Positions 1 through 64,000 of a stretch of DNA of 64,000 nt are shown here, one piece after another (within the stretch, counting starts at the first letter, position 1; each line of letters starts with the position of its first letter). The notes under the pieces are model-generated. The model worked only from the letters and a program-made list of their open reading frames with translations. It was not told the origin of the DNA and made no database searches. The stretch covers positions 1,550,001 to 1,614,000 of the forward strand of contig NZ_AP021861.1 in the NCBI RefSeq assembly GCF_009177095.1, read 5' to 3'. The translations under genes and the position numbers were made by a program. Source of the DNA: Lacipirellula parvula. Its GTDB lineage: Bacteria; Planctomycetota; Planctomycetia; Pirellulales; Lacipirellulaceae.

Positions 1-63
1 TCGATGCGGCGGCTGATTTTCGAGCGGCCGATGCCGTCGAAGCCGGCTCCACACGGCCGCTAG
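1..63 (+). CDS. possible 3' end of a CDS entering from upstream
   Basis: Frame 1 is open from the window edge to a TAG at 61-63, giving about 20 residues with G or C in nearly every third position, as in the confirmed genes here. The product cannot be recognised from so short a tail. It would converge with, and overlap by 4 bp, the minus-strand gene ending at 60. It may be chance, because short open frames are common at this base composition. Confidence 0.25.
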   Translation, partial: SMRRLIFERPMPSKPAPHGR

Positions 64-473
64 TACTCAGTGGAGGTTGGCAGCAGCCCTTCCACATGGG
101 GGAAGAGCGGATCTCCATCTGGCCTGTTGTCTTTTCCTTGAATCCACGAGCGCAGGGCCATCTTGGCGTCAGGAAACGTCAGTTGCACCGCATGCCATGC
201 CGGCGCTTTCGACCGTTGGCAAACGCCGAAGCACTGGTGGACGTAACCAGGGCGGTTGAAGATCGGATCGTGAATGCGCACGATCCGATTGCTCACATCG
301 ATGTAGTAGACTGCGGCGACGACGCGGCGGGTTGGCTCGACTGGCGTGCCGCTCGCAATCTCGCGGTAACGAAAACCGAGCGTGAAGTCCTCGTCCGTCA
401 TCTCGCCCAGGTAGGCGAACTCCGGGGGAGGGGACCAGTACCGCGCGGCGCGAGAGTCTTTGAGCTTCAACAT
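60..473 (-). CDS. hypothetical protein, 137 aa
   Basis: I do not recognise the family. The product is soluble-looking, with no signal peptide or membrane segment, and is rich in aromatic residues. It has a central hydrophobic strand (VVAAVYYIDV) followed by a short His/Cys-containing stretch (YVHQCFGVC). The start at 473 is preceded by a G-rich stretch that could act as a ribosome binding site. Plus-strand frames over the same interval lack any recognisable domain. The gene sits alone, followed in its own direction by the window edge. It is called real on codon composition and on a plausible folded-protein composition only. Confidence 0.5.
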   Translation of the reverse strand: MLKLKDSRAARYWSPPPEFAYLGEMTDEDFTLGFRYREIASGTPVEPTRRVVAAVYYIDVSNRIVRIHDPIFNRPGYVHQCFGVCQRSKAPAWHAVQLTFPDAKMALRSWIQGKDNRPDGDPLFPHVEGLLPTSTEY

Positions 474-573
474 GCCCCCGATGGTACGGGAGGCAGATGA
501 GCGTCGTGTGAAGAGGGCGTGTAGCGTGCGCGTGTGTTGCCGACCGAGTGCGTTTCCGGCTCGCGAAGAAAAA

Positions 574-646
<73 letters not shown>

Positions 647-872
647 GAAGTCCTTTAGCCTATTCGGTTGCGCCGGCGTCGGCAACATGGCGCCGGCGGG
701 CCGGCGGCGTGAAGGTCTGGTGAAGGCCGGCGACGCCTTTGTCCGCTTCCTGCTCCGCAAACGGTGCTGGTTTGCTGGGCGGCGAGACGCCATGCTGGGC
801 CGCTCGCGACGCAATATTGAGGTTCGCGCTCGCGAAACTTGCCGCCCGACGATTCTCAACTGGAGACGATGC

Positions 873-1811
873 ATGGTTCGGTCGCCCCTTTTGCCCGCTG
901 TGCTGGGACTGACGTGCGCCGTTGCGATCGTCACGACTCGCAGCGTCGAATCGATCTGTCACGGCGCCGACGCCGTCTCTACCACGAAGTCATTCGACCT
1001 CGGCAAAGGGAAGCGGCTCGGCGACGGCCCCGCCAAGGAGCACTCGGGGATCGTCAAAAGCCGGAACTGGCCCGAGACGTTTTGGATGCACAACGACTCG
1101 GGCGACGAGCCGCGGATTTACCCCGTGCAGCGGAACGGCAAGGTTGCGAAGAGCGAACGCGAGCCGGAGACGCCCGGCGTCGCGATCGCGGGGGCCATCA
1201 ACGTCGATTGGGAGGATATTGCCGTTGATGATCGCGGACGGGTGATCGTCGCCGATACGGGAAACAACCGGAACGATCGCCGCGACCTGGTGCTGTACGT
1301 TATTCCCGAACCAGCGCCACTGGCGGAGCGGACCACGTTTGTGAAAAAGCTCTTCTTCCGTTATCCGGGGCAGAAGGAATTCCCGGCGCCGAAGGACGAC
1401 TTCAACTACGACTGCGAGGCGATCTTCACGATCGGCGGGCAGATTTATCTCTGCTCGAAGCATCGCAGCGATACGCGGACGAACCTCTATCGGCTCGATC
1501 CTGATTCAAACGAAGAGGTGCAAACGGCGCAGCTGATCGACACCTTCGACGTCCTCGGCCAAGCGACCGGCGCCGATGCGACGCCGGATGGCAAGCGGAT
1601 CGTGATCAACACCTACGAAGATCTGTGGCTCTTCGACGTGACCGATCCCGAAAAGCCGCTGAGCGGGCCGGTGAAGCGGCTATCGTTTGAGAATGACGAC
1701 GACGTGGAAGCAGTTTGCTTCGCGGACGACGACACGCTGCTCATCGGCGCCGAGGCGGCGGGGCGGATTTACGAAGTGCCGCTCTCGGAGTTTGTTGAGT
1801 ACGAGCGTTGA
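873..1811 (+). CDS. exported propeller-like hypothetical protein
   Basis: The 312-aa product is probably exported. The ATG at 873 is chosen because it opens a signal peptide (MVRSPLLPAVLGLTC, then a cleavable AxA-like region), whereas the longer frame from 687 adds a basic, non-coding-like stretch. The mature part has repeated beta-strand segments and the motifs HNDSGD, WEDIAVDD, VADTGNN and IPEP. Bacterial secreted proteins of unknown function with a beta-propeller or SdiA-regulated-like fold carry such motifs. The conserved Asp/Asn residues suggest metal binding, which is an inference. It converges with the ExeA-like gene 6 bp away, so the two are not co-transcribed. Confidence 0.8.
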   Translation: MVRSPLLPAVLGLTCAVAIVTTRSVESICHGADAVSTTKSFDLGKGKRLGDGPAKEHSGIVKSRNWPETFWMHNDSGDEPRIYPVQRNGKVAKSEREPETPGVAIAGAINVDWEDIAVDDRGRVIVADTGNNRNDRRDLVLYVIPEPAPLAERTTFVKKLFFRYPGQKEFPAPKDDFNYDCEAIFTIGGQIYLCSKHRSDTRTNLYRLDPDSNEEVQTAQLIDTFDVLGQATGADATPDGKRIVINTYEDLWLFDVTDPEKPLSGPVKRLSFENDDDVEAVCFADDDTLLIGAEAAGRIYEVPLSEFVEYER

Positions 1812-1817
1812 GCAAAC

Positions 1818-3398
1818 TTAGGCCAAGTGCGACTTCGAAGCCGATTCGAGGTTGCTGAACAACCGGCGAAACTGCCGGCCTTGCACAACGGCCGCGGTCG
1901 AAGCGTCGTCGTCTTCGACGATCAGCAGGTCGCTTTCGCTCGCTTTCGGCTTAGCGCCAAGGGATGGCGCGGCGGGTCGGGTTTCGTGGATCCGCACGGG
2001 CTGTTCGAGACGCTCGAGCACCGCGGTCGCGCTGGCTGCCGGCGCCGGGGCGGCGGCTGCGGTCGGTTTGGCGGGCGCCGCCGGTTTGCCCGTCGCGGCT
2101 TGGACGCAGCGGTGGAGTTCGCTGGCGAACGCGCGGTCGAGGCGGTTGATCACGTGGGGCGCCGACCGCAGCAGTTCCGACTCGAATGCCGAGTAAGGAT
2201 CGAGCACGATCTCTTCTTCTTCGAATGGCTCGTCGAACGGATTCGTCGCGGCAGGCTTCTCCGGTTCCTCGGCGGGGAACAGCGGCGGATCGGCGGCGCG
2301 GAGTTCGAGACGGCCGAATTCCTGGAAGTGATCGTAGCTGTCGATCAGCATCTCGGCGGCGTCGAGCGTTACGTCGAGTGGGTCGACTTCCAGGATGTGG
2401 CGGGCTTGCCGCACCGAGGCCATTGGAATCGACGCCGGCATGTCGTCGTCCAGCTCTTCTTCATCGGCTAGCTCGGAGCCATCGTCGTAGCTGCCGAACG
2501 AGTCGCCCATCGCATCGAGTTCGCCGAACTCGATGACGGAGCTTTCCAGCGGCGAACCTGCGGCCGCGGCGCCGTGGCTGTTCCACGGAGCGGGCAACTG
2601 TTGCAGGTCCGACCAGGCTTGCTGGACGATCGCTCCGTCCAGCGGCGTGCAACCCGACTCTTCGGCCATCCATGCCAGCTGATCGCCGAGCTGGTTGATG
2701 ACCCGCGGCACGCCGTCGGTCGCTGCGTAGATCGCTTCGAGGGCGTCGGCCGAGAAGAGCCGTTCAGGCTTCAATCCCACGGCGGCCACTTGAGCGCGAA
2801 CATACTGCAGCGTCTCTTCGCGGCCGAGCGGCGCGAGGTAGCAGCGAGCGGCAATCCGCTGGCTGAACTTCTCGAGCGCCGGTTCTGCGAACCGCTCTTC
2901 CAGCATCGAGCCGCCGGCGAGCACCAGGCTGACGAGCGGCAGGCCCTCGGCCGCCAGGTTGGTCAGCACGCGCAGCTCTTCCAGCAGGCGGACGGGCAGG
3001 GCGTCGGCTTCGTCGACCAACAGGACCAAGCGTCGCGGGCCCTCTTTCCCGCGGAGGTGCTGTTGAATCGATAGCCGGAGCTCGCCTTCGTCCATGCCGC
3101 GATAAGGGAGGCCGAGTTCACAGAGGATGAGCTGCAGCAGGGCGCGCCGGGTACAGAGCTGGGCGCCTGCCAGCGTGACGACCGCCACGCGAGGCGCGAA
3201 CTGCTCGGCGAGCACCGCCAACAGGAGCGATTTGCCGGTTCCCGCGCCGCCGACCAAAATGGCAGGCCCCTCGTTCCGCGCGATGGCGCGTACAATTCGC
3301 TGCCGGGCCTCCTCGATGGCGGCGGCGGCGAAGTAACGTTTGGGGTTGGGCGCCGAGAGAAAAGGGCGCCGCTCACCGTTGGTCGATTGCTGAGTCAT
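1818..3398 (-). CDS. ExeA/GspA-like AAA ATPase with long acidic tail
   Basis: The 526-aa P-loop ATPase has Walker A GGAGTGKS at residues 50-57, Walker B LVLLVDEAD at about 124-132, and a C-terminal AAA lid to about residue 250 containing GVPRVINQLGDQL, which is typical of the ExeA/GspA group. ExeA uses ATP to help assemble type II secretion complexes; related ATPases serve transposition. Here the residues after about 260 form an acidic, Ala/Pro-rich, apparently disordered tail in place of a peptidoglycan-binding domain, and no membrane segment is evident. No secretin or ExeB partner lies nearby, so the target is unknown. It is divergent from trpF across a 308-bp gap. Confidence 0.8.
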   Translation of the reverse strand: MTQQSTNGERRPFLSAPNPKRYFAAAAIEEARQRIVRAIARNEGPAILVGGAGTGKSLLLAVLAEQFAPRVAVVTLAGAQLCTRRALLQLILCELGLPYRGMDEGELRLSIQQHLRGKEGPRRLVLLVDEADALPVRLLEELRVLTNLAAEGLPLVSLVLAGGSMLEERFAEPALEKFSQRIAARCYLAPLGREETLQYVRAQVAAVGLKPERLFSADALEAIYAATDGVPRVINQLGDQLAWMAEESGCTPLDGAIVQQAWSDLQQLPAPWNSHGAAAAGSPLESSVIEFGELDAMGDSFGSYDDGSELADEEELDDDMPASIPMASVRQARHILEVDPLDVTLDAAEMLIDSYDHFQEFGRLELRAADPPLFPAEEPEKPAATNPFDEPFEEEEIVLDPYSAFESELLRSAPHVINRLDRAFASELHRCVQAATGKPAAPAKPTAAAAPAPAASATAVLERLEQPVRIHETRPAAPSLGAKPKASESDLLIVEDDDASTAAVVQGRQFRRLFSNLESASKSHLA

Positions 3399-3706
3399 CC
3401 GTGCATCCTATCGCTACGTCGCTTCGCGGCGGGCGAGATCGGGGCGAGCGATCTCGAACCGGCCGGCGTCGGCGACGGTCCATCCTGTGAAGTTAACCTT
3501 CCGTGGCATTGGATCGGCGCCCGGAGTAAGCTGGCTTCAAGTGATAGCGGAAGTTTGCCTGCTAGGAAGATTCGGCGGATCGTAGCGGCTGCTGAAACAA
3601 GGTGGAGTCCGCGGGGGCGAGTGATAGCAGCGTCGTGTCGCTCACTGAATAATAGAGTAACGCTCGCGCTCAACTGACGACGGACCACTGACCACTGACG
3701 ACCAAC
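3399..3706. other. divergent intergenic region, exeA-like / trpF
   Basis: No credible gene lies here. The stretch must carry promoters for two divergent genes, but I see no convincing -35/-10 pair. Just before trpF there is a repetitive run around 3677-3704 built on the unit CCACTGAC. Its complement, GTCAGTGGTC, recurs upstream of rpsF near 48948, so it is probably a small dispersed intergenic repeat. Confidence 0.5.
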
Positions 3707-4390
3707 ATGTTTCGCATCAAGATCTGCGGCATCACGAACGTTGAAGACGCCATCGCCGCGGTCGATGCTGGCGCCGATGCGCTGGGGCTCAACTTTTACA
3801 AGAAGAGCCCGCGGTGCGTTGAGCTTGATGTCGCGAGGAAGATTGCGGCAGCGACAGAGGTCGTCCGGGTTGGGGTCTTCGTGAATCACTCCACTGAGGA
3901 AATGGCGCACGCTTGGAATGAGGCTAGTCTTTCGTACACCCAGATCCATGGCGATGAAACACCGGAGATGCTTAAGCCAATCGCTGACATGGGCATCATA
4001 CCCGTCCGACGTTTGAGTCGCGACGAAACCGATCCCGTCGGACTGCTGATACGCGACTTCCTGCATTTCACGTCGGAGATTGGTTGGGCCTTGGAAGCAA
4101 TGCTTGTCGACGCAGCTGTGCCGGGAGAGTATGGCGGAACCGGTGCCAAGGCTGATTGGCATTCCCTCCATGGATACGAACTCCGGTTAGATTCTCGCGC
4201 TGGGCTGATCCTCGCCGGCGGGCTCACCCCTGACAATGTCGCCGAGGCAATTCGCATCGTACGGCCGGCCGCGGTCGACGTTGCCAGCGGAGTGGAATCG
4301 GCGCCGGGGAAGAAGGATCCCGTGAAGGTGCGGGATTTCGTGGCGGCGGCGAGTGAAGCTTTTGCGTCCTTGGGCGCCTCTGATCGCTGA
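3707..4390 (+). CDS. trpF: phosphoribosylanthranilate isomerase
   Basis: TrpF converts N-(5-phosphoribosyl)anthranilate to the carboxyphenylamino-deoxyribulose phosphate in tryptophan synthesis. The 227-aa (beta/alpha)8 protein begins with KICGIT, which carries the catalytic Cys7. It has Asp135 (LVDAAV before GGTG) as the general acid position, and phosphate-binding ILAGGLTPDNV and VDVASGVES near the end. No Shine-Dalgarno sequence precedes the ATG. No other trp gene is adjacent, so it is a stand-alone trpF. Length and all motifs match the family. Confidence 0.95.
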   Translation: MFRIKICGITNVEDAIAAVDAGADALGLNFYKKSPRCVELDVARKIAAATEVVRVGVFVNHSTEEMAHAWNEASLSYTQIHGDETPEMLKPIADMGIIPVRRLSRDETDPVGLLIRDFLHFTSEIGWALEAMLVDAAVPGEYGGTGAKADWHSLHGYELRLDSRAGLILAGGLTPDNVAEAIRIVRPAAVDVASGVESAPGKKDPVKVRDFVAAASEAFASLGASDR

Positions 4391-4476
4391 CGCTTTCGTC
4401 TCGGGAAGCCCTTCCGCCAGACGCTAGCCGCAGCCCCGCTCTGCCGGTAGACTCTATACCTATATGTCGTCACGCC

Positions 4477-4554
4477 TCGCCGCCCTGGAATGGCGGCGAC
4501 AGTGAACTGATGTTCACGCCCGCCATGCCGAGCCGTCCGCCCATTGCCGACGGC
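4477..4554 (+). promoter_or_regulatory. three tandem hairpins in the ahcY leader
   Basis: Three perfect stem-loops lie head to tail within 110 nt of the ahcY start: TCGCCGCC/GGCGGCGA (4477-4499, 7-nt loop), GTGAAC/GTTCAC (4502-4517, TGAT loop) and GCCGTC/GACGGC (4532-4554). An A/T-rich stretch with -10 character (TATACCTATAT, about 4455-4465) precedes them. The order suggests a structured 5' UTR. I could not match it to the published SAH riboswitch core, so a regulatory role is an inference. Confidence 0.45.
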
Positions 4555-4585
4555 CATTAGAGACTTTCACAGGAGTGAGTTCATC

Positions 4586-5944
4586 GTGTCCCAGGTTGCC
4601 GCCGAACGTCTGCCGTACAAGGTGCTGGATTGTTCCCCCGAGCAGTTTGAAAAGCTTGCCAAGTGGGGCCGCCAAGAGATCGAACTCGCTCAGAACGAAA
4701 TGCCGGGCCTGATGGCTCTGCGTGAAAAGTACGGCAAGTCGAAGCCGCTCGCCGGCGCCCGCATTGCCGGTTGCCTCCACATGACGATCCAGACGGCCGT
4801 CCTCATCGAGACGCTGGCCGAGCTGGGCGCCGAGGTCACCTGGTCGAGCTGCAATATTTTCAGCACCCAGGACCACGCCGCCTGTGCGATCGCGAAGGCT
4901 GGCTTCGCCGTCTACGCCTGGAAGGGCATGACCGAAGAAGAGTTTGATTGGTGCATCGAGCAGACGCTGTTCTTCCCCAGCGGCAAGCCGATGAACCTGA
5001 TCCTCGACGACGGCGGCGACCTGACCGCCATGGTTCACAACCGCTTCCCCGAGATGCTCGGCGAGATCCGCGGACTGAGCGAAGAGACGACCACGGGCGT
5101 CCATCGCCTCTACCAGATGCACGAGCGCGGCGAGCTGAAGGTCCCCGCGATCAACGTCAACGACTCGTGCACGAAGAGCAAGTTCGACAACCTGTACGGC
5201 TGCCGCGAGTCGCTGGCCGACGGTATCAAGCGGGCGACCGACGTGATGGTTGCCGGCAAGATCTGCGTCGTCGCCGGCTATGGCGACGTCGGCAAGGGCT
5301 CGGCTCAATCGCTCCGCGGCCTCGGCGCCCGCGTGCTGATCACCGAAATCGATCCGATCATCGCGCTGCAAGCAGCGATGGAAGGCTACCAAGTCGTCAC
5401 CATGGAAGAGGCCGCTCCGCAGGGCGACATCTTCGTGACGACCACCGGCTGCCGTGACATCATCACCGGCGAGCACATGTCGAAGATGAAGAACGACGCC
5501 ATCGTGTGCAACATTGGCCACTTCGATCTCGAGATCGACATGGCCTGGCTCAACGGCGAAGTGAAGGCTGGCCGCGGGACGAAGGAACGGATCAAGCCGG
5601 CCGATGTCGGCGCCGTCGACAAGTACACCCTGAAGAGCACCGGTCGCTCGATCATCATCCTGGCCGAAGGCCGCCTCGTGAACCTCGGCTGCGCCACCGG
5701 CCACCCGTCGTTCGTGATGAGCGCGAGCTTCACCAACCAGGTGCTGGCCCAACTCGCCCTGTGGCAACACACGAAGGACTACCCGCTGGGCGTCCACGTG
5801 CTGCCGAAGAAGCTCGACGAGGAAGTCGCTCGCCTCCACCTCGGCAAGCTCGGCGTGCAGCTGACGAAGCTGACCGCGAAGCAAGCCGAGTACCTCGGCA
5901 TCCCGGTCGAAGGGCCGTACAAGCCTGAGTACTACCGGTACTAA
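4586..5944 (+). CDS. ahcY: adenosylhomocysteinase
   Basis: AhcY uses NAD to split S-adenosylhomocysteine into adenosine and homocysteine, clearing the product that inhibits methyltransferases. The GTG at 4586 is chosen because AGGAG (4571-4575) lies 10 nt upstream; an ATG at 4544 would add 14 poorly conserved residues. The 452-aa product has [10 protein letters not shown], the substrate-site signature [11 protein letters not shown], the NAD-binding [10 protein letters not shown] at about residues 231-240, and the usual C-terminus KPEYYRY. It carries the insert (LDDGGDLT region) found in many bacterial enzymes. It stands alone between trpF and a tRNA, with a structured leader. Confidence 0.97.
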
Positions 5945-6004
5945 GTCGTCATGCCGAATTGCCAACGCCAAACGCTGATCATACGCGGGAGCGGGTTCAT
6001 CCCT

Positions 6005-6077
6005 GCTCCCGTAGCTCAGTGGTGAGAGCGACGGCCTTATAAGCCGTGCGTCGCTGGTTCAATTCCAGCCGGGAGCA
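6005..6077 (+). tRNA. tRNA-Ile(UAU)
   Basis: The 73-nt cloverleaf has a perfect acceptor GCTCCCG/CGGGAGC, D arm GCTC/GAGC, anticodon stem ACGGC/GCCGT with loop CTTATAA (anticodon TAT), and T arm GCTGG/CCAGC with loop TTCAATT. CCA is not encoded. UAU reads the isoleucine codon AUA directly. Most bacteria instead use a CAU tRNA modified to lysidine by TilS, so this anticodon is uncommon. The gene lies 60 nt after ahcY and is followed by a terminator. Confidence 0.93.
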
Positions 6078-6100
6078 CTGGCGAGACTGCGAGAAACACG

Positions 6101-6132
6101 AAAGGCCGCCGACGCAAGTCGGCGGCCTTTTT
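6101..6132 (+). terminator. Rho-independent terminator after tRNA-Ile
   Basis: A perfect 10-bp GC stem GGCCGCCGAC/GTCGGCGGCC (6104-6113 with 6118-6127) closes a GCAA tetraloop. It is preceded by AAA and followed by TTTTT, so it should end transcripts from ahcY or the tRNA. Confidence 0.9.
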
Positions 6133-6175
6133 CGTTGATAAACAATTTGAAGGAGCGAGGGCCCGACGTTTCTGG

Positions 6176-6415
6176 CTATGCAAACACCTCGCTCTCCATC
6201 TCGACATGCGAGACGCGCAGTCCGCCTACGTTCGCTTGCCGTAACGCCTCACGCACGACCTGCTTAAGTTCGCCAGGTCGATGGCGGACCCAGATCGCTG
6301 CTTTACCGCTCCGCATCATCAGGGTGGAGTCGTCGAACCCGGCTTCGTAGACCGAGTCAGCCAACTCGTCGGTGAACTCCTCGGCAACGAGAATTAGATA
6401 GAACTCAGGATTCAT
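6176..6415 (-). CDS. small partner protein of the HicA-like gene
   Basis: The 79-aa product starts MNPEFYLILVAEE and has a pattern of alternating strand and helix with GFDDSTLMMRSG, then a C-terminal helix-strand. The ATG (6413-6415) lies inside the end of the upstream gene, an 11-nt overlap that implies translational coupling. A longer in-frame start at 6580 is rejected because it would lie wholly within the other gene. Small proteins of this shape are found next to the HicA-like family in other bacteria (from memory), where they may act as antitoxin or cofactor. The function is unproven. Confidence 0.7.
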   Translation of the reverse strand: MNPEFYLILVAEEFTDELADSVYEAGFDDSTLMMRSGKAAIWVRHRPGELKQVVREALRQANVGGLRVSHVEMESEVFA

Positions 6416-6629
6416 GGCTTGCTGCTCCCGGACAGGCATCGATGATCCGACGAATGTCCTTCGCGTGATTCTCAGGATTGCGAGGCGTTGACCAGACTGA
6501 CATCTGGCACTCGTGGTGGCCAAATCCACAGTAGATTCGGCAGTGGGCGTGTCCATTCGACATGACGACGCGCCACCCACGCTCCTCGGCGTACTTCAAC
6601 GCTTCGCGGATGTGCTTGTTTGGGTGCAT
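6405..6629 (-). CDS. HicA-like small basic protein, possible toxin
   Basis: The 74-aa protein begins MHPNKHIREALKYAEERGWRV and continues with a strand carrying NGHAHCRIYC, then SVWSTPRNPENHAKDIRRIID. The helix-strand-strand-strand-helix order and the His in a loop before a strand resemble HicA mRNA interferases, which fold like a double-stranded RNA-binding domain. It is the first gene of a two-gene unit with the 79-aa partner. The partner does not look like HicB, so this would be an atypical pair. No inverted repeat operator was recognised upstream. Confidence 0.7.
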   Translation of the reverse strand: MHPNKHIREALKYAEERGWRVVMSNGHAHCRIYCGFGHHECQMSVWSTPRNPENHAKDIRRIIDACPGAASHES

Positions 6630-6979
6630 TGGCTACATAGTGACTGCACCAGTGTCACTCATCAAGTATACGCCCGCGGGGGCTTCTTGGCAGGCGGCTC
6701 GGCGGATAAGAAGGGTCCAGAGTGCACAGCCACCCCAGTTCGGTGTCGCTGCAAATGCTGGTTGAAAAGCCCTAACCGGCAAGTCGGCCTACCTGCCCCG
6801 GCGCTGATCTCGTCCGAATTCGGCAAACTTCTATTGAGACCGCCCAGCCCCCGGCGTAGTATCGAAGCTCGCGATCCGTTTTGTCGCTGAAGCGAACCGT
6901 AGTCGGCGCCGTGAACAGAGAACCGAGGCCCTGGAGTTTCGTTCACGGAGGATGGCTTCCTGTTTTTGGAGCGCCCGCC
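6630..6979. other. intergenic, no gene seen
   Basis: This 350-bp divergent gap lies between the HicA-like pair (minus) and the zinc-ribbon gene (plus). The short frames present have no domain, signal peptide or coding-like composition. No strong hairpin, repeat or RNA gene was recognised. Confidence 0.5.
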
Positions 6980-7600
6980 ATGCCGTCGGTCACTTGTCCT
7001 GGCTGTGAGAAGAAATATAACCTCCCGGCGACCGCCGCGGGGCAGGTGGCGAATTGCAAATGCGGGAAGAAGTTCCGCGTTGGCGGAGCCTCTGCGGAAG
7101 CGAAGCCCAAGCCCGCGGTCGCCACCGCATCGGCAGCCAAGCCAGCGGCGCCGCAGCCGGCCGCGCGAGCGGTAGCCCCTGCGGCGCGCGTCGCCGCCCC
7201 CGCTAAGCCGGCTGCACCCAAACCGGTTGCCGCCGTCGCTACGCCGACTCGCGTGGAGGCGCCGAAGCCCAAACCGAAGCAGGACGACAGTTTCTGGGAC
7301 GACGTCGACAAGCCGCTCGCTGATCTAGAGCTGGAACCGGTCGAGGCGACGTCGCGGCCGGCAAGTGCGTTCCGCCCAAAGACGCCTGCCCCCGTTCAGG
7401 CTCCGCAGCAAAACATCGTGATGCGGATGTGGCACTCCCGTGCTCGCAAGCTGCTCATGGGGCCGCCGATCGCCGTCTTGGGAGTCATCATCCTGGTCTC
7501 GAAGTTCAACTCCGGCGAGCGGATTCCTCGGGGCGGATTTTTCCTGGTGGCGATTGGCGTGGGCATTACCTGGGCCGGGCTTACGGGCGAGAGCGAGTGA
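6980..7600 (+). CDS. zinc-ribbon membrane protein with Ala/Pro linker
   Basis: The 206-aa protein has an N-terminal zinc ribbon (CPGC at about residues 5-8 and CKC at about 28-30, then GKKFRVGG), an Ala/Pro/Lys linker of about 90 residues, an acidic segment (DDSFWDDVDKPLADLELE) and two C-terminal membrane helices (LLMGPPIAVLGVIILVS and FFLVAIGVGITWAGL). The ATG at 6980 is chosen because it places the ribbon at the N-terminus. The ribbon plus low-complexity linker plus membrane anchor is a recurrent planctomycete architecture of unknown role. The ribbon probably faces the cytoplasm. Confidence 0.8.
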   Translation: MPSVTCPGCEKKYNLPATAAGQVANCKCGKKFRVGGASAEAKPKPAVATASAAKPAAPQPAARAVAPAARVAAPAKPAAPKPVAAVATPTRVEAPKPKPKQDDSFWDDVDKPLADLELEPVEATSRPASAFRPKTPAPVQAPQQNIVMRMWHSRARKLLMGPPIAVLGVIILVSKFNSGERIPRGGFFLVAIGVGITWAGLTGESE

Positions 7601-7715
7601 GTGATCAATTCCGCAGCGGGTATCCCCGCGCCAGGGCGGCTGGTTCCGCATCGCTCCCTGGCGGCGTAAACTGGACGGATTCCCCTCCGTCCGTTCGCCC
7701 CCTGCAGAAGACCCC

Positions 7716-9092
7716 ATGCCCGCCATCTCCGCCTTCCGCGGCATCCGCTACGATCTCGGCCACGTCGGTTCGCTTTCGGACGTGATCGCCCCGCCGTACG
7801 ACGTCATCGATCCCGCCCTGCAGGACGAGCTCTACAAGAAGCACCCGGCGAACGTCGTCCGGCTGATCCTCAATCGCGACGAGCCGGGCGACGACGAGCT
7901 CGGCAACCGCTACACCCGTGCAGCGCGGTTCCTCCGCAACTGGCTCCGCGAGGGGGTGCTCTTCACCGAGGGCGACCCGGCGATTTACGTCTACCATCAA
8001 GAGTTCGTCGAACGCGGCCAGACGTTCACCCGCCGTGGGTTCATGTGCCGGACGCGGCTCGAGCGGTTCGGCGAGGGGAACATCCACCCACACGAAGAGA
8101 CGCACGGCGGCGCCAAGGCCGACCGTTTTAAGCTTTGGAAAATGTGCCGCGCCAATCTCAGCCAGATCTTTGGCCTCTACCCCGATCCAGAGAACGAAGC
8201 CCAAAACATCCTCGAAGTCGCGATCATCGGGCAGACGCCGCTGGTGGCGACCGACCACCTCGGCACGATTCACCGCGTTTGGCCAGTGACCGACATCTCG
8301 GTGATCAACCAAGTCTCCGCGGTGCTAGCAGGCAAGCCGGCGTATATTGCCGATGGGCACCATCGTTACGAGACGGCCCTCAACCTCCGCGACGACTTGG
8401 CGGCGGAGTTCCAAGCGCGCGGCGAAGAGCTGCCCTCCGAGCATCCCGCCAACTTCGTGTTGATGATGTGCGTCTCGATGAGCGACGAGGGAATGCTCGT
8501 CCTGCCGACGCACCGACTCTTTCGCGGCCTGCCGGCGATGACCGCCGAGCAACTCAAGGCAAAGCTGGGCGAGGCGTTCGAAACGGAACCGGCCGGCAAC
8601 GGTCCCGAACGGGCGATCGGCCTGTGGGAGGAGATCGAACTCGAGGGTGACCAGGGGACGCTCGGGCTCTACACGGCCGAGGACAATCAGTGGACCTTGG
8701 CCCGGATTACCGACGCCGGGCGGCTGCGGATGGCGGAGATCGCCGGCGACCACTGCGAGGAATGGCAGGGACTGGGGGTAAGCATTTTGCACCGGCTATT
8801 GGTGGATGACCTGCTGACCGCGGGGATGAACCCCGCGGCTCGCCTGCCTGCACCCAAATACGTGCGGACGCTCGACGAGGTGCCGGTCGGACTCCGCGAG
8901 GGGGACGCCGCGGGGCGCGATCTGACCGGCCAAGAGGGGAGCGGCGGGCGGTTCGAACTCGCCGCCCTGGTGATGCCGGCGACGGTCGAGGACATCCAGG
9001 CGATCTCGAACGCCGGCGAACGGATGCCGGCGAAGAGCACGTTTTTCTTCCCGAAGCTGCTGAGCGGGTTGGTGATCAACCCGCTGGAGTAG
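7716..9092 (+). CDS. DUF1015 family protein
   Basis: The 458-aa protein matches the DUF1015 family from its start (AFRGIRYDL, VIAPPYDVI) through ADGHHRYETAL to the C-terminal GERMPAKSTFFFPKLLSGL. The biochemical role of the family is not established; the family members I recall lie near sugar-phosphate or amino-acid genes. A palindromic repeat is inserted in frame at about residues 366-378 and encodes TAGMNPAAR, in a region that I expect to be shorter in homologues. The reading frame remains intact. It is followed by a repeat and parS sites rather than by a co-transcribed gene. Confidence 0.9.
   Translation: MPAISAFRGIRYDLGHVGSLSDVIAPPYDVIDPALQDELYKKHPANVVRLILNRDEPGDDELGNRYTRAARFLRNWLREGVLFTEGDPAIYVYHQEFVERGQTFTRRGFMCRTRLERFGEGNIHPHEETHGGAKADRFKLWKMCRANLSQIFGLYPDPENEAQNILEVAIIGQTPLVATDHLGTIHRVWPVTDISVINQVSAVLAGKPAYIADGHHRYETALNLRDDLAAEFQARGEELPSEHPANFVLMMCVSMSDEGMLVLPTHRLFRGLPAMTAEQLKAKLGEAFETEPAGNGPERAIGLWEEIELEGDQGTLGLYTAEDNQWTLARITDAGRLRMAEIAGDHCEEWQGLGVSILHRLLVDDLLTAGMNPAARLPAPKYVRTLDEVPVGLREGDAAGRDLTGQEGSGGRFELAALVMPATVEDIQAISNAGERMPAKSTFFFPKLLSGLVINPLE
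8818..8843 (+). repeat. REP-like palindrome A inside the DUF1015 gene
   Basis: CCGCGGGG (8818-8825), ATGAA, CCCCGCGG (8831-8838), then CTCGC. The 26-bp core is identical to the copy at 10210-10235. It lies in frame within a coding sequence and supplies TAGMNPAAR to the protein. Confidence 0.85.
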
Positions 9093-9121
9093 CCGCCCTG
9101 CCTGCGACGCCAATTCCAACT

Positions 9122-9167
9122 GCGAGCCGAGGGGTTCATCCCCTCGGTCTTCGGGGGCACGCCCCCG
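9122..9167 (-). repeat. REP-like palindrome A variant beside parS
   Basis: This is the reverse-orientation copy: GCGAG, then CCGAGGGG (9127-9134), TTCAT, CCCCTCGG (9140-9147). The G-to-A and C-to-T changes keep the stem paired. A second short hairpin, CGGGGGC/GCCCCCG (9152-9158 with 9161-9167), follows directly. Confidence 0.75.
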
Positions 9168-9173
9168 CCAGAA

Positions 9174-9189
9174 CGTTTCACGTGAAACA
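9174..9189. promoter_or_regulatory. parS site 1 (ParB binding)
   Basis: CGTTTCACGTGAAACA matches the canonical chromosomal parS (TGTTTCACGTGAAACA) at 15 of 16 positions, with the central GTTTCACGTGAAAC palindrome intact. ParB, encoded 1.9 kb away, is expected to load here. Confidence 0.95.
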
Positions 9190-9224
9190 TCCGTCATAAT
9201 GGCGAAGGTTCCCAACTTCGCCAA

Positions 9225-9240
9225 TGTTTCACGTGAAACG
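9225..9240. promoter_or_regulatory. parS site 2 (ParB binding)
   Basis: TGTTTCACGTGAAACG contains the full 14-bp parS palindrome and differs from consensus only in the last base. It is 36 bp downstream of site 1, separated by a short hairpin (GGCGAAG/CTTCGCC). Confidence 0.95.
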
Positions 9241-9281
9241 CAGCTCTCGCTGCAAGCGGCCAGCAGAGGGACGCCGCCAAC

Positions 9282-10031
9282 TCAGCTTCGAGCTTCGCGA
9301 GCCAGAATCGCATAGCCGCCCGTTTCACGTGAAACGGCTCGGATCTGTGCTATCCTTTCCGCCGCTCGTTCTCCCCACCGCGCGAACAGGCAGAGCGTCC
9401 CCGCCTGATAGGGAAGCCAAATAGCGACGAAGGTCAGGTCGCGAAGATCGAGCGGTCGTCGCCACTGCAGCAGCGTGAGCGTGATCGCCAAGCTTGCCGT
9501 GCCGATGAGCGCCGACCTGATCGAGAATCGCCAAGGGGCCGCGGGACGGCGCCGCCGGTCCAAGATCATTTCGATCAGCTCGCCACGGGTGGCGATATAC
9601 GCACCCGCCTGCCCCACGAAGGAAGCGAACAGCGGCCCCAGGACGAAGCCGAGCCAATCGGCGGGATGCACGATAGTGACACGCCCGCACGCGACGAACG
9701 AGGCGAAGCCCACCAGCCCGCCGAAGCAGGGTGCCGCCAGGGGGTGACGCCAAGTTCCGCAGACCGCGCGGACGGCCATGGCGAAGGGGACGACCAGCGC
9801 CACCGAGAAGAAACCCGCAATGGCGAATCCGAACACGGCGCCCACCAAGAAGATGGGAAGGCCATACCCTGCTCCGGCCACCGACACGCCGAGGATCGCC
9901 GTGACCCAGTAGCTGGCGACATCGAAGGCGGACTCGCACGGACTTGGTTGGTCCAAGCGAGAGTCGCCGCTCCGATCGCAAGCGGTTGGGAGCACAATCT
10001 CGATAGCGGTTGGGGAGTCGAACTTACTCAT
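9282..10031 (-). CDS. polytopic membrane protein, hypothetical
   Basis: The 249-aa protein has about six hydrophobic segments, including YWVTAILGVSVAGAGYGL, IFLVGAVFGFAIAGFF, GGLVGFASFVAC, WLGFVLGPLFASFVG and LTFVAIWLPYQAGTLCLF. It also has a RFSIRSALIGT motif of the kind planctomycete membrane proteins often carry before a helix. The start at 10031 (MSKFDSPTAIE) is preferred to one 84 nt upstream. No function can be assigned. It is divergent from parA, and its last codons overlap parS site 3. Base composition is normal for the window. Confidence 0.65.
   Translation of the reverse strand: MSKFDSPTAIEIVLPTACDRSGDSRLDQPSPCESAFDVASYWVTAILGVSVAGAGYGLPIFLVGAVFGFAIAGFFSVALVVPFAMAVRAVCGTWRHPLAAPCFGGLVGFASFVACGRVTIVHPADWLGFVLGPLFASFVGQAGAYIATRGELIEMILDRRRRPAAPWRFSIRSALIGTASLAITLTLLQWRRPLDLRDLTFVAIWLPYQAGTLCLFARWGERAAERIAQIRAVSRETGGYAILAREARS
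9321..9336. promoter_or_regulatory. parS site 3, within a coding region
   Basis: CGTTTCACGTGAAACG keeps the full 14-bp parS core. It lies in the 3' end of the adjacent membrane-protein gene, where it is read as VSRET, so the site is constrained both as DNA and as codons. Confidence 0.93.
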
Positions 10032-10209
10032 TCGAGCGGTTCCGAATTGAACGGCTGCTTCAGGCGGGCGCACAGCAGAGACGCCTGGACCCTCTGCTAT
10101 CACCCTATACCGCAATCGCCATCGGCAATTAACTGCCGTTGCGGCGACCGTTGCCGCTCCTACAATCCTGCCGGCAAAATCGTGGAATTGTGCGGGATTG
10201 CGCTGCGGA

Positions 10210-10235
10210 CCGCGGGGATGAACCCCGCGGCTCGC
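10210..10235 (+). repeat. REP-like palindrome A upstream of parA
   Basis: CCGCGGGG (10210-10217), ATGAA, CCCCGCGG (10223-10230), then CTCGC. It is identical to the copy in the DUF1015 gene and lies 65 bp before the parA start. Shortly after it come tandem GCCTGAACCC-like units (about 10263-10296). Confidence 0.85.
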
Positions 10236-10300
10236 TTAGGATGCTACGCCCTGACTCCTCCCGCCTGAACCCTGAACCCCAACGCCTGAACCCTCCGCCC

Positions 10301-11047
10301 ATGCCCCGCGTTATCTGCATCGCGAACCAGAAGGGGGGCGTCGGCAAAACGACGACCGCCCTCAACCTGGCGTGCGCGATCGCGATGTCGGGCGACCGGA
10401 CGTTGCTGGTCGACCTCGACCCGCAGTGCAACGCCACCACCGGATTGGGACTGATTCCGGACGCTCGCCACGCCCTGGTCGACTCGCGCCCACTGCGGGA
10501 ATCGTTCCGCGAGACCTACCTGCCGAACCTTTCGCTGCTGCCGGGCGCCCGCAGTTTTGAAGACGTCGACGCCTTGGCGAACTCGTCCGACTCCCGCTCG
10601 CTGATGCTAGCAACCCACCTCTCGGGCAGCCTTGGCTCGTTCGACTCGGTGCTGATCGATTGCCCTCCCTCGGTCGGCGCCCTCACCCGCACCGCGCTCG
10701 CCAGTGCTAGCGAAGTCCTCATGCCGATCCAGTGCGAGTATTTCGCGATGGAGGGGCTCACCCAAATGATTGAGGTAATCAAACAAGTGATGGGGCGGTC
10801 GAACAGCCGATTAGAATTTGGAGGAATTCTCCTCACCATGTACGACGCGACTTTGGAGCTTACCGCCGAAGTCGATCGCGAGGTGCGGGACTTCTTCGGG
10901 GGAATCGTCTTTTCAACCGTGATTCCACGAGATGCTGCGGTGTCCGAGGCCCCGAGCCACGGACGGTCGGTCATCGACTACGCCCCGCGTTCGCGGGGGG
11001 CTCGCGCCTACGTGGAACTCTGTCAGGAGGTATTGGAGCGTGTCTAA
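10301..11047 (+). CDS. parA: chromosome partitioning ATPase ParA (Soj)
   Basis: ParA is a deviant Walker ATPase that forms a nucleoid-bound gradient to move ParB-parS complexes. The 248-aa protein has KGGVGKTT at residues 11-18, a Walker A' LLVDLDPQCNATT and the switch DCPPSVGALTRTAL. It lacks the N-terminal DNA-binding extension of plasmid ParA proteins, so it is of the chromosomal Soj type. The ATG at 10301 is chosen because it sits just before the P-loop; upstream codons are repeat-derived. Its stop overlaps the parB start by 8 nt, and AGGAGG (11025-11030), inside parA, serves parB. Confidence 0.96.
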   Translation: MPRVICIANQKGGVGKTTTALNLACAIAMSGDRTLLVDLDPQCNATTGLGLIPDARHALVDSRPLRESFRETYLPNLSLLPGARSFEDVDALANSSDSRSLMLATHLSGSLGSFDSVLIDCPPSVGALTRTALASASEVLMPIQCEYFAMEGLTQMIEVIKQVMGRSNSRLEFGGILLTMYDATLELTAEVDREVRDFFGGIVFSTVIPRDAAVSEAPSHGRSVIDYAPRSRGARAYVELCQEVLERV

Positions 11048-12065
11048 GGAACGTCGTTTGGGCCGGGGGTTGGAAGCGCTGCTGGGCCGCAGCTTCGAAG
11101 CTCAATCGCAGGACGGCCAGTCGGAAGTCCAGCTCTACGAATCAGAAGATGGTCAACAGTCGTTCGACCAAAACAGCTATCAGTCGAGTGCTAGCACCGA
11201 CGAGAACGTCACTCGCTCGGCCGATGGCCAGCAGTGGCTCGGGCTCGTCACGATCGATCGCAATCCTTACCAGCCGCGGACGAGCTTCGACGAAGCCGAG
11301 ATCGCGGACCTGTGCGATAGCATCCGCACCCATGGTTTTCTGCAGCCGATTGTCGTCCGTCCATTCGAGGGACGCTTTCAGTTGATTGCCGGCGAGCGCC
11401 GTTTGCGGGCCGCCCAGATGGCCGGTTGGGAACGGGTGCCGGTGCAGATCCGCGACGTCACCGATCAGCAGATGGCCGAGCTGGCCTTGGTCGAGAACGT
11501 CCAGCGCAAAGACCTCAACCCGATTGAAAAGGCCGCGTCGTTCAAGCGGTACATGGATCAGTACGGTTGCACGCAGGAAGAGGTCGCCACCCGCGTGAGC
11601 ATCGATCGCTCGACGGTCGCCAACTTGCTCCGCTTGTTGGAACTGCCGGAAGAGCTGAAGGGGATGATCACCCGCGGCGATCTGACCGCCGGCCACGCCC
11701 GCGCCTTGTTGCCGCTGGGCGACGAGCACGAGCAGATGGAATTTGCTCGCCGCATTCAAAAGGAATCGCTGTCGGTTCGCGCCGTCGAGCAAGCGGTCTC
11801 GGAACACATCCGTCGCACCGATGGCGAGCCGCTGTCGATTGTCGACGCCGAAGGCAACAGCCGCCCGTCGCCGCTGCAACCTGGGCAGCACATCCGCGAG
11901 ATGGAAGAACAGCTGTCGTTGTCGCTGGGGACGAAGGTCGAGATCAAGCAGTCGGCCAAGGGCCGCGGCAAGTTCACGATCCACTTCGCCAGCCACGAAG
12001 AGTTCGATCGCCTGCGGTCGAGCCTGAGCCAACAGGCGGCGTCGCAGCAAACCGGCACGTTCTAG
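11040..12065 (+). CDS. parB: chromosome partitioning protein ParB (Spo0J)
   Basis: ParB is a CTP-dependent clamp that loads at parS and slides along DNA to form the segregation complex. The GTG at 11040 follows AGGAGG by 9 nt. The 341-aa protein has the start RRLGRGLEALLG, a Gln/Ser-rich linker (about 22-65), NPYQPR (75-80), the CTP-binding GERRLRAAQ (118-126), a helix-turn-helix at about 176-198 and a C-terminal dimerisation domain. A ParA-contacting basic N-terminus is present. Three matching parS sites lie 1.7-1.9 kb upstream, and the gene ends at a strong terminator. Confidence 0.97.
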   Translation: MSKERRLGRGLEALLGRSFEAQSQDGQSEVQLYESEDGQQSFDQNSYQSSASTDENVTRSADGQQWLGLVTIDRNPYQPRTSFDEAEIADLCDSIRTHGFLQPIVVRPFEGRFQLIAGERRLRAAQMAGWERVPVQIRDVTDQQMAELALVENVQRKDLNPIEKAASFKRYMDQYGCTQEEVATRVSIDRSTVANLLRLLELPEELKGMITRGDLTAGHARALLPLGDEHEQMEFARRIQKESLSVRAVEQAVSEHIRRTDGEPLSIVDAEGNSRPSPLQPGQHIREMEEQLSLSLGTKVEIKQSAKGRGKFTIHFASHEEFDRLRSSLSQQAASQQTGTF

Positions 12066-12100
12066 ACGCCGGCCAGAGTTCGACGATTTCCCCAAAATCA

Positions 12101-12136
12101 AAAGCGGGGGCGAAGCAATTCGCCCCCGCTTTTTTT
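12101..12136 (+). terminator. Rho-independent terminator after parAB
   Basis: An 11-bp stem GCGGGGGCGAA/TTCGCCCCCGC (12104-12114 with 12119-12129) closes GCAA. It is flanked by AAA and a run of seven T. Confidence 0.95.
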
Positions 12137-12144
12137 GTTTTTAG

Positions 12145-12180
12145 CCGCCGGTTCTTCAAACCGGCGGTAATGCGGCTCGC
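12145..12180 (+). repeat. palindrome A-like element before tRNA-Pro
   Basis: CCGCCGGTT (12145-12153), CTTCA, AACCGGCGG (12159-12167), then GCGGCTCGC. It shares the layout of repeat A (8-9 bp stem, 5-nt loop, CTCGC edge) but has a different stem sequence. Confidence 0.6.
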
Positions 12181-12285
12181 CCGCAATTCGCGGCCCGCAC
12201 CCTCCGTTGCCCTCCCCCGCCCTCCCGGCTACCATACGGGATTGCCATTCGCGGGCCTGGTTCAGCTAGGTTCCGCCCAACGCCG

Positions 12286-12360
12286 CGGGGCGTAGCTCAG
12301 CTTGGCTAGAGCGCCTGGTTTGGGACCAGGAGGTCGCAGGTTCGAATCCTGTCGCCCCGA
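12286..12360 (+). tRNA. tRNA-Pro(UGG)
   Basis: The 75-nt cloverleaf has acceptor CGGGGCG/CGCCCCG with discriminator A, D arm GCTC/GAGC, anticodon stem CCTGG/CCAGG with loop TTTGGGA (anticodon TGG), and T loop TTCGAAT. CCA is not encoded. Its unpaired-looking first base C1 is typical of bacterial tRNA-Pro. Confidence 0.96.
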
Positions 12361-12408
12361 CTATGCCGTATTCTTACTCGCTTTTCTGGCGAGAAATGCG
12401 GTCACGTT

Positions 12409-12428
12409 GGTCACAAAGTTTTGTGACC
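12409..12428. repeat. short perfect inverted repeat after tRNA-Pro
   Basis: GGTCACAA (12409-12416), AGTT, TTGTGACC (12421-12428). It has no T tract, so it is not an obvious terminator. It sits between tRNA-Pro and an atypical gene, where it could be an operator or an integration scar. Confidence 0.5.
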
Positions 12429-12468
12429 AGCTGCGTCGTGCCGTCAAGCCTGCTTGACATCAATTAGC

Positions 12469-13194
12469 ATGCCCAAGCGAATTGATATCGGGACAGATAT
12501 CGCCACGATTGGCGTGTGGGATCCGACCCGCGAACGCCATGATCTCAGCGGCGCGAAGTACGCCGATTTCCAAGCGGCCCTCGAATCAGAAGCAAAAGCA
12601 GCTCGGCTTTTCTTTGTCGAAACTGGTGGTGACGGCGGTCATCTAACTGACGTCTACGTAGATGAGCAGCCGAGTTCAGATTGCCTTAGCCTTTACTCGC
12701 CTGTGGAACGCGAGTTCCTAATTGAATCCCCATCGGGACGCCTCATCGCTGGTGGCATTGAAGATTTCGTTAGCAGCGAGAAGCAGATTACATCTGAAGA
12801 GGATGTGATTGCAGTTGCACCGGGAATCTATGCTCTCAAAATCCACCAACTCGTCGAAGACAAACTCAACGATCGGGTACGAGAGTGCGTTGGCGCCGAG
12901 GATTATGCTTACTTCGTTCACAAAACGACGCCATCTTATTGGGGGTTTTTGCTGTTCGGGATAGCACTAATTTCCCTGCTGGCTCGCCTTTGGCTGATCT
13001 CTATCGCCATGCTCGCGTTGTGGATCGTTTATATGGTCATCCGATCGAGGTCGCGCAAGGCTGACAAAAGATTTCGCGATATCAACAATCGCGTCGAAGC
13101 ACTAGATAAACAATTCCCGCCCTTCATCTATGTCCTTCGTAGGCTCGCAAGTCCAGCAGACATTACAGGTGGTTGGCACAGATTGGAGTGGTAG
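12469..13194 (+). CDS. hypothetical membrane-anchored protein, atypical codon use
   Basis: The 241-aa protein is of no recognised family. An N-terminal soluble domain of about 150 residues is followed by two adjacent membrane helices (YWGFLLFGIALISLLARL and LISIAMLALWIVYMVI) and a basic, coiled-coil-prone tail (RSRSRKADKRFRDINNRVEALDK shortened here). The ATG at 12469 is used; no good ribosome binding site is visible. Codons are visibly richer in A/T than the neighbours. With the position next to tRNA-Pro, this suggests acquisition, although no integrase is present. Confidence 0.65.
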   Translation: MPKRIDIGTDIATIGVWDPTRERHDLSGAKYADFQAALESEAKAARLFFVETGGDGGHLTDVYVDEQPSSDCLSLYSPVEREFLIESPSGRLIAGGIEDFVSSEKQITSEEDVIAVAPGIYALKIHQLVEDKLNDRVRECVGAEDYAYFVHKTTPSYWGFLLFGIALISLLARLWLISIAMLALWIVYMVIRSRSRKADKRFRDINNRVEALDKQFPPFIYVLRRLASPADITGGWHRLEW

Positions 13195-13333
13195 GTTGAT
13201 GGCTTGATAGGTGGCATGTCGTCGCGGAGCGTCGACATGTTGGACTACGCCGGAGTGTCTGTGCAGAGGCGGCATGCTCACGCATGGGGGCGAGAGCATG
13301 GCACCCAGCGTCGATTCCCACCGGCGTCATCTC

Positions 13334-14542
13334 TCAATCGCTCGCATCCGGTATCCGTCCAAACGCAATCTTGTTCTCCATCGCCTGCCGGCAGTTGTGC
13401 ATCGGGGCGAAATAGACCTTCGACGCTCCCCACCGCAGGTTGATCGCGTCGACCGCCTTTGACGCTCGTGCGAGTTTGTCGAACTCCTCGATCAGCGGCC
13501 GCGACACCTCGGTAGCCAGCTTCAGTCCGCCGACGACGAGGTCGACTTTTTTGATTGCTTGGCCGTTTGGGCGGCGGCGTTCCCAGAGCTTGAAAAATTG
13601 GTGGAGTAGCGTCGCCGTGTCGTTCACCAGCGGGACGCCGATCTCGTCGCCGTACCGCCCGCCCCGCTCGTCGCGGAGGGAAACTCGCAACGTTTGAGCG
13701 ACGTAGCCATGCCGGCGAAGTCGCTGGCCGAGTTTGCAAATGAGCCGCGAGAGAATGAGCTGCGCCCCCTCTTCGGTACGGAACTCGGGCGCCAGGACGT
13801 TGCCGTGGCTCATCGAACTTCGCCGCGTCGCGACCTCCGGCAGGTCGATTCCATGAAAGCCGGCCCACCATTGGCCGCCGGAAACGGAACCCCAAATCCG
13901 GGTCGCTTCGCGCTGGTCGGTCTCCCACAGTTGGCGGACCGTGTGGACGCCATGCGATTGCAAGCGGGCGAGCATGCCGCTGCTGATGCCGCACAGGTCG
14001 GTCAGCTTAAGATGTTCCAAACGCGCCGGCAGGTCGTCGGTCGAGAGGACCGTCAGCCCGTTGGGCTTACCGAGACCGCTGGCAATCTTGGCGAGTAACC
14101 GCGTCGGCGCGACGCCGATCGAGCAACTCAGCCAGGGCCCGAAGTCTTTTAGTATCTTGCGCTTCACCTCTTCGGCCAACTGCCGCGCCGACGTCGATTC
14201 GCGTTGCGGGCCGCGTAATTGGACTGACCACTCGTCAATAGAGTAGACCTTCTCGACTTGCGCGATTTGATCGACGCTGCGCAGCAGCTCGTGATGTTTC
14301 TCGACGTAGACGCTCGGCTGCGCTTTCACGAGCTTGATGCCGGGGCACATCCGCCGCGCGTCGCGGACGCCGGTTCCCGTTTTCACCCCATGCCGTTTGG
14401 CGTCGTAACTGGCGGCGATGATGCAGGTGCTGTCCGTTTCGACCGGAATCACCCCCACCGGCCGGCCGCGCAGCTCGGGCCGCAGATGCTGCTCGACCGA
14501 GGCAAAGTAGGCGTCCATGTCGGTGAACAGCCAGTTCATCAT
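13334..14542 (-). CDS. Y-family DNA polymerase
   Basis: The 402-aa translesion polymerase has Asp8 and Tyr12 in DMDAYFASVE (metal ligand and steric gate), finger residues AASYDAKRHGV, and the catalytic pair Asp103-Glu104 in YSIDEW. Palm, thumb (SIGVAPTRLLAKIASGLGKP, the helix-hairpin-helix region GISSGMLARL) and a little-finger domain follow. The Trp after SIDE replaces the usual small residue. No canonical clamp-binding tail was recognised. It could be a DinB or a UmuC/ImuB-like branch; no ImuA, UmuD or DnaE2 gene is adjacent. It acts at stalled replication forks with low fidelity. Confidence 0.88.
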   Translation of the reverse strand: MMNWLFTDMDAYFASVEQHLRPELRGRPVGVIPVETDSTCIIAASYDAKRHGVKTGTGVRDARRMCPGIKLVKAQPSVYVEKHHELLRSVDQIAQVEKVYSIDEWSVQLRGPQRESTSARQLAEEVKRKILKDFGPWLSCSIGVAPTRLLAKIASGLGKPNGLTVLSTDDLPARLEHLKLTDLCGISSGMLARLQSHGVHTVRQLWETDQREATRIWGSVSGGQWWAGFHGIDLPEVATRRSSMSHGNVLAPEFRTEEGAQLILSRLICKLGQRLRRHGYVAQTLRVSLRDERGGRYGDEIGVPLVNDTATLLHQFFKLWERRRPNGQAIKKVDLVVGGLKLATEVSRPLIEEFDKLARASKAVDAINLRWGASKVYFAPMHNCRQAMENKIAFGRIPDASD

Positions 14543-14695
14543 CTCAGCCGTGCCTTAGTTTGGTGGTCGCATGTTCACTACTGTATCGTCGGCGCAGGCG
14601 CGATGCAAGCAACTTTTTTTGAGGCGAGTTTTTGCTCGGCGCTACTGCTGGCAAGCCAGCAGTGGCACGCAATTGACCGACGTCTGCTCGTCCGT

Positions 14696-16000
14696 CTACA
14701 GATCAGTGCGCCGCAGCTTCGCGAGGAGCCGATTGAGGTCGGCAATTTCCATCGCCGAAAAATGCGCGAGCTGCCGCCGGTGCAGATCGAGAACCGCGTC
14801 ATCAAGATTGGCGAGCACTTCCTTGCCGGCCGTCGTCACCGCGAGGGCTCCGTCCGCTTTCTGCTCCACGAATCCCGCCGCGCAAAGTTCGGCGACGAGA
14901 TCGGGCGGCGACGGGTGGGCGATCACCATCCGGGCTTCGATCTCCGCCAGCGGCAGCGCTTCGCCCGCCCCCCGCAAGATTCGCAATAGGTTGTACGCCG
15001 GAATCGTCAGCCCGTGCGCGGCGAACAGCAATTCGACCTCGCAGCGAATTTTTTCGCTGCTCTTCATGAGGTTCAACACGGCTTCCTGTTCCGGCACTTC
15101 GAACGGCGTCCGCTTCTTCAGTTCGAGTTGCAGCGGCGACGATTTCAAACGTCCGCCGTCGCGGCGCATTTGGCCGGGCGTCATGCCGAACTCGCGGCGG
15201 AACGCTTTGCCGAACGAGGCGTCCGAATCGTACCCCGCGGCTCGCGCGACTTGAACCAACGTAGCGCCGTCATTACCGCGTAACTGCGCGGCGGCACGGT
15301 GGAGCCGCCACCAGGTGAGGTAGGCGAGCGGCGGCCGGCCGGCAATCTTCTTGAACCTCGCGGCAAAACCTGATCGCGATACGGCGAGCCGTTCCGCTAA
15401 CTCCGCGACCGTCCACGGATGGTTCGGGTGAAGATGCATCAGTCGGAGCGCCTCGCCGATTTCCGGATCCGCGAGTCCGCGCATGAGTCCGGGATCTTCG
15501 CCGGGCGCGGCCCCGTGCGTGCGGAGCGCCGACACGAACAGTCCATGCGCGATCGCTCGTGCGGTGGAACGCCAGCCAGGGGAGGCGTCGGTCGCCTCGG
15601 CAATCAAACGGGCGACAAGGGCGGTATTCGTCGAATCGAGTTCGATGGCGAGCCAGGGCGCTTGGCCCCAGTCGGCGATGTTCGCCATGCTCGGCTGCAA
15701 ATGGATTCGCCCTGCGATCAACGAGGCGCCGTCCCCGCCGAGGTTGGCAATCGTTGTGCGGCCAGGCGCCGCCGCAAACGCCAGTTGCCCCTCGCCTAGT
15801 TCCAACGATGCGACGTCGGAGCGGAGTTCGAAAGCTCCTGCGCTAATGGCGAAAAAATCAATCGTCTCGCCGCCAGCCAGTTCCGTTTGCCAATCGGCGT
15901 CGCAGGCGATGCGGCGGTCCACTTCCACCGAGGCGCCGGCGGCGGTCAAAAAGTCGGTCAGAACATCCACAAAAGGCAGTCGCTTAGACGATTGAACCAA
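14696..16000 (-). CDS. AraC-family regulator fused to a MarR-like domain
   Basis: The 434-aa protein has an N-terminal cupin-type ligand domain (about 1-165), an AraC double helix-turn-helix at about 195-280 (WTVAELAERLAVSRSGFAARF and AGYDSDASFGKAFRREFGMTP, each shortened in part) and a further 130 residues (about 300-434) laid out as a MarR winged helix: dimer helix, YNLLRILRGAGE, EIEARM, recognition helix, wing and a closing helix. AraC and MarR regulators normally occur as separate proteins. The frame is continuous across the junction, so this is a true fusion. A role in sensing a small molecule is inferred. Confidence 0.85.
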   Translation of the reverse strand: MVQSSKRLPFVDVLTDFLTAAGASVEVDRRIACDADWQTELAGGETIDFFAISAGAFELRSDVASLELGEGQLAFAAAPGRTTIANLGGDGASLIAGRIHLQPSMANIADWGQAPWLAIELDSTNTALVARLIAEATDASPGWRSTARAIAHGLFVSALRTHGAAPGEDPGLMRGLADPEIGEALRLMHLHPNHPWTVAELAERLAVSRSGFAARFKKIAGRPPLAYLTWWRLHRAAAQLRGNDGATLVQVARAAGYDSDASFGKAFRREFGMTPGQMRRDGGRLKSSPLQLELKKRTPFEVPEQEAVLNLMKSSEKIRCEVELLFAAHGLTIPAYNLLRILRGAGEALPLAEIEARMVIAHPSPPDLVAELCAAGFVEQKADGALAVTTAGKEVLANLDDAVLDLHRRQLAHFSAMEIADLNRLLAKLRRTDL

Positions 16001-16185
16001 GAAACTAGCGATGCGGCCATTATGGCTCTGGGCGGTAATGGCTACAAGATGAGATGTGGGGCCAACATTCAGGTCGCCGCGGCGATCGACCCCGGGGCAG
16101 GGGGTGTTGTGATCCGACTTTCGATTGGTTGGTTGCGCTTCAAGGCAATTACTGAGAGGATTTGTCCGATTTTATCTCACAGAGC

Positions 16186-17127
16186 CTACTTAAGCAGGTC
16201 GGCGAGCGCGGATCTCAGTCGAGGGAATTCGAATTGAAATCCTTCGGAGGCCAGGCGCGACGAGGTGACGTAGCGACCGTAGAGGGCCAACTCAGGATCG
16301 CGCTGTAGCACATAGCGAGCGCCGAACCGCACCAACCATGCGGGTGTTAGCAAGCCGATCGGCATGCCGACGGCGCGGCGCAACTCGCGGGCGAAATCGT
16401 GCTGCGGGACAGGCTGCGGCGATGACGAGATGTATGTGCCCCGCATTGCCTCGTCGAACAACCCACGCTCGATGAGCCGATTCAGATCGGTCTCGTGGAT
16501 CCAACTCATCCCCTGCGTTCCCGAGCCGACGCGGCCGCCGAGGCCGCAGCGGGCGAGTCGGGCAAGCGTCGTGAGGGCTCCGCCACCGGCGCCCCGATCG
16601 CGGCCGAGCACAAAACTCGTGCGTAAGACCACGCCGCGTTGTTCCGGGAGAAGGCTTTCGCGAAAGGCTGCTTCCCATGCGTGCCCAACGGTCGGCGCGA
16701 GGCCGAAGCCGGTGGGCGAGTCTTCGTCGCAAGTCGCGATTGGCGGATCGCCGTAGATGTGGGCGGTGCTCATCTGCTCCCACACGGGCGGCGGGCGCTC
16801 GACGTTGCGGAGGGCGCGGCCGAGCACCAGCGTCGCCTCGATTCGCGAACGCAAGATTTCGTCGCAATGGTCGGGCGTTTTGCTGCAATCGACTCTGCGG
16901 CCGGCGAGATTCACCAGGCCGACGGCGCCGTCGAGTTCGCGTTGCCAGTCGCCGATCGTGCGGGCGTCCCATGGTGCATGCCGCCACGGCCCTTCTGGCT
17001 TGGGCGGGTTTCGCGAGGCGATCACGACGTCGCAACCGATTGCGGCGAGATGAGTGGCGAGCGAGATTCCCAAGAATCCGCTGCCGCCGGCGATGAAGAT
17101 CTTTTTGCGGGCGTCGGTAGGCGGCAT
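16186..17127 (-). CDS. TIGR01777 family NAD(P)-dependent epimerase
   Basis: The 313-aa short-chain dehydrogenase-like protein has the Rossmann motif [10 protein letters not shown] near residue 11, [19 protein letters not shown] with the Tyr of the active site region, and the family-specific end [14 protein letters not shown]. This matches the TIGR01777/YfcH group, whose substrate is unknown. The start at 17127 is chosen because the Rossmann strand follows directly and GAGAAG lies upstream; an ATG at 17145 is also possible. More upstream frame includes repeat sequence and is rejected. Confidence 0.88.
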
Positions 17128-17261
17128 TGTTCTTCTCGGCGGCATGGCGAGTGATTCTCTCTGGCAAGTGAACCGCATCGCACCGTGACGATTAACTGGC
17201 ATGTCATGCTCGACTCCGAAACTTATCCGAGCACCCTGGTAAACGATCACATATGTTCTGG

Positions 17262-17357
17262 CTCCCTCCCCCTGGAGGGGAGGACTGGGGAGGGGGGCGG
17301 AGGCTGGTACCCGCATCAACCACCCCTCCCTAACCCTCCCCATCAAGGGGATGGGAC
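17262..17357. repeat. dispersed-type CCCTCC/GGGGAGG palindromic repeat
   Basis: The element opens with CTCCCTCCCCCTGGAGGGGA, continues with CTGGGGAGGGGGG, and closes with CACCCCTCCCTAACCCTCCC and AAGGGGATGGGAC. The two halves are imperfect inverted copies. Similar GC-rich palindromes are dispersed between genes in many bacterial genomes. It lies in the 412-bp gap between two divergent genes, which otherwise shows no gene. Confidence 0.75.
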
Positions 17358-17539
17358 CTCAGGAGAAATTGTTGAGGTCGGTACGCTTCCGGTCGCGCCG
17401 GCCGTGTCGATCGACGCGGAATAACGGCACCCACAGCGGCGCGAAGGCCGCAATCCTGCCCAATGAAACCGATGCCCCGTCGCCATGCGAGTCGATTTGC
17501 CACCATAGAGATCGTCGCTTCGTTTTCCTTCGGATCGCC

Positions 17540-18847
17540 ATGAAAGCTATTCTCACGTTCGCCCGCGGTTGGAACGCCCTCGCCGCAGCCCGCAGCCTCG
17601 GTCGCCGCGGCGTTCAGATCATCGCTGGCGATGAATATCGCTTCGCCCCGGCCAGCTTTTCGCGGTACACGGTCGAGAGCTTTCTTTATCCGAATCCAGA
17701 CAACGATCCCGAGGGGTTTCTCGCGAAGCTCGACGAGGTGATTCGCCGGCACTACGTCGCGGGCGAAGAATACGTGCTGATGCCGTTTCACAAAGAAACG
17801 TATCTCATCTCCGCGAATCGCGCTCGCTTCGAACCGCTCATCAAATTCGCGATTCCGACGATCGAGCAGATCATGCAGGTCGACGACAAGGGGACGCTCG
17901 CGCGGCTCTGCCAACAGCGAGAGCTTCCAATTCCGGAAACAATTGTCGCCGATTCGCTCGAGGAGTTCCGCGAGCGGGCCGTCGGATTTAACTATCCGGC
18001 GTTCGTGAAAGTCCGGCGTTCCGCCGCAGCCGTGGGGGTGAAACGGGCGACGAATTCGGCCGAAGCAATTCATGCGTGCGAGCAATTTATTCATCGTTAC
18101 ACGCTAGGTAGCGACGCCGTTCCGCTGCTGCAGGCCTCGGTCCCCGGTGAAGATTATTGCGCGACGTTCCTGTTCAATCACGGCGAACTCGCGACGACGA
18201 TGACCTACCACAACATTCGCACTTACCCGGTGCGGAGCGGCACCGGCGTGCTGCGCGAGACGGTGAGCGAGCCGGCGATGGAGCAGACGGGCGCCGCGCT
18301 GCTCGCCAGTTTGAAATGGCACGGCGTCGCCGAGATCGATTTCCGTTGGGATGGGCAATCGACGACGCCGCAGCTTATCGAAGTGAATCCCCGCTTCTGG
18401 GGCGGGCTGACGCAATCGGTCGCGTCGGGCTGGGATTACCCGTGGCTGCTTTATCGGCTGGCCCTCGATGGCAAGGTCCCGCCGATCGTGCCGGGCGATC
18501 CGACGATCAAGACCGAGACGCCGGTCGTTTCGATGCTCTCGACGCTGACTGAGATCATCCAGGACGATCGCCAGATGGGGACGCTGCGAGCGTCGTTCGA
18601 GCAGGCGCGGAGCGAGTTCGGGGATGGCCAGCGGATGAAGGCGATCAAGGATTTCATTGGTCGGCTGGAAGAGGGAGCCGACATTCGCGGGCGCGTTGAA
18701 CTGGCCCGCAAGCTATTCCGCGATCATGGCCACACGGTGTCCGACATTTGGGCGTGGAACGATCCGCTGCCTGCGTTGGGATTGCTGTACCCGCTGGCGG
18801 TGTTCTTGAAGCATGGAAAGGTGTCGACGGAGTTGTTGGTTTCTTAG
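17540..18847 (+). CDS. ATP-grasp domain protein
   Basis: The 435-aa enzyme carries an N-terminal Rossmann-like pre-grasp domain (AILTFARGWNALAAARSLGR), then the ATP-grasp fold with the nucleotide-binding FVKVRRSAAAVGV near residue 158 and the metal-binding EVNPRFWGGL at about residue 280. ATP-grasp enzymes join a carboxylate to an amine or thiol through an acylphosphate. The carbamoyl-phosphate-synthase-like type seen here often acts on peptides or modifies small molecules. The substrate is unknown. The ATG at 17540 excludes repeat-derived upstream codons. Its TAG stop is the first triplet of a palindromic element. Confidence 0.85.
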   Translation: MKAILTFARGWNALAAARSLGRRGVQIIAGDEYRFAPASFSRYTVESFLYPNPDNDPEGFLAKLDEVIRRHYVAGEEYVLMPFHKETYLISANRARFEPLIKFAIPTIEQIMQVDDKGTLARLCQQRELPIPETIVADSLEEFRERAVGFNYPAFVKVRRSAAAVGVKRATNSAEAIHACEQFIHRYTLGSDAVPLLQASVPGEDYCATFLFNHGELATTMTYHNIRTYPVRSGTGVLRETVSEPAMEQTGAALLASLKWHGVAEIDFRWDGQSTTPQLIEVNPRFWGGLTQSVASGWDYPWLLYRLALDGKVPPIVPGDPTIKTETPVVSMLSTLTEIIQDDRQMGTLRASFEQARSEFGDGQRMKAIKDFIGRLEEGADIRGRVELARKLFRDHGHTVSDIWAWNDPLPALGLLYPLAVFLKHGKVSTELLVS

Positions 18848-18935
18848 CCCCGGCCTCCGGCCGGGGGTAGGTTTCCATTTCGGTCGGCGTCGCCGTACGT
18901 GACGCAACGCGACCCCCGGGCGAAGCCCGGGGCTA
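18845..18935. repeat. three-hairpin palindromic element B, copy 1
   Basis: The element runs from TAGCCCC to GGGGCTA. It has left stem CCCCGGCC/GGCCGGGG (18848-18855 with 18859-18866), a central GCGTC/GACGC hairpin, and right stem CCCCGGGC/GCCCGGGG (18914-18921 with 18925-18932). Its first triplet is the stop codon of the ATP-grasp gene. It is homologous to 30603-30689. Confidence 0.85.
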
Positions 18936-18946
18936 GAAATGCGGCG

Positions 18947-19840
18947 TTAGTTTCCTTGTCGGGCGGCGTGGTCGCGGAGCGCTCGAATAAACTCTTTCAC
19001 CAACGGCGATTGGTATCGATCTTTGTGCCAAATGGCATGAATCGTGCGCGTCGGCGTCGGTTCGGCCAGTTCGCGGTATTCGCAGCGGCGGCCGCGGTCC
19101 ATTTCGTGTGCCATCGCAGGGATCAGCGAGACGCCGTGCCCTTGCGCGACGAGTTCTTGAATCGTCAACAACTGGACGCCTTGGCAGCGGACCACCGGCG
19201 AGTAGCCTCGCTGGCGGCAAAATCCAACAATCTGATCCCCTAAGCAGTGGAGCTCGCTCATCAACACGAACGGCTCGCGCTCCAATTCGTCGAGCGATAC
19301 CTTTCGCTTCTTGACGAGCGCATGGCTGGGCGGCAGCGCGAGCAGCAAGCTCTCGCTGAACAGCGGCTCGCTATGGAGCAGATCGCTCGCCGACGGCGAC
19401 GCGATGATGCCGACGTCGATCTCGCCCGCCAGGCACGCGCGGGTCGTCGGGTCGGTAAGGTTCTCGTGCAGCGCGAGCGTCGCTTGCGGGAACTTCTTGC
19501 CGAATGACTTGAGCAGCGACGGCATCAGGTAGGGGGCGATCGTGGGGATCGCGCCGATGGTCACCGTGCCGCGCTTCGGGTCGGTGGCGGCCGTGACGCG
19601 GTCGCGAATCTCGTCGACGCGCGCGAGCACGGCGACGGCGTGATCGTAGAGAGCCCGCCCCGCATCGGTGAGGCGAATCGTGCGGCCAAGTCGTTCGAAC
19701 AGCGGATGCTTGAGCTCCTTCTCGAGCTTGATCACCTGCTGGCTGAGCGACGGCTGGGCGACGTCGCACTTGGCGGCCGCCTTCGTGAAACTCCCCTGAT
19801 CGGCGACGGCAACGAAGTAGCGAAGTTGGTGGAGTTCCAT
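18947..19840 (-). CDS. oxyR: LysR-type peroxide sensor OxyR
   Basis: OxyR activates antioxidant genes when hydrogen peroxide oxidises a cysteine pair. The 297-aa protein has the LysR helix-turn-helix (residues 1-60, GSFTKAAAKCDVAQPSLSQQ) and the diagnostic segment ELHCLGDQIVGFC. Its cysteines fall at positions 199 and 208, the same positions as in E. coli OxyR. The ligand-binding fold continues to the end. It is divergent from a Cys-rich exported protein. No catalase or peroxiredoxin gene is in the window, so its targets lie elsewhere or include its neighbour. Confidence 0.93.
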   Translation of the reverse strand: MELHQLRYFVAVADQGSFTKAAAKCDVAQPSLSQQVIKLEKELKHPLFERLGRTIRLTDAGRALYDHAVAVLARVDEIRDRVTAATDPKRGTVTIGAIPTIAPYLMPSLLKSFGKKFPQATLALHENLTDPTTRACLAGEIDVGIIASPSASDLLHSEPLFSESLLLALPPSHALVKKRKVSLDELEREPFVLMSELHCLGDQIVGFCRQRGYSPVVRCQGVQLLTIQELVAQGHGVSLIPAMAHEMDRGRRCEYRELAEPTPTRTIHAIWHKDRYQSPLVKEFIRALRDHAARQGN

Positions 19841-20046
19841 GTCGACGTGCTATCGATTTTTGTTAAGTTATAGTGTTTGTCTATGATTCTACGCGCCGAC
19901 GTAGGCCGTGGCAATCTCGTGAATCGTCTCGCTGCGATATGAATTCCCTGTTCAGATGCATTCGCCCGCTTCGCAGCGGTGTGCTGCTGGTCTATACTCT
20001 TGGCTTGGCTGAGCGACCCATCGCCGGCCACGCAGGAGATGGTTTC

Positions 20047-20658
20047 TTGAGTCGGTTTCATCGACTATCGATCTGGCTGGCCGTTGTGACGGTCACCATC
20101 GGTTCGCTTGGCGTGCCGATCTCCGCTCAGCGCGCCGTCACTTCGGGCGCGCCGTTCCCCTGCCAAAACTGCCCCTGCGGCTGCACCGACGCCGAGACCT
20201 GCTGGCGGGGTTGTTGCTGCTTCACGAACGCTCAAAAGGTGGCATGGGCCGAGCGGAACAACGTGGAGGTCCCTGTTTACGTCATCGCCGCCGCTCGTCG
20301 CGAGCAGGCGAAGCCAACGGCCTGCACTAACGCCGGCTCCTCGTGCTGTGCGCAGCGTGCAGCTTGCTGCGAACAGCAGAGCGGCGGCTGTGCGGATGGC
20401 GCTTGCGGCCATGACAGCGAATCGACTCGCTCGGCGTCGGGCGGGAAGACCGTCCTGCTGATTTGTGCCCTAAAATGCCGTGGAATTAGCGTTTCGGTCG
20501 GCTTGTTGCCGCCGTCGGTTCCGCCCGTCCTGCCGATGCTCGCGGATGCATTTGTAGATCTCGGCCCGCTCGTGATCGAAGCTCCGCCGCGGTACTTTTC
20601 TCCTAGCCACGACGTGGCGACTCCTCCGCCGGATGCCCGCGAGTTACTCGCGTCTTAA
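20047..20658 (+). CDS. Cys-rich exported protein of unknown function
   Basis: The 203-aa product begins at a TTG preceded by AGGAG (20034-20038, 8-nt spacing), which places a signal peptide directly at the N-terminus (RLSIWLAVVTVTIGSLGVP). An ATG at 19939 would bury that signal. The mature part has a dense cluster CQNCPCGCTDAETCWRGCCC, then FTNAQKVAWAERN, further Cys pairs (SSCCAQRAACCEQQ) and a second hydrophobic stretch near residue 145. I believe similar proteins occur in other planctomycetes, without a known role. Metal binding or redox buffering is inferred from Cys density and from the divergent oxyR. Confidence 0.75.
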   Translation: MSRFHRLSIWLAVVTVTIGSLGVPISAQRAVTSGAPFPCQNCPCGCTDAETCWRGCCCFTNAQKVAWAERNNVEVPVYVIAAARREQAKPTACTNAGSSCCAQRAACCEQQSGGCADGACGHDSESTRSASGGKTVLLICALKCRGISVSVGLLPPSVPPVLPMLADAFVDLGPLVIEAPPRYFSPSHDVATPPPDARELLAS

Positions 20659-20835
20659 GGCATCAATGTTTCTTGACGCCAGCGGTTGCGCTGGAGGTCT
20701 GCGCGCACCTTTAGCACGCGGACTTCTGATCGTGATTCGCCATTGCGTATCGACCGCGCATCGATTGTTGCGAGCAACTCGCACCACGATGGTCGAAGCG
20801 CCGCGCTGGCGCGCACCTTGGAGGAATTCGTACTC

Positions 20836-21633
20836 ATGCGTTGGAATATGTTTGCGCTCGCTGCTGCGCTGGTCGCGGCGGCGGCTTTGCCTCTACACGC
20901 CCACGGCCCGCAGATTCAACTGACGGCCGAGGCTGGCAAGATCGTCACCCGACAGGTGCTGATCGACAACTACGTCCCCGTTTCGCCGGCGACCTCGCTG
21001 TATGTGCTGCCGGTCGTCAATGTCTCTGGTCAATGGCTGGTGCAGCCTCCCGGCACCGCCGGCTCGGGCCCCGGCATCGCGGCGGGCGTCGGCTTCGTCG
21101 ACGCCGCGTCGCATCCGTTCAAGACCGGTAACTATGCCACGAGCATTACTGCCGGCTTGAAGAAGTGGAACGGCGCGAGTTTCGTCGACGCCGGCGCCGC
21201 CCAATTGCAGTTGTATAAGACGGTGAGCGGCAATCCGCTTACAGCGACGACGACCGACGTCGGGCCCTTCGCGTCGCTGGGGTATAGCTTGAGCGTGGCC
21301 GATGAAGAGGCCCACACCGGCATGGGATATCGCTTTCTCGGCGACGGCGTTTCGGCGACAAGCACGTTGGACAACGGCGTCTACCTCCTCAGTCTGAAGG
21401 TTTCGGCCGCCGGGCTGACGGATTCCGACCCGTTCTATTTTGTGCTCCCGAAAGGCGTCACGCCCACTGAAGCTGGCGCGGCGACGTATGCCTTCGCCCA
21501 GCAGCAGGGGATTGGCGCCGGCGCTATCCAGGCAATGACCGCGGTCCCTGAGCCGGCTAGCCTGGCGCTTGCCGGGTGCGCCTTGATTGGCCTGGGCGTC
21601 GCCAGTCGCCGCCGCGTCACCAGCGAGGCGTAA
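20836..21633 (+). CDS. PEP-CTERM surface protein
   Basis: The 265-aa protein has a signal peptide ([22 protein letters not shown], seen at 20836 with GGAGG 12 nt upstream), a beta-rich mature domain without a recognised family, and a C-terminal sorting signal: [11 protein letters not shown], a hydrophobic helix and RRR. In PEP-CTERM systems an exosortase cleaves at PEP and anchors or releases the protein; no exosortase gene is in this window. It heads a tight three-gene unit with a pseudopilin (1-nt gap) and a second PEP-CTERM protein. Confidence 0.88.
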
Positions 21634-21634
21634 C

Positions 21635-22321
21635 ATGTGCCGAGCCCGAAAAGCGATGACGCTAGTCGAACTGCTAGTCGTCATCGCCATCATCGGCGCC
21701 CTGGTGGCATTGCTCTTGCCTGCGGTTCAGAGCGCGCGGGCTGCCGCGCGCTCTGCCGCCTGCAAGAATCAGATGCGACAAATCGGCCTCGGCGTGCTCC
21801 GCTTCTGCGACGACCACGACGGCGAATTTCCGAGCAATTACCACTCAACGAACCAACTGAGTTGGGTCTACACGCTCGCGCCTTACATGGAAAGCGTCGA
21901 CGCGATACGGGTCTGCCCCGAGGACCCGATTGCCGACGAACGGCTGGCCGCCAAAGGTTCCAGCTACGTTGCGAACGATCTGGTGATCAACGACCAAGAT
22001 CCCGCCAATCTCGACGACGAGAAGGGCTTCGTGCGCTACCTGCGACAAGTGCCAAGCACTTCGAAGACAATGATCGCGTTCGAGATCGCCGACAAGTACA
22101 AGGCGACCTCCGGCGTCGAGCATGCTCACGCTTCGAATTGGTTCACAGAACTGACGGTTAGCGAAAAGTTCGTCGCCGAGATGATTCAAAGCGATATCAA
22201 GCTCGATCGGCATGCCGCGTCTTCGAATTACCTTTACCTAGACGGCCACGTCGATCTGATCGCCGCGGAAACGATTCGGCAGTGGGCCGACGAAGGATTC
22301 AACTTCGCGAAGCCGCAGTAG
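21635..22321 (+). CDS. DUF1559-type pseudopilin, short form
   Basis: The 228-aa protein has a type IV pilin-like leader ([19 protein letters not shown], cut before MTLVE) and the first helix [19 protein letters not shown], the hallmark of planctomycete DUF1559 proteins. Ala takes the place of the usual Gly at the prepilin peptidase site. The C-terminal domain keeps a late [10 protein letters not shown] motif. It is shorter than typical DUF1559 proteins of 300 or more residues. The start at 21635 is 1 nt after the previous stop, so translation is probably coupled. Confidence 0.88.
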
Positions 22322-22344
22322 GGCGGCGCGTAGGATTAACACTC

Positions 22345-23319
22345 ATGAATAACGCCACGACTAAATCGATTCTCTATTTATGCTTCGCGACGGCGGTCGC
22401 ATGCGCAGCGCCCCGCGGCGCGTGGGGACACGGGTTGCCTATTCACGTCGACGGCAGCAGCGGAGTCCTGGCCGTTTCCGGCGGGCTCAACCTGTCGGCG
22501 GGTTACGTCTCGCAAGGCTTTGACTATCACGAGGATGCGTACCTTGACTTCGGCCCGGGCAATACGCAATTCACTTCGCTCCCCGGCTTTCAGTTGACCG
22601 GCATCGCCGCGAACAGCCAATTGAACTTGGAGGTGCTCGCCCGCCCCGATTTCACGCAGCCGAGCTCGCCGCCGCGGTGGCTCTGGTTTTGGGATAAGGA
22701 GACACAGGAACTGTCGACCGCTCCCAACGATCCGCTGGTTCGCATCGCGTCGCAGAAGGGGTTCGGCGACGTTCGAATCACGCAGTTCACGCCGCCGACG
22801 ACCGCGGCGAGCGTCAAGGTGTTCGAGCCGACGTCGAGCGAAATTGGCTCGCATCAACATCCGCTGCTCTATTTCCTCGACGACGCTCCCGCAGCGAAGT
22901 TTGGCGCGTACGGCTTTTTTGCGCGGCTGACTTCCCCGAACTACGGGGCGTCGGAGCCGTTCCTCATCGCGCTGAACTACAGCCTGTCGAGCGAAGAGCA
23001 CGACGCCGCTTCACGGGCGATCAACAACGCCGCTCGATTGGCGGGCGACTACGACAGGAACGACCTCGTCGACGGCGCCGATTTTCTGGCCTGGCAGCGT
23101 GCGTTCGGTGCGACGACGGAACTCTCGGCGGACGGCTCGCTCAACAAGGTGGTCGACGCCGACGACTTGGTCGTTTGGAAAGAAGGTTTCGGCCACTCGT
23201 GGCCGTCGACAGTGGGCGCTGCTGTAGTTCCCGAGCCAACTGGCTTGGGCTTGCTTGCTTGGGCCTTACTGTTCGTGCGGCGGTGTAAAAACGGGGCGCC
23301 TCAAAACGGGCTCTCGTGA
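22345..23319 (+). CDS. dockerin-like PEP-CTERM surface protein
   Basis: The 324-aa protein has a signal peptide (SILYLCFATAVACAAPRGAWG), a beta-rich domain, and two calcium-loop repeats of the dockerin type (GDYDRNDLVDGADFLAWQR at about 235-253 and VDADDLVVWKEGF). A C-terminal VPEPTGLGLLAWALLFVRR anchor follows. The Asp/Asn spacing fits calcium binding. It ends 19 bp inside the 3' end of the oppositely oriented pseudopilin gene, so the two operons converge and overlap. Confidence 0.88.
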   Translation: MNNATTKSILYLCFATAVACAAPRGAWGHGLPIHVDGSSGVLAVSGGLNLSAGYVSQGFDYHEDAYLDFGPGNTQFTSLPGFQLTGIAANSQLNLEVLARPDFTQPSSPPRWLWFWDKETQELSTAPNDPLVRIASQKGFGDVRITQFTPPTTAASVKVFEPTSSEIGSHQHPLLYFLDDAPAAKFGAYGFFARLTSPNYGASEPFLIALNYSLSSEEHDAASRAINNAARLAGDYDRNDLVDGADFLAWQRAFGATTELSADGSLNKVVDADDLVVWKEGFGHSWPSTVGAAVVPEPTGLGLLAWALLFVRRCKNGAPQNGLS

Positions 23320-24269
23320 ATGACGGGGTCGAGTTTCCCCTCTTTCGACATCGTGTCTCGCGTCGCCAGCGCGTTCATCACCGCCGGGTCGACCGAGTCG
23401 AACACGAATCGCGTCCCGCCGTCGCAGAAGGCGAAATAGGCGCCCCCCGGGTGTTGGCTGCCGAAGCCCTCGGCGTAGCTGGTCGAAGCGTTGCGATCTT
23501 CCTCGTCGGTATCGCAGATGTTGAAGCCGTCTTTGAACGTCGTTCCCAGCACAAATCCAGGTCCGCCGGCGAACTCGCCCGGATGCTGATTGTCGAACAA
23601 TCGCGAGCCGGCGACGACGCCCCACATCACGGCGTTCGACCATTGTGCCGATCGTTCGCCGAGCGCGAGCGTGTTCGATGAGCCATCGAGCAACTCCTCG
23701 GGCTTAATCTGGCGATTGCGGCCGAAGACGCCGTCGAAGTTGTCGCGGCACACGATACAGGTCGGCCGCACGGCCCCCGCGCTGGCGACGTAGTTGGCCG
23801 CGGCCATTTGGCAGACCGCCTTGAAGAAGGCGTTCATCCGCACGTCGATCACGGCCTGAAACTGGTGATCGGAAGGGCAGATGAAGACCGGCAACGAGCG
23901 CAACCGCACCCGCTCGGCAGCGAGAGATTCCACCGGCGCCTTGAAGTCGACCTGCTCGTACAGAGCTTGCTGTTCCAAGTACGGGAGCAGTTCCACGCCC
24001 CACGCCCAACCAGGGCCAGCGTCGTCGCCATTGGGGCGGAGCTTTGAGACGTAGCCGGCCGGGTAGACCTTCTTGGCGGCGACGTAGTTCTGCAGCGCCA
24101 GGCCAATTTGCTTCAGATTGTTGCCGCAGGTTTGTTTGCGGGCCGACTCGCGGGCCATCTGCACAGCGGGCAGCAACAATCCGATTAGCAGGCCGATGAT
24201 CGCGATCGCGACCAGCAGTTCGACAAGCGTCATGCCTCGTTGTCGAGCGTCGCTACGAAGATCAATCAT
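23301..24269 (-). CDS. DUF1559 pseudopilin
   Basis: The 322-aa protein starts [20 protein letters not shown] with a canonical Gly at the prepilin cleavage site, followed by LLIGLLLPAVQMARESARKQ and the DUF1559 core: NNLKQIGLALQNY, LLPYLEQQ, VFICPSD, GSSNTLALGE and the C-terminal AYFAFCDGGTRFV motif. The type II secretion-like N-terminus predicts insertion in the inner membrane and possible assembly into a fibre. Its ATG overlaps the TGA of the upstream dockerin-like gene (ATGA), so the two are translationally coupled. Confidence 0.93.
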   Translation of the reverse strand: MIDLRSDARQRGMTLVELLVAIAIIGLLIGLLLPAVQMARESARKQTCGNNLKQIGLALQNYVAAKKVYPAGYVSKLRPNGDDAGPGWAWGVELLPYLEQQALYEQVDFKAPVESLAAERVRLRSLPVFICPSDHQFQAVIDVRMNAFFKAVCQMAAANYVASAGAVRPTCIVCRDNFDGVFGRNRQIKPEELLDGSSNTLALGERSAQWSNAVMWGVVAGSRLFDNQHPGEFAGGPGFVLGTTFKDGFNICDTDEEDRNASTSYAEGFGSQHPGGAYFAFCDGGTRFVFDSVDPAVMNALATRDTMSKEGKLDPVIHESPF

Positions 24270-25123
24270 CCTTGTTGCTCCGAGGCATGAACGCGTTGAG
24301 CCAAGTCTGCACAAATTCCCGCGATGGCCGATCGCCGTCGAGCCAGACGCCCGCGGCGCCAAGCTGCTGCGCCGAGTCCTAGAATCGCCAACATCCCTGA
24401 GGCGGGTTCAGCAACTGCAGAAATCGACCCTGATTGACCGCTTTGTCGCTGCCAAATGACGAAATCAGCTCCATCAGTGCGGCCATCTTGATTGGCATCC
24501 GCTCCGGGCCCCGCGCCGAACGCTTGCCGCCAGGTCGCTAAATCGGCGCCATTCACCACGCCGTCGCGGTTGAAATCGGCCGATAGCCCGCCGCCGACCG
24601 CCGTGACGTTGAACTGCAGGGCAAACGGCACCGCGGAACTCGGCGCTTGGAACAACATCGTGTACGAGCCGCTCGCCAGCGGAGGTGCAAAGCCAATCGA
24701 ACCGGGAGCCTCGCCGATGGCCGCCAGAATGTCGGTCTCTTGGTGGGAGTGTTCCGGGTTAAAAGGGAAGTCGACCCACCCCAGCATATTCGTGGGATCA
24801 ATCTCGAATCCGACGCCTGCCGTCCACGTCGTCCCGCTTTGAATTCCTGTGAAAACGCGACTCAGGCTTTCATGAAATTGCACGACGATCGAACTGAGCA
24901 CGTATCCGGTCGGCACGTCGAATCGCAGCAAGTCTTGATCAGTCGCAGAGCTCGAGGCGACCAGCGTGTTCCCGCCAGGCGTGAGCGACCACTGGGTGGG
25001 GAGTGCAGGATTTCCCGACAAGTCGCCAGTGACAAATTCGCTGTAGTCGGCTGCCCGCAGCAACGGGGCGCCGGCGGACGCCGCTGCTAAAGCGACAAGC
25101 AAAAAAGGAATGACTCGTACCAT
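24266..25123 (-). CDS. dockerin-like protein with degenerate PEP-CTERM anchor
   Basis: The 285-aa protein has a signal peptide (MVRVIPFLLVALAAASAGAP), a beta domain with repeated Asp-rich strands, two dockerin-like calcium loops (DFNRDGVVNGADLATWRQ and DANQDGRTDGADFVIWQR), and an anchor whose PEP is replaced by AEPAS before a hydrophobic helix and RRGRLARRR. About 20 further residues follow, unlike a standard PEP-CTERM end, so sorting may be altered. The start at 25123 is chosen for the signal peptide. It is the first gene of the coupled pair with the pseudopilin. Confidence 0.85.
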   Translation of the reverse strand: MVRVIPFLLVALAAASAGAPLLRAADYSEFVTGDLSGNPALPTQWSLTPGGNTLVASSSATDQDLLRFDVPTGYVLSSIVVQFHESLSRVFTGIQSGTTWTAGVGFEIDPTNMLGWVDFPFNPEHSHQETDILAAIGEAPGSIGFAPPLASGSYTMLFQAPSSAVPFALQFNVTAVGGGLSADFNRDGVVNGADLATWRQAFGAGPGADANQDGRTDGADFVIWQRQSGQSGSISAVAEPASGMLAILGLGAAAWRRGRLARRRSAIAGICADLAQRVHASEQQG

Positions 25124-25351
25124 GTCACCCAGGTGCACATTCGCAGCAAACATTCGACGCGCGGCCGCGCGTTGCCGGGCCGTCGAAGCGCAGAGAAGAG
25201 GCTCCGCAAGACGGTGTAAGAGTAGGAAGCGGCGCAGCCCGGGACAAGCGAAATCTGGCCGTTTGGCGGCTGAAAACGCCCCCATGACGGTTTGCCGAAG
25301 CAGTCTCTCGAAACTTCCCCGCCGTCTGGGGGGGATTTTTTGAGTTCTTGG

Positions 25352-26551
25352 CTAGCTGCGGGCTGCTGCCAGTCGTTCGACAATCGAGTCGCCGATTGTC
25401 AATGCCGAGGTCGCCGCAGGCGAGGGGGCGTTGAGGACGTTGACCACGTTGCCGTGCGATTCGATCAAGAAGTCGTCCACCAGCGAGCCGTCGCGCATCA
25501 AGGCCTGGGCCCGCACGCCGGCTGGGGCGGCCACCAGGTGCTCCGCCTTGATCTCCGGCACCAACCGCGCGAGCGCGCGAACGAAGGCTCGCTTGCTGAC
25601 GCTCCGCCACATCTCATCGGCGCCCATTTTCCAATACTTGGCGGCCAGCCGGAGGAACCCGGGATAGGTCAACGATTCGGCGAGTTCAGGAATGTTGATC
25701 GTCGATTTGAAATACCCTTCCCGCGCGAACGCCAGCACGGCGTTCGGCCCGCACTCGACGCCGCCGTTGATCATCCGCGTGAAGTGGACTCCCAAGAACG
25801 GGAACGCCGGATCGGGAACCGGGTAGATGAGGTTTTTTACTAAGTGCTCGGCGTCGTGCTTGAGTTCGAAATACTCGCCACGAAACGGAATAATTTTGGC
25901 CGGCGGCTCTTCTCCGGTGAGCGCGGCGACGCGATCGCTGTAGAGCCCCGCACAATTGACGACCTGTCGCGCGGCGAACCCGCCGGCGATCGTTTCGACG
26001 ATCGTGGTCGCGCCGTCGCTCTTGAACCCGAGGGCAGCCGTGCCGAGCTTGATCTCGCCGCCGCCGGCGACGATTCGCTCCGCCAGCTTTTTGCAGACCA
26101 TCGGATAGTCGACGATGCCCGTTTCCGGGACGTGGATCGCGCGGATACCGGCCACATGCGGTTCGAGTTCGAGCAACCGCTCGCGGCTGATGATCTCGCA
26201 CTTCACGCCGTTCGCTTGGCCCCGCTCGTAGATGTTATCGAGCCGCGGTAGTTCCTCGTCTGAGAGAGCGACGATTACCTTGCCACAGATGTCGTAAGGC
26301 ACGCCCTCGGCCTGGCAGAACGCCTCCATTGCGAGCTTCCCCTCGCGGCAATTCTTCGCCTTAAGCGACCCCGGTTTGTAGTAAATGCCCGAGTGGAGCA
26401 CGCCCGAGTTGCGGCCTGTTTGATGGGCGGCGAGCTCGCTTTCCTTCTCGAGCAGCAGCACGCTACGGCCGGGGAATTGCTGCTGGTACTTGTACGCGGT
26501 GGCGAGGCCGACGATGCCTCCGCCGATGACAATGAGATCTGAGGTGGGCAT
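25352..26551 (-). CDS. lhgO: L-2-hydroxyglutarate oxidase
   Basis: LhgO is an FAD enzyme that oxidises L-2-hydroxyglutarate to 2-oxoglutarate and passes electrons to the membrane quinone pool or to oxygen. The 399-aa protein has the FAD-binding [12 protein letters not shown] at residues 8-19, [16 protein letters not shown], a central [10 protein letters not shown] and the C-terminal [18 protein letters not shown]. All are family signatures of the DAO-fold LhgO group. It is full length. The downstream dockerin-like gene is 228 bp away and unrelated. Upstream lies a paired palindrome and then the flavin reductase. Confidence 0.94.
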
Positions 26552-26637
26552 GAATCGGGGCGGGAGGGGCGTTGCGGTGAAGTTGGAAGTTGATTGCGTG
26601 AAGTTTACGGCGAGGCGTTTATTGCGAGGCGTTTACT

Positions 26638-26716
26638 GCGAGCCGCAGGGTTTATCCCTGCGGTGAAGCGGGGACTCGCTCGGCCATTCACCGCGGGGAT
26701 AAACCCCGCGGCTCGC
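26638..26716. repeat. inverted pair of palindrome A elements
   Basis: Two copies lie in opposite orientation: GCGAG-CCGCAGGG-TTTAT-CCCTGCGG (26638-26663) and CCGCGGGG-ATAAA-CCCCGCGG-CTCGC (26691-26716), separated by 27 bp. Loop TTTAT/ATAAA replaces TTCAT/ATGAA. The arrangement recalls REP pairs (BIME) of enterobacteria. Confidence 0.85.
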
Positions 26717-26737
26717 TGGGCGTTTGACTCGTCGGGG

Positions 26738-27208
26738 TTAGTAGTTCCCGCCGTTTTTGCGGATGTGAACCATTGGCGACAAGTCGGCGGTGGCGAGGGC
26801 GCCGCCGGTGACGCGGGCGAGGAAAATGACGTGATCGCCCGACTCGACGTGCGATTGCGGCAGACATTCCAAATGCCCCACAACGCCGCCAAGGGCCGGG
26901 ACGCCATTCTCCGCAGCGAACGTTTCGATGCCTTCAAACGCGGGTTGCTCCGGTTCAAATCCTTTGCCGAAGTGCTTCAGGAATTGGTGCTGCTTCTCGC
27001 CGACGACGTTGAGCACAAACGGCTCGCTCGCGGCCAACCAATCGGCAACGTAACGGCCGCGCTTTACCGCGACAGTCACGCACGGCGGTTCGAACCCCGC
27101 CTGCATCACCCAACTGGCAAGCATCCCGGTGGCACGCTCGTCGCGGCCAATGGTGAGGATGAAGATGCCGCTTGGGACGCGGCCAAGGATGGGAAGGGGA
27201 TCGCTCAT
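26738..27208 (-). CDS. flavin reductase-like FMN-binding protein
   Basis: The 156-aa split-barrel protein matches the flavin reductase family: GRVPSGIFILTI, GMLASWVMQAGFEPPCVTVAV (the FMN-binding region, shortened family pattern), FVLNVV and the C-terminal DHVIFLARVTGG. Such proteins reduce or bind FMN, often for a partner oxygenase; no oxygenase is adjacent here. It follows the DUF77 gene by 24 nt in the same direction, so the two probably form one transcript. The C-terminus ends shortly after the barrel, with HIRKNGGNY. Confidence 0.88.
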   Translation of the reverse strand: MSDPLPILGRVPSGIFILTIGRDERATGMLASWVMQAGFEPPCVTVAVKRGRYVADWLAASEPFVLNVVGEKQHQFLKHFGKGFEPEQPAFEGIETFAAENGVPALGGVVGHLECLPQSHVESGDHVIFLARVTGGALATADLSPMVHIRKNGGNY

Positions 27209-27232
27209 AGGGCAGGGGAGTCCGTGGGCTGG

Positions 27233-27544
27233 TTAGTTCGCAGGAGGCTTTTGCCCCAGCTTGGCACGCACGCTTGCCACCTTGGCTTGGATGCCGCCCG
27301 ACACGCCCTGGCGGTAGTCGATCTTCGCCGTGCAGCTGACGCGGTTCGATGATTTGGCAACCGTCTCAATGCATTCTCGCATCAGGTCGAGCACTTGCGC
27401 TAACTCGCCTTCGACGATCGTTCCCATCGCGTGGAGCTCGTACGGCAGGCCTGAGCGATCGACAATTTCGACGCACTGGGCGACGTACCGGCTGACGCTT
27501 TCGCCCTGCCCGAGCGGGACGATGCTCATTTCCAGGAGAACCAT
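27233..27544 (-). CDS. MTH1187/YqgV (DUF77) family thiamine-binding protein
   Basis: The 103-aa protein begins VLLEMSIVPLGQGESVS and contains YELHAMGTIVEGE and RVSCTAKIDYR, the pattern of the MTH1187/YqgV family. Members form ferredoxin-like tetramers that bind thiamine or its pyrimidine. Whether it stores, senses or moves the vitamin is unknown. No thi gene or recognisable TPP riboswitch is seen nearby. It is probably co-transcribed with the flavin reductase-like gene. Confidence 0.88.
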   Translation of the reverse strand: MVLLEMSIVPLGQGESVSRYVAQCVEIVDRSGLPYELHAMGTIVEGELAQVLDLMRECIETVAKSSNRVSCTAKIDYRQGVSGGIQAKVASVRAKLGQKPPAN

Positions 27545-27712
27545 GGTAGGGCGAACGCTCGTGCGGTTACTGGCGCCCGGTTCGCCTCGGCAAGGCGGGA
27601 AGATCGGGGCAAGTAGCTCATTGTAAGTGGGGCGACTGGGGTGTCGAGGTAGCCGAAATCCCGCAAAAAGCGCTCTTCGCGAAATCGCAGGAGTTCAATA
27701 TTCTTCGCCGCG

Positions 27713-28831
27713 ATGGACATCCGAGCGCTACGAGTGTTGTGGGTTCTTGCCGCCGCAACAGGACCCTTAACCGGGGCCTGTAGCGTGTGGGCGCAAGCGC
27801 CCACTCCCAACGGAGCCGCTTGGCAACCCTATCGTGCCGATGCCAGCATCTTGCCGACGCCCGGCGCCGGCATGCTCGCTCAAGCAGCAGCCACGCCCGC
27901 AGGGCTGCCGGTTCAAGTAGCGCAGGCGCCAATGCCGCTGGCCATGCCGATGGCGACCGACATGCCCATGGATCAGATGATGGCCTGCCCGCCGCCGGTC
28001 TTCGCCGCTCCGCCGGCCGCGGTGCCGCTGTTCATCGATCACGGCGACATCTCGCCGAAAGATCCTGCTTTGTGGCAATGGCGGCTTCTACCTGAAAACG
28101 TCATCTGGCAATCGTATTGGGCCGGCGTTCACGAACCGCGGATCTCGGGCGTCGCCTTCCACAACGCCCCGAACAACACCGACTATCTCGACGTGTCGCT
28201 TGGCGGTCGCGCATCGCTCTTGCGTTACGGCAGCGACGGTCCCGGCCGTAACGAAGGCGCCGAATTCCAAATCGAAGGCGCCGCATTCCCACGGCTCAAC
28301 CTCGACGCCAACTGGGATGTCGAAGCGGTCGACTTCCGCTTCGGCATGCCGCTCATCTACGGTCGCGAAAAGTGGCAAACGAAATTTTCGTACTACCATC
28401 TCAGCTCGCACATGGGCGACGAGTATGCGATTCGCGAGCATGCTCTCGTCGACCGGATCAATTTCAGTCGCGACGTGCTAACGCTCGCCTTCTCGTACTT
28501 TCCGCTCCCAGCCTGGCGGTGGTATGCCGAAATGGGCTGGGCGTTCCACTACGACGAATCGGAACCGTGGGAGTTCCAGTTCGGCGTCGACGTCGCCGAA
28601 CCTGGTCCGACCGGGCCATGGGGCGTGCCGTTTTTCGCCATCAACGGCCACATTCGCGAAGAGGTCGATTTCGGCGGCAACGTGGTCGCCCAAGTCGGTT
28701 GGCTTTGGCGGGGGAACAGTACAAAAGTGCTACGGACCGGCTTCCACTACTTCAACGGCAAGTCGAACCAGTTCGAATTCTTCCGCAATTTCGAGGAACA
28801 GCTCGGCGTCGGGCTTTGGTACGAGTTCTAG
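27713..28831 (+). CDS. DUF1207 outer-membrane-like protein
   Basis: The 372-aa protein has a signal peptide (VLWVLAAATGPLTGACSVWA), a Pro/Met/Ala-rich stretch to about residue 100 (PMPLAMPMATDMPMDQMM), and a DUF1207 domain starting LLPENVIWQSYWAGVHEPR. Alternating amphipathic strands run to a terminal Phe (LGVGLWYEF), as expected for an outer-membrane beta barrel. The Met-rich segment could bind soft metals, but this is speculation. It is divergent from the DUF77 gene. Confidence 0.85.
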   Translation: MDIRALRVLWVLAAATGPLTGACSVWAQAPTPNGAAWQPYRADASILPTPGAGMLAQAAATPAGLPVQVAQAPMPLAMPMATDMPMDQMMACPPPVFAAPPAAVPLFIDHGDISPKDPALWQWRLLPENVIWQSYWAGVHEPRISGVAFHNAPNNTDYLDVSLGGRASLLRYGSDGPGRNEGAEFQIEGAAFPRLNLDANWDVEAVDFRFGMPLIYGREKWQTKFSYYHLSSHMGDEYAIREHALVDRINFSRDVLTLAFSYFPLPAWRWYAEMGWAFHYDESEPWEFQFGVDVAEPGPTGPWGVPFFAINGHIREEVDFGGNVVAQVGWLWRGNSTKVLRTGFHYFNGKSNQFEFFRNFEEQLGVGLWYEF

Positions 28832-28909
28832 TTTTCCGACGCTGCTTGGGCGGTTGTCGCCCAATTCTCAGGGCTTCGTTGCGAGCCGAGTTCCCGCTAG
28901 ACTGGTTCG

Positions 28910-29554
28910 ATGGCAACCGGCGGGGCAAATTATCGACTGTTCTGGCAAGAGTTCCGCCGCACGTTTGAGAGCACCGGCGCCATCGCGCCGAGCGGCCCCA
29001 AGCTCTGCCGCGAACTGGCCCGCTACGTCGCCGGCGACGGCAAGGGCCGCCGCATTCTCGAAGTCGGCCCCGGCACCGGCGTCGTCACCGACGCGATCAT
29101 CAACCAGATGGGCCCGGCTGACACGCTCGACATTGTTGAGCTGAACGAGCGCTTCGTCGACGCGTTGCGAGAACGCTTGGAAACGCAGGCCACGTGGAAT
29201 CGTGTCGCCGATCGGATCCGTATCCACCACATGCCGATTGAGCAGCTTCCTGCGGACGAAAAGTTCGAGGTGATCGTCTCGGGGCTGCCGTTCAACAATT
29301 TTCCGGTTGAACTGGTTCAGTCGATCCTGGCCCATCTCGAGCGTTTGGCCGCTCCCGGGGCGACGCTCAGTTTCTTCGAGTACGTAGCGATCCGGCGAGT
29401 AAAATCAGTCGTTTGCAAACGGCCCGACCGTGAGCGGCTCACCGGCATCACCCGCACCCTCAGCGACCTGTTCGCCAAGCGGCAGTTTCGCCAGGAGTGC
29501 GTTCTCGCCAACGTTCCCCCGGCGTGGGTTCATCATTTGAGATACGACGGTTAG
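28910..29554 (+). CDS. SAM-dependent methyltransferase, PmtA-like
   Basis: The 214-aa class I methyltransferase has the SAM-binding motif ILEVGPGTGVVTDAI at about 48-62, an acidic ligand in DIVELNERFV, and motif IV VSGLPFNNFP. The last resembles the NLPFN-type motif of rRNA adenine dimethylases and of bacterial phospholipid N-methyltransferases (PmtA). Length and the C-terminal FEYVAIRRVK favour PmtA-like phosphatidylethanolamine methylation at the inner membrane, but the substrate is not proven. tsaD starts 21 nt after its stop, so the pair is probably co-transcribed. Confidence 0.82.
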   Translation: MATGGANYRLFWQEFRRTFESTGAIAPSGPKLCRELARYVAGDGKGRRILEVGPGTGVVTDAIINQMGPADTLDIVELNERFVDALRERLETQATWNRVADRIRIHHMPIEQLPADEKFEVIVSGLPFNNFPVELVQSILAHLERLAAPGATLSFFEYVAIRRVKSVVCKRPDRERLTGITRTLSDLFAKRQFRQECVLANVPPAWVHHLRYDG

Positions 29555-29575
29555 TTATCCCCGTCGCTGGCAGCT

Positions 29576-30628
29576 ATGACTCTTGTTCTGACGATTGAAT
29601 CGACGTGCGATGAAACCGCGGCCGCGGTGATCAACGACCGCTTGGAAGTCCTCGGCGCCGTCGTCGCGTCGCAGGAGAAGTTTCACGAGCGGTTTGGCGG
29701 CGTGGTGCCTGAAATCGCTTCGCGGGCCCACGTCGAACGCATCCTGCCGGTGATCGACTCGACGCTCGCCAAGGCGGGCGTCACGCTGGCCGATCTCGAC
29801 GCGATCGCCGTCGCGAATCGCCCCGGTCTGGCCGGCTCGCTGCTCGTGGGCCTGATGGCGGCCAAGACGCTGGCCTTGGCGCTCGACTTGCCGCTGATTG
29901 GCATCGACCACCTGCAGGCCCACATCTACGCCTGCCGCCTCGCGGCTGGACACGACGTGTTCCCGTGCATCGGGCTGATCGTGAGTGGCGGGCACTCGAA
30001 CATTTACCGCTGCGAAACGCCGCTCGATTTCACCCCGCTCGGCGGGACGATCGACGACGCGGCGGGCGAGGCGTTCGACAAAGTGGCCAGCATGCTCGGC
30101 CTCGGCTTCCCGGGCGGTCCGGCGCTGCAACGCGCCGCGGAGAAGGGCGACCCGCGGAAGTTCCGTTTGCCGCGGCCGCTGCTCGACGACGACTCGCGGC
30201 TGGAGTTCAGCTTCAGCGGCCTCAAAACGGCGGTGCGGTATCAACTCTTCGGCGCCGGCCGGCCGACGATGGACGCGGAAACGCTCGACCCGCAACTGGT
30301 CGCCGATATGGCGGCGAGTTTCCAGGCGGCAGTCATCGATTGCCTCGCGGGCAAGGCGATGCTGGCCCTCGACAAGACCGGTTTTAAGCGGCTCTGCATC
30401 GGCGGCGGCGTCGCGGCCAATCGTCCTTTCCGTGAACGGATGGAACAACTGGCGGCCGCGCGGAAGATCGAACTCCACATCCCCCCGCTGTCGCTTTGCA
30501 CCGACAACGCGGTGATGGGGGCCATCGCGCTCGAAAAGTTTAACGCCGGCAAATTCGAGACGTTGGAGTTGGAAATCTCCGCTGGCCTCGAACGCCCGCA
30601 CCTAGCCCCGGGCTCCGCCCGGGGGTGA
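29576..30628 (+). CDS. tsaD: tRNA N6-threonylcarbamoyladenosine transferase
   Basis: TsaD, with TsaB and TsaE, transfers threonylcarbamoyl to A37 of tRNAs that read ANN codons. The 350-aa ASKHA-fold protein begins LTIESTCDETAAAV, has the metal ligands His112 and His116 in DHLQAH, GLIVSGGHSN, and KTAVRY with the later GGGVAANRP. The last nine or so residues (HLAPGSARG) and the TGA stop come from a palindromic repeat that begins at 30603, so the native C-terminus has been replaced or extended. The catalytic core is intact. Confidence 0.96.
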   Translation: MTLVLTIESTCDETAAAVINDRLEVLGAVVASQEKFHERFGGVVPEIASRAHVERILPVIDSTLAKAGVTLADLDAIAVANRPGLAGSLLVGLMAAKTLALALDLPLIGIDHLQAHIYACRLAAGHDVFPCIGLIVSGGHSNIYRCETPLDFTPLGGTIDDAAGEAFDKVASMLGLGFPGGPALQRAAEKGDPRKFRLPRPLLDDDSRLEFSFSGLKTAVRYQLFGAGRPTMDAETLDPQLVADMAASFQAAVIDCLAGKAMLALDKTGFKRLCIGGGVAANRPFRERMEQLAAARKIELHIPPLSLCTDNAVMGAIALEKFNAGKFETLELEISAGLERPHLAPGSARG

Positions 30629-30689
30629 CTTTCCATGCCGGCAGGCGTCGCCCCTACGTGACGCCACCCCCGGGCGGAGCCCGGGGCTA
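30603..30689. repeat. three-hairpin palindromic element B, copy 2
   Basis: The element runs from TAGCCCC to GGGGCTA. It has left stem CCCCGGGC/GCCCGGGG (30606-30613 with 30617-30624), a central GGCGTC/GACGCC hairpin, and right stem CCCCGGGC/GCCCGGGG (30668-30675 with 30679-30686). It overlaps the tsaD 3' end and provides its stop. It shares TTTCCAT, GGCGTCGCC and TACGTGACGC with copy 1. Confidence 0.87.
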
Positions 30690-30706
30690 AACACACGCCA
30701 GCGCAC

Positions 30707-30744
30707 AAAAAAAGCGGCCCAAGCCGAAGCTTGAGCCGCTTTTC
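30707..30744. terminator. bidirectional terminator, tsaD / thioredoxin-like
   Basis: AAAAAGCGGCCCAAGC, CGAA, then GCTTGAGCCGCTTTT form a stem with one mismatch. A's precede it and T's follow it, so it can stop transcripts from both converging genes. Confidence 0.8.
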
Positions 30745-30819
30745 TCAATGTTGTCGATCTAGCTGATTCTAGTCGCGGTCACGTGAATCACATGCGCCGC
30801 GAACCGAATTTCGCCAAGC

Positions 30820-31326
30820 TTACAGGCCCATCGCCTTGCGTTGGCAGGCGGTGCAGCCGGCCGGGTACGAGGCGCCCGATTGCGAACCGAGGACCGTGTT
30901 GCCACGGTACCCGACGGTGTGAGCAACCGGTTGCTCGCCCTTTTCGAACTTCGTCAGGGCAGTCTTCATCTCATCGGCCGAGATCGCGCCCGGCTGCTTG
31001 AACAGCACCGTGGCGCCATTCTTGTCAATGATCGAGGTGTGCGGGAACTGGGTCGCGCCGAAGGCGGCGGCCACTTTCTTGCCGTATTCGGTCGTGACGT
31101 CGACGTGGCACAACTCGTACGACTTCAGCAATTCAGCGTTCGGGCCTTCCGTAGCGAGCAGGTCCGCCGCGACGGCCGTTTCCGGGGCGTCCAGAACGAT
31201 CAGCAGCGGGCGGTTTTCACTCCGCGTCGTCGCCAGGGCCTTGCCGTAATCCGACTGCCATTCCGTCGTAGCGGGGGTGACGGCAGACGAAGCGGCCAGC
31301 ATGGCGACAGCGAGGTAATGAACCAT
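30820..31326 (-). CDS. thioredoxin-fold protein without the usual active site
   Basis: The 168-aa protein has a short hydrophobic N-terminus (MVHYLAVAMLAASSAV, probably a signal peptide) and a thioredoxin-like order of strands and helices: SENRPLLIVLD, LCHVDVTTEYGKKVA, FPHTSIIDKNG and VLFKQPGAI with the cis-Pro-like position FPHTS. The CxxC expected after the first strand is absent (VLDAPETAV instead). A CTAC motif occurs near the C-terminus (about 158-161). It could be a structural or redox-atypical relative of a periplasmic thioredoxin. It converges with tsaD. Confidence 0.75.
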   Translation of the reverse strand: MVHYLAVAMLAASSAVTPATTEWQSDYGKALATTRSENRPLLIVLDAPETAVAADLLATEGPNAELLKSYELCHVDVTTEYGKKVAAAFGATQFPHTSIIDKNGATVLFKQPGAISADEMKTALTKFEKGEQPVAHTVGYRGNTVLGSQSGASYPAGCTACQRKAMGL

Positions 31327-31829
31327 TCAAACACTCCTTGTGGTGCTGCGATCTCGCGACGAACCGACGGCTCGTTTCCGAGTCAACCAAGGCCGCCTGC
31401 AACGCCATCAATGCGCGGGCCGTGGCCGTGAGAGATTCGCATCAGTGTGACAAGACGCCGGGAAAACTCGCGATACATCGCAACGCCATGGGCGTCGCAG
31501 CGAGGGCGTCTGTCTGTGGTGGGTCTAGTTCCTGATAGGGGAGTCAAAGGCGGCTGATTGAGTCACGCGACGCGACTCAAACGTCAAAGTTGATCACCCG
31601 ACTTTAACCGGCTCCAACCTCGTGGCAAGTACTCGCACGACTCGCGGGAACTACGAGATTAATCGGCCTGCGATTTGCTTAAGCCACGCGGTGAGCCGCA
31701 ACTCTTGGCCAGAAGTCCTTTGAGGGCGAGAGATTGTGCCGCTGCGTCAAGATCAGTATTTCATGATCTGCGGTTTCCCCAAATTCTCCATCTCTCCGAA
31801 TTCTTGAGCTGATTTTTTTCCGAAATCGC
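31327..31829. other. intergenic, no gene seen
   Basis: About 500 bp lie between two genes on the minus strand. No frame has coding-like composition or a recognisable domain. A 7-bp inverted repeat TTGAGTC/GACTCAA (31558-31580) is present. The interval is richer in A/T than its surroundings and may hold the promoter of the thioredoxin-like gene. Confidence 0.5.
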
Positions 31830-32966
31830 TCAGTCTGCTCGCAAGGTGATGGGAATTTCGACACGATTTCCGTTGCGAACGACCGTTAGCTTCACGATAT
31901 CGCCGGGGCGATGCGACCAGAGCTTATCTTGGAACTGCACGCCCGTGCGAAGTTCCTCGCCGTCGAACGCGACGATGCGATCGGCCTGGGAGTGGTCGAG
32001 CATCGGCCGCTGAGCGACCACGAGATTTCCCCGCTTGAATTGTTGGACAACGACTTTGCCTCCTTGGAGTCCGGCTTCTTCCGCGGGGCCTCCCTTCGCC
32101 ACTTGGCGAACGACGAGGCCGTCTTTCGTTTCCATGACGTCGATGATGCCGATGTCGGCACGGACGATCCGGCCGTTTGCGATCAACTCGGGCACGATCG
32201 CCTTGATGCGGTCAATCGGGATCGCGAAGCCAATTCCCGTGTTTTGCCCCGTGCGGCTGGCAATCGCGACGCACATGCCAATCATTCGGGCGTTGCCGTC
32301 GAGCAGCGGACCGCCCGAATTGCCGGGGTTCATCGCGGCGTCGGTTTGAATGAGCGACTTCATTTGCCGGCCGTCGACGCGGCTCGGCAGATTGCGATTC
32401 AGGCTCGAGATGATGCCGGTGGTCATCGTGCCGTCCCAGCCAAACGGGTTGCCGACGGCATAGACACGCTGCCCAACGCGAAGCTGGTCCGATCCGCCGA
32501 GATTGATCGGGTACAACACTTCCGCGGGGGCGTTGATTTTCAGGACAGCGATGTCGTGTTCTTTGTCGCCGCCGACGAGTTCCGCGGGATAGACGTCGTT
32601 CGAGGCCAATGTGACGCTGATTCGCTGGGCGCCGTCGATCACATGGTAGTTGGTAATGATGTGCCCCTCGCGATCGAGCACCGCCCCCGATCCGGCGCCC
32701 TCGGCCTCGCGCTGCATCATGAACATGGGGTCGACCGATACGGTCTTCGTATCAATGTTCACCACGCTGCGATTCGCCGTTTCGTAGACGCTGATGTTGC
32801 GTTGCTCATCAGCGGAGATGTTGAGCGGCGTTTCAGGCGAGACGGCCGCAGCCGTCGCGGAGGAGTGCGCGACCGCACTCCAACCAGAATTCCCATCAGC
32901 CATCCAGACGCCCGCGACCAAGCCGACCAGCAGCGCCCCCAACGTCGTCCACCCAGTGCGATTCAT
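31830..32966 (-). CDS. HtrA/Deg-type serine protease
   Basis: The 378-aa protease has an N-terminal membrane anchor or uncleaved signal (WTTLGALLVGLVAGVWM), a trypsin-like domain with catalytic His108 (TNYHVI), Asp138 (EHDIAVLKI) and Ser217 (NPGNSGGP), and one PDZ domain at about 280-375 (IIDVMETKDGLVV through TVVRNG). One PDZ domain matches the DegS/HhoA layout rather than DegP. It would act in the periplasm on misfolded envelope proteins. The start at 32966 is chosen because the hydrophobic segment follows; GAGGG lies about 10 nt upstream. Confidence 0.93.
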   Translation of the reverse strand: MNRTGWTTLGALLVGLVAGVWMADGNSGWSAVAHSSATAAAVSPETPLNISADEQRNISVYETANRSVVNIDTKTVSVDPMFMMQREAEGAGSGAVLDREGHIITNYHVIDGAQRISVTLASNDVYPAELVGGDKEHDIAVLKINAPAEVLYPINLGGSDQLRVGQRVYAVGNPFGWDGTMTTGIISSLNRNLPSRVDGRQMKSLIQTDAAMNPGNSGGPLLDGNARMIGMCVAIASRTGQNTGIGFAIPIDRIKAIVPELIANGRIVRADIGIIDVMETKDGLVVRQVAKGGPAEEAGLQGGKVVVQQFKRGNLVVAQRPMLDHSQADRIVAFDGEELRTGVQFQDKLWSHRPGDIVKLTVVRNGNRVEIPITLRAD

Positions 32967-33222
32967 GACGAGTATCCCTCTGCCCCCGCTCCTGGGGCGC
33001 GTAGCTCCTTGAGAATGGCCCGACAAAACGGGCCCCACAACACCTCTCCCATACGCCGGGGAATGCGCAGGTGTTCAATTACAGCGGTTATTCCCGCGGG
33101 AAAACGCGGCTGCCGATGACGCCGGCCCACTCCATGCGCAACTGGTCCGACCTTACGAAACTCGGTGCAGCCGCCGGCGGGGCCGAGGTTTACTCGGAAA
33201 ATCGCTACGCAAAGCCCTAAAC

Positions 33223-34107
33223 TTAGTGCTTTGCGCCGCCCTTTTTCGGCAAGAACCCAATCCCAAAGGCCGCCGCCATCGCCCCCCAGAAGAGCCAAAA
33301 TTCGGGCGCACTCGGCGAGTGGAAATCGACTTGGTGCGGGTGCTCGGCGGAATTAAAGCCCCAGTCGATCAGCAACTTGGCGCCAATCACCAGCACCAGC
33401 ACGTAGGCGGCCGTCGCAAAGCGGGGGAACCGCTCCAGCAGCTTGATGAACACCACGGCCGCGAACCGCATCAAGATGACGCCGAGCAAGCCGCCGACGA
33501 TCACCACCCACAGCTTCGGGTGAACAGCGTCGGCCGCCATCCCCTTCGGCTTGGGCGGCAACACGCCAATCGCCGCCAAAATCGAGTCGACGGCGAACGC
33601 GATGTCGGTCAACTCGATCACGAGCACCGTCGGCCAGAACTTCGCCGTTTTCCGAGATTTGGCTGTCTCGGGCACCGGCAGCGGCGCCCGTTGATCGATT
33701 TCCTCGACTTCTTGCGCCTCAGTCAGCGGTTGCCCGGTAACCTCGTGGAGCAGCGTCGGCTCGCCGCTCGCGGAAACGTGGACCTCGCCATCGTCCTCAC
33801 CCGATTCGAAGAACATGTGCTTCACGGCGATGTAGACGAGGTACCCGCCGCCGATCAGTTTGACGATCCGCCACTTCAGCAGCAGCGTCGCCATGAACAC
33901 CGCAATAAAACGGAACGCGAACGCCCCCACCAATCCATAAGTGAGCGCTTTTTGCTGCTGCTCCTTCGGTAGCCGCTTTGCAAGGAGGCCCAGCACGAGG
34001 GCGTTGTCGATCGACAGCGCCCCTTCCAACAGCACTAAGAGTCCAACGATGGCGAGGTCGCCCCAGCCAATCGATTGGCCGTAAACTTGGATGTCGGCAA
34101 GTATCAT
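33223..34107 (-). CDS. TerC family integral membrane protein
   Basis: The 294-aa protein has the TerC pattern: LLVLLEGALSIDNALVLGLL with conserved Glu and Asp in the first helix, and the matching VIELTDIAFAVDSILAAIGV in the second half. There are about seven membrane helices. The loop between halves (about 105-150) is long and charged. TerC proteins are implicated in metal, notably manganese, export during protein secretion and in tellurite resistance; which applies here is unknown. No ter operon surrounds it. It is divergent from the giant VWA gene. Confidence 0.92.
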   Translation of the reverse strand: MILADIQVYGQSIGWGDLAIVGLLVLLEGALSIDNALVLGLLAKRLPKEQQQKALTYGLVGAFAFRFIAVFMATLLLKWRIVKLIGGGYLVYIAVKHMFFESGEDDGEVHVSASGEPTLLHEVTGQPLTEAQEVEEIDQRAPLPVPETAKSRKTAKFWPTVLVIELTDIAFAVDSILAAIGVLPPKPKGMAADAVHPKLWVVIVGGLLGVILMRFAAVVFIKLLERFPRFATAAYVLVLVIGAKLLIDWGFNSAEHPHQVDFHSPSAPEFWLFWGAMAAAFGIGFLPKKGGAKH

Positions 34108-34572
34108 GAATGTCCAGCGGCGGGGTGTCTGCTCCCAGGCGGACGCGGGGGAGCGAATCGAGCATTATCCCGCCGCGTGTCCATTGGGGAAGTCCAACGC
34201 GCCAAACCGCTTATCGCCGGCGGAAGAATCCGCTTGGCCCAGTTATGGCGGTTTTTCCATCGTTTTGAGCGACGAAAAGTGGTCTAGGGCCCAAACCTAC
34301 CGCTCAAGGCGACCTATTCTGCCTAATTTCTTGTGGCGACCCCAGTCCAACCAGCTTAAACTGATAGTGCCGGGGAGTTTAGAGTTCCTCGGGGGGAGCG
34401 CCCTAGTGCGCGCCTTGTTGGGTTCGCCGTCCGTCTCGCGGCGGGTTCGCCAACTTTGTTGAAGCCAGCCAGCGAGACGGCAAAAATCAGCAGAAGCTGC
34501 TCCAGAGCGGTCGCCGCATCGGAACACGGCGGGCCCTTGGGCAGAAGTATTTTTTTTGAGGGAGCGTTTCCC
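34108..34572. other. divergent intergenic region, TerC / VWA protein
   Basis: This 465-bp gap carries no credible gene. It must hold promoters for both flanking genes. A purine-rich ribosome binding site (GAGGGAG, about 34557-34563) precedes the VWA gene, after a run of eight T. No clear -35/-10 pair at normal spacing was found. Confidence 0.5.
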
Positions 34573-37500
34573 ATGCGTACTCGTCGATCGAACTGGACCG
34601 CCATGTTGGGCCTCGCCGTCGCGATGACGTCGACTGCATTGGCCCACGCTGAAGATTCGGGACGCCTCACGGCGTTTCGGCAAGGAGACAAAACCTCCTA
34701 TGCCGTGAGCCTCGCGCCCGAGATGGCCAACAAGGAAGTTGACGGCGTCGACGTCGTCGTCCTGTTTGATACCTCGGCCAGCCAACAAGGCGCCTACCGC
34801 GAAACGGCTCTCGAAGCGCTGAAGACCTTCGCTGCCGGGTTGCGCCCGACCGATCGCCTGCAGATCGTCGCCATCGACCTCAGCGCCCGCGACGTGACGA
34901 GCGATTTTGTGGCCGGCGATTCCGCTGCCGTGGCCAAGGCCGTGGCAACGCTCGGCGAGCAAGCCCCCCTCGGCTCCTCTGACATCGAAGCCGGCCTCGA
35001 CGTCGCGCTCGAAAAGCTTGAAGCAGCCAAGTCAGCTCATCGGGCCGTCGTGTACATCGGCGACGGCGTCAGCATGGCCAACCTCCTCGACGCCCCGACG
35101 ATGGGGCCGTTGGTCGACAAGCTCCGTGCGGCTCGCGTGCCGGTCTCCAGCTACGCCGTTGGCCCGCAGGTCGACGCCCAGTTGCTGGCCGTTCTGGCGA
35201 ACCAATCGGGCGGCAATTTGTACGTCGCCGAGCCGATCGTTTGGCAAGATGAAAAGGCCGGCGTGAGCGATGCCCGCGCCCGCGAAGAAAACGTCCGCAA
35301 CGCTCAGGCCGCCGCGAAGCACCTCGCCTCGTGGTCGCGCGCTGCAGTTGCCTGGCCGACGAAGGCCCAGTTGCCGAGCGAACTCGGCCAGTCGTACCCG
35401 ACCGCGTTCCCGCCGCTTCGCGCCGACCGCGACACGGTGATCGTCGGCCAAACGCCGGCCGAAATCAGCAAGCCAGTGTCGGTCGCCGTGGCTGCTGTCG
35501 ACGGCGACGGCAAGGCCGTCGATTTCACTTGGGCAGTCGCCCCAAGCCAGCCGAGCAATGACAATGCGTTTCTCGCGTCGTTGGTCGATGCGGCCAAGCA
35601 AGACGGCGGCCTGACGCTGCCGACGCTCGGTACGGCTGGTCTCACGGAAATCGCCCGCCTGATGGGTGCCCAGTCGGACCAACTGACGATGCTCGCCCAG
35701 AAGGCGGTCGCCACCGGCGATCGCGAAGGCGCCCTGCAGATTGTGGAAGCGGTTCTCCGCCAAGATCCGGGTAACGTCCAAGCCCGCACGGTGCAAACCG
35801 CGATCGAGTCGGGCGCCCCGGTGCAAGCTGCTCCGGCAGTGGCTGCTCCGGCCGCCGCCGCTCCCGCGACCTCGGCTCCGGCTGCTGCTGCCGCACCGGC
35901 TGCTGGCGGCGACATTATCCTGAACAAGGCCGTCGCCTCGGAACCGATTCCGCCGGCCGAACCGGGCCTACTGGAGAAACGTGGTCCGGACGGCACGTTC
36001 CTCGACGAAGTCGAGCAAGAACGCCGCGCCTACTCGCAAATGCTGCAGACGGAAGTTTCGAACACCGTGATCGAAGCTCGCGAGCGGATGTCGGCTGAAC
36101 CGCAAATTGCGATTCAGGAACTGAAGCTCGCCCTCGAGAACGTCCGCCGCGCTGCGGAACTCGACGCCCCCACTCGCGCGTCGCTCGAAGACAAGCTGTC
36201 GATCGCTCTCAAGGAAGCGACCCGTAAGGCGTCGGTGAAGGATGAACTCGATCGTCTCCGCGACGAAGAACTCGCCGCGGTTCGCGAGCAGAAGTACCTC
36301 GACGCCCAGCTTACTCGCAACATCGAACGCGAGAAGCAGTTGATGGATCGTTTCAACGCCTTGATGGACGAACGTCGCTACGTCGAAGCGGAAGAAGTCG
36401 CGGCGATCGTCAATGAGGTCGATCCGAACGGCGTCACGCCGCGCGTCGCCGTCTTGTGGGCCCGTCAGCAGCGTCACGTCTATCTGCAGCAAGTGACCCG
36501 CTCCGCACGGCACGCGGCGGCATGGGACACGATGTTCCAAACGGAGCTTTCCCACATTCCCTTCCCCGACAATCCCCCGATCGTTTATCCCGATGCCCCG
36601 ATCTGGGAAGAGTTGAGCAAACGCCGCAAGGACCGTTACTCGGTTGACTTGAAGAGCGAAGGCGAAGCAGAACGCCGCATTTACAGTGCTCTGCGTCAGC
36701 CGTTGCGTGCTCCGATTTCGGAAGTGGAAGCGCCGCTCAACCAGATTCTGCAGGTGTTGGGCGAAGACTACGACATCCCGATTATCTTCGACAACGCGGC
36801 TCTCGACGCCGTCGCGGCGAGCCCCGAAACGGAAGTTTCGATCGAAATCGCCAACGTGACGCTGAAGTCGGCGCTCGAGCTGATTCTGAAGAATGCCGGC
36901 GAAGACCTGACCTACATCGTCGACAACGAAGTCCTACTGATCACCACTCAGGAAGAGGCTGAGAAGCGTCTTCAAGTCCGCGTCTACCCGGTTGCTGACC
37001 TCGTCATGCCGATCCAACAGCTCGGCGGCATGGGCGGCATGGGCGGCATGATGGGCGGCGGCGGTATGGGTGGCGGCGGCATGGGCGGCGGCGGTATGGG
37101 CGGTATGGGCGGCGGCGGTATGGGCGGCGGCGGCGGCGGTATGGGCGGCGGCATGGGCGGCGGCGGTGGCGGCGGTTTCTTCGCCGTTCCCGACGAAGTC
37201 AACGCCAAGCCAGCTCCGAAGCCCACGGCGCCCGCTTCCGTTCAGACTCCTGCCCCCGCGCAGCCGAAAGCGGAACCGAAGGTTGGTGGCATCGAGATCG
37301 ACCTCTCGATGGCTCCGGAAGCGTTCTGGACCAAGTACTTCGCCGAGAAACAACAAGATCAGAATGTCGTCCGCCACGCTGCCAAGCAGCTCATCAAGCA
37401 AGGCCACTACGACCACGCAATCGCCCTCATTCAGGCAGCCCTGGCCAACGGCCAGCCTCAAGCCTGGATGTATGAATCGCTCGGCATCGCCCTCGAATTG

Positions 37501-38724
37501 AACGGCGCCCCGAAGAGCGAGATCGAACGGGCCGTCATGTCGGCCTGCGACTTCAGCACGAGCCCTGAAGAGCTGATGCTGATCGCGCGGTATCTGTCAC
37601 ACATCGGTTTGAACAATCGTGCGGTCGACATTTACCGGCAAGTCGCCAAACTCGATCCGTTGAAGTCCGACGCCTACGCTCTCGGCCTCCGCGCGGCCCA
37701 GCGTGCGAACGACGTCGACGGCATTCGTTGGGCGTCGGTCGGGATTCTCAAGCAAGCTTGGCCCGCCGAGCAGCAAGAGATTCGCAACCAAGCGATGCGC
37801 ATCGCTCAGGCGACCCTCGAAGAATTGCAGGCGGCCGGCAATCAGACCGAGGCCGACCGCTTTCGCCGCGAACTCGACGAAGCGTTGGTTCGCGATTGCG
37901 TCGTCAAGGTTTCGTGGTCTGGCGACGCCGACGTCGACCTGATCGTCGAAGAGCCGAGCGGCGCCACCTGTTCGCTCCGTTCGCCGCGCAGCGCCGGCGG
38001 CGGCGTCATCCTCGGCGACGACTACGCCAACTTCGAGAAGGAAGATAAATCAGGGTCGTTCAGCGAAACCTACGTCTGTCCGCAAGGCTTCGCTGGCGAA
38101 TATAAGGTTCGCGTCCGCAAGGTCTGGGGCGATGTGGTCGCCGACCGCGTGACCGTCGACGTCTACAAGAACTACCGCACGAAGGACGAGCAGCATCAAC
38201 GCCAGCACATCGCGGTCAACAACGGCGAGGACGCCTTGGTGGTTTTCGATCTGGAACAGGGTCGCCGCAACGACCCGATTGCCAATCAACAACTGATTGC
38301 TTCCGTCGATCGCCAGGATACGATCTCGCAAGCGGTCATGGCGCAGCAACTCGGCTCGATTTCCGATCCGTCGATCCTCCCGGGCCGGGGCGGCAGCGTC
38401 GAAGATTACTTCGACCTCCGTCGCCAGTTGGCTTTCGCCCGTGGCGGGGCCGTCGGTTACCAGCCGGTCATCATCACGCTGCCGGAAGGTTCGCAAATGA
38501 TCGCATCGGCCGTCGTATCGGCTGATCGGCGCTATGTGCGGATCACGTCGGCGCCCTCCTTCACTGGCATTGGCAACGTGACGACGTTCACGTTCGCCGG
38601 TGCAGCTGCTCAAACTGACACTGACACTGGCACTGATACGGCGGACGCAGGCACTGACACCGCTGATGCGACGGATGCTCCAGCCGACAACGCCGACAAC
38701 CAACTCGACTTCTTCGACTTCTAG
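34573..38724 (+). CDS. giant exported VWA / STN / TPR protein
   Basis: The 1383-aa protein has, in order: a signal peptide (LGLAVAMTSTALAHA); a von Willebrand A domain (about 55-230) with the metal site DTSAS; an Ala/Pro linker; a coiled coil (about 480-640); a secretin/TonB short N-terminal-like domain (about 725-800, EAPLNQILQVLGEDYDIPII shortened from the sequence); a Gly/Met-only segment (about 818-868); TPR-like helices (about 900-1110); a beta domain (VKVSWSGDADVDLIVEEP, about 1113-1210) resembling DUF2135; and an acidic Thr/Asp tail. The combination suggests an envelope scaffold. The frame is unbroken. The function is unknown. Confidence 0.85.
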   Translation: MRTRRSNWTAMLGLAVAMTSTALAHAEDSGRLTAFRQGDKTSYAVSLAPEMANKEVDGVDVVVLFDTSASQQGAYRETALEALKTFAAGLRPTDRLQIVAIDLSARDVTSDFVAGDSAAVAKAVATLGEQAPLGSSDIEAGLDVALEKLEAAKSAHRAVVYIGDGVSMANLLDAPTMGPLVDKLRAARVPVSSYAVGPQVDAQLLAVLANQSGGNLYVAEPIVWQDEKAGVSDARAREENVRNAQAAAKHLASWSRAAVAWPTKAQLPSELGQSYPTAFPPLRADRDTVIVGQTPAEISKPVSVAVAAVDGDGKAVDFTWAVAPSQPSNDNAFLASLVDAAKQDGGLTLPTLGTAGLTEIARLMGAQSDQLTMLAQKAVATGDREGALQIVEAVLRQDPGNVQARTVQTAIESGAPVQAAPAVAAPAAAAPATSAPAAAAAPAAGGDIILNKAVASEPIPPAEPGLLEKRGPDGTFLDEVEQERRAYSQMLQTEVSNTVIEARERMSAEPQIAIQELKLALENVRRAAELDAPTRASLEDKLSIALKEATRKASVKDELDRLRDEELAAVREQKYLDAQLTRNIEREKQLMDRFNALMDERRYVEAEEVAAIVNEVDPNGVTPRVAVLWARQQRHVYLQQVTRSARHAAAWDTMFQTELSHIPFPDNPPIVYPDAPIWEELSKRRKDRYSVDLKSEGEAERRIYSALRQPLRAPISEVEAPLNQILQVLGEDYDIPIIFDNAALDAVAASPETEVSIEIANVTLKSALELILKNAGEDLTYIVDNEVLLITTQEEAEKRLQVRVYPVADLVMPIQQLGGMGGMGGMMGGGGMGGGGMGGGGMGGMGGGGMGGGGGGMGGGMGGGGGGGFFAVPDEVNAKPAPKPTAPASVQTPAPAQPKAEPKVGGIEIDLSMAPEAFWTKYFAEKQQDQNVVRHAAKQLIKQGHYDHAIALIQAALANGQPQAWMYESLGIALELNGAPKSEIERAVMSACDFSTSPEELMLIARYLSHIGLNNRAVDIYRQVAKLDPLKSDAYALGLRAAQRANDVDGIRWASVGILKQAWPAEQQEIRNQAMRIAQATLEELQAAGNQTEADRFRRELDEALVRDCVVKVSWSGDADVDLIVEEPSGATCSLRSPRSAGGGVILGDDYANFEKEDKSGSFSETYVCPQGFAGEYKVRVRKVWGDVVADRVTVDVYKNYRTKDEQHQRQHIAVNNGEDALVVFDLEQGRRNDPIANQQLIASVDRQDTISQAVMAQQLGSISDPSILPGRGGSVEDYFDLRRQLAFARGGAVGYQPVIITLPEGSQMIASAVVSADRRYVRITSAPSFTGIGNVTTFTFAGAAAQTDTDTGTDTADAGTDTADATDAPADNADNQLDFFDF

Positions 38725-38739
38725 TCCGAAGCGGGTCGA

Positions 38740-39447
38740 CTACAGCAACGATTTCTGCAATATCGACAGCTGAGCAATTCCCCGCGATGCGAGACTAAGC
38801 ATCGCGGCGAGTTGCTCGGCGTCGAACGTCGCTTCTTCGCCCGTGCCCTGCACCTCGACGTAGCGTCCGCCGCCGGTCATGACGACGTTCATGTCGACCT
38901 CGGCCGCAAAGTCTTGCGAATAGTCGAGGTCGAGCGTCGGTACGCCGCCCACGATGCCAACGCTAACCGCGGCGACGCTATCGCTCAGCGGCAAAGGCTC
39001 GCCGTTGGCGAATCCGGGGGATGAACGCAGGGCCTGCACAAGCGCCACGTAGGCGCCGGTGATCGACGCGGTGCGCGTGCCGCCGTCGGCCTCCAGCACG
39101 TCGCAATCGACGGTGACGCTCCGCTCGCCGAGCGCTTCGAGGTTGACGATCGCCCGCAGGCTGCGGCCGATCAGCCGTTGAATCTCCGTCGTGCGGCCGT
39201 CGATCTTCGGCCCGCGGTCACGCCCCTTCCGCGGCGACGTGCTGCCGGGGAGCATGTTGTACTCGGCGGTGACCCATCCTTTACCTTGGCCCTTCATCCA
39301 GGGCGGCACGCTCTCCTCGATGCTGGCCGTGCAGAGAACGATCGTCCGGCCAGCCTTCACAAGGACGCGGCCCGGAGCGGCGCCGAAGGGGGCGGGGTCG
39401 ATCGACCAGGTGCGAAGCGAATCAGCAGGGCGGGCGGTGGTCGTCAT
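38740..39447 (-). CDS. rph: ribonuclease PH
   Basis: RNase PH trims the 3' ends of tRNA precursors by phosphorolysis. The 235-aa protein has the family core: [32 protein letters not shown], the phosphate-site Arg region [33 protein letters not shown] (conserved Asp pair) and a late [17 protein letters not shown]. It is full length. It lies downstream of argF in the same direction, 158 bp away, and converges with the VWA gene 15 bp away. The arginine-gene neighbours are functionally unrelated. Confidence 0.96.
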
Positions 39448-39605
39448 GTGGTCGTTGGCGATCTTGTGAGAGTTTGTAGTTGAGTGAATCGCAAGCCGCG
39501 AGTAGGACGCAGGCGGTTGGTAAGTCTCGCGAAGCGCTGGACTGATCGCTTAAGCGACCAGTCCGAAGCACGCTGGATTCGCGATTCTTGGAGAACGCTT
39601 GACGC

Positions 39606-40523
39606 TCAGCTCTGAGCTCCCAGCAGCCACGCCAGCACGCCCTTTTGCACGTGCATCCGATTGGCGGCCTGCTCGACAATGATGCTGTACGGACTGTCCA
39701 TTACCTCGTCGGTGACTTCCTCGCCGCGCTTCGCCGGCAGGCAGTGCATAAAGCGTGCGGTCGGCCCGGCGGCGGCCATCAGCTTGCCGTTTACTTGGTA
39801 GTCGGCAAAGTCGCGACGGCGTTGGGCCTCTTCGGCCTCCTGGCCCATGCTCGCCCAGACGTCGGTGTAAACGGCCGCGGCGCCGTGGACCGCTTCGACG
39901 GGGTCGCGGGTCACCAGGAACTTCACCCCCGGCGCCTTTGCGTGGAGCTTCGCGACGAATGCATCGTCGAAATCGTAACCCTTGGGCGACGCCACGGCGA
40001 ACTCCACGCCGAGCAAGCCGCACGCCATCGCGAGGCTGCGGGCGACGTTGTTCGCATCGCCGACCCATGCCAGCTTCTGCCCTTCAAGTGTCCCGGCCGA
40101 CTCGCGAATCGTGAACAGATCCGCCAGCGCCTGGCACGGATGTGATTGGTCAGTCAGCCCGTTGATCACCGAGCAGCTCGAATACTTCGCCGCTTCGACG
40201 ACGGTTTGGTGCGCCTTCGTCCGCAGGACGATGACGTCGACCATCTCGCTCAGCACCCGCGTGAAATCGGCGATGCTCTCGCGCTTGCCGAAGCCCGCGT
40301 CGTCGCCCAGCAGCATGCTGCCGCCGCCAAGGTGCGTCATCGCCGACTGAAAGCTGACGCGCGTCCGCAGCGACTGCTTCTCGAACACCAGCGCCATCAT
40401 GCGCCCCGGCAGCAGCGGTTCCCGCACGCCGGCGCGAAACTTTGCCTTGAGGTCGGCGCTCAGCGCGAAGATCCGCAGGATCTCGTCAGTGGTCAGGTCC
40501 GAGACGTTTAGTAGATGTCTCAT
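39606..40523 (-). CDS. argF: ornithine carbamoyltransferase
   Basis: ArgF makes citrulline from ornithine and carbamoyl phosphate in arginine synthesis. The 305-aa protein has the carbamoyl-phosphate loop FEKQSLRTRVSF, the HPCQALADL motif, the ornithine-side VYTDVWASMG and the catalytic HCLPAKRG. The Leu in SLRT replaces the Thr usual in E. coli, a substitution found in other bacterial OTCases. It lies downstream of argB and argD in the same orientation, with an intervening hairpin followed by T's that could make its expression partly independent. Confidence 0.96.
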   Translation of the reverse strand: MRHLLNVSDLTTDEILRIFALSADLKAKFRAGVREPLLPGRMMALVFEKQSLRTRVSFQSAMTHLGGGSMLLGDDAGFGKRESIADFTRVLSEMVDVIVLRTKAHQTVVEAAKYSSCSVINGLTDQSHPCQALADLFTIRESAGTLEGQKLAWVGDANNVARSLAMACGLLGVEFAVASPKGYDFDDAFVAKLHAKAPGVKFLVTRDPVEAVHGAAAVYTDVWASMGQEAEEAQRRRDFADYQVNGKLMAAAGPTARFMHCLPAKRGEEVTDEVMDSPYSIIVEQAANRMHVQKGVLAWLLGAQS

Positions 40524-40539
40524 GGCACGCTCTTTTCAC

Positions 40540-40580
40540 GTAAAAACGAAATCGCCGCGCCTCTTCGGCGCGGCGCGATT
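40540..40580 (-). terminator. intrinsic terminator or attenuator, argD-argF gap
   Basis: On the minus strand a GC-rich stem (ATCGC and CGCGCC paired across GAAGA with a 2-nt bulge, 40551-40579) is followed by TTTCGTTTTT. It lies between the argD stop and the argF start. Confidence 0.65.
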
Positions 40581-40588
40581 GGATTGAA

Positions 40589-41797
40589 CTACGGCTTAAA
40601 ATTTCGAATCGCCTCGACGAGGATCGCACATCCTTCACGAACTTCCGCCTCGCTCGAAGTGAGCGCCGGCAGCAGCCGGATGACGTTCCCCTGGGTGACG
40701 TTAATCAGCAGCCCGCGGTCCATGCACGCCTGTACCAGCGGCGTGGCGTCGACCGTCAGCTCGACGCCGATCATCAGCCCCAATTGCCGGAACTCGCGGA
40801 CGTACGGCAACTCGGCGACGAGCGGTTCCAGCAACTCGCGGAACACGCCGCCAAGCTTCCCCGCGGCCGCCAGTAGGTTCTCCTGGTCGATCGTCTCGAT
40901 CGTCGCGATCCCCGCCCGCGCGGCGAGCGGATTGCCGCCGAACGTCGCCGCGTGCATTCCCGGCCGCAGGCTTGCGGCGACTTCCTTCTTGGCCAGCATC
41001 GCCCCGCCGGCGACGCCGCCGCACAGGCTCTTCGCCAGCGTCATGATGTCGGGCGTCACGCCAAAATTCTGATAGGCGAACCACTTCCCCGTTCGCCCGC
41101 AGCCAGCCTGCACTTCGTCGAAAATCAGCAGCAGGCCGTTCTCGTCGGCGATCTTGCGGAGCCCTTCGAGGAACCCGGCCGGCGGAATGCGGATGCCCCC
41201 CTCGCCCTGAATCGGCTCGACCATAATCGCCGCTGTTTCGCCGTCGACCTTCGCCCGCACCGCCTCAAGATCGCCGAACGGAGCGTAAACGAATCCGGGC
41301 ACTAGCGGCTCGATCCCCTCGTGATACCTCGGCTGAGCGGTCGCGCTCACGGCCGCGTAGGTCCGGCCGTGAAAGCCCCCCTCGAAGGTGATGATCTTGT
41401 AGCGTTCCTTCGGCGTGTGGAGCCGAGCCAGCTTGATCGCCGCCTCGTTCGCTTCGGTGCCGGAGTTACAGAAAAACGCCTGCCCGCCGAAGCTCCGCTC
41501 GCTGAGTAGCTTGGCCCACTGCCCCTGGGCTTCCATGTGCCAGGTGTTCGGTACATGGATGAGCTCGGCCACCTGCTCCTGCACCGCCTGCACGACTTTG
41601 GGCGGACAGTGGCCAATGAGATTGCAGCCCCAGCCCGGGAAAAAATCGAGATACTTCCGCCCCTGATCGTCCCAAACCCACGACCCCTCGCCGCGGACCA
41701 GCGACAGCGGAAACCGCTTGTAGTTCGGAATGACATACTGATCAAACAGCGACGCCGTCTCGGGCGACATCTTCGTAGCGGCGGTGGCGGTGCTCAT
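40589..41797 (-). CDS. argD: acetylornithine aminotransferase
   Basis: ArgD is a PLP-dependent class III aminotransferase that converts N-acetylglutamate semialdehyde to N-acetylornithine. The 402-aa protein has [17 protein letters not shown] (cofactor phosphate region), [17 protein letters not shown], the Schiff-base lysine in [10 protein letters not shown] and the later [11 protein letters not shown]. The family also acts on succinyl-diaminopimelate in lysine synthesis, so it may be bifunctional. It lies between argB and argF on the minus strand. Confidence 0.95.
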
Positions 41798-41812
41798 GGC
41801 GGTTTAATTTTC

Positions 41813-41866
41813 TCACGCAAAGGCGCAAAGGAAAACGCAGGCAATCTGCTTTGCGCCTTTGCGTGA
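41813..41866. repeat. 18-bp perfect inverted repeat, argB-argD gap
   Basis: TCACGCAAAGGCGCAAAG (41813-41830) and its exact complement (41849-41866) flank an 18-nt loop. I recall the same CGCAAAGGCGCAAAG text as a dispersed repeat in other genomes. It has no T tract on the transcribed strand, but it would form a strong hairpin in the argB-argD transcript. Confidence 0.8.
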
Positions 41867-41923
41867 AATCCTTCTGAAATTGGAATACAGGGAATCGTCA
41901 ACGCGAATCAGACGCCCCGCCCC

Positions 41924-42820
41924 CTACGCAGGTTCGGCGACCAATTCCGTTCCCACGCCCTGATTGGTGTAGATTTCCAGCAGCAGCGAGTGCCGCAGCC
42001 GGCCGTCGATGATGTGGATCTTCCGCACCCCCTTGCTGAGGGTGTCGAGGCAGCCCTCGACCTTCGGGATCATCCCCGCTTCGATGCTGCCGTCCGCCAT
42101 CAGGCGGCGGGCCTCCGCGGCGGTCAGCGAGTGGATCAGCGAATCGGGGTCGTTCTTGTCCCGCCGCACGCCGTTGACGTCGCTCAGGAAGATCAGCTTC
42201 TCCGCTCCCACCGCCTGGGCGACCGCGGTCGCCGCGGTGTCGGCGTTCACATTCAGCCGCTCGCCAGTTTCTGTTTCGCACATCGAAGGAATCACCGGCA
42301 CCTGCCCGGCGTAGCAGAGATTGTCGAGAATCTCGCGATCGACCCGCGTCACATGCCCGACGTACCCGAGGTCGATCGGCTCGCCCCCCTCCTTATTCGG
42401 CAGCGTCAGCCGCTCGCCGAACAGGACGTTGTTGTTCGTCTCGCCGACGAAGTTGAGCGGCATGGCCCGGCCGCCGAACGTCTCGATCCGCTCGGCGATC
42501 GATTCGTTGATCTCACCGGCCAGCACCCGCTCGACGATGCCGAGCGTCGCCTTGTCGGTGTACCGCCGCCCCTGAATGAACCGCGACTCCAGGTTCGCCT
42601 CGGCCATCGCCCGCGTGATCGCCGCCCCGCCGCCGTGGACGACGATTGGCCGCATGCCGACGGTTTCCATGAAGACGATGTCGACCAGCAGGTGCCCGAG
42701 CGCATCGGGATCTTCCATCACGCTGCCGCCGAGCTTGATCACAGTGATCTTGTCGCGGAACTGGCGGATCCAGGCCATCGCTTCGATCAGAACGTCGGCT
42801 TTCTCAATCGCTTCTTGCAC
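41924..42820 (-). CDS. argB: acetylglutamate kinase
   Basis: ArgB phosphorylates N-acetylglutamate in the second step of arginine synthesis. The GTG at 42820 gives 298 aa, the usual family length, and opens directly into the first helix ([20 protein letters not shown]). A longer frame to 43018 would read through a repeat. Motifs are [24 protein letters not shown], the feedback-type N-terminal helix, and [20 protein letters not shown]. The N-terminal helix is characteristic of arginine-inhibited hexameric enzymes, so feedback control is plausible. It is the first gene of the argB-argD-argF-rph run. Confidence 0.94.
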
Positions 42821-42942
42821 TTCTCGCTCATTCCCAGTGCGGGCGGAAAATAGGGAGGGAATCGCGTATTCTAAGGGCAAAATCTGCCCGGCGAAAGAGA
42901 ATTTGGCCCGCGGGCTGCCGATCTCCGCCAGCCTCAAATTTG

Positions 42943-43160
42943 AACCGCCAAGGACGCCAAGGACGCCAAGGGGAAGACCAAGAAAGTTGGAACCGCCGAT
43001 GAACGCAGATAGACGCAAATAAATCCATATCGGCGTTCATCTGCGTCTATCTGCGGTTCCTCGCCTTGATCTCGTTCCCTGTCGTGTCCGCCGTGTCGTC
43101 GTGGTTCAATTGCTCCGGTTCCCCGCATTTCCTTGGCGAACCTTGGCGTCCTTGGCGGTA
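42943..43160. repeat. nested inverted repeats between argB and glmU
   Basis: The outer arms are AACCGCCAAGGACGCCAAGG (42943-42962) and, near the other end, CCTTGGCGTCCTTGGCGGT (43141-43159). The inner arms are GAACGCAGATAGACGCA (43001-43017) and the matching ATCTGCGTCTATCTGCGGTTC region (about 43035-43059, slightly shifted). I recall both texts as dispersed repeats in other genomes. The 432-bp gap otherwise shows no gene. Confidence 0.8.
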
Positions 43161-43252
43161 AGTCTCCTCTCCCCCTGGCCCGCGACCCAGCCGTCTGCCA
43201 AGATAGGCGTCTCGCTCAGAAACCCGTCTGTTTTGCCCCGGAAGCTGCGAAA

Positions 43253-43996
43253 ATGCCCCCCGCCCCCGCCATGGCGATCGTCCTTGCCGCCGGTAAGGGG
43301 ACGCGCATGAAGTCGGAGCTTCCCAAGGTTCTCGTCCCCGTCGCCGGCCGTCCGATGGTCCGCTACGTGATCGATGCCCTGCGGGCCGCCGGGGTCGAGC
43401 GGGTCGTCGTCGTCGTCGGCTACCGGGCCGACCTCGTCCGAACCGAACTCGCCGGCCTTCCCGGCATCGAGTTCGCAGACCAAACCGAACAGCTCGGCAC
43501 CGGCCACGCCGTCATGATGTGCCGCGAGCAGCTCGCTTCACATGACGGCCCTGTCGTCATCGTCGCCGGCGATTCGCCGATGCTCCAGGCCGACTCGGTC
43601 GCCACCCTCTTGGCGGAAGCCCGCGCACGCCGCACTGCTTGCCTCCTCGGCACGGTTCGCCGCGACGATCCGACAGGCTACGGCCGCATCGTCCGCAGCG
43701 CCGCCGGCGATTTCACCGGCATCGTCGAAGAAAAGGATGCCACTCCTGAGCAGCGGGCGATCACTGAAATCAACGTCAGCACCTACGTCTTCGACGCGAA
43801 AGAATTGCTCGCCGCCCTCGACCAGTTGCGGGCCGACAATTCCCAGCGAGAATATTACATCACCGACTGCCCAGCGATCCTTCTGGCTGCCGGCAAGCAG
43901 GTCGCCGCGCTCAACGTGCTGAAGCCCCGCGAGGCCCTCAGCATCAACAGCCCGGAAGAACTTGCTCAAGTGGAGAAAGTCATGAGTGGCGTGTAG
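43253..43996 (+). CDS. GlmU-type nucleotidyltransferase, N-terminal half only
   Basis: The 247-aa protein is the uridyltransferase half of GlmU: VLAAGKGTRMKSELPKVL (nucleotide loop), QLGTGHAVM, VIVAGDSPML and the metal-site DPTGYGRIVR, then EINVSTYVFD and NSQREYYITD. The left-handed beta-helix acetyltransferase half of bifunctional GlmU is absent, and the stop is clean at 43996. It may make UDP-GlcNAc together with a separate acetyltransferase, or act on another sugar phosphate. prs follows by 77 bp, as in the glmU-prs order of Gram-positive bacteria. Confidence 0.9.
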   Translation: MPPAPAMAIVLAAGKGTRMKSELPKVLVPVAGRPMVRYVIDALRAAGVERVVVVVGYRADLVRTELAGLPGIEFADQTEQLGTGHAVMMCREQLASHDGPVVIVAGDSPMLQADSVATLLAEARARRTACLLGTVRRDDPTGYGRIVRSAAGDFTGIVEEKDATPEQRAITEINVSTYVFDAKELLAALDQLRADNSQREYYITDCPAILLAAGKQVAALNVLKPREALSINSPEELAQVEKVMSGV

Positions 43997-44073
43997 CGAG
44001 TGACGAGTTCTCTTCGCTCGTCAGCTCCTTTCCTCTCTCGCAACTCGAAACTCACAACTCGCAACCCTCCCTC

Positions 44074-45018
44074 ATGAACGACCTCAAGATCTTCAGTGGC
44101 AAAGCGAACCGGCCCCTCAGCCAACAGATTTGCGAGTATCTGGGCGTGCCGCTCGGCGACATTTCGCTCGGCAATTTCCCCGACGGCGAAACCTCGTGCA
44201 AAATCAACGAGGACATCCGCGGCCGCGACGTTTACCTGCTGCAGCCGACCTGCCCGCCGGTCAACGACAACCTCTTCCAGCTGCTCGTGATGATCGACAG
44301 CTGCAAGCGAGCCAGCGCCGAACGCATCACCGCGGTGATGCCCTACTTCGGCTACGCCCGCCAAGATCGTAAAGACGAGGGACGCGTCCCGATTACCGCG
44401 AAGCTGGTGGCGAACCTCATCACCCGCGCCGGCGCCGACCGCGTGCTGACGATGGATCTCCACGCCGCGCAGATCCAGGGCTTCTTCGATGTCCCGGTCG
44501 ATCACCTTTACGCCGCCCCGGTGCTCAACGAGTACTTCCTCAGCCTCGGCATCCAGCCCGAAGAAATCGTGATCGTCAGTCCCGACGAAGGAAGCATCAA
44601 GCGGGCCCTCGGCCACGCAAAGCGGATTGGCGGCTCGGTGGCGATCATCGACAAGCGTCGCATGAGCGCTGAAAAGACCGTGCAGGCGAACATCCTCGGC
44701 GGCCCCGTCGCCGGCAAAGTGGCGCTGATGTTCGACGACATGATCAGCACGGCCGGCTCGATCAAAGGCGCCGCGAACGTCCTCCACGAAAACGGCGTGA
44801 AGGAAATCCACGTCGGCGTTTCGCACGCCGTCCTCTGCGGCAACGCAATGAACAACCTCCGCGAAGCGAACCTCGCGAGCCTCATCTGCACGAACTCGAT
44901 CCCGCAACGGGCCGACCAAATGCCGCCGAACACGCGCGTGCTAAGCGTCGCACCCCTTCTCGGCGAAGCGATCAAACGCATCCACCGCAACGAATCGGTG
45001 AGCGGGCTGTTCAAATAG
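44074..45018 (+). CDS. prs: ribose-phosphate pyrophosphokinase
   Basis: Prs transfers pyrophosphate from ATP to ribose 5-phosphate to make PRPP for nucleotides, histidine and tryptophan. The 314-aa protein has FPDGETSCKI, PYFGYARQDRKDEGR (ATP site), MDLHAAQIQGFFDVPVDHL and the PRPP loop LMFDDMISTAGSI. All allosteric and catalytic segments are present at normal length. It lies 77 bp after the GlmU half. The first-base context shows no strong ribosome binding site. Confidence 0.97.
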   Translation: MNDLKIFSGKANRPLSQQICEYLGVPLGDISLGNFPDGETSCKINEDIRGRDVYLLQPTCPPVNDNLFQLLVMIDSCKRASAERITAVMPYFGYARQDRKDEGRVPITAKLVANLITRAGADRVLTMDLHAAQIQGFFDVPVDHLYAAPVLNEYFLSLGIQPEEIVIVSPDEGSIKRALGHAKRIGGSVAIIDKRRMSAEKTVQANILGGPVAGKVALMFDDMISTAGSIKGAANVLHENGVKEIHVGVSHAVLCGNAMNNLREANLASLICTNSIPQRADQMPPNTRVLSVAPLLGEAIKRIHRNESVSGLFK

Positions 45019-45166
45019 CCGCGCGCCGCCACCCCAGCGCACCGCCGACCACTCCGCAACGCCCATTTGGCCCCGCCCGCTCGCGGCGGGCGTTTCCGCT
45101 ATTCGCACCGCGCACTCACAAGCAGGCATATAATCAGGCGACTCATCCCCTTCGCGTAATCGCCAC

Positions 45167-46270
45167 ATGCCCGCTCCCCTCACCCTCGACCATCTCCGCC
45201 GCTACGCCATCACGCGTAGCCTCTTCAAACCAACGACGTTGCCGCGCGCCATTGCCAAGCTCGGCTTCGTCCAGGTCGACCCGATTCGCGCGCCGGCCCG
45301 AGCGCAAGACCTCACCCTCCGCCACCGCGTTACCGGCTACCGCGCCGGCGATCTCGAAGCACGCTACTCGCGACTCGCCATCGAAGAAGACTTCTTCGTC
45401 AACTACGGCATCCTACCCCGCGCTACGCAGCGCCTCATGCATCCGCGCACAGCCCGCGTCGAATGGTCGTCGTCGCGCTGGACGCAGGCGCAAGCCGTGC
45501 TCGAGTTCGTCCAAAGTCGCGGCGCCGCACACCCCCGCGAGGTCGACGCCGCCTTTCAGCATGGCACGACGAAAAACTGGTTTGGCGGCAACACGAAGGC
45601 CAGCACGCAACTGCTCGACGGCATGCACTACCGCGGCCTGCTCCGCGTCGCCCGGCGAGACAGTGGCATCCGCGTTTACGCCCCGCAACTCGCCCACGAG
45701 CAAGATGCTCCGGTCGACCCCGATGCGGCCCTCGACGCCCTCGTCGACGTCGTCGTGGCCAAGTACGCGCCACTCCCTGCCGCGACGCTCGGCCGCTTGG
45801 TGATGGCGCTTGGTTCCGCCGCCCCGCAGTGGCGCGACGAGCGCCGTGCAGCACTCTCGCGCACCAAAGCAAGATTGCCGCAAGCAACCGTCGAAGGCTG
45901 CCGCTGGTTCTGGCCCGCCGATGAAAACCCCGCCAGCCGCCGCTTCGCCAGCGATGCCGTGCTCGACGACCAACTACGCTTGCTGGCTCCCTTCGATCCC
46001 ATCGTCTGGGACCGCCAACGCTTCGAGCAGTTCTGGGGCTGGGCCTACCGCTTCGAAGCCTACACTCCGGCGCCGAAGCGCGTCCGCGGCTACTACGCCC
46101 TCCCCATGTTGTGGCGCGGTCAAGTGATCGGCTGGGCCAACGCCGCCGTCCGCAACGGCCGCCTGCAACTGCAACCCGGCTACGTCACCGGCCGAGCCCC
46201 GCGCGACGCTGCATTTAAGTCGGCGATGCTAGAAGAGCGGGATCGCATGGAGCAGTTCCTCGGCGTGTGA
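45167..46270 (+). CDS. YcaQ-like winged-helix DNA glycosylase
   Basis: The 367-aa protein matches the HTH_42/YcaQ family. E. coli YcaQ unhooks DNA interstrand crosslinks and removes N7-alkylated guanines. The catalytic QVD motif lies at residues 36-38 in GFVQVDPIRAPARAQDL, and the rest of the tandem winged-helix fold follows (RHRVTGYRAGDLEARY, LLAPFDPIVWDRQRF, the C-terminal barrel GYYALPMLWRG). The D in QVD matches the YcaQ rather than the QxQ (AlkZ) subgroup. It stands between prs and rplY, which are close neighbours in other bacteria. Confidence 0.87.
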   Translation: MPAPLTLDHLRRYAITRSLFKPTTLPRAIAKLGFVQVDPIRAPARAQDLTLRHRVTGYRAGDLEARYSRLAIEEDFFVNYGILPRATQRLMHPRTARVEWSSSRWTQAQAVLEFVQSRGAAHPREVDAAFQHGTTKNWFGGNTKASTQLLDGMHYRGLLRVARRDSGIRVYAPQLAHEQDAPVDPDAALDALVDVVVAKYAPLPAATLGRLVMALGSAAPQWRDERRAALSRTKARLPQATVEGCRWFWPADENPASRRFASDAVLDDQLRLLAPFDPIVWDRQRFEQFWGWAYRFEAYTPAPKRVRGYYALPMLWRGQVIGWANAAVRNGRLQLQPGYVTGRAPRDAAFKSAMLEERDRMEQFLGV

Positions 46271-46423
46271 ACCCACTGAGTGGGGCGTGGGTAGCCTCGG
46301 TTGCCGCCCCAAGTGGCTATCAGGGCCATCTGAGAGTGCAATCCTTCGGGTCGAACTCCCCCGAATTAGCCTCCCGCGGCTGCGCCGCCCTGGGTAGGCG
46401 TGTACGCCAACCAGGACTACCCG

Positions 46424-46744
46424 CTATTGAAGGTCAAATTCGTCGTGATTTCCATTGGCATCGATAAGCTTGAGTTTGCGGCCGCTTCTTTCAACTGTGT
46501 ATATCTTCGCGCCTCCGCTTGAGGTTTCGACTCTGAGTCGACCGTCGGATAAACGATTCCATCGCAGGCCTTCAGTAACGTCGATACCAGATTGGGCCCC
46601 TACTCCGCTGCCATCCGAAAGGAACTCCACGCTCACTCCAGAGGCTGAACTCTTCCAGTTTCCAACGACCTGGTCGTCCGCACAGCCACTAAGCGCAAAG
46701 ATGGAAGTCACGATGAGCATTGCAATCCAGCATCTAGGTCGCAT
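46424..46744 (-). CDS. small putative lipoprotein
   Basis: The 106-aa protein has a type II signal (MLIVTSIFALSGC, lipobox LSGC) followed by a small beta-sheet domain (VGNWKSSASGVSVEFLSDGSG, here split; GLRWNRLSDGRLRVETS; KLKLIDANGNHDEFDLQ). The repeating pattern resembles lipocalin-like or DUF-type small sensors that test whether a value exceeds a threshold, but no family is assigned. It is lower in GC than its neighbours. It is isolated and reads toward the YcaQ-like gene. Confidence 0.75.
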   Translation of the reverse strand: MRPRCWIAMLIVTSIFALSGCADDQVVGNWKSSASGVSVEFLSDGSGVGAQSGIDVTEGLRWNRLSDGRLRVETSSGGAKIYTVERSGRKLKLIDANGNHDEFDLQ

Positions 46745-47651
46745 GTTGGTTTCCTCGGACTGAGAGTGATTGAAGCTACTAAGCAGTGTATGGTGTTAAG
46801 TGTATTTTTAATATGGTTTTGTCAAAAATATGCTGGCGATGCAAGAAGGGCGGGTGGCTGGAGCGGCTCTCGGGGGGCTGCAGGGGGCGCGGTTTCGGCT
46901 CGAGCGGCTGGTGAGGGAGGTATCGCCGCAAGAGGTGCTCGTTCGCGCTGTCTCGCTCGAGTGGGCTTTTGCGTCTCGCTCGGACGCATCGCGCGGAATC
47001 TCAGCCCCAAAATGGGCGGATACCAACAGCCAGGGTCGTAAGACCCTGGTGGTAGTCCCCACAAATGCGAAAACCCCGTAGGGGCTCATACCCCTGTCTA
47101 CGGAAGGCTGCTCCTCAAGAGTTGTCGTAGCTTTGCCGCTTACGTTCCAGGGTGGCCAGAAATGACAGGTTTTCAATAGCCGTTTGAACCGTCACAATGG
47201 GTGTGTGGCGTAAGGTTGCATTTGGTAGGAAGTGTCTGCCACCGGAGCGGAAGCCGACAGTGCGTGCCAGCATTCGCTGCGTTTGTGACGCGTTAGCATC
47301 CAGAAAGCGGGGTTAGCGACGCTGTAACTCCTAGCGTCCCAATGGATTACAAATTGTGTCGCCAAAAGTGCGTTTGGCGACACAATTGACTCGCCATCGC
47401 AGGTAACGCCCAGAGTGAGGCTGATGCCAACAACAACTACCAACCCGTCTAGTTACCGCTATTGAGTCAGAAACCCCAATTCGCACACTTACCCAACCTA
47501 CCAATTGCCTCAGCCGCAAACCCACCGCTCCCGGTCCCAGGGACTCGAAAACTCCCCGGTTTCTGGGCTTGAACTCCACAAGGAATCGGGCACAATTGGG
47601 AGTTTGCCACTTGTTTGGCGGTCGACAGTATACGCGCGGAAAGCAGTTCAC
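46745..47651. other. long intergenic stretch, A/T-rich then repetitive
   Basis: No gene with a recognisable product was found in about 900 bp. The first 90 bp are A/T-rich. A perfect hairpin CCAGGGTC-GTAA-GACCCTGG lies at 47030-47049, and a longer one at 47352-47387. The short open frames here have skewed, shadow-like compositions. It may be a decayed mobile or accessory segment between prs/ycaQ and rplY. Confidence 0.5.
47352..47387. repeat. 15-bp perfect inverted repeat
   Basis: AATTGTGTCGCCAAA (47352-47366), AGTGCG, TTTGGCGACACAATT (47373-47387). No T tract follows. It lies about 265 bp upstream of rplY and may be a regulatory or mobile-element relic. Confidence 0.75.
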
Positions 47652-48287
47652 ATGTCCGATACGTTGCAGGTTGAAAAGCGGGATTTCACGGGAAAGCGGC
47701 GGAACCACCGGTTGCGCCTCGAAGGGAAGCTCCCCGGGATCGTTTACGGCCACGGCGAAGAGCCGGTCAGCGTCATCGTTCCGGCCGACCAATTGCGGGC
47801 CACGATTCGCCACGGCCACAAGGTCGTCGAGCTGCAAGGCGCCGCCACCGGTCAGGCCTTGCTGCAAAATGTTGAGTGGGACACCTTCCAACAACACTTG
47901 ATCCACGTCGACCTGTTGCGGGTCGATGCTAGCGAGCGTGTTGAAGTGGAAGTGCCGCTGCTGATCCGCGGCGAAGCCCCGGGCGAGCACGAAGGCGGCG
48001 TCGTCGAGCACCTGATCCACCACGTCGAGATCGAAACCTCGCCGCTCGCGATTCCTGAGTCGCTCCACCTGAGCCTCAAGAATCTCCACCTGAATCAAAC
48101 GCTGACGCTGGCCGATATCATCGACATGCCGGAAGGCGCCAAGGTGATTGGCGACCCGAAGACCGTCGCCGTGACCTGTCACGAACCGACCGCGGAAGTC
48201 GAAGAAGAAGCCGGCACTGGCGCCGCCGAACCCGAAGTCATTGGCCGCAAGGCTGCCGACGACGAGGAAGCGAAAGACAAGAAGTAG
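47652..48287 (+). CDS. rplY: 50S ribosomal protein L25, long (CTC) form
   Basis: L25 binds 5S rRNA in the large subunit. The 211-aa protein is the two-domain CTC/TL5 form: an N-terminal 5S-binding beta barrel (KRDFTGKRRNHRLRLEGKLP, VYGHGEEPVSV) and a C-terminal domain (VEVPLLIRGEAPG, LHLSLKNLHLNQTLTLADI), ending in an acidic tail. The ATG at 47652 is preceded by GGAAAG; upstream codons do not resemble the family. pth follows by 56 bp, matching the ctc-pth order of Bacillus. Confidence 0.95.
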   Translation: MSDTLQVEKRDFTGKRRNHRLRLEGKLPGIVYGHGEEPVSVIVPADQLRATIRHGHKVVELQGAATGQALLQNVEWDTFQQHLIHVDLLRVDASERVEVEVPLLIRGEAPGEHEGGVVEHLIHHVEIETSPLAIPESLHLSLKNLHLNQTLTLADIIDMPEGAKVIGDPKTVAVTCHEPTAEVEEEAGTGAAEPEVIGRKAADDEEAKDKK

Positions 48288-48343
48288 TTGGCCTTGGCCG
48301 CTTCTCGGTCCCGATAAGCGGCGAGTTAGGCAGGCAGTTAACG

Positions 48344-48913
48344 ATGAAGCTGGTTGTAGGCCTCGGCAACCCGGGACAGAAGTACGAGGGAACGAGACAC
48401 AACGTCGGCTTCGACCTGATCGACAGGCTCGTGCAGGAAACGGGGGCTTCGGCCCCCCGCTCGAAGTTCGACGGAGAAGTTTGGGAGTGTTTGCTGGAGG
48501 GAGAGAAGTCGCTCCTGCTAAAGCCGCTGACGTTCATGAACAAGAGCGGCGGCAGCGTGCGGAAAGCGACTGATTTCTACCAAATTCCGGCAAACGACGT
48601 GGTAATCGTCTGTGACGACTTCAACATCCCGCTCGGGCAGTTGAGGCTTCGAACAGGCGGTTCCGACGGCGGACAAAACGGATTGGCCGACACCATCAGG
48701 TCGTTGGGAACTCAAGAAGTTCCCCGCCTGCGGATTGGCATCGGCCCGGTGCCGGAACGATGGAATCCGGCCGATTTTGTCCTCGGAAAATTTGGCCCCG
48801 ACGAGCGCGTCGAAGTCGCCCTCCAGGTGGCTCGATCCGCAGACGCGGTGCGAATGTGGGCGAAGCAAGGCATGCTCCCCGCAATGAACCGGTTCAATGG
48901 CAAAGGCAATTAA
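48344..48913 (+). CDS. pth: peptidyl-tRNA hydrolase
   Basis: Pth releases peptides from tRNAs that drop off the ribosome. The 189-aa protein has VVGLGNPGQKYEGTRHNVGF, with the catalytic His in TRHNVGF, KPLTFMNKSGG (conserved Asn), VVIVCDDFNIPLGQLRLRTG with the conserved Asp, and GGQNGLADTIRSLG. The C-terminus VLGKFGPDE is typical. It is probably co-transcribed with rplY. A short repetitive tract resembling AGCTATTAGC and GTCAGTGGTC separates it from rpsF. Confidence 0.96.
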   Translation: MKLVVGLGNPGQKYEGTRHNVGFDLIDRLVQETGASAPRSKFDGEVWECLLEGEKSLLLKPLTFMNKSGGSVRKATDFYQIPANDVVIVCDDFNIPLGQLRLRTGGSDGGQNGLADTIRSLGTQEVPRLRIGIGPVPERWNPADFVLGKFGPDERVEVALQVARSADAVRMWAKQGMLPAMNRFNGKGN

Positions 48914-49004
48914 TTTGCTGTTAGCTATTAGCCGTGGGCTGTCGGCCGTCAGTGGTCGGTAGCTCATGGCTAACAGCTTACAGCTCAACTCAGGAGTTCT
49001 AGTC

Positions 49005-49394
49005 TTGGCAGACAACACAGCAGTATACGAAGCCCTGTTCATTCTCGACTCGAACAAGTTCGCTCGGGAACGCGATGGCTTGGCCCGCGAAGTCGAAGCG
49101 CTAGTCGAGGCGGTCGATGGCGAAGTCCTGGTCAGCCGTCTGTGGGAAGAGCGTCGCTTGGCGTTCCCGATCAAGGGACAACGCAAGGGTGCCTACTGGC
49201 TCATGTACCTGCGCCTCCCGACCCTCCGGCTCACCGAACTAACCCGCTCGTGCGAGATCAACGACTCGATCTTGCGTCAGATGTTCGTGAAGCTGCCGCC
49301 GAGCCTGGTCGACGCGATCGTGGCTCACGCCAAGGGCGAGACGCCGGCCGAAGAGCCGGCTGGCGAGCCGGTTGGCGCCGGGGCGGAAGGCTAA
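49005..49394 (+). CDS. rpsF: 30S ribosomal protein S6
   Basis: S6 binds with S18 in the platform of the small subunit. The TTG at 49005 is chosen because AGGAG (48992-48996) lies 8 nt upstream and the product then starts ADNTAVYEALFILDSNKF, as the family does. The ATG at 48966 would add 13 repeat-derived residues. The 129-aa protein has RRLAFPIKGQRKGAYWLMYL and RQMFVKLPPS. The Glu/Pro/Gly-rich tail is expendable. ssb follows, as in most bacteria. Confidence 0.95.
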   Translation: MADNTAVYEALFILDSNKFARERDGLAREVEALVEAVDGEVLVSRLWEERRLAFPIKGQRKGAYWLMYLRLPTLRLTELTRSCEINDSILRQMFVKLPPSLVDAIVAHAKGETPAEEPAGEPVGAGAEG

Positions 49395-49516
49395 ACGGAA
49401 TTTCCACCGGAAGCTGGTACGGCAGGCGGAACATTAGTACACTACTTGGGTCTTGAGCCTGTAAGCGTTAGTCGACCCAAGTCGGCGGAATGTCCGCCTC
49501 ACAAGGAACCTTTGCC

Positions 49517-50002
49517 ATGGCCAGCTTCAACCGCGTCGTCCTCGTCGGCAACCTCACCCGCGATCCTGAGCTCCGCTACATCCCCAGCGGCTCGGCGGTT
49601 TCGGAAATCGGGCTGGCGGTGAACGACCGCGTGAAGAAGGGCGACCAATGGGTCGACGAGACGACTTTCGTCGACGTCACCCTATGGGGCCGCACGGCGG
49701 AAGTAGCGAACGAATACCTCAGCAAAGGCTCGTCGGTCCTCATCGAGGGCCGGTTGAAGCTCGATAGCTGGGAAAAGGATGGCCAGAAGCGGAGCAAGCT
49801 TCGCGTCATCTGTGAGAAGATGCAGATGCTCGGCGGTCGCGAAGGCGGCGGCGGAGGAGGGGGTGGCGGCGGTGCGGCTCGCGGCGGCAATCGCGTTAGC
49901 AGCGGCGCCCGCGCCTCGCAACAATCATCCTCGGACGATTACGGCTCGTACGACGACGGCGGCCCCTCCGGCGGCTTCCCCGACGACGAGATCCCGTTCT
50001 AA
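49517..50002 (+). CDS. ssb: single-stranded DNA-binding protein
   Basis: SSB coats single-stranded DNA and recruits repair and replication partners. The 161-aa protein has the OB fold ([53 protein letters not shown]), a Gly-only run near residue 110, a disordered linker and the acidic partner-binding tip PDDEIPF. The ATG at 49517 has AAGGAA upstream; the longer start from 49490 is unlikely. rplI follows after 72 bp. The usual rpsR (S18) is not between them. Confidence 0.96.
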
Positions 50003-50074
50003 GCAATACGAGACAAACCAATTAACGCGTTCGCCGGCTTATCCCGCGGCGAGTATCAAGCAAGTGGATTGACG

Positions 50075-50605
50075 ATGACTACGAAGACCAAAAAGGCCAA
50101 GAATCCCGCCACCGCTTTTCGCCTGCCGACGGGCCCGACCGGCGGCGTTCAGCTGCTGCTGATCCACAACGTCGAAGATCTCGGCCACCAAGGCGATGTC
50201 GTCGAGGTTCGCCTCGGCTACGCCCTCAACTACCTCATTCCGCAAGGCTTGGCCACCGTCGCCACCGACCACCACAAGCGGATGGTCGAGAAGCACCGCG
50301 CCAAGCTGCAAGCCATCGAGAAGGCTCACCAAGCCGACCTGCGGAAGAAGGCCGTCGAGATCGCGAAGCAGAGCATCACGATCGAAGCCAACGCCACCGA
50401 AGACGGTCACCTCTACGGTAGTGTCGGCGCCCCGGAAATCGTCGCCGCGCTCAAGAAGAACGACATTCAGCTCCACACCGACCAGATCCGTCTGGAAGGC
50501 GTGCTCAAGGAACTCGGTCTCTACACCGTCAAGTTCCGCCTGTCGAGCGAAGTCGACGGCGAGCTCAAGGTGTGGGTCGTGCCGCAAGTCGGCGCCGACG
50601 CCTAA
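50075..50605 (+). CDS. rplI: 50S ribosomal protein L9
   Basis: L9 is an elongated large-subunit protein linked to reading-frame maintenance. The 176-aa protein has the N-terminal core VQLLLIHNVEDLGHQGDVVEVRLGYALNYL (shown across the strand-loop-strand), the long connecting helix and a C-terminal domain with EDGHLYGSVGAPEIVAAL. An N-terminal extension of about 25 basic residues precedes the usual start. The ATG at 50075 is used. dnaB follows after a hairpin. Confidence 0.95.
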   Translation: MTTKTKKAKNPATAFRLPTGPTGGVQLLLIHNVEDLGHQGDVVEVRLGYALNYLIPQGLATVATDHHKRMVEKHRAKLQAIEKAHQADLRKKAVEIAKQSITIEANATEDGHLYGSVGAPEIVAALKKNDIQLHTDQIRLEGVLKELGLYTVKFRLSSEVDGELKVWVVPQVGADA

Positions 50606-50635
50606 GTCGCCGCAATGACAATCGAACGCAACCAG

Positions 50636-50655
50636 CCGCCGGCGCGAGCCGGCGG
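50636..50655. repeat. GC-rich hairpin between rplI and dnaB
   Basis: CCGCCGGC (50636-50643), GCGA, GCCGGCGG (50648-50655). It is flanked by AACC and TTTGG, which extend the stem imperfectly. No T run follows, so it may be a transcript-stabilising stem or a relative of palindrome A rather than a terminator. Confidence 0.6.
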
Positions 50656-50739
50656 TTTGGCGTTTAGGGATGAAATTGGTTGCGTCCGCCGGCCTAGGCC
50701 GCGAAGATGCAAGCATCCAGCAGGACGAAGGAGCGCAGC

Positions 50740-52191
50740 ATGGCCGAACGCACTTGGCAGGATCGCAAAGGTTCGGACCGTGGCGCCACGTTTACCCCGG
50801 CCGCGCCGGAAGTCGACGTCTTCGACCGCAAGTTGCCGCAAAGCGTCGAAGCCGAGCGGGCAGTCCTCGGCAGTATTCTGCTGCTGCCGGAAGTCTTTGA
50901 CGAAGTGGCGCTGATCCTTCGCGCGACTGATTTCTACGACAACGCCAATCGCCAACTCTTCGAGCATTTGCTGGCGATGCACGACAGCGGCCAGCGCATC
51001 GACTTGATGCTGCTCGTCGAACGCCTGAAGACGGCGGAAATCTACGACGCGATCGGCGGCGCTGCGTATCTGGCGGAGATCGGCCGTCAGGTCCCGACGG
51101 CGGCCCATGCGGAGTACTACGCGAAGATTGTCGCCGACAAGGCGCTGCTTCGCTCGCTGATCCACGTCGGCATGGAGATCCAAACCGGCGCGTACGATCC
51201 CTCCTCCGACACGCGCGAGATGCTTAGCAAGGCTGAGGAAAAGGTCTTCTCGATTCTTGAGACGCGCGGCACTGGCCACGTCACGCAGATCTCGGAAGTG
51301 TTGCAGCACTCGCTCGACCGCATTGATGCGCGCATGGAGCATCAGAACACCTCCAGCGGCGTCGAAACCGGGTTCATCGACTTCGATCAGATGACCGGCG
51401 GTTTGCAGAAGTCGGAACTGATCATCCTCGCCGCACGGCCTTCCATGGGCAAAACGGCGCTCGCGATGAACATGGCCGAGCATGCCGGACTCACGGGCGT
51501 CGCCACGCTGTTCGTCAGCCTCGAAATGGCGGCGATCGAGCTCGGCGACCGCTTACTTTGCTCCGTCGCCCGCGTGAACGGCAACCGCCTCCGCAACGGC
51601 ACGGTGTCTCACGAAGAACGCCGCAAGCTGATCAATGCGGCGGCCCGCATCAGCCAGGCGCCGCTGTTTATCGACGACGCTCCCAGCCGCACGATGACCG
51701 AAATCGCGGCCAACGCCCGCCGGCTGAAGCGGAGCCACGACCTTGGCCTGATCGTCATCGACTACCTGCAGCTGATCGACCCCGACAACTCCCGCGACCC
51801 GCGGCAGGAACAGGTGTCGAAGATTTCGCGCCGCCTCAAGGGCCTCGCCCGCGAGATGCAGGTGCCCGTCCTCTGCCTCGGCCAGCTCAATCGGCAGGTC
51901 GAATCATCGAGCAGCAACAAGCCGCAGCTCAGCCACCTGCGTGAATCGGGTGCCATCGAGCAGGACGCCGACATCGTGATGTTCGTCCACCGCGAAGAGT
52001 ACTACATGACGAACGAGGAGGACCGTGAGCAGGTCCGCGGCCAGGCCGACCTGCTGATTCGCAAGAACCGCAGCGGCCCGGTGGGCGAAGTGAAGCTCAC
52101 CTGGAGCCACGAGTTCACGCGGTTCGAGAACTTCGCGGCGGCTGCTTATGCCGAGTTCGAATCGTACGGCCCGCCGCCTACGGACTTCTAG
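50740..52191 (+). CDS. dnaB: replicative DNA helicase DnaB
   Basis: DnaB is the hexameric 5'-3' helicase of the replication fork. The 483-aa protein has the N-terminal primase-interaction domain (QSVEAERAVLGSILL to about residue 140), a linker helix, and the RecA-like motor with Walker A RPSMGKTALA at about 231-240, the Walker B region LGLIVIDYLQLI, the arginine-finger region QLNRQVE and SHLRESGAIEQDAD. The ATG at 50740 follows AAGGAG by about 6 nt. It closes the rpsF-ssb-rplI-dnaB cluster. Confidence 0.97.
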   Translation: MAERTWQDRKGSDRGATFTPAAPEVDVFDRKLPQSVEAERAVLGSILLLPEVFDEVALILRATDFYDNANRQLFEHLLAMHDSGQRIDLMLLVERLKTAEIYDAIGGAAYLAEIGRQVPTAAHAEYYAKIVADKALLRSLIHVGMEIQTGAYDPSSDTREMLSKAEEKVFSILETRGTGHVTQISEVLQHSLDRIDARMEHQNTSSGVETGFIDFDQMTGGLQKSELIILAARPSMGKTALAMNMAEHAGLTGVATLFVSLEMAAIELGDRLLCSVARVNGNRLRNGTVSHEERRKLINAAARISQAPLFIDDAPSRTMTEIAANARRLKRSHDLGLIVIDYLQLIDPDNSRDPRQEQVSKISRRLKGLAREMQVPVLCLGQLNRQVESSSSNKPQLSHLRESGAIEQDADIVMFVHREEYYMTNEEDREQVRGQADLLIRKNRSGPVGEVKLTWSHEFTRFENFAAAAYAEFESYGPPPTDF

Positions 52192-52553
52192 CGGCCTCGT
52201 TGCTAGCGCTCGCTGGCGCCTCGCTCGCAGTTCGGGGAGTTTCCAACGCTCATTTAGCTTGCACGTTCGGCGCCTGCCGCGTGCTAGCGTCTTCGCGAAG
52301 CCAAGTGCTAGCTTTGCTTCAATATCGATATTCGCCGCGAATTACGAAGCTGTAACGCTGAGCCGGCGTCAGAAATCGCGCATCGTTGTCGTGTTTTCAG
52401 CACGATTTCCGGCCATTTGTTCAACTTCCCTTGCCGCTCAGCCGGGAATTCAGTATTTCTCCGCGGCCTAATTGGCGGCGTTTCGCTGCGCTTGCGCTGC
52501 ATCGACGCTCGCCAAACCGCTTTTCCCGCAATCCGCACGGCTCTGGGGCCGCT
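52192..52553. other. intergenic, dnaB / bamA
   Basis: No gene was recognised in about 360 bp. The octamer GTGCTAGC occurs twice, with a further TTGCTAGC near 52200, but the spacing is irregular. The stretch probably includes the bamA promoter; no consensus is clear. Confidence 0.45.
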
Positions 52554-55500
52554 ATGCAGCTAGTTTCCACAACTCGATCGCCTCTCCGACTGCTCGCCCT
52601 TGCCGGCGCGTTGGCGGCGGCGGCTTGGCTAGCGACGCCGTGCGCAGGGCAAGAAACGCCTGCCTCGTTTAGCAGCGTGGCGGATCAGCTTCCCAGCGTT
52701 CGTCCGACGCCGCCTCCGTCCGCGGCTGCGGCCTCAAACGCACCCGCCGAAGAACTCGTCGCTGAAGTCCGCATCGTCGGCAACGAGACGACCAGCAACA
52801 CGCAAGTCCTCACGAACATCACCACCCGCGCGGGCCGGCCGTTCGACGAAACCGTCGTGCAACGCGACGTTCGCAACTTGGCGAACCTCGGTTGGTTCGT
52901 CGACGTGAAGTCGCTCTACGAGCGCACGCCGCAAGGGCGGATCGTGATCTTCCAAGTCGTGGAACGCCCCACGATTCGCTACGTGCAGTACATCGGCAAC
53001 AAGAAGGTGAAGGACAAGACGCTCGCCAAGCAAACGCTGCTCAAGGTCGGCGGCTCGGTCGATCCCTACGCCGTTCAAGAAGGCAAGCGCAAGCTCCGCG
53101 ATTACTACGTCGGCAAGGGCTTCAACAACATTCAGGTGTCGATCCTCGAAGGCGACAAGCCGACCGATCAGGGCGTCGTCTACCTCCTCCATGAGGGCGT
53201 TTCGCAAAAGATCTGGCGCACGACTTTCGTCGGCAACGACAGCGGCTTTGTCTCCGACGGCCGGTTGAAGACGCTGGTCAAATCGAAGCCGCCGATCTTC
53301 TACTTGTTCAAGGGGCAGGTCGATCGAGACAAGATCGAAGCCGACACAGCGACGATCACCGACTACTACCGGGCTCATGGTTACTTCCAGGCCCGCGTCA
53401 GCCGCAAGCTCGAAGACGACGAAGACGGCGATTGGGCGACGCTCACTTTCGTGATTCACGAAGGAATCCAGTCGAAGATCCGCAACGTCTCGGTGATGGG
53501 CAATACGAAGTTCGAGCAGAAGCCGCTCGAGGAAAAGCTGACGCTCAACAGCGGCTTGCCGTTCGAGCAAGCGAAGATGCAAAAAGACTCGCAGTGGATG
53601 CAAGAACTGTACGGCAGCCAAGGCTATGTCTTCGCCGACGTGCAGCCTGAGATCATCTTTCTGGAAGAGCCGGGCGAAGTCGATCTGCGCTACGACATCA
53701 AAGAGGGCGATCGCTTCCGCGTGGGCCGCATCTTCGTCCACATCAACGGCGACAATCCGCACACCCGCATTCAAACCGCGCTCAATCGCGTGACGCTCCG
53801 ACCGGGGCAGATCATGGACATCCGCGAGCTGAAGGCGAGCGAACGTCGTCTGCTCGCGAGCAGCTTGTTCCACATGGACGCCCAGTCGGGCCAGCGGCCG
53901 AAGATTACCTATCGCATTCCGGAAGACGCCGAAATCGGCTTGGCTGAACGCGCGACCGGGAACGTCCGCGGACAGAGTCCCGACGACCTCGGCCCGCCAG
54001 TGCTCCCGCCGCTCGGTTCGGCGGATGCCGCTCAGGCTCCGTCCCAGTCTCCAGTGATCGTCGACGCGCCGCTCCTGCCAATGCAGCGCGACGAAGTGGA
54101 ACTCCATTTCGAATTCGACGACGAAGCCCATTTCCGTCGTTGGCATGAAGCGGAAATGCATCCCGAGTTGCCAGTCGCTCCGGCTGCGATCGAAGCAACT
54201 CCGACTCCCGCAACGTCGGGGGCGACGCCCGCTCAACCGCTCCCGCGCCCCGGCTATCTTGAGCAGCCGATTTTCCGCGGCCAAAGCCCAACCTCTCCCG
54301 AGGCGCTTCCCTACTGGTCGCCGCAGCGTTCCGCGGCGCCGCACGTCGTCCAGCACTCGCCGGCCGAGAACGCGGCGAACGGTTACAACGCCGTCGCTCC
54401 GGCTCAAGCGCCGAATCCGAACGATCCCTACGGCTCCATCCAAAACGTCCGCGGCCAGAGCCCCGACGCCGTCAATCAAGCCTACTCGACGCTCCCCGCC
54501 GGCGGCGCGCCTGCCGTCAATTACGGCGGCCAGGTGGTGCGAGCCGGCGGAGCAGACGCGACGGTGAACGGCGGCGTGATGCCGGCTCAGTACTCGGGCA
54601 ACTTGCAGCCTCCGGCTGGTTCCGTGGCGCCGCAGCCGCTCAGTCCGCTCGGCCCGTTGCCGGGATACTCGGTTGATCCGACGAGCCCGCTCTACGCCGG
54701 ACCACAAGGGTTGCCGAATTATCCGGAGGGAACTGTCGACATTATGGTCGACGGCACCGAAACGCAGACCGGTCGGTTGATGATCGGCTTCGGCGTCAAT
54801 TCCGACGCCGGCGTCGTCGGTAACGTCGTGGTCGACGAACGAAACTTCGACTGGACGCGACTTCCCACGAGTTGGGAAGACATCCGCAACGGCTCGGCGT
54901 TTCGCGGCGCCGGTCAACGCTTCCGCATCGACGCCTCGCCCGGTTCCTCGGTGAACCGGTACTTGGTCAGCTTTCAAGAACCGTACTTAATGGATCGCCC
55001 GATCAGCCTCGGGTTGAGCGGATCGTACTTCGACCGCAATTACCGCGACTGGGACGAACAACGCATCGGCGGCCGCATCTCGCTCGGCCATCAGTGGGTC
55101 GAGCGCGACCTGACGGCGACGATCGCCTATCGCGGCGAAAACGTGAATATCTACAACATCAACCCGGCCGCCTACGATCCGCCGCCGGGCGGCGTGCCGG
55201 AATTGGTCGCGACTGAAGGCAGCAACGTTCTGCACGGTTTCCGCGCGTCGCTCATCAATGACACTCGCGATAGTTCGTTCTTGGCGACGAAAGGTCACTA
55301 CTTCGAAGTCGGCGGCGAGCAGGTCATTGGAACGTACGACTACCCTCGCGTCGATCTCGACTTTCGCCAGTATTGGATGCTTCACGAGCGTCCCGACCAC
55401 TCGGGACGTCATGTGCTGAGCTTCAGCACCACGGTCGGCTACACGGGCACGCAAACTCCGATCTACGAAAACTTCTTTGCCGGTGGTTTCGCGACGATGC

Positions 55501-55820
55501 GCGGGTTCGATTTCCGCGGAGCATCTCCGATTGTGAATGGCATCGAAGTCGGCGGTCGCTTCCAGTGGCTCAACAGCGTGCAGTACCTGTTCCCCGTCTC
55601 GGCGGACGACATGCTGCATGGCGTAGCGTTCTGCGATTTCGGTACGGTCGAGCCCGACACGAAGATCCAGAACTTCCGCGTGGCGCCTGGTATCGGCGCC
55701 CGCATCACGGTCCCGGCGATGGGCCCGGCGCCGATCGCGCTCGACTTCGCCTTCCCGGTGAGCTACGCGAGCTTCGACGATCGCGAAGTCTTCAGCTTCA
55801 GCATGGGCTTCTCGCGTTAG
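52554..55820 (+). CDS. bamA: outer membrane assembly factor BamA (Omp85) with long linker
   Basis: BamA inserts beta-barrel proteins into the outer membrane. The 1088-aa protein has a signal peptide (LLALAGALAAAAWLATPCAG), POTRA repeats from about 68 to 450 (VAEVRIVGNETTSN, YVQYIGNKKVKDKTL, RNVSVMGNTKFEQKPL), and a 16-strand barrel from about 735 to the end with MRGFDFRG as the conserved barrel-loop motif. Between them lies about 265 residues of Pro/Ala/Gln-rich sequence with three RGQSP motifs, absent from typical BamA. The frame is unbroken. The start at 52554 is chosen for the signal peptide. Confidence 0.94.
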   Translation: MQLVSTTRSPLRLLALAGALAAAAWLATPCAGQETPASFSSVADQLPSVRPTPPPSAAAASNAPAEELVAEVRIVGNETTSNTQVLTNITTRAGRPFDETVVQRDVRNLANLGWFVDVKSLYERTPQGRIVIFQVVERPTIRYVQYIGNKKVKDKTLAKQTLLKVGGSVDPYAVQEGKRKLRDYYVGKGFNNIQVSILEGDKPTDQGVVYLLHEGVSQKIWRTTFVGNDSGFVSDGRLKTLVKSKPPIFYLFKGQVDRDKIEADTATITDYYRAHGYFQARVSRKLEDDEDGDWATLTFVIHEGIQSKIRNVSVMGNTKFEQKPLEEKLTLNSGLPFEQAKMQKDSQWMQELYGSQGYVFADVQPEIIFLEEPGEVDLRYDIKEGDRFRVGRIFVHINGDNPHTRIQTALNRVTLRPGQIMDIRELKASERRLLASSLFHMDAQSGQRPKITYRIPEDAEIGLAERATGNVRGQSPDDLGPPVLPPLGSADAAQAPSQSPVIVDAPLLPMQRDEVELHFEFDDEAHFRRWHEAEMHPELPVAPAAIEATPTPATSGATPAQPLPRPGYLEQPIFRGQSPTSPEALPYWSPQRSAAPHVVQHSPAENAANGYNAVAPAQAPNPNDPYGSIQNVRGQSPDAVNQAYSTLPAGGAPAVNYGGQVVRAGGADATVNGGVMPAQYSGNLQPPAGSVAPQPLSPLGPLPGYSVDPTSPLYAGPQGLPNYPEGTVDIMVDGTETQTGRLMIGFGVNSDAGVVGNVVVDERNFDWTRLPTSWEDIRNGSAFRGAGQRFRIDASPGSSVNRYLVSFQEPYLMDRPISLGLSGSYFDRNYRDWDEQRIGGRISLGHQWVERDLTATIAYRGENVNIYNINPAAYDPPPGGVPELVATEGSNVLHGFRASLINDTRDSSFLATKGHYFEVGGEQVIGTYDYPRVDLDFRQYWMLHERPDHSGRHVLSFSTTVGYTGTQTPIYENFFAGGFATMRGFDFRGASPIVNGIEVGGRFQWLNSVQYLFPVSADDMLHGVAFCDFGTVEPDTKIQNFRVAPGIGARITVPAMGPAPIALDFAFPVSYASFDDREVFSFSMGFSR

Positions 55821-55857
55821 TCGCAGGCCGAGCTGTACCGCTCTTGGCTAAATAAGG

Positions 55858-55896
55858 CAGGAGAGCGCGTTACAGCACTTGCGCCGCGCTCTCCTG
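55858..55896. terminator. hairpin between converging bamA and PEP-CTERM gene
   Basis: CAGGAGAGCGCG (55858-55869) pairs exactly with CGCGCTCTCCTG (55885-55896) around a 15-nt loop. No long T run follows on either strand, so it is a weak bidirectional terminator or a transcript-end stabiliser. Confidence 0.55.
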
Positions 55897-55930
55897 TAGT
55901 ACTCATCGAAACGACGCAACTGTGCAGCTT

Positions 55931-56722
55931 CTATCGCTGTCGACGTCGCAGTGCCACGACGCCGAGTCCGAGTAGCGACAGAGCGAGCGTCGCGGGTTCG
56001 GGAACGACGGCTTCCCGGGTAATGCCGCTGATGACGTAACTGCCGCCGTCGATATTGAGATCCTCGAGCAACACCGTCACCTGAGTGACGTCGCTGAAGT
56101 CGACGCTCGCGAAGCCAGGGTGGCTAAAGGGGAATGAGAAGTTTCCTGGTCCCAGGACTGATTGGTTGAAAGAGCCGGTGGCAATGGCGCCGCCAGCATG
56201 ATCGCCGCTCTCGATGGTCACTTTGAGATTGGCCGAGACCCCTTGAGGCGAAGTGGCTGTGGTGACGCCGACTGTGACACTGCCCCCGAGAGTTCCGAAA
56301 TTAATGCCGCCGGCGCCATCGGTCAGTGGCGTGGTGCGGCCATAGTCGAGCAGGAGCGTGAAGAAACTCGGATCTGCGTTCGAGACGTTCGGAATAAAGA
56401 AGGTCAGCGAATTGGCGGCGACTTGCTTGCGAGCATTGGGGACGGTGTAGCCGCCGCCGGAGATCGCGATGTAGCGTTCCCCGCCGAGCGTGACGGCTGG
56501 ACTGACGCCGTCGACGGCTGTTTGCGTGAGGTTAGCGGGCGTGCTCGGCGTCGTGAAGGGTAGCGAAGGTGGCGTCGGGATCGGGCTTAGGTTGATGTTG
56601 GTGGCGTCATCGAAGGTGTCGATGGGGAAAGTCGAGCCGTTTGAGACGCCGAGACCTGGGGACATGGTGAGGGCAGCGCCGAGGACGGCTGCCAAAGAAC
56701 GACGGATACGATGCTTGAGCAT
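55931..56722 (-). CDS. PEP-CTERM protein, beta-rich
   Basis: The 263-aa protein has a signal peptide (RSLAAVLGAALTMSPGLGVS), a beta-sandwich-like mature part with many Thr, Ser, Gly and Asn residues and no cysteine, and a textbook anchor VPEPATLALSLLGLGVVALRRRQR (given here in part). No family was recognised for the ectodomain. It would be exported and processed by an exosortase encoded elsewhere. It converges with bamA and is followed upstream by an unrelated small exported protein. Confidence 0.88.
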   Translation of the reverse strand: MLKHRIRRSLAAVLGAALTMSPGLGVSNGSTFPIDTFDDATNINLSPIPTPPSLPFTTPSTPANLTQTAVDGVSPAVTLGGERYIAISGGGYTVPNARKQVAANSLTFFIPNVSNADPSFFTLLLDYGRTTPLTDGAGGINFGTLGGSVTVGVTTATSPQGVSANLKVTIESGDHAGGAIATGSFNQSVLGPGNFSFPFSHPGFASVDFSDVTQVTVLLEDLNIDGGSYVISGITREAVVPEPATLALSLLGLGVVALRRRQR

Positions 56723-56900
56723 GGAGCTTCTCCTTCCGAGTGTGGCGAAAAGTCATGCGTAGAGGCGCACCGGCAATCTGCCGGGCAAGCCGCACGCCCC
56801 CAGATTGTGGTCTTTTTCATCGTAGATGTCAAAGAAAAGCGGATCGGGAATTGAAGTTCGCTGAGCGATTTCAATTTTCGGCCATTTTTCTCGCCAGCCG

Positions 56901-57281
56901 TCACTGCGCAGGCGTCGGCTGATCTGCACACGGACAGTCGCTCCGCGGCATCATCGCCGGGTAGCCTTGCCCGCCCATCGACTGCTGCATTTGTTGCGGC
57001 GGCGGGCCGCCCCAGCGTTGGCGAGCGACGTCGAAGTGGCCAGGGTAGGGGCGCTGGTACCAGCTTTGCGTCGCGAGCACCGGCGGCGAAAACGTCGGGA
57101 AGAAGCCGCCGTACATGTACGATGGAAACGAGTAGCCAAAGCCGCCGCCGCGGGCGGACCAATCGTCAGCGCCTTGCCGCATCCGCGCGTAGGTTGGCGC
57201 CTGTTGCGCCAACGCCGTCGACGCGCCAGCGCCGAGCAACAGCAACGCAACAATTGTGGAGCGGTTGAGGATCGGCGCCAT
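56901..57281 (-). CDS. small exported protein, Gly/Tyr/Gln-rich
   Basis: The 126-aa protein has a signal peptide (IVALLLLGAGASTALAQQ). It then has a low-complexity mature part rich in Gly, Tyr, Phe, Pro and Gln (GGGFGYSFPSYMYGGFFPTF, QQMQQSMGGQGYP) with a CPC near the end. It lies just downstream of the sigma factor gene in the same direction. No family is recognised; the composition suggests an extracellular matrix or surface-coating peptide. The frame is called real mainly because of the clean signal peptide. Confidence 0.7.
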   Translation of the reverse strand: MAPILNRSTIVALLLLGAGASTALAQQAPTYARMRQGADDWSARGGGFGYSFPSYMYGGFFPTFSPPVLATQSWYQRPYPGHFDVARQRWGGPPPQQMQQSMGGQGYPAMMPRSDCPCADQPTPAQ

Positions 57282-57469
57282 TGCAAACTCTCCGGAAGCA
57301 TAGAAGGGGCGGAACGCGGGGCGGGCGTTCGCTAGTTCTATGCTAGGCAGGTGCGATGGGCGGACTCAACCCGATTGCGGCGTTGCGTGGGGGGCGCGAC
57401 CGGCGGTCGCGGCTTTATTGAGGACGCGATTGGTGCGGGGTGGCGCGATTGGCGCAATTGTGCGGGCGG

Positions 57470-58342
57470 TTAGTCGTTGTCGTCGGCGAACATGCCCGCC
57501 GGCGGGTGTTCGATGCTGTCGGCCATCTTGTTGAGGGCTTCGGTCTCGATTTGCCGCACGCGTTCGCGGGTCAGGCCGAGTTCTTCGCCGATTTCTTTGA
57601 GCGTCCGGGGTTCGTAGCCATCGAGGCCGAACCGCATCCGCAGGACGGTCGCTTCGCGTTGGTCCATCGTTTGGAGCATCGCGAGCACATGCCGCAGGCT
57701 GTCGCTTTCGACGAGCGCGTCGTCGGGGGCTTGTTGCCGTTCGTCCATCACCATGTCGCCCAGCGTCCAGCCCGCTTCGGTCTGGTCGGTCTGGGGGGTG
57801 GCGTTGTAGATCTTGATCGCCTTCTTAATGATCGGCAGCTTTTTCTTCGGCAGGCCGAGGACGCGGGCGATTTCTTCAGGCGTCGGGGTGCGATCGAGCT
57901 CTTCCGTCAGCCGCGCGGTGGCTCGCCGCCACTTCGACAGCAGTTCGACCATGTACGCCGGGATGCGGATGGTCTTGCCGGTGTTGATCAGCGCCCGCTT
58001 GATCGATTGCTTGATCCAGTAGCTGGCGTAGGTGCTGAACCGCGTTCCCATCGCCGGGTCGAAGCCCTCGACGGCGCGCAGCAGCCCCAGGTTGCCCTCC
58101 TCGATGAGGTCCTGCAGGGCGAGGCCTTTGCCGGAGTAGCCGCGGGCGATGTTGACCACGAGCCGCAGGTTAGCGCGCACCATCCGGTCGCGAGCGGCCA
58201 AGTCGCCTTCGCCAATGCTCGTGGCGAGTTCTTTCTCCTCGCGAGCGTTGAGGAGTGCCGTCTCGTTAATCTCGCGCAGGTACGTTTCCAGCGGCGTTTG
58301 AACGGCTGAGGAAACTTTACGCTTGCGGGTGGTGGCTGGCAT
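57470..58342 (-). CDS. sigma-70 family RNA polymerase sigma factor (RpoD-like)
   Basis: The 290-aa sigma factor has region 1.2 (VQTPLETYLREINETALL), region 2 (ANLRLVVNIARGYSGKGLALQDLIEEGN, FSTYASYWIKQSIKRAL), region 3 and region 4 (REATVLRMRFGLDGYEPRTLKEIGEELGLTRERVRQIE, split here for length). Region 1.1 and the non-conserved region of the housekeeping factor are absent. It is therefore either a compact primary factor or a group 2 factor; the window cannot decide. No anti-sigma gene is adjacent. Confidence 0.9.
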   Translation of the reverse strand: MPATTRKRKVSSAVQTPLETYLREINETALLNAREEKELATSIGEGDLAARDRMVRANLRLVVNIARGYSGKGLALQDLIEEGNLGLLRAVEGFDPAMGTRFSTYASYWIKQSIKRALINTGKTIRIPAYMVELLSKWRRATARLTEELDRTPTPEEIARVLGLPKKKLPIIKKAIKIYNATPQTDQTEAGWTLGDMVMDERQQAPDDALVESDSLRHVLAMLQTMDQREATVLRMRFGLDGYEPRTLKEIGEELGLTRERVRQIETEALNKMADSIEHPPAGMFADDND

Positions 58343-58561
58343 GGCGCTTACCGTCGCATGGAGTGTGGACAGGGAACCGACTACGGGAACGTCTTACGCA
58401 GGCCTCGCGAACAATCCCTGCCCATCGACGGCGATGACGTTCACATTCTCTTCGTATGGTGCTGTGCTAGCTCTATCGACGGTTGAATCGCGGCGCCTCC
58501 ACAAGCGGAGCCATGTGCACGAGTGGGGCGAATACGCCCAAGGTTCCGGTAGTGCCAAGAA

Positions 58562-58596
58562 AAAGGGCCCCGCGGGTCGTAACCCGCGAAGCCCTT
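58562..58596 (-). terminator. Rho-independent terminator of rpsA
   Basis: On the minus strand AAGGGC-TT-CGCGGGT-TACG-ACCCGCG-GG-GCCC forms a long stem, followed directly by TTTTTCTT. It lies 54 bp after the rpsA stop in the direction of transcription. The 307-bp gap between the sigma factor gene and rpsA holds little else. Confidence 0.85.
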
Positions 58597-58649
58597 CGAT
58601 TTGCTGAAAACTAAGCCGGCGTCGCGTGCGGCGCCGGTTGTAGGGACGA

Positions 58650-60452
58650 TTAGGATTCGTCCGATTCCGACGACGAAGCCGACTTGAACAGCGGACCCGA
58701 ATCGGCCGAGCCGACGCCGCCCTTGAGTTCCATCGCCGGTTCGCGCGTCGCGCCAGCCGTCGACATGCCGTTGCCGTTGGCTTCAGCGGCCGCTTCGTCT
58801 TCTTCGGCCCATTCAACACGCTTCCGCGACAGGCCGATCTTGCGTTCTTCGGTGTCGACGCGAAGCACCTTCACTTCGATGTCGTCGCCAACGTTGACCA
58901 CGTCCTGCGGGTTCTCGACCTTTTGATCGGAGAGTTCCGAGATATGGAGCAACCCTTCGAGGCCGTCTTCCAGGCCGACGAAGACGCCGAAGTTGGTGAT
59001 CTTCGTGACTTTGCCCTTCACCAGCTGACCTTGTTGGTAGCGGTTCGGGATGTCAGTCGACCACGGATCTTCGTCGAGCTGCTTGAGGCCCAGGGCGATG
59101 CGGCGACGTTCTTGGTCGACCGACAGCACCTTGCACTCCAGCTCTTGGCCCTTCTCGACCAATTCGCTCGGGTGGCTGATCTTGCGGGTCCACGACATGT
59201 CGCTCACGTGGAGCAAGCCGTCGATGCCTTCTTCGATTTCGATGAAGGCGCCGTAGTTGGTGAGGTTGCGAACCTTGCCCTTGACCATGCTGCCGGTCGG
59301 GTACTTGTCCGAAACCTTTTCCCACGGGTTCGACTGGGTCTGCTTCATACCGAGCGAGATTTCTTGCTTCTGCTCGTCGATCCGCAGGACGACCACGTCG
59401 ATGACGTCGTCGATGTTGACCAGTTCGCTCGGGTGGCTAATGCGCTTCGTCCACGACATTTCGCTGATGTGGACGAGGCCTTCGATGCCGTCTTCCAGCT
59501 TCACGAAGGCGCCGTAGCTCATCACGTTGACGACCGTACCCTTGATGGCCGAACCGACCGGGTACTTCGACGCTACGTTCTCCCACGGGCTGGCCTGACG
59601 TTGCTTCAGACCGAGGGCGATCTTCTCCTTCTCGTAGTCGATGTGGAGAACCATCACCTCGAGCTCGTCGTCGATCTTCACCATTTCGCTCGGGTGATTG
59701 ATGCGACCCCAGCTCATGTCGGTGATGTGCAGCAGACCGTCGATGCCACCCAGGTCGACGAACGCGCCGAAGTCGGCGATGTTCTTGACGATGCCCTTGC
59801 GGCTCTGGCCAACTTCGAGCTTCTTGAGCAACTCGGCCTTCTTCTCGGCCCGTTGCGATTCGATCAGGCTGCGGCGGCTGACGACGATGTTGCGGCGGGC
59901 CTCGTCGATCTTGAGGACCATGCACTCGATCGTCTTGCCGATGTATTCGCCAATGTCGTGCGGACGACGGATGTCGACCTGACTCGCCGGCAAGAAGACG
60001 TTGACGCCGATGTCGACCAGCAAACCGCCCTTGATCTTGCGGGTGACGAGGCCGGAGACGACGTCGCCTTCGTGGACGGTCTCCATGACCTTCATCCACT
60101 TTTCGATCTTCTCAGCCTTCCGCTTGCTGAGGACGATCATGCCGCGATCGTCGAGCCAGCCGGTCGAATCTTCGACGTCCTCGACGAGGACGCGGATCAC
60201 CTGGCCGACTTCGGGTTGATCGGGATCTTCCGGTTCCCACTCATTGCGGGGGATCATGCCCTCGCTCTTATAACCGACGTCGACAAGCACGAATTCGTCG
60301 TCGATACGGATGATTTTGCCTTCAACGATCTGATTGACGTCGACGTCGGCGCTGCCAAGCCAACTCACGTCATCGGGAGCCAATTCGCCAATGGCGTCGG
60401 TCCAGTCTTCCTCAGAAACGTCGAACTCACGAATAAGATTGCGGTTAACCAT
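58650..60452 (-). CDS. rpsA: 30S ribosomal protein S1
   Basis: S1 unfolds and delivers mRNA to the 30S subunit. The 600-aa protein has six S1 motifs (about 38-115, 126-199, 212-283, 297-370, 384-457 and 471-545), recognisable by repeats of FGAFVDLGGIDGLLHITDMS and GAFVKLEDGIEGLVHISEMS. The first two are more divergent and bind the ribosome, as in E. coli. The ATG at 60452 has no purine-rich ribosome binding site upstream, as in E. coli rpsA. cmk lies upstream, a widely conserved cmk-rpsA pair. Confidence 0.96.
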   Translation of the reverse strand: MVNRNLIREFDVSEEDWTDAIGELAPDDVSWLGSADVDVNQIVEGKIIRIDDEFVLVDVGYKSEGMIPRNEWEPEDPDQPEVGQVIRVLVEDVEDSTGWLDDRGMIVLSKRKAEKIEKWMKVMETVHEGDVVSGLVTRKIKGGLLVDIGVNVFLPASQVDIRRPHDIGEYIGKTIECMVLKIDEARRNIVVSRRSLIESQRAEKKAELLKKLEVGQSRKGIVKNIADFGAFVDLGGIDGLLHITDMSWGRINHPSEMVKIDDELEVMVLHIDYEKEKIALGLKQRQASPWENVASKYPVGSAIKGTVVNVMSYGAFVKLEDGIEGLVHISEMSWTKRISHPSELVNIDDVIDVVVLRIDEQKQEISLGMKQTQSNPWEKVSDKYPTGSMVKGKVRNLTNYGAFIEIEEGIDGLLHVSDMSWTRKISHPSELVEKGQELECKVLSVDQERRRIALGLKQLDEDPWSTDIPNRYQQGQLVKGKVTKITNFGVFVGLEDGLEGLLHISELSDQKVENPQDVVNVGDDIEVKVLRVDTEERKIGLSRKRVEWAEEDEAAAEANGNGMSTAGATREPAMELKGGVGSADSGPLFKSASSSESDES

Positions 60453-60659
60453 AGAAAAAAGTGGGCGGAGCAGAGACTTGCGACCGATCGAGCTCGATCG
60501 CCTCTACCAAAAAGAGGGAGCCATCCCCAGCGTCTGGAAGCCGTACGTCGACTTACCGCGGAATAAAGGCGCAGGGACAAGCCCGCCATCCTAGCAAATC
60601 GCCGCGAAACGGGCAATCGGGGTAAGTGCTTGCCGGGGCGAGGCTTTCTGCCTGCGCGA

Positions 60660-61331
60660 TTACTTGGCGGCGATGCCGCTATGGGCCTGGACGCCCTGCA
60701 CGATTTCCGCCAACCGGTCGACCACTTCCTCCGGCGAGAGGCCGTCGGTGAGGAATTCAATCGAATCGCTCGCTTTGGCGAGCCCGCCGTAGGCCCGTTC
60801 CGTGTCGCCTTTGTCGCGCAACCGCTGTTTCCGCAGGACTTCGGCCAAATCGACCTCCTCGCCGCGGGCCTGCAGGTCGAGGAACCGCCGTTTGGCCCGT
60901 TCTTCCTCGCCGGCGGTGAGGAAGATTTTGCACTCCGCCTGGGGAAACACGACCGTCGCCTGGTCGCGGCCTTCGGTCACCACATCCCGCCCGGCGGCGA
61001 AGGCCCGCTGCTGGTCGGTCAGCAGGCGGCGGACGGCTTGGTTGTCGGCGGCATGCTTGGTGAGCGTCGTGATCTCCAGCGTCCGGATCGCGGCGGTTAC
61101 GTCCTCGCCGTTCATCGAAATGTGGCTGTCGGACAGATCGAGCACCAAACTGGCGGCCACTGCGGCGAGTTGCTCCGGCTGGTCCCAGTCGACCCCCGCC
61201 CGATGGCCAGCGAGGGTGACGGCCCGATACATCGCCCCAGTGTCGAGGAAGCGGAAGCCAAGCCTCCGGGCCAAACGGCGGGCAGCGCTGCTTTTTCCGG
61301 CGCCGGCGGGGCCGTCGATGGTGACAATCAT
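60660..61331 (-). CDS. cmk: cytidylate kinase
   Basis: Cmk phosphorylates CMP and dCMP with ATP, supplying CDP. The 223-aa P-loop kinase has TIDGPAGAGKSSAARRLA at residues 4-21, DTGAMYRAVTLA, the CMP-insert region RTLEITTLT, GRDVVTEGRD (nucleotide-binding) and the ERAKRR arginine cluster in the lid. It starts directly at the P-loop and is full length. It lies upstream of rpsA in the same direction, with a 207-bp gap that may hold the rpsA leader. Confidence 0.96.
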   Translation of the reverse strand: MIVTIDGPAGAGKSSAARRLARRLGFRFLDTGAMYRAVTLAGHRAGVDWDQPEQLAAVAASLVLDLSDSHISMNGEDVTAAIRTLEITTLTKHAADNQAVRRLLTDQQRAFAAGRDVVTEGRDQATVVFPQAECKIFLTAGEEERAKRRFLDLQARGEEVDLAEVLRKQRLRDKGDTERAYGGLAKASDSIEFLTDGLSPEEVVDRLAEIVQGVQAHSGIAAK

Positions 61332-61877
61332 GGGGTTCTGAGCGAAGCGGGGCTGAAAAATCGCTGCAATTCGAGCGTCTCCCTCCTGTTATCGGGATCG
61401 AAGGGGCCGGGTGCAACCGTTGCGCCGAATGAATCGGCGGCTCCCCGGCCAGAGGCCCGTTTTTGCCGCGTTTCAGCGAGCAAACGGTCGTAGCCGCTGG
61501 GTATACATTCCCCCCGGCCCGACTAGAATGTCAAACTGGGGGGAAGGTGTACCGACAGTCTGGCGGCTGAGGTGCGCGGCAGTTTGATCGCTGTCGAGGC
61601 GCTCGTGGAGCGCTTCGTCACGCGGAAATGCCGTGGATTTCAGCGGAAAATTTGACTGCGCGGTGCGCCTCGATAGATTTGCATATAGAGAAGTAGAGGC
61701 ACTGCTCTCGCGCGATCGATCCACGCCCCCCGAAGAACAGACTGGTGTCGGGCGTAAAGAGACTCATCGGCTTGCTGAAGCTGCTATTTCAGATAGCTGA
61801 TTGATCGTTGGGAGCACTTGCGGCGGATCTGAACACTCCGCCGCGGACAATATTCGAACGGAACAGAGGTCACGAAT
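61332..61877. other. divergent intergenic region, cmk / pilM
   Basis: No gene was recognised in about 550 bp. A possible plus-strand promoter has TTGACT at 61652-61657 and an A/T-rich -10 region near 61674-61686, about 190 bp before pilM. The rest is mixed-composition DNA without a clear hairpin. Confidence 0.4.
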
Positions 61878-64000
61878 ATGGCCAAGGGTGGCGCCGTATG
61901 GGGTATCGATATCGGTCAATGCGCTCTCAAGGCGCTGCGATGTCGCCCACATGAGAAGGAACCCCGACGACTTGTCGTCGAGTCGTTCGATTACATCGAA
62001 TACCCCAAAATTCTGACTCAGCCCGAGGCGGAGCCGGCGGAACTCGTCCGCGAGGCCCTTGAGACGTTCCTTTCCCGGAACGAGCTGGTCGGCGATACCG
62101 TTGCGATGTCGGTCGGCGGTCAAAACGGCCTGATGCGGTTCATCAAGCTTCCGCCGGTCGAAGCAAAGAAGATCCCCGACATCGTCAAGTACGAAGCCCG
62201 GCAGCAGATTCCGTTCTCGCTCGACGACGTCGTCTGGGATTACCAGCAACTCACCGGCGGCAGCGAAGAAGATGGCTTCGCGCTGGAGCCGGAAGTCGGT
62301 TTGTTCGCGATGAAGCGCGACCAGGTCGCTCGTGCCCTCACCCCGCTCGAGAAGGCCGGCATCGAGGTCGATTTGATCCAGCTGGCGCCGCTAGCTGTTT
62401 ACAACTACGTCTGTTTCGACCGCCTCGAAGAGCTGAAGTCGCAGCCGTACGATCCCGCCAAGCCGCCGTCGTCGACGGTGGTGATTTCACTCGGCACCGA
62501 CACGACCGACCTCGTCGTGACCAACGGCTTCCGCGTCTGGCAGCGTAACATCCCGATCGGCGGCAACCACTTCACCCGCGCGCTCAGCAAGGAACTGAAG
62601 CTCACCTTCGTGAAGGCCGAGCACCTGAAGCGGAACGCGACGCAGGCCGACGACCCGAAGGCTGTCTTCCAAGCAATGCGGCCGGTTTTCAGCGACCTGC
62701 TGGCCGAAATCCAACGTTCGCTCGGCTACTTCCAGAGCCTCGACAAAGCGGCCCAAATCGGCGAAGTGATCGCCCTGGGCAACGCGATGAAGCTTCCTGG
62801 TCTGCAACGCTATCTCGCGCAGAACCTGGAGCAAGAAGTCCGCCCGATCGAAGACTTCAACCGCCTCTCCGCCGGCAGTGCCGGGGGGAACGCCCAGTTC
62901 AAAGAGAACATCCTCAGCTTCGGCCCTGCTTACGGTCTGTGCGTCCAGGCGCTCGGCAAGTCGGAGTTGAAGACCAACCTGCTGCCGGAAGAAATCGTCC
63001 GCACGCGGATGATTCGCGCGAAGAAACCGTGGGCCGTTGCCGGCGTCGCGGCCGTGCTCGCGGGGCTCACGTTCAATTACTTCACGCACGTCAGCTCGTG
63101 GCAAACCTCCGACGTAAACCGCGACGATTTCAAGTCGGCGTTCAGCACCGCTTCCTCCGCGGCGTCGACGGCTGCCAGCTTTGAAACTGAGCGGACAGGC
63201 ATTCGCGATGCGGTGACGAAGCTCACTGAGACGCAAAACCAGCTCATCAGCAACGTCGAAGGTCGGCTTGAATGGCTCGACTTGGTGAAGGCGCTCGACG
63301 CCGTGTTGCCGCGCGACGAGCGGCCGCGCGAAGAGAAGGCCGATCATGTGATGAGCCGGAAGGAGCTTCACATCACCTCGGTCGACGAGCGTCACTTCAC
63401 TGATCTTACCGCCGAGTACGTTACGCCGACGGAAGCGCTTTACCTCGGCTCAAAGAACGAAGATGCAGCCGCCGGCGCCGATGCGGCAGATCCGGCCGCG
63501 ACGGTCGATCCGATGGCTCCGCCCGCTGATCCGGCCGCAGGCGGCGACGTCGCAGCGGCGGGAGGGGGCGGTCTCACGGGACCAGGCTTCGTGGTGCAGC
63601 TCACTGGCTATCACTACCACAACGCCGACAAAACAAATCAGACCCGCAAGTTCGTCATCGATTCGCTCGTCAAGGCGCTTGAAGAGGGGACGGTGAAGCT
63701 TCCCGACGGCTACGACGAGACGACGAAGCAGTTTACCGGCAAGCTGATCGACGTCCCGCTCAAGGACATGGGTATTAGTCGGGCGTGGCTCGTCGCTGGC
63801 AAGCCTCTCAGAAAAGAATACATCGACCCCGACGCCGCCCTGTACGGCGACGGCCAGACGGGTATGGGGCAGGCTGGTTTCAGCAGTTTGGCCGCGAACG
63901 CGCCTGGCGCCGGAGTCGCCGCCGAGCCGGGCGCTGATCCAAACGCTGTGCCCGTCGCCAAAGGGTTTGAAGTCGATCGATACGACTTCGTCGTTCAGTT
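61878..64000 (+). CDS. pilM: type IV pilus PilM-PilN-like fusion, 3' end cut by window
   Basis: The frame is open for 707 codons from ATG 61878 to the window end. Residues 1-375 are the actin-like PilM: WGIDIGQCALKALRC, MSVGGQNGLMRFIKLPPVE, VVISLGTDTTDLVV and FQSLDKAAQIGEVIALGNAM. At about 382-400 one membrane helix follows (PWAVAGVAAVLAGLTFNYF), then a coiled coil and a PilN-like start (LEWLDLVKALDAVLPRDE). PilM and PilN are normally separate proteins that form the inner-membrane alignment complex of type IV pili. Here they appear joined. Confidence 0.88.
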   Translation, partial: MAKGGAVWGIDIGQCALKALRCRPHEKEPRRLVVESFDYIEYPKILTQPEAEPAELVREALETFLSRNELVGDTVAMSVGGQNGLMRFIKLPPVEAKKIPDIVKYEARQQIPFSLDDVVWDYQQLTGGSEEDGFALEPEVGLFAMKRDQVARALTPLEKAGIEVDLIQLAPLAVYNYVCFDRLEELKSQPYDPAKPPSSTVVISLGTDTTDLVVTNGFRVWQRNIPIGGNHFTRALSKELKLTFVKAEHLKRNATQADDPKAVFQAMRPVFSDLLAEIQRSLGYFQSLDKAAQIGEVIALGNAMKLPGLQRYLAQNLEQEVRPIEDFNRLSAGSAGGNAQFKENILSFGPAYGLCVQALGKSELKTNLLPEEIVRTRMIRAKKPWAVAGVAAVLAGLTFNYFTHVSSWQTSDVNRDDFKSAFSTASSAASTAASFETERTGIRDAVTKLTETQNQLISNVEGRLEWLDLVKALDAVLPRDERPREEKADHVMSRKELHITSVDERHFTDLTAEYVTPTEALYLGSKNEDAAAGADAADPAATVDPMAPPADPAAGGDVAAAGGGGLTGPGFVVQLTGYHYHNADKTNQTRKFVIDSLVKALEEGTVKLPDGYDETTKQFTGKLIDVPLKDMGISRAWLVAGKPLRKEYIDPDAALYGDGQTGMGQAGFSSLAANAPGAGVAAEPGADPNAVPVAKGFEVDRYDFVVQ

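Follow-up and report, generated by a model that had tools for sequence, protein, structure and literature searches.

A mobile, non-coding REP-like hairpin, GCGAG-CCNNGGGG-TTYAT-CCCCNNGG-TC, very probably entered a DUF1015 gene of Lacipirellula parvula after this lineage split from its nearest sequenced relatives. The window, a stretch of 64,000 nucleotides, comes from a genome of 6,922,258 bp in a single contig (G000), and contains a perfect 21-bp hairpin, CCGCGGGG-ATGAA-CCCCGCGG, at positions 8818-8838. The conserved repeat unit around it is 28 bp long (8816-8843) and consists of 8-bp arms, a 5-base loop and a GCGAG tag. An earlier note had described this element as a 26-bp palindrome; the repeat is real, but its palindromic part is the 21-bp hairpin, the remainder being a 5-base tag, which is not palindromic, and a tail of two bases. 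The following features of the window are relevant here.

7716..9092, plus strand: host gene, intact, encoding a DUF1015 (PF06245) protein of 458 aa; PF06245 match at 2.2e-87
8816..8843, minus strand (element strand): REP-like 28-bp repeat GCGAG-CCGCGGGG-TTCAT-CCCCGCGG-TC, inside the DUF1015 gene
8817..8843, plus strand: codons 368-376, repeat-encoded TAGMNPAAR; net gain of 5 codons over the nearest relatives
9122..9149, plus strand: second copy, arms CCGAGGGG/CCCCTCGG, directly past the DUF1015 stop; G003 and G004 have orthologous copies
10208..10235, minus strand: third copy, 65 bp upstream of parA, the same as the intragenic copy at 28/28 bases; diverged orthologues in G003 and G004
26638..26665, plus strand: TTTAT-loop copy, left half of an inverted pair
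26689..26716, minus strand: TTTAT-loop copy, right half of the same pair

The 10208-10235 copy precedes a ParA-type gene that starts with the ATG at 10301 and has parB behind it, and its full identity to the intragenic copy bears out what the note had said of the two. Three exact GTTTCACGTGAAAC sites (9175-9188, 9226-9239 and 9322-9335), where shuffling expects none, lie between DUF1015 and parAB; we take them to be parS-like.

Folded alone as DNA, the hairpin reaches -12.1 kcal/mol (z -4.6). Scanning the window with up to three mismatches returned eight strand hits at five places, compared with a mean of 0.01 and a maximum of 1 in dinucleotide shuffles. Rfam gave no matches between positions 7000 and 12000. 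In the window, the GCGAG tag stands before 5 of the 32 hairpins classed as strong; in 370 kb of stretches picked around these repeats, it does so for 51 of 241. GC content is high in the repeat as well as around it, as would be expected of a chance palindrome in an ordinary coding stretch, but the shuffle expectation, the 67 genome matches against none for the control and a discrete indel relative to 50 homologues refute that origin, the probability of which we regard as negligible.

Across the source genome, the pattern GAGCC-N3-GGG-N5-CCC-N3-GG has 67 matches at 66 places, since one palindrome matches on both strands. The same pattern occurs 51 times in G004, 21 times in G003, six times in G005, once in G001 and not in G002; reversed-pattern controls gave 0 in G000 and 0-1 across genomes. 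A stricter pattern was found in 8 of the 147 genomes, among them G076 (50) and G109 (41), which belong to other families of the order. We examined 65 of the 67 matches in G000, leaving out 228280 and 2899710. Covariation of the arms was assessed in 63 of these 65 rows, the palindrome listed on both strands being left out, and the variable positions were paired in 62/63 and 60/63 copies (shuffle means 26.5 and 38.5). Gene calls around the 65 matches, made with a simple codon model, place 47 outside any called gene, two at gene edges and 16 inside ORFs. Copies in G000 are mostly single, with few inverted pairs (for example 26638/26689). Among the 27 places listed for G109, eight inverted pairs have starts 56-58 bp apart (for example C36:9343/9400 and C55:1029/1086).

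The host gene belongs to a family present in 135 of the 147 genomes searched. Its reading frame is open from 7716 to 9092 through the repeat, so that TAGMNPAAR is indeed read in frame with the gene intact, as the note had proposed. We aligned DUF1015 homologues in two sets that partly cover the same genomes. The peptide is missing from all 29 relatives in the first set and from all 50 in the second, for which 50 of 51 loci were used (L261 spans only residues 1-218). Nor does any of these 50 homologues carry a similar peptide without the palindromic DNA, the finding that the note had named as fatal to its proposal. The loop at the insert site has four residues in 45 of the 50 relatives, seven in three and nine unrelated residues in two; in the two nearest congeners, which are 90-91% identical, it reads GAAD and AAPT. 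Judged from these alignments, the insert is private to this Lacipirellula genome among the relatives aligned. The suggestion that the peptide might lie in a loop agrees with an AlphaFold2 model built from a 51-row alignment (mean pLDDT 91), in which residues 368-376 are predicted to form a coil between a helix (354-367) and a strand (381-383); confidence is lower for the block 371-380 (pLDDT 77). A comparison of the DUF1015 protein with solved structures gave one match, at chance level (E 0.36).

The insertion is a net gain of 15 bp, in which 12 ancestral bases were swapped for 27. Such a replacement of loop codons, rather than a mere addition, would also suit a local template switch or gene conversion, via microhomology, from the identical parA-side copy 1.4 kb away. 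The 28/28 identity of the two copies and the short words resembling parts of the repeat in the native site sequence of G003 and G004 point the same way. The identity names no donor, however, because the GCG/CGC arms of the intragenic copy recur in 28 of the 63 copies, and local switching leaves the genome-wide scatter of copies unexplained. We therefore consider a purely local event without transposition somewhat unlikely.

Insertion of a mobile hairpin into genes is not confined to DUF1015. The 16 intragenic matches are all in frame within ORFs, 15 of them besides DUF1015, and together use all six reading frames; a match at 5593651, which probably precedes the true start codon, and one at 2471550, which touches only a gene end, were left out of this count. 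Pfam supports XdhC, formyltransferase (Fmt), YjeF_N, M20 peptidase and alpha/beta hydrolase as hosts. Further hosts we take to be PutA (with two copies), Lnt, MtaB, HTTM, MfnB, an RNase HII-like protein and a PQQ-propeller protein. The encoded peptides fall into six types, one per frame: RA-GF-P-V (seven copies), EP-GSSPR (three), TAGMNPAAR (two), DR-D-P-GS (two), ASRGARPRG (one) and PGGRAPRL (one). In the sixth frame the common TTCAT loop contains a stop, and the single copy read in this frame has a CTCGT loop instead, which fits the survival of open frames only. In G076, 4 of 28 matches fall in called ORFs, all of them near ends or in doubtful N-terminal extensions, and the intragenic habit of this hairpin type is thus shown for Lacipirellula only. 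Downstream of the in-frame copy in the RNase HII-like ORF (L102, 2306-3607), GGINPPAR resembles a second, older copy in another frame.

Several of these copies are shared with relatives. In XdhC and MtaB the repeat is present in G000, G003 and G004; in M20, HTTM, formyltransferase, the RNase HII-like protein and a 207-aa protein it is present in G000 and G004 and absent from G003; in DUF1015 and the hydrolase it occurs in G000 only, compared with G003 and G004. Both the G003 and the G004 XdhC ORFs have a stop just before the start codon and are open through the repeat. At the MfnB-like site, G003 has no repeat and G004 has an altered, shortened one after a TAG stop. This hairpin is absent from G003 at both PutA sites and in Lnt, PQQ and YjeF; among the matches listed, these four proteins have no clear G004 counterpart, and an HTH protein has no homologue.

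We compared codons between G000 and G004 at seven of the ten sites with a G004 homologue among the matches listed; two sites lack the repeat there (DUF1015 and the hydrolase), and the MfnB-like copy is altered. Within the repeat, 53 of 61 codons are identical, eight differ by an amino-acid change and none differs synonymously. The flanks of the same seven sites have 464 identical codons, 245 synonymous changes and 183 amino-acid changes. Among codons for the same residue, synonymous differences thus amount to 0/53 in the repeat and 245/709 in the flanks (Fisher p 6e-10), whereas the frequency of amino-acid changes (8/61 and 183/892) does not differ significantly (p 0.19). Among the eight changes are two compensatory arm pairs, which account for four of them: GGG/CCC to GAG/CTC in the formyltransferase and GCG/GCG to GGG/CCG in the 207-aa protein. 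Of the others, one lies in the loop and three at repeat edges. In the comparison with G003, XdhC differs by one synonymous change within the repeat and MtaB by one amino-acid change. We recognized shared sites by their surviving resemblance to the repeat, which biases the test against decayed copies, but with 35% synonymous differences in the background this bias alone is unlikely to leave none within the repeat. What the shared intragenic copies indicate is constancy of the palindrome as DNA, and, from the codon comparison, it seems to be the DNA palindrome that is kept rather than the peptide. Amino-acid changes without synonymous ones suggest that these residues are set by the dynamics of the element as DNA and not by selection on the protein.

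It has been speculated for some REP-tagged proteins that the insert is selected for its amino acids, as a functional loop or binding peptide. The peptide EPGGSSPR of XdhC, which is the same in three species, and the retention of seven intragenic copies in a second genome could be read in this way. We nevertheless find selection for the peptide very unlikely: all six frames are read, giving unrelated peptides; eight amino-acid changes against no synonymous ones between G000 and G004 are the opposite of protein-level constraint; and the DUF1015 loop accepts four, seven or nine unrelated residues in relatives.

If the hairpin is mobile, a candidate for its mobilizer is a genome-encoded RAYT (TnpA-REP), as for canonical REPs. 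The source genome has a RAYT above the NF047646 cut-off at C1:1466133, with other Y1 proteins encoded at 2347180, 3206040, 5231267 and 5470829, and the repeat is like REPs and REPINs in its hairpin geometry, in the covariation of its arms and in its inverted pairs. We scanned about 55 distinct RAYT/Y1 loci, 30 in one set and 31 from five repeat-bearing genomes in another, with six common to both, covering 4/5 NF047646 matches in G000, 2/3 in G003, 5/5 in G004, 6/6 in G076 and 14/16 in G109. None is flanked by the GCGAG repeat. The L208 copy, which is that of XdhC, lies about 1.0 kb from the RAYT, and the L212 pair about 7 kb off. With a GCGAG tag in place of GTAG, GTGG or CGTC in addition, we judge it unlikely that this is a canonical REP moved by such an enzyme. 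At several scanned loci (L105, L108, L209, L210, L284, L285, L290 and L300), Y1/RAYT genes are flanked by other palindromes, for example GTAG-CCAGGGGC and GTCAGGCAC, which indicates that the flank test is sensitive. Planctomycetes of this order carry several REP families. The mobilizer of the GCGAG hairpin probably acts in trans, and the genomes in which to look for it are few: G000, G004, G076 and G109.

Palindromic DNA of the RPE-1 type is reportedly read in frame in many unrelated Rickettsia proteins (Ogata 2002; Claverie and Ogata 2003); its sequence presumably differs from that of the GCGAG repeat. The two are alike in that palindromic DNA is read in frame, and unlike in host phylum and in length, RPE-1 being described as longer (PMC3733652). 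The same paper reports REPs within ORFs for many bacteria of several phyla, with O. terrae and R. conorii the richest. It also describes CGTC REPs, including RPE-4 and RPE-6, as having no linked transposase, an 8-9 bp stem and a 4-5 base loop (PMC3733652). The earlier note had called an equivalent of the Rickettsia elements in a planctomycete-like genome notable. In-frame palindromic insertion holds, and at 15 further copies besides, but the case is less exceptional than it was made to appear, because intragenic REPs had already been published for several phyla (PMC3733652), and the repeat is by its tag no member of the CGTC group to which RPE-4 and RPE-6 belong.

Compared with the GTAG intragenic REPs of O. 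terrae and Thauera (PMC3733652), the GCGAG repeat is likewise a short, mostly intergenic hairpin with some in-frame copies in conserved genes, a patchy spread and inverted pairs. GTAG REPs flank the RAYT gene as an inverted pair (PMC2817692); in contrast to the GTAG superfamily, our repeat has the tag GCGAG, not GTAG or GTGG, and adjoins no RAYT-type gene among those scanned. With the CGTC REPs it shares the 8-bp stem, the 5-base loop, in-frame copies and the lack of linkage to the Y1 transposases scanned, while it differs from them in having no CGTC, TGTC or CCTC tag, a stem that starts with CC instead of AT and a tail TC(TTC) instead of CCA (PMC3733652). The inverted pairs of G109 resemble REPINs and the REP-RAYT system (PMC2817692, PMC3116915), unlike the mostly single copies of G000, for which no cognate RAYT was found. 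As a hairpin within 20-40 bp, in tens of copies and mainly intergenic, the repeat has the general properties of a REP-like element; its in-frame insertion in many intact protein genes is the property of an RPE-like one. On sequence features, we conclude that the GCGAG repeat acts like an intragenic REP or Rickettsia RPE and is, by its tag, a member of neither the GTAG nor the CGTC group. In our literature search we recognized no description of this family, its use of Lacipirellula genes or its codon-level signature. The kind of element is already known; what looks new is the family, together with its constancy as DNA.

A second hairpin shares the tag. This sister, GCGAGCCGGGNCGTC-N(3-5)-CCCCGGC, has the tag GCGAGCC and a CGTC-type loop. 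G000 carries it 43 times, and it was found in 16 of the 147 genomes (0 for reversed controls), among them G002, G003, G004, G011, G015, G016 and G115. It is in frame at PutA site 1 of G003 and G002, where it encodes RAGASPPPA, and in the MtaB loop of G011, so that the same loops have been struck by different GCGAG hairpins in different species. In the scanned transposase loci it appears twice, about 2.8 kb (L107) and 1.1 kb (L301) away, in neither case as a pair around the gene. The G003 peptides RAGASSPPP (RNase HII-like site, L190) and GGDAPAR (207-aa site, L199) resemble sister-hairpin remnants; the hairpin test was negative there.

The insertion of a mobile hairpin into DUF1015 could have proceeded as follows. 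Copying, by transposition or template switching, would have delivered the element to many places, and selection against disruption would have removed most insertions in genes. The DUF1015 insert may owe its survival to a net length divisible by three, a frame free of stops and the tolerance of the helix-strand loop that it entered; the peptide TAGMNPAAR would then be a by-product. Thereafter recopying or conversion between copies, correction templated by the hairpin, or a use at the DNA or RNA level might have held the palindrome constant as DNA. Three observations weigh against this account: no RAYT or other enzyme is linked to the repeat, the constancy rests on seven sites, and no precise 28-bp empty site or target duplication appeared when the 65 matches were aligned to the available G003 and G004 stretches, in which intergenic flanks were often too diverged or lay beyond the sequence.

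A broader proposal, which we offer tentatively, is that the GCGAG hairpins form a third, transposase-orphan REP-like group beside GTAG and CGTC that is kept as DNA within genes. Their arms would be recopied or corrected, erasing synonymous drift and installing paired variants that change amino acids, and the same loops would be hit again across species. The loops of unrelated planctomycete proteins would thus be written by parasitic DNA or by a function at the DNA level. The insertions described here show that conserved proteins gain new segments from small palindromic elements outside Rickettsia and the published GTAG and CGTC REPs as well; where copies are shared, constraint on the DNA can be told apart from constraint on the protein inside one gene.

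The copies in the source genome are unevenly distributed. With boundaries set post hoc, the two ends of its contig (below 345 kb and above 6.38 Mb) hold 32 of the 67 matches in 12.8% of the genome (binomial p 4e-12). Of the DnaA-domain genes in G000, a weaker one, at 6844061, lies in this repeat-rich contig-end zone, and a stronger one is at 3475026. On visual inspection of their flanks, the copies at C1:5161252 and C1:5164426 (L109) appear to adjoin ribosomal RNA genes.
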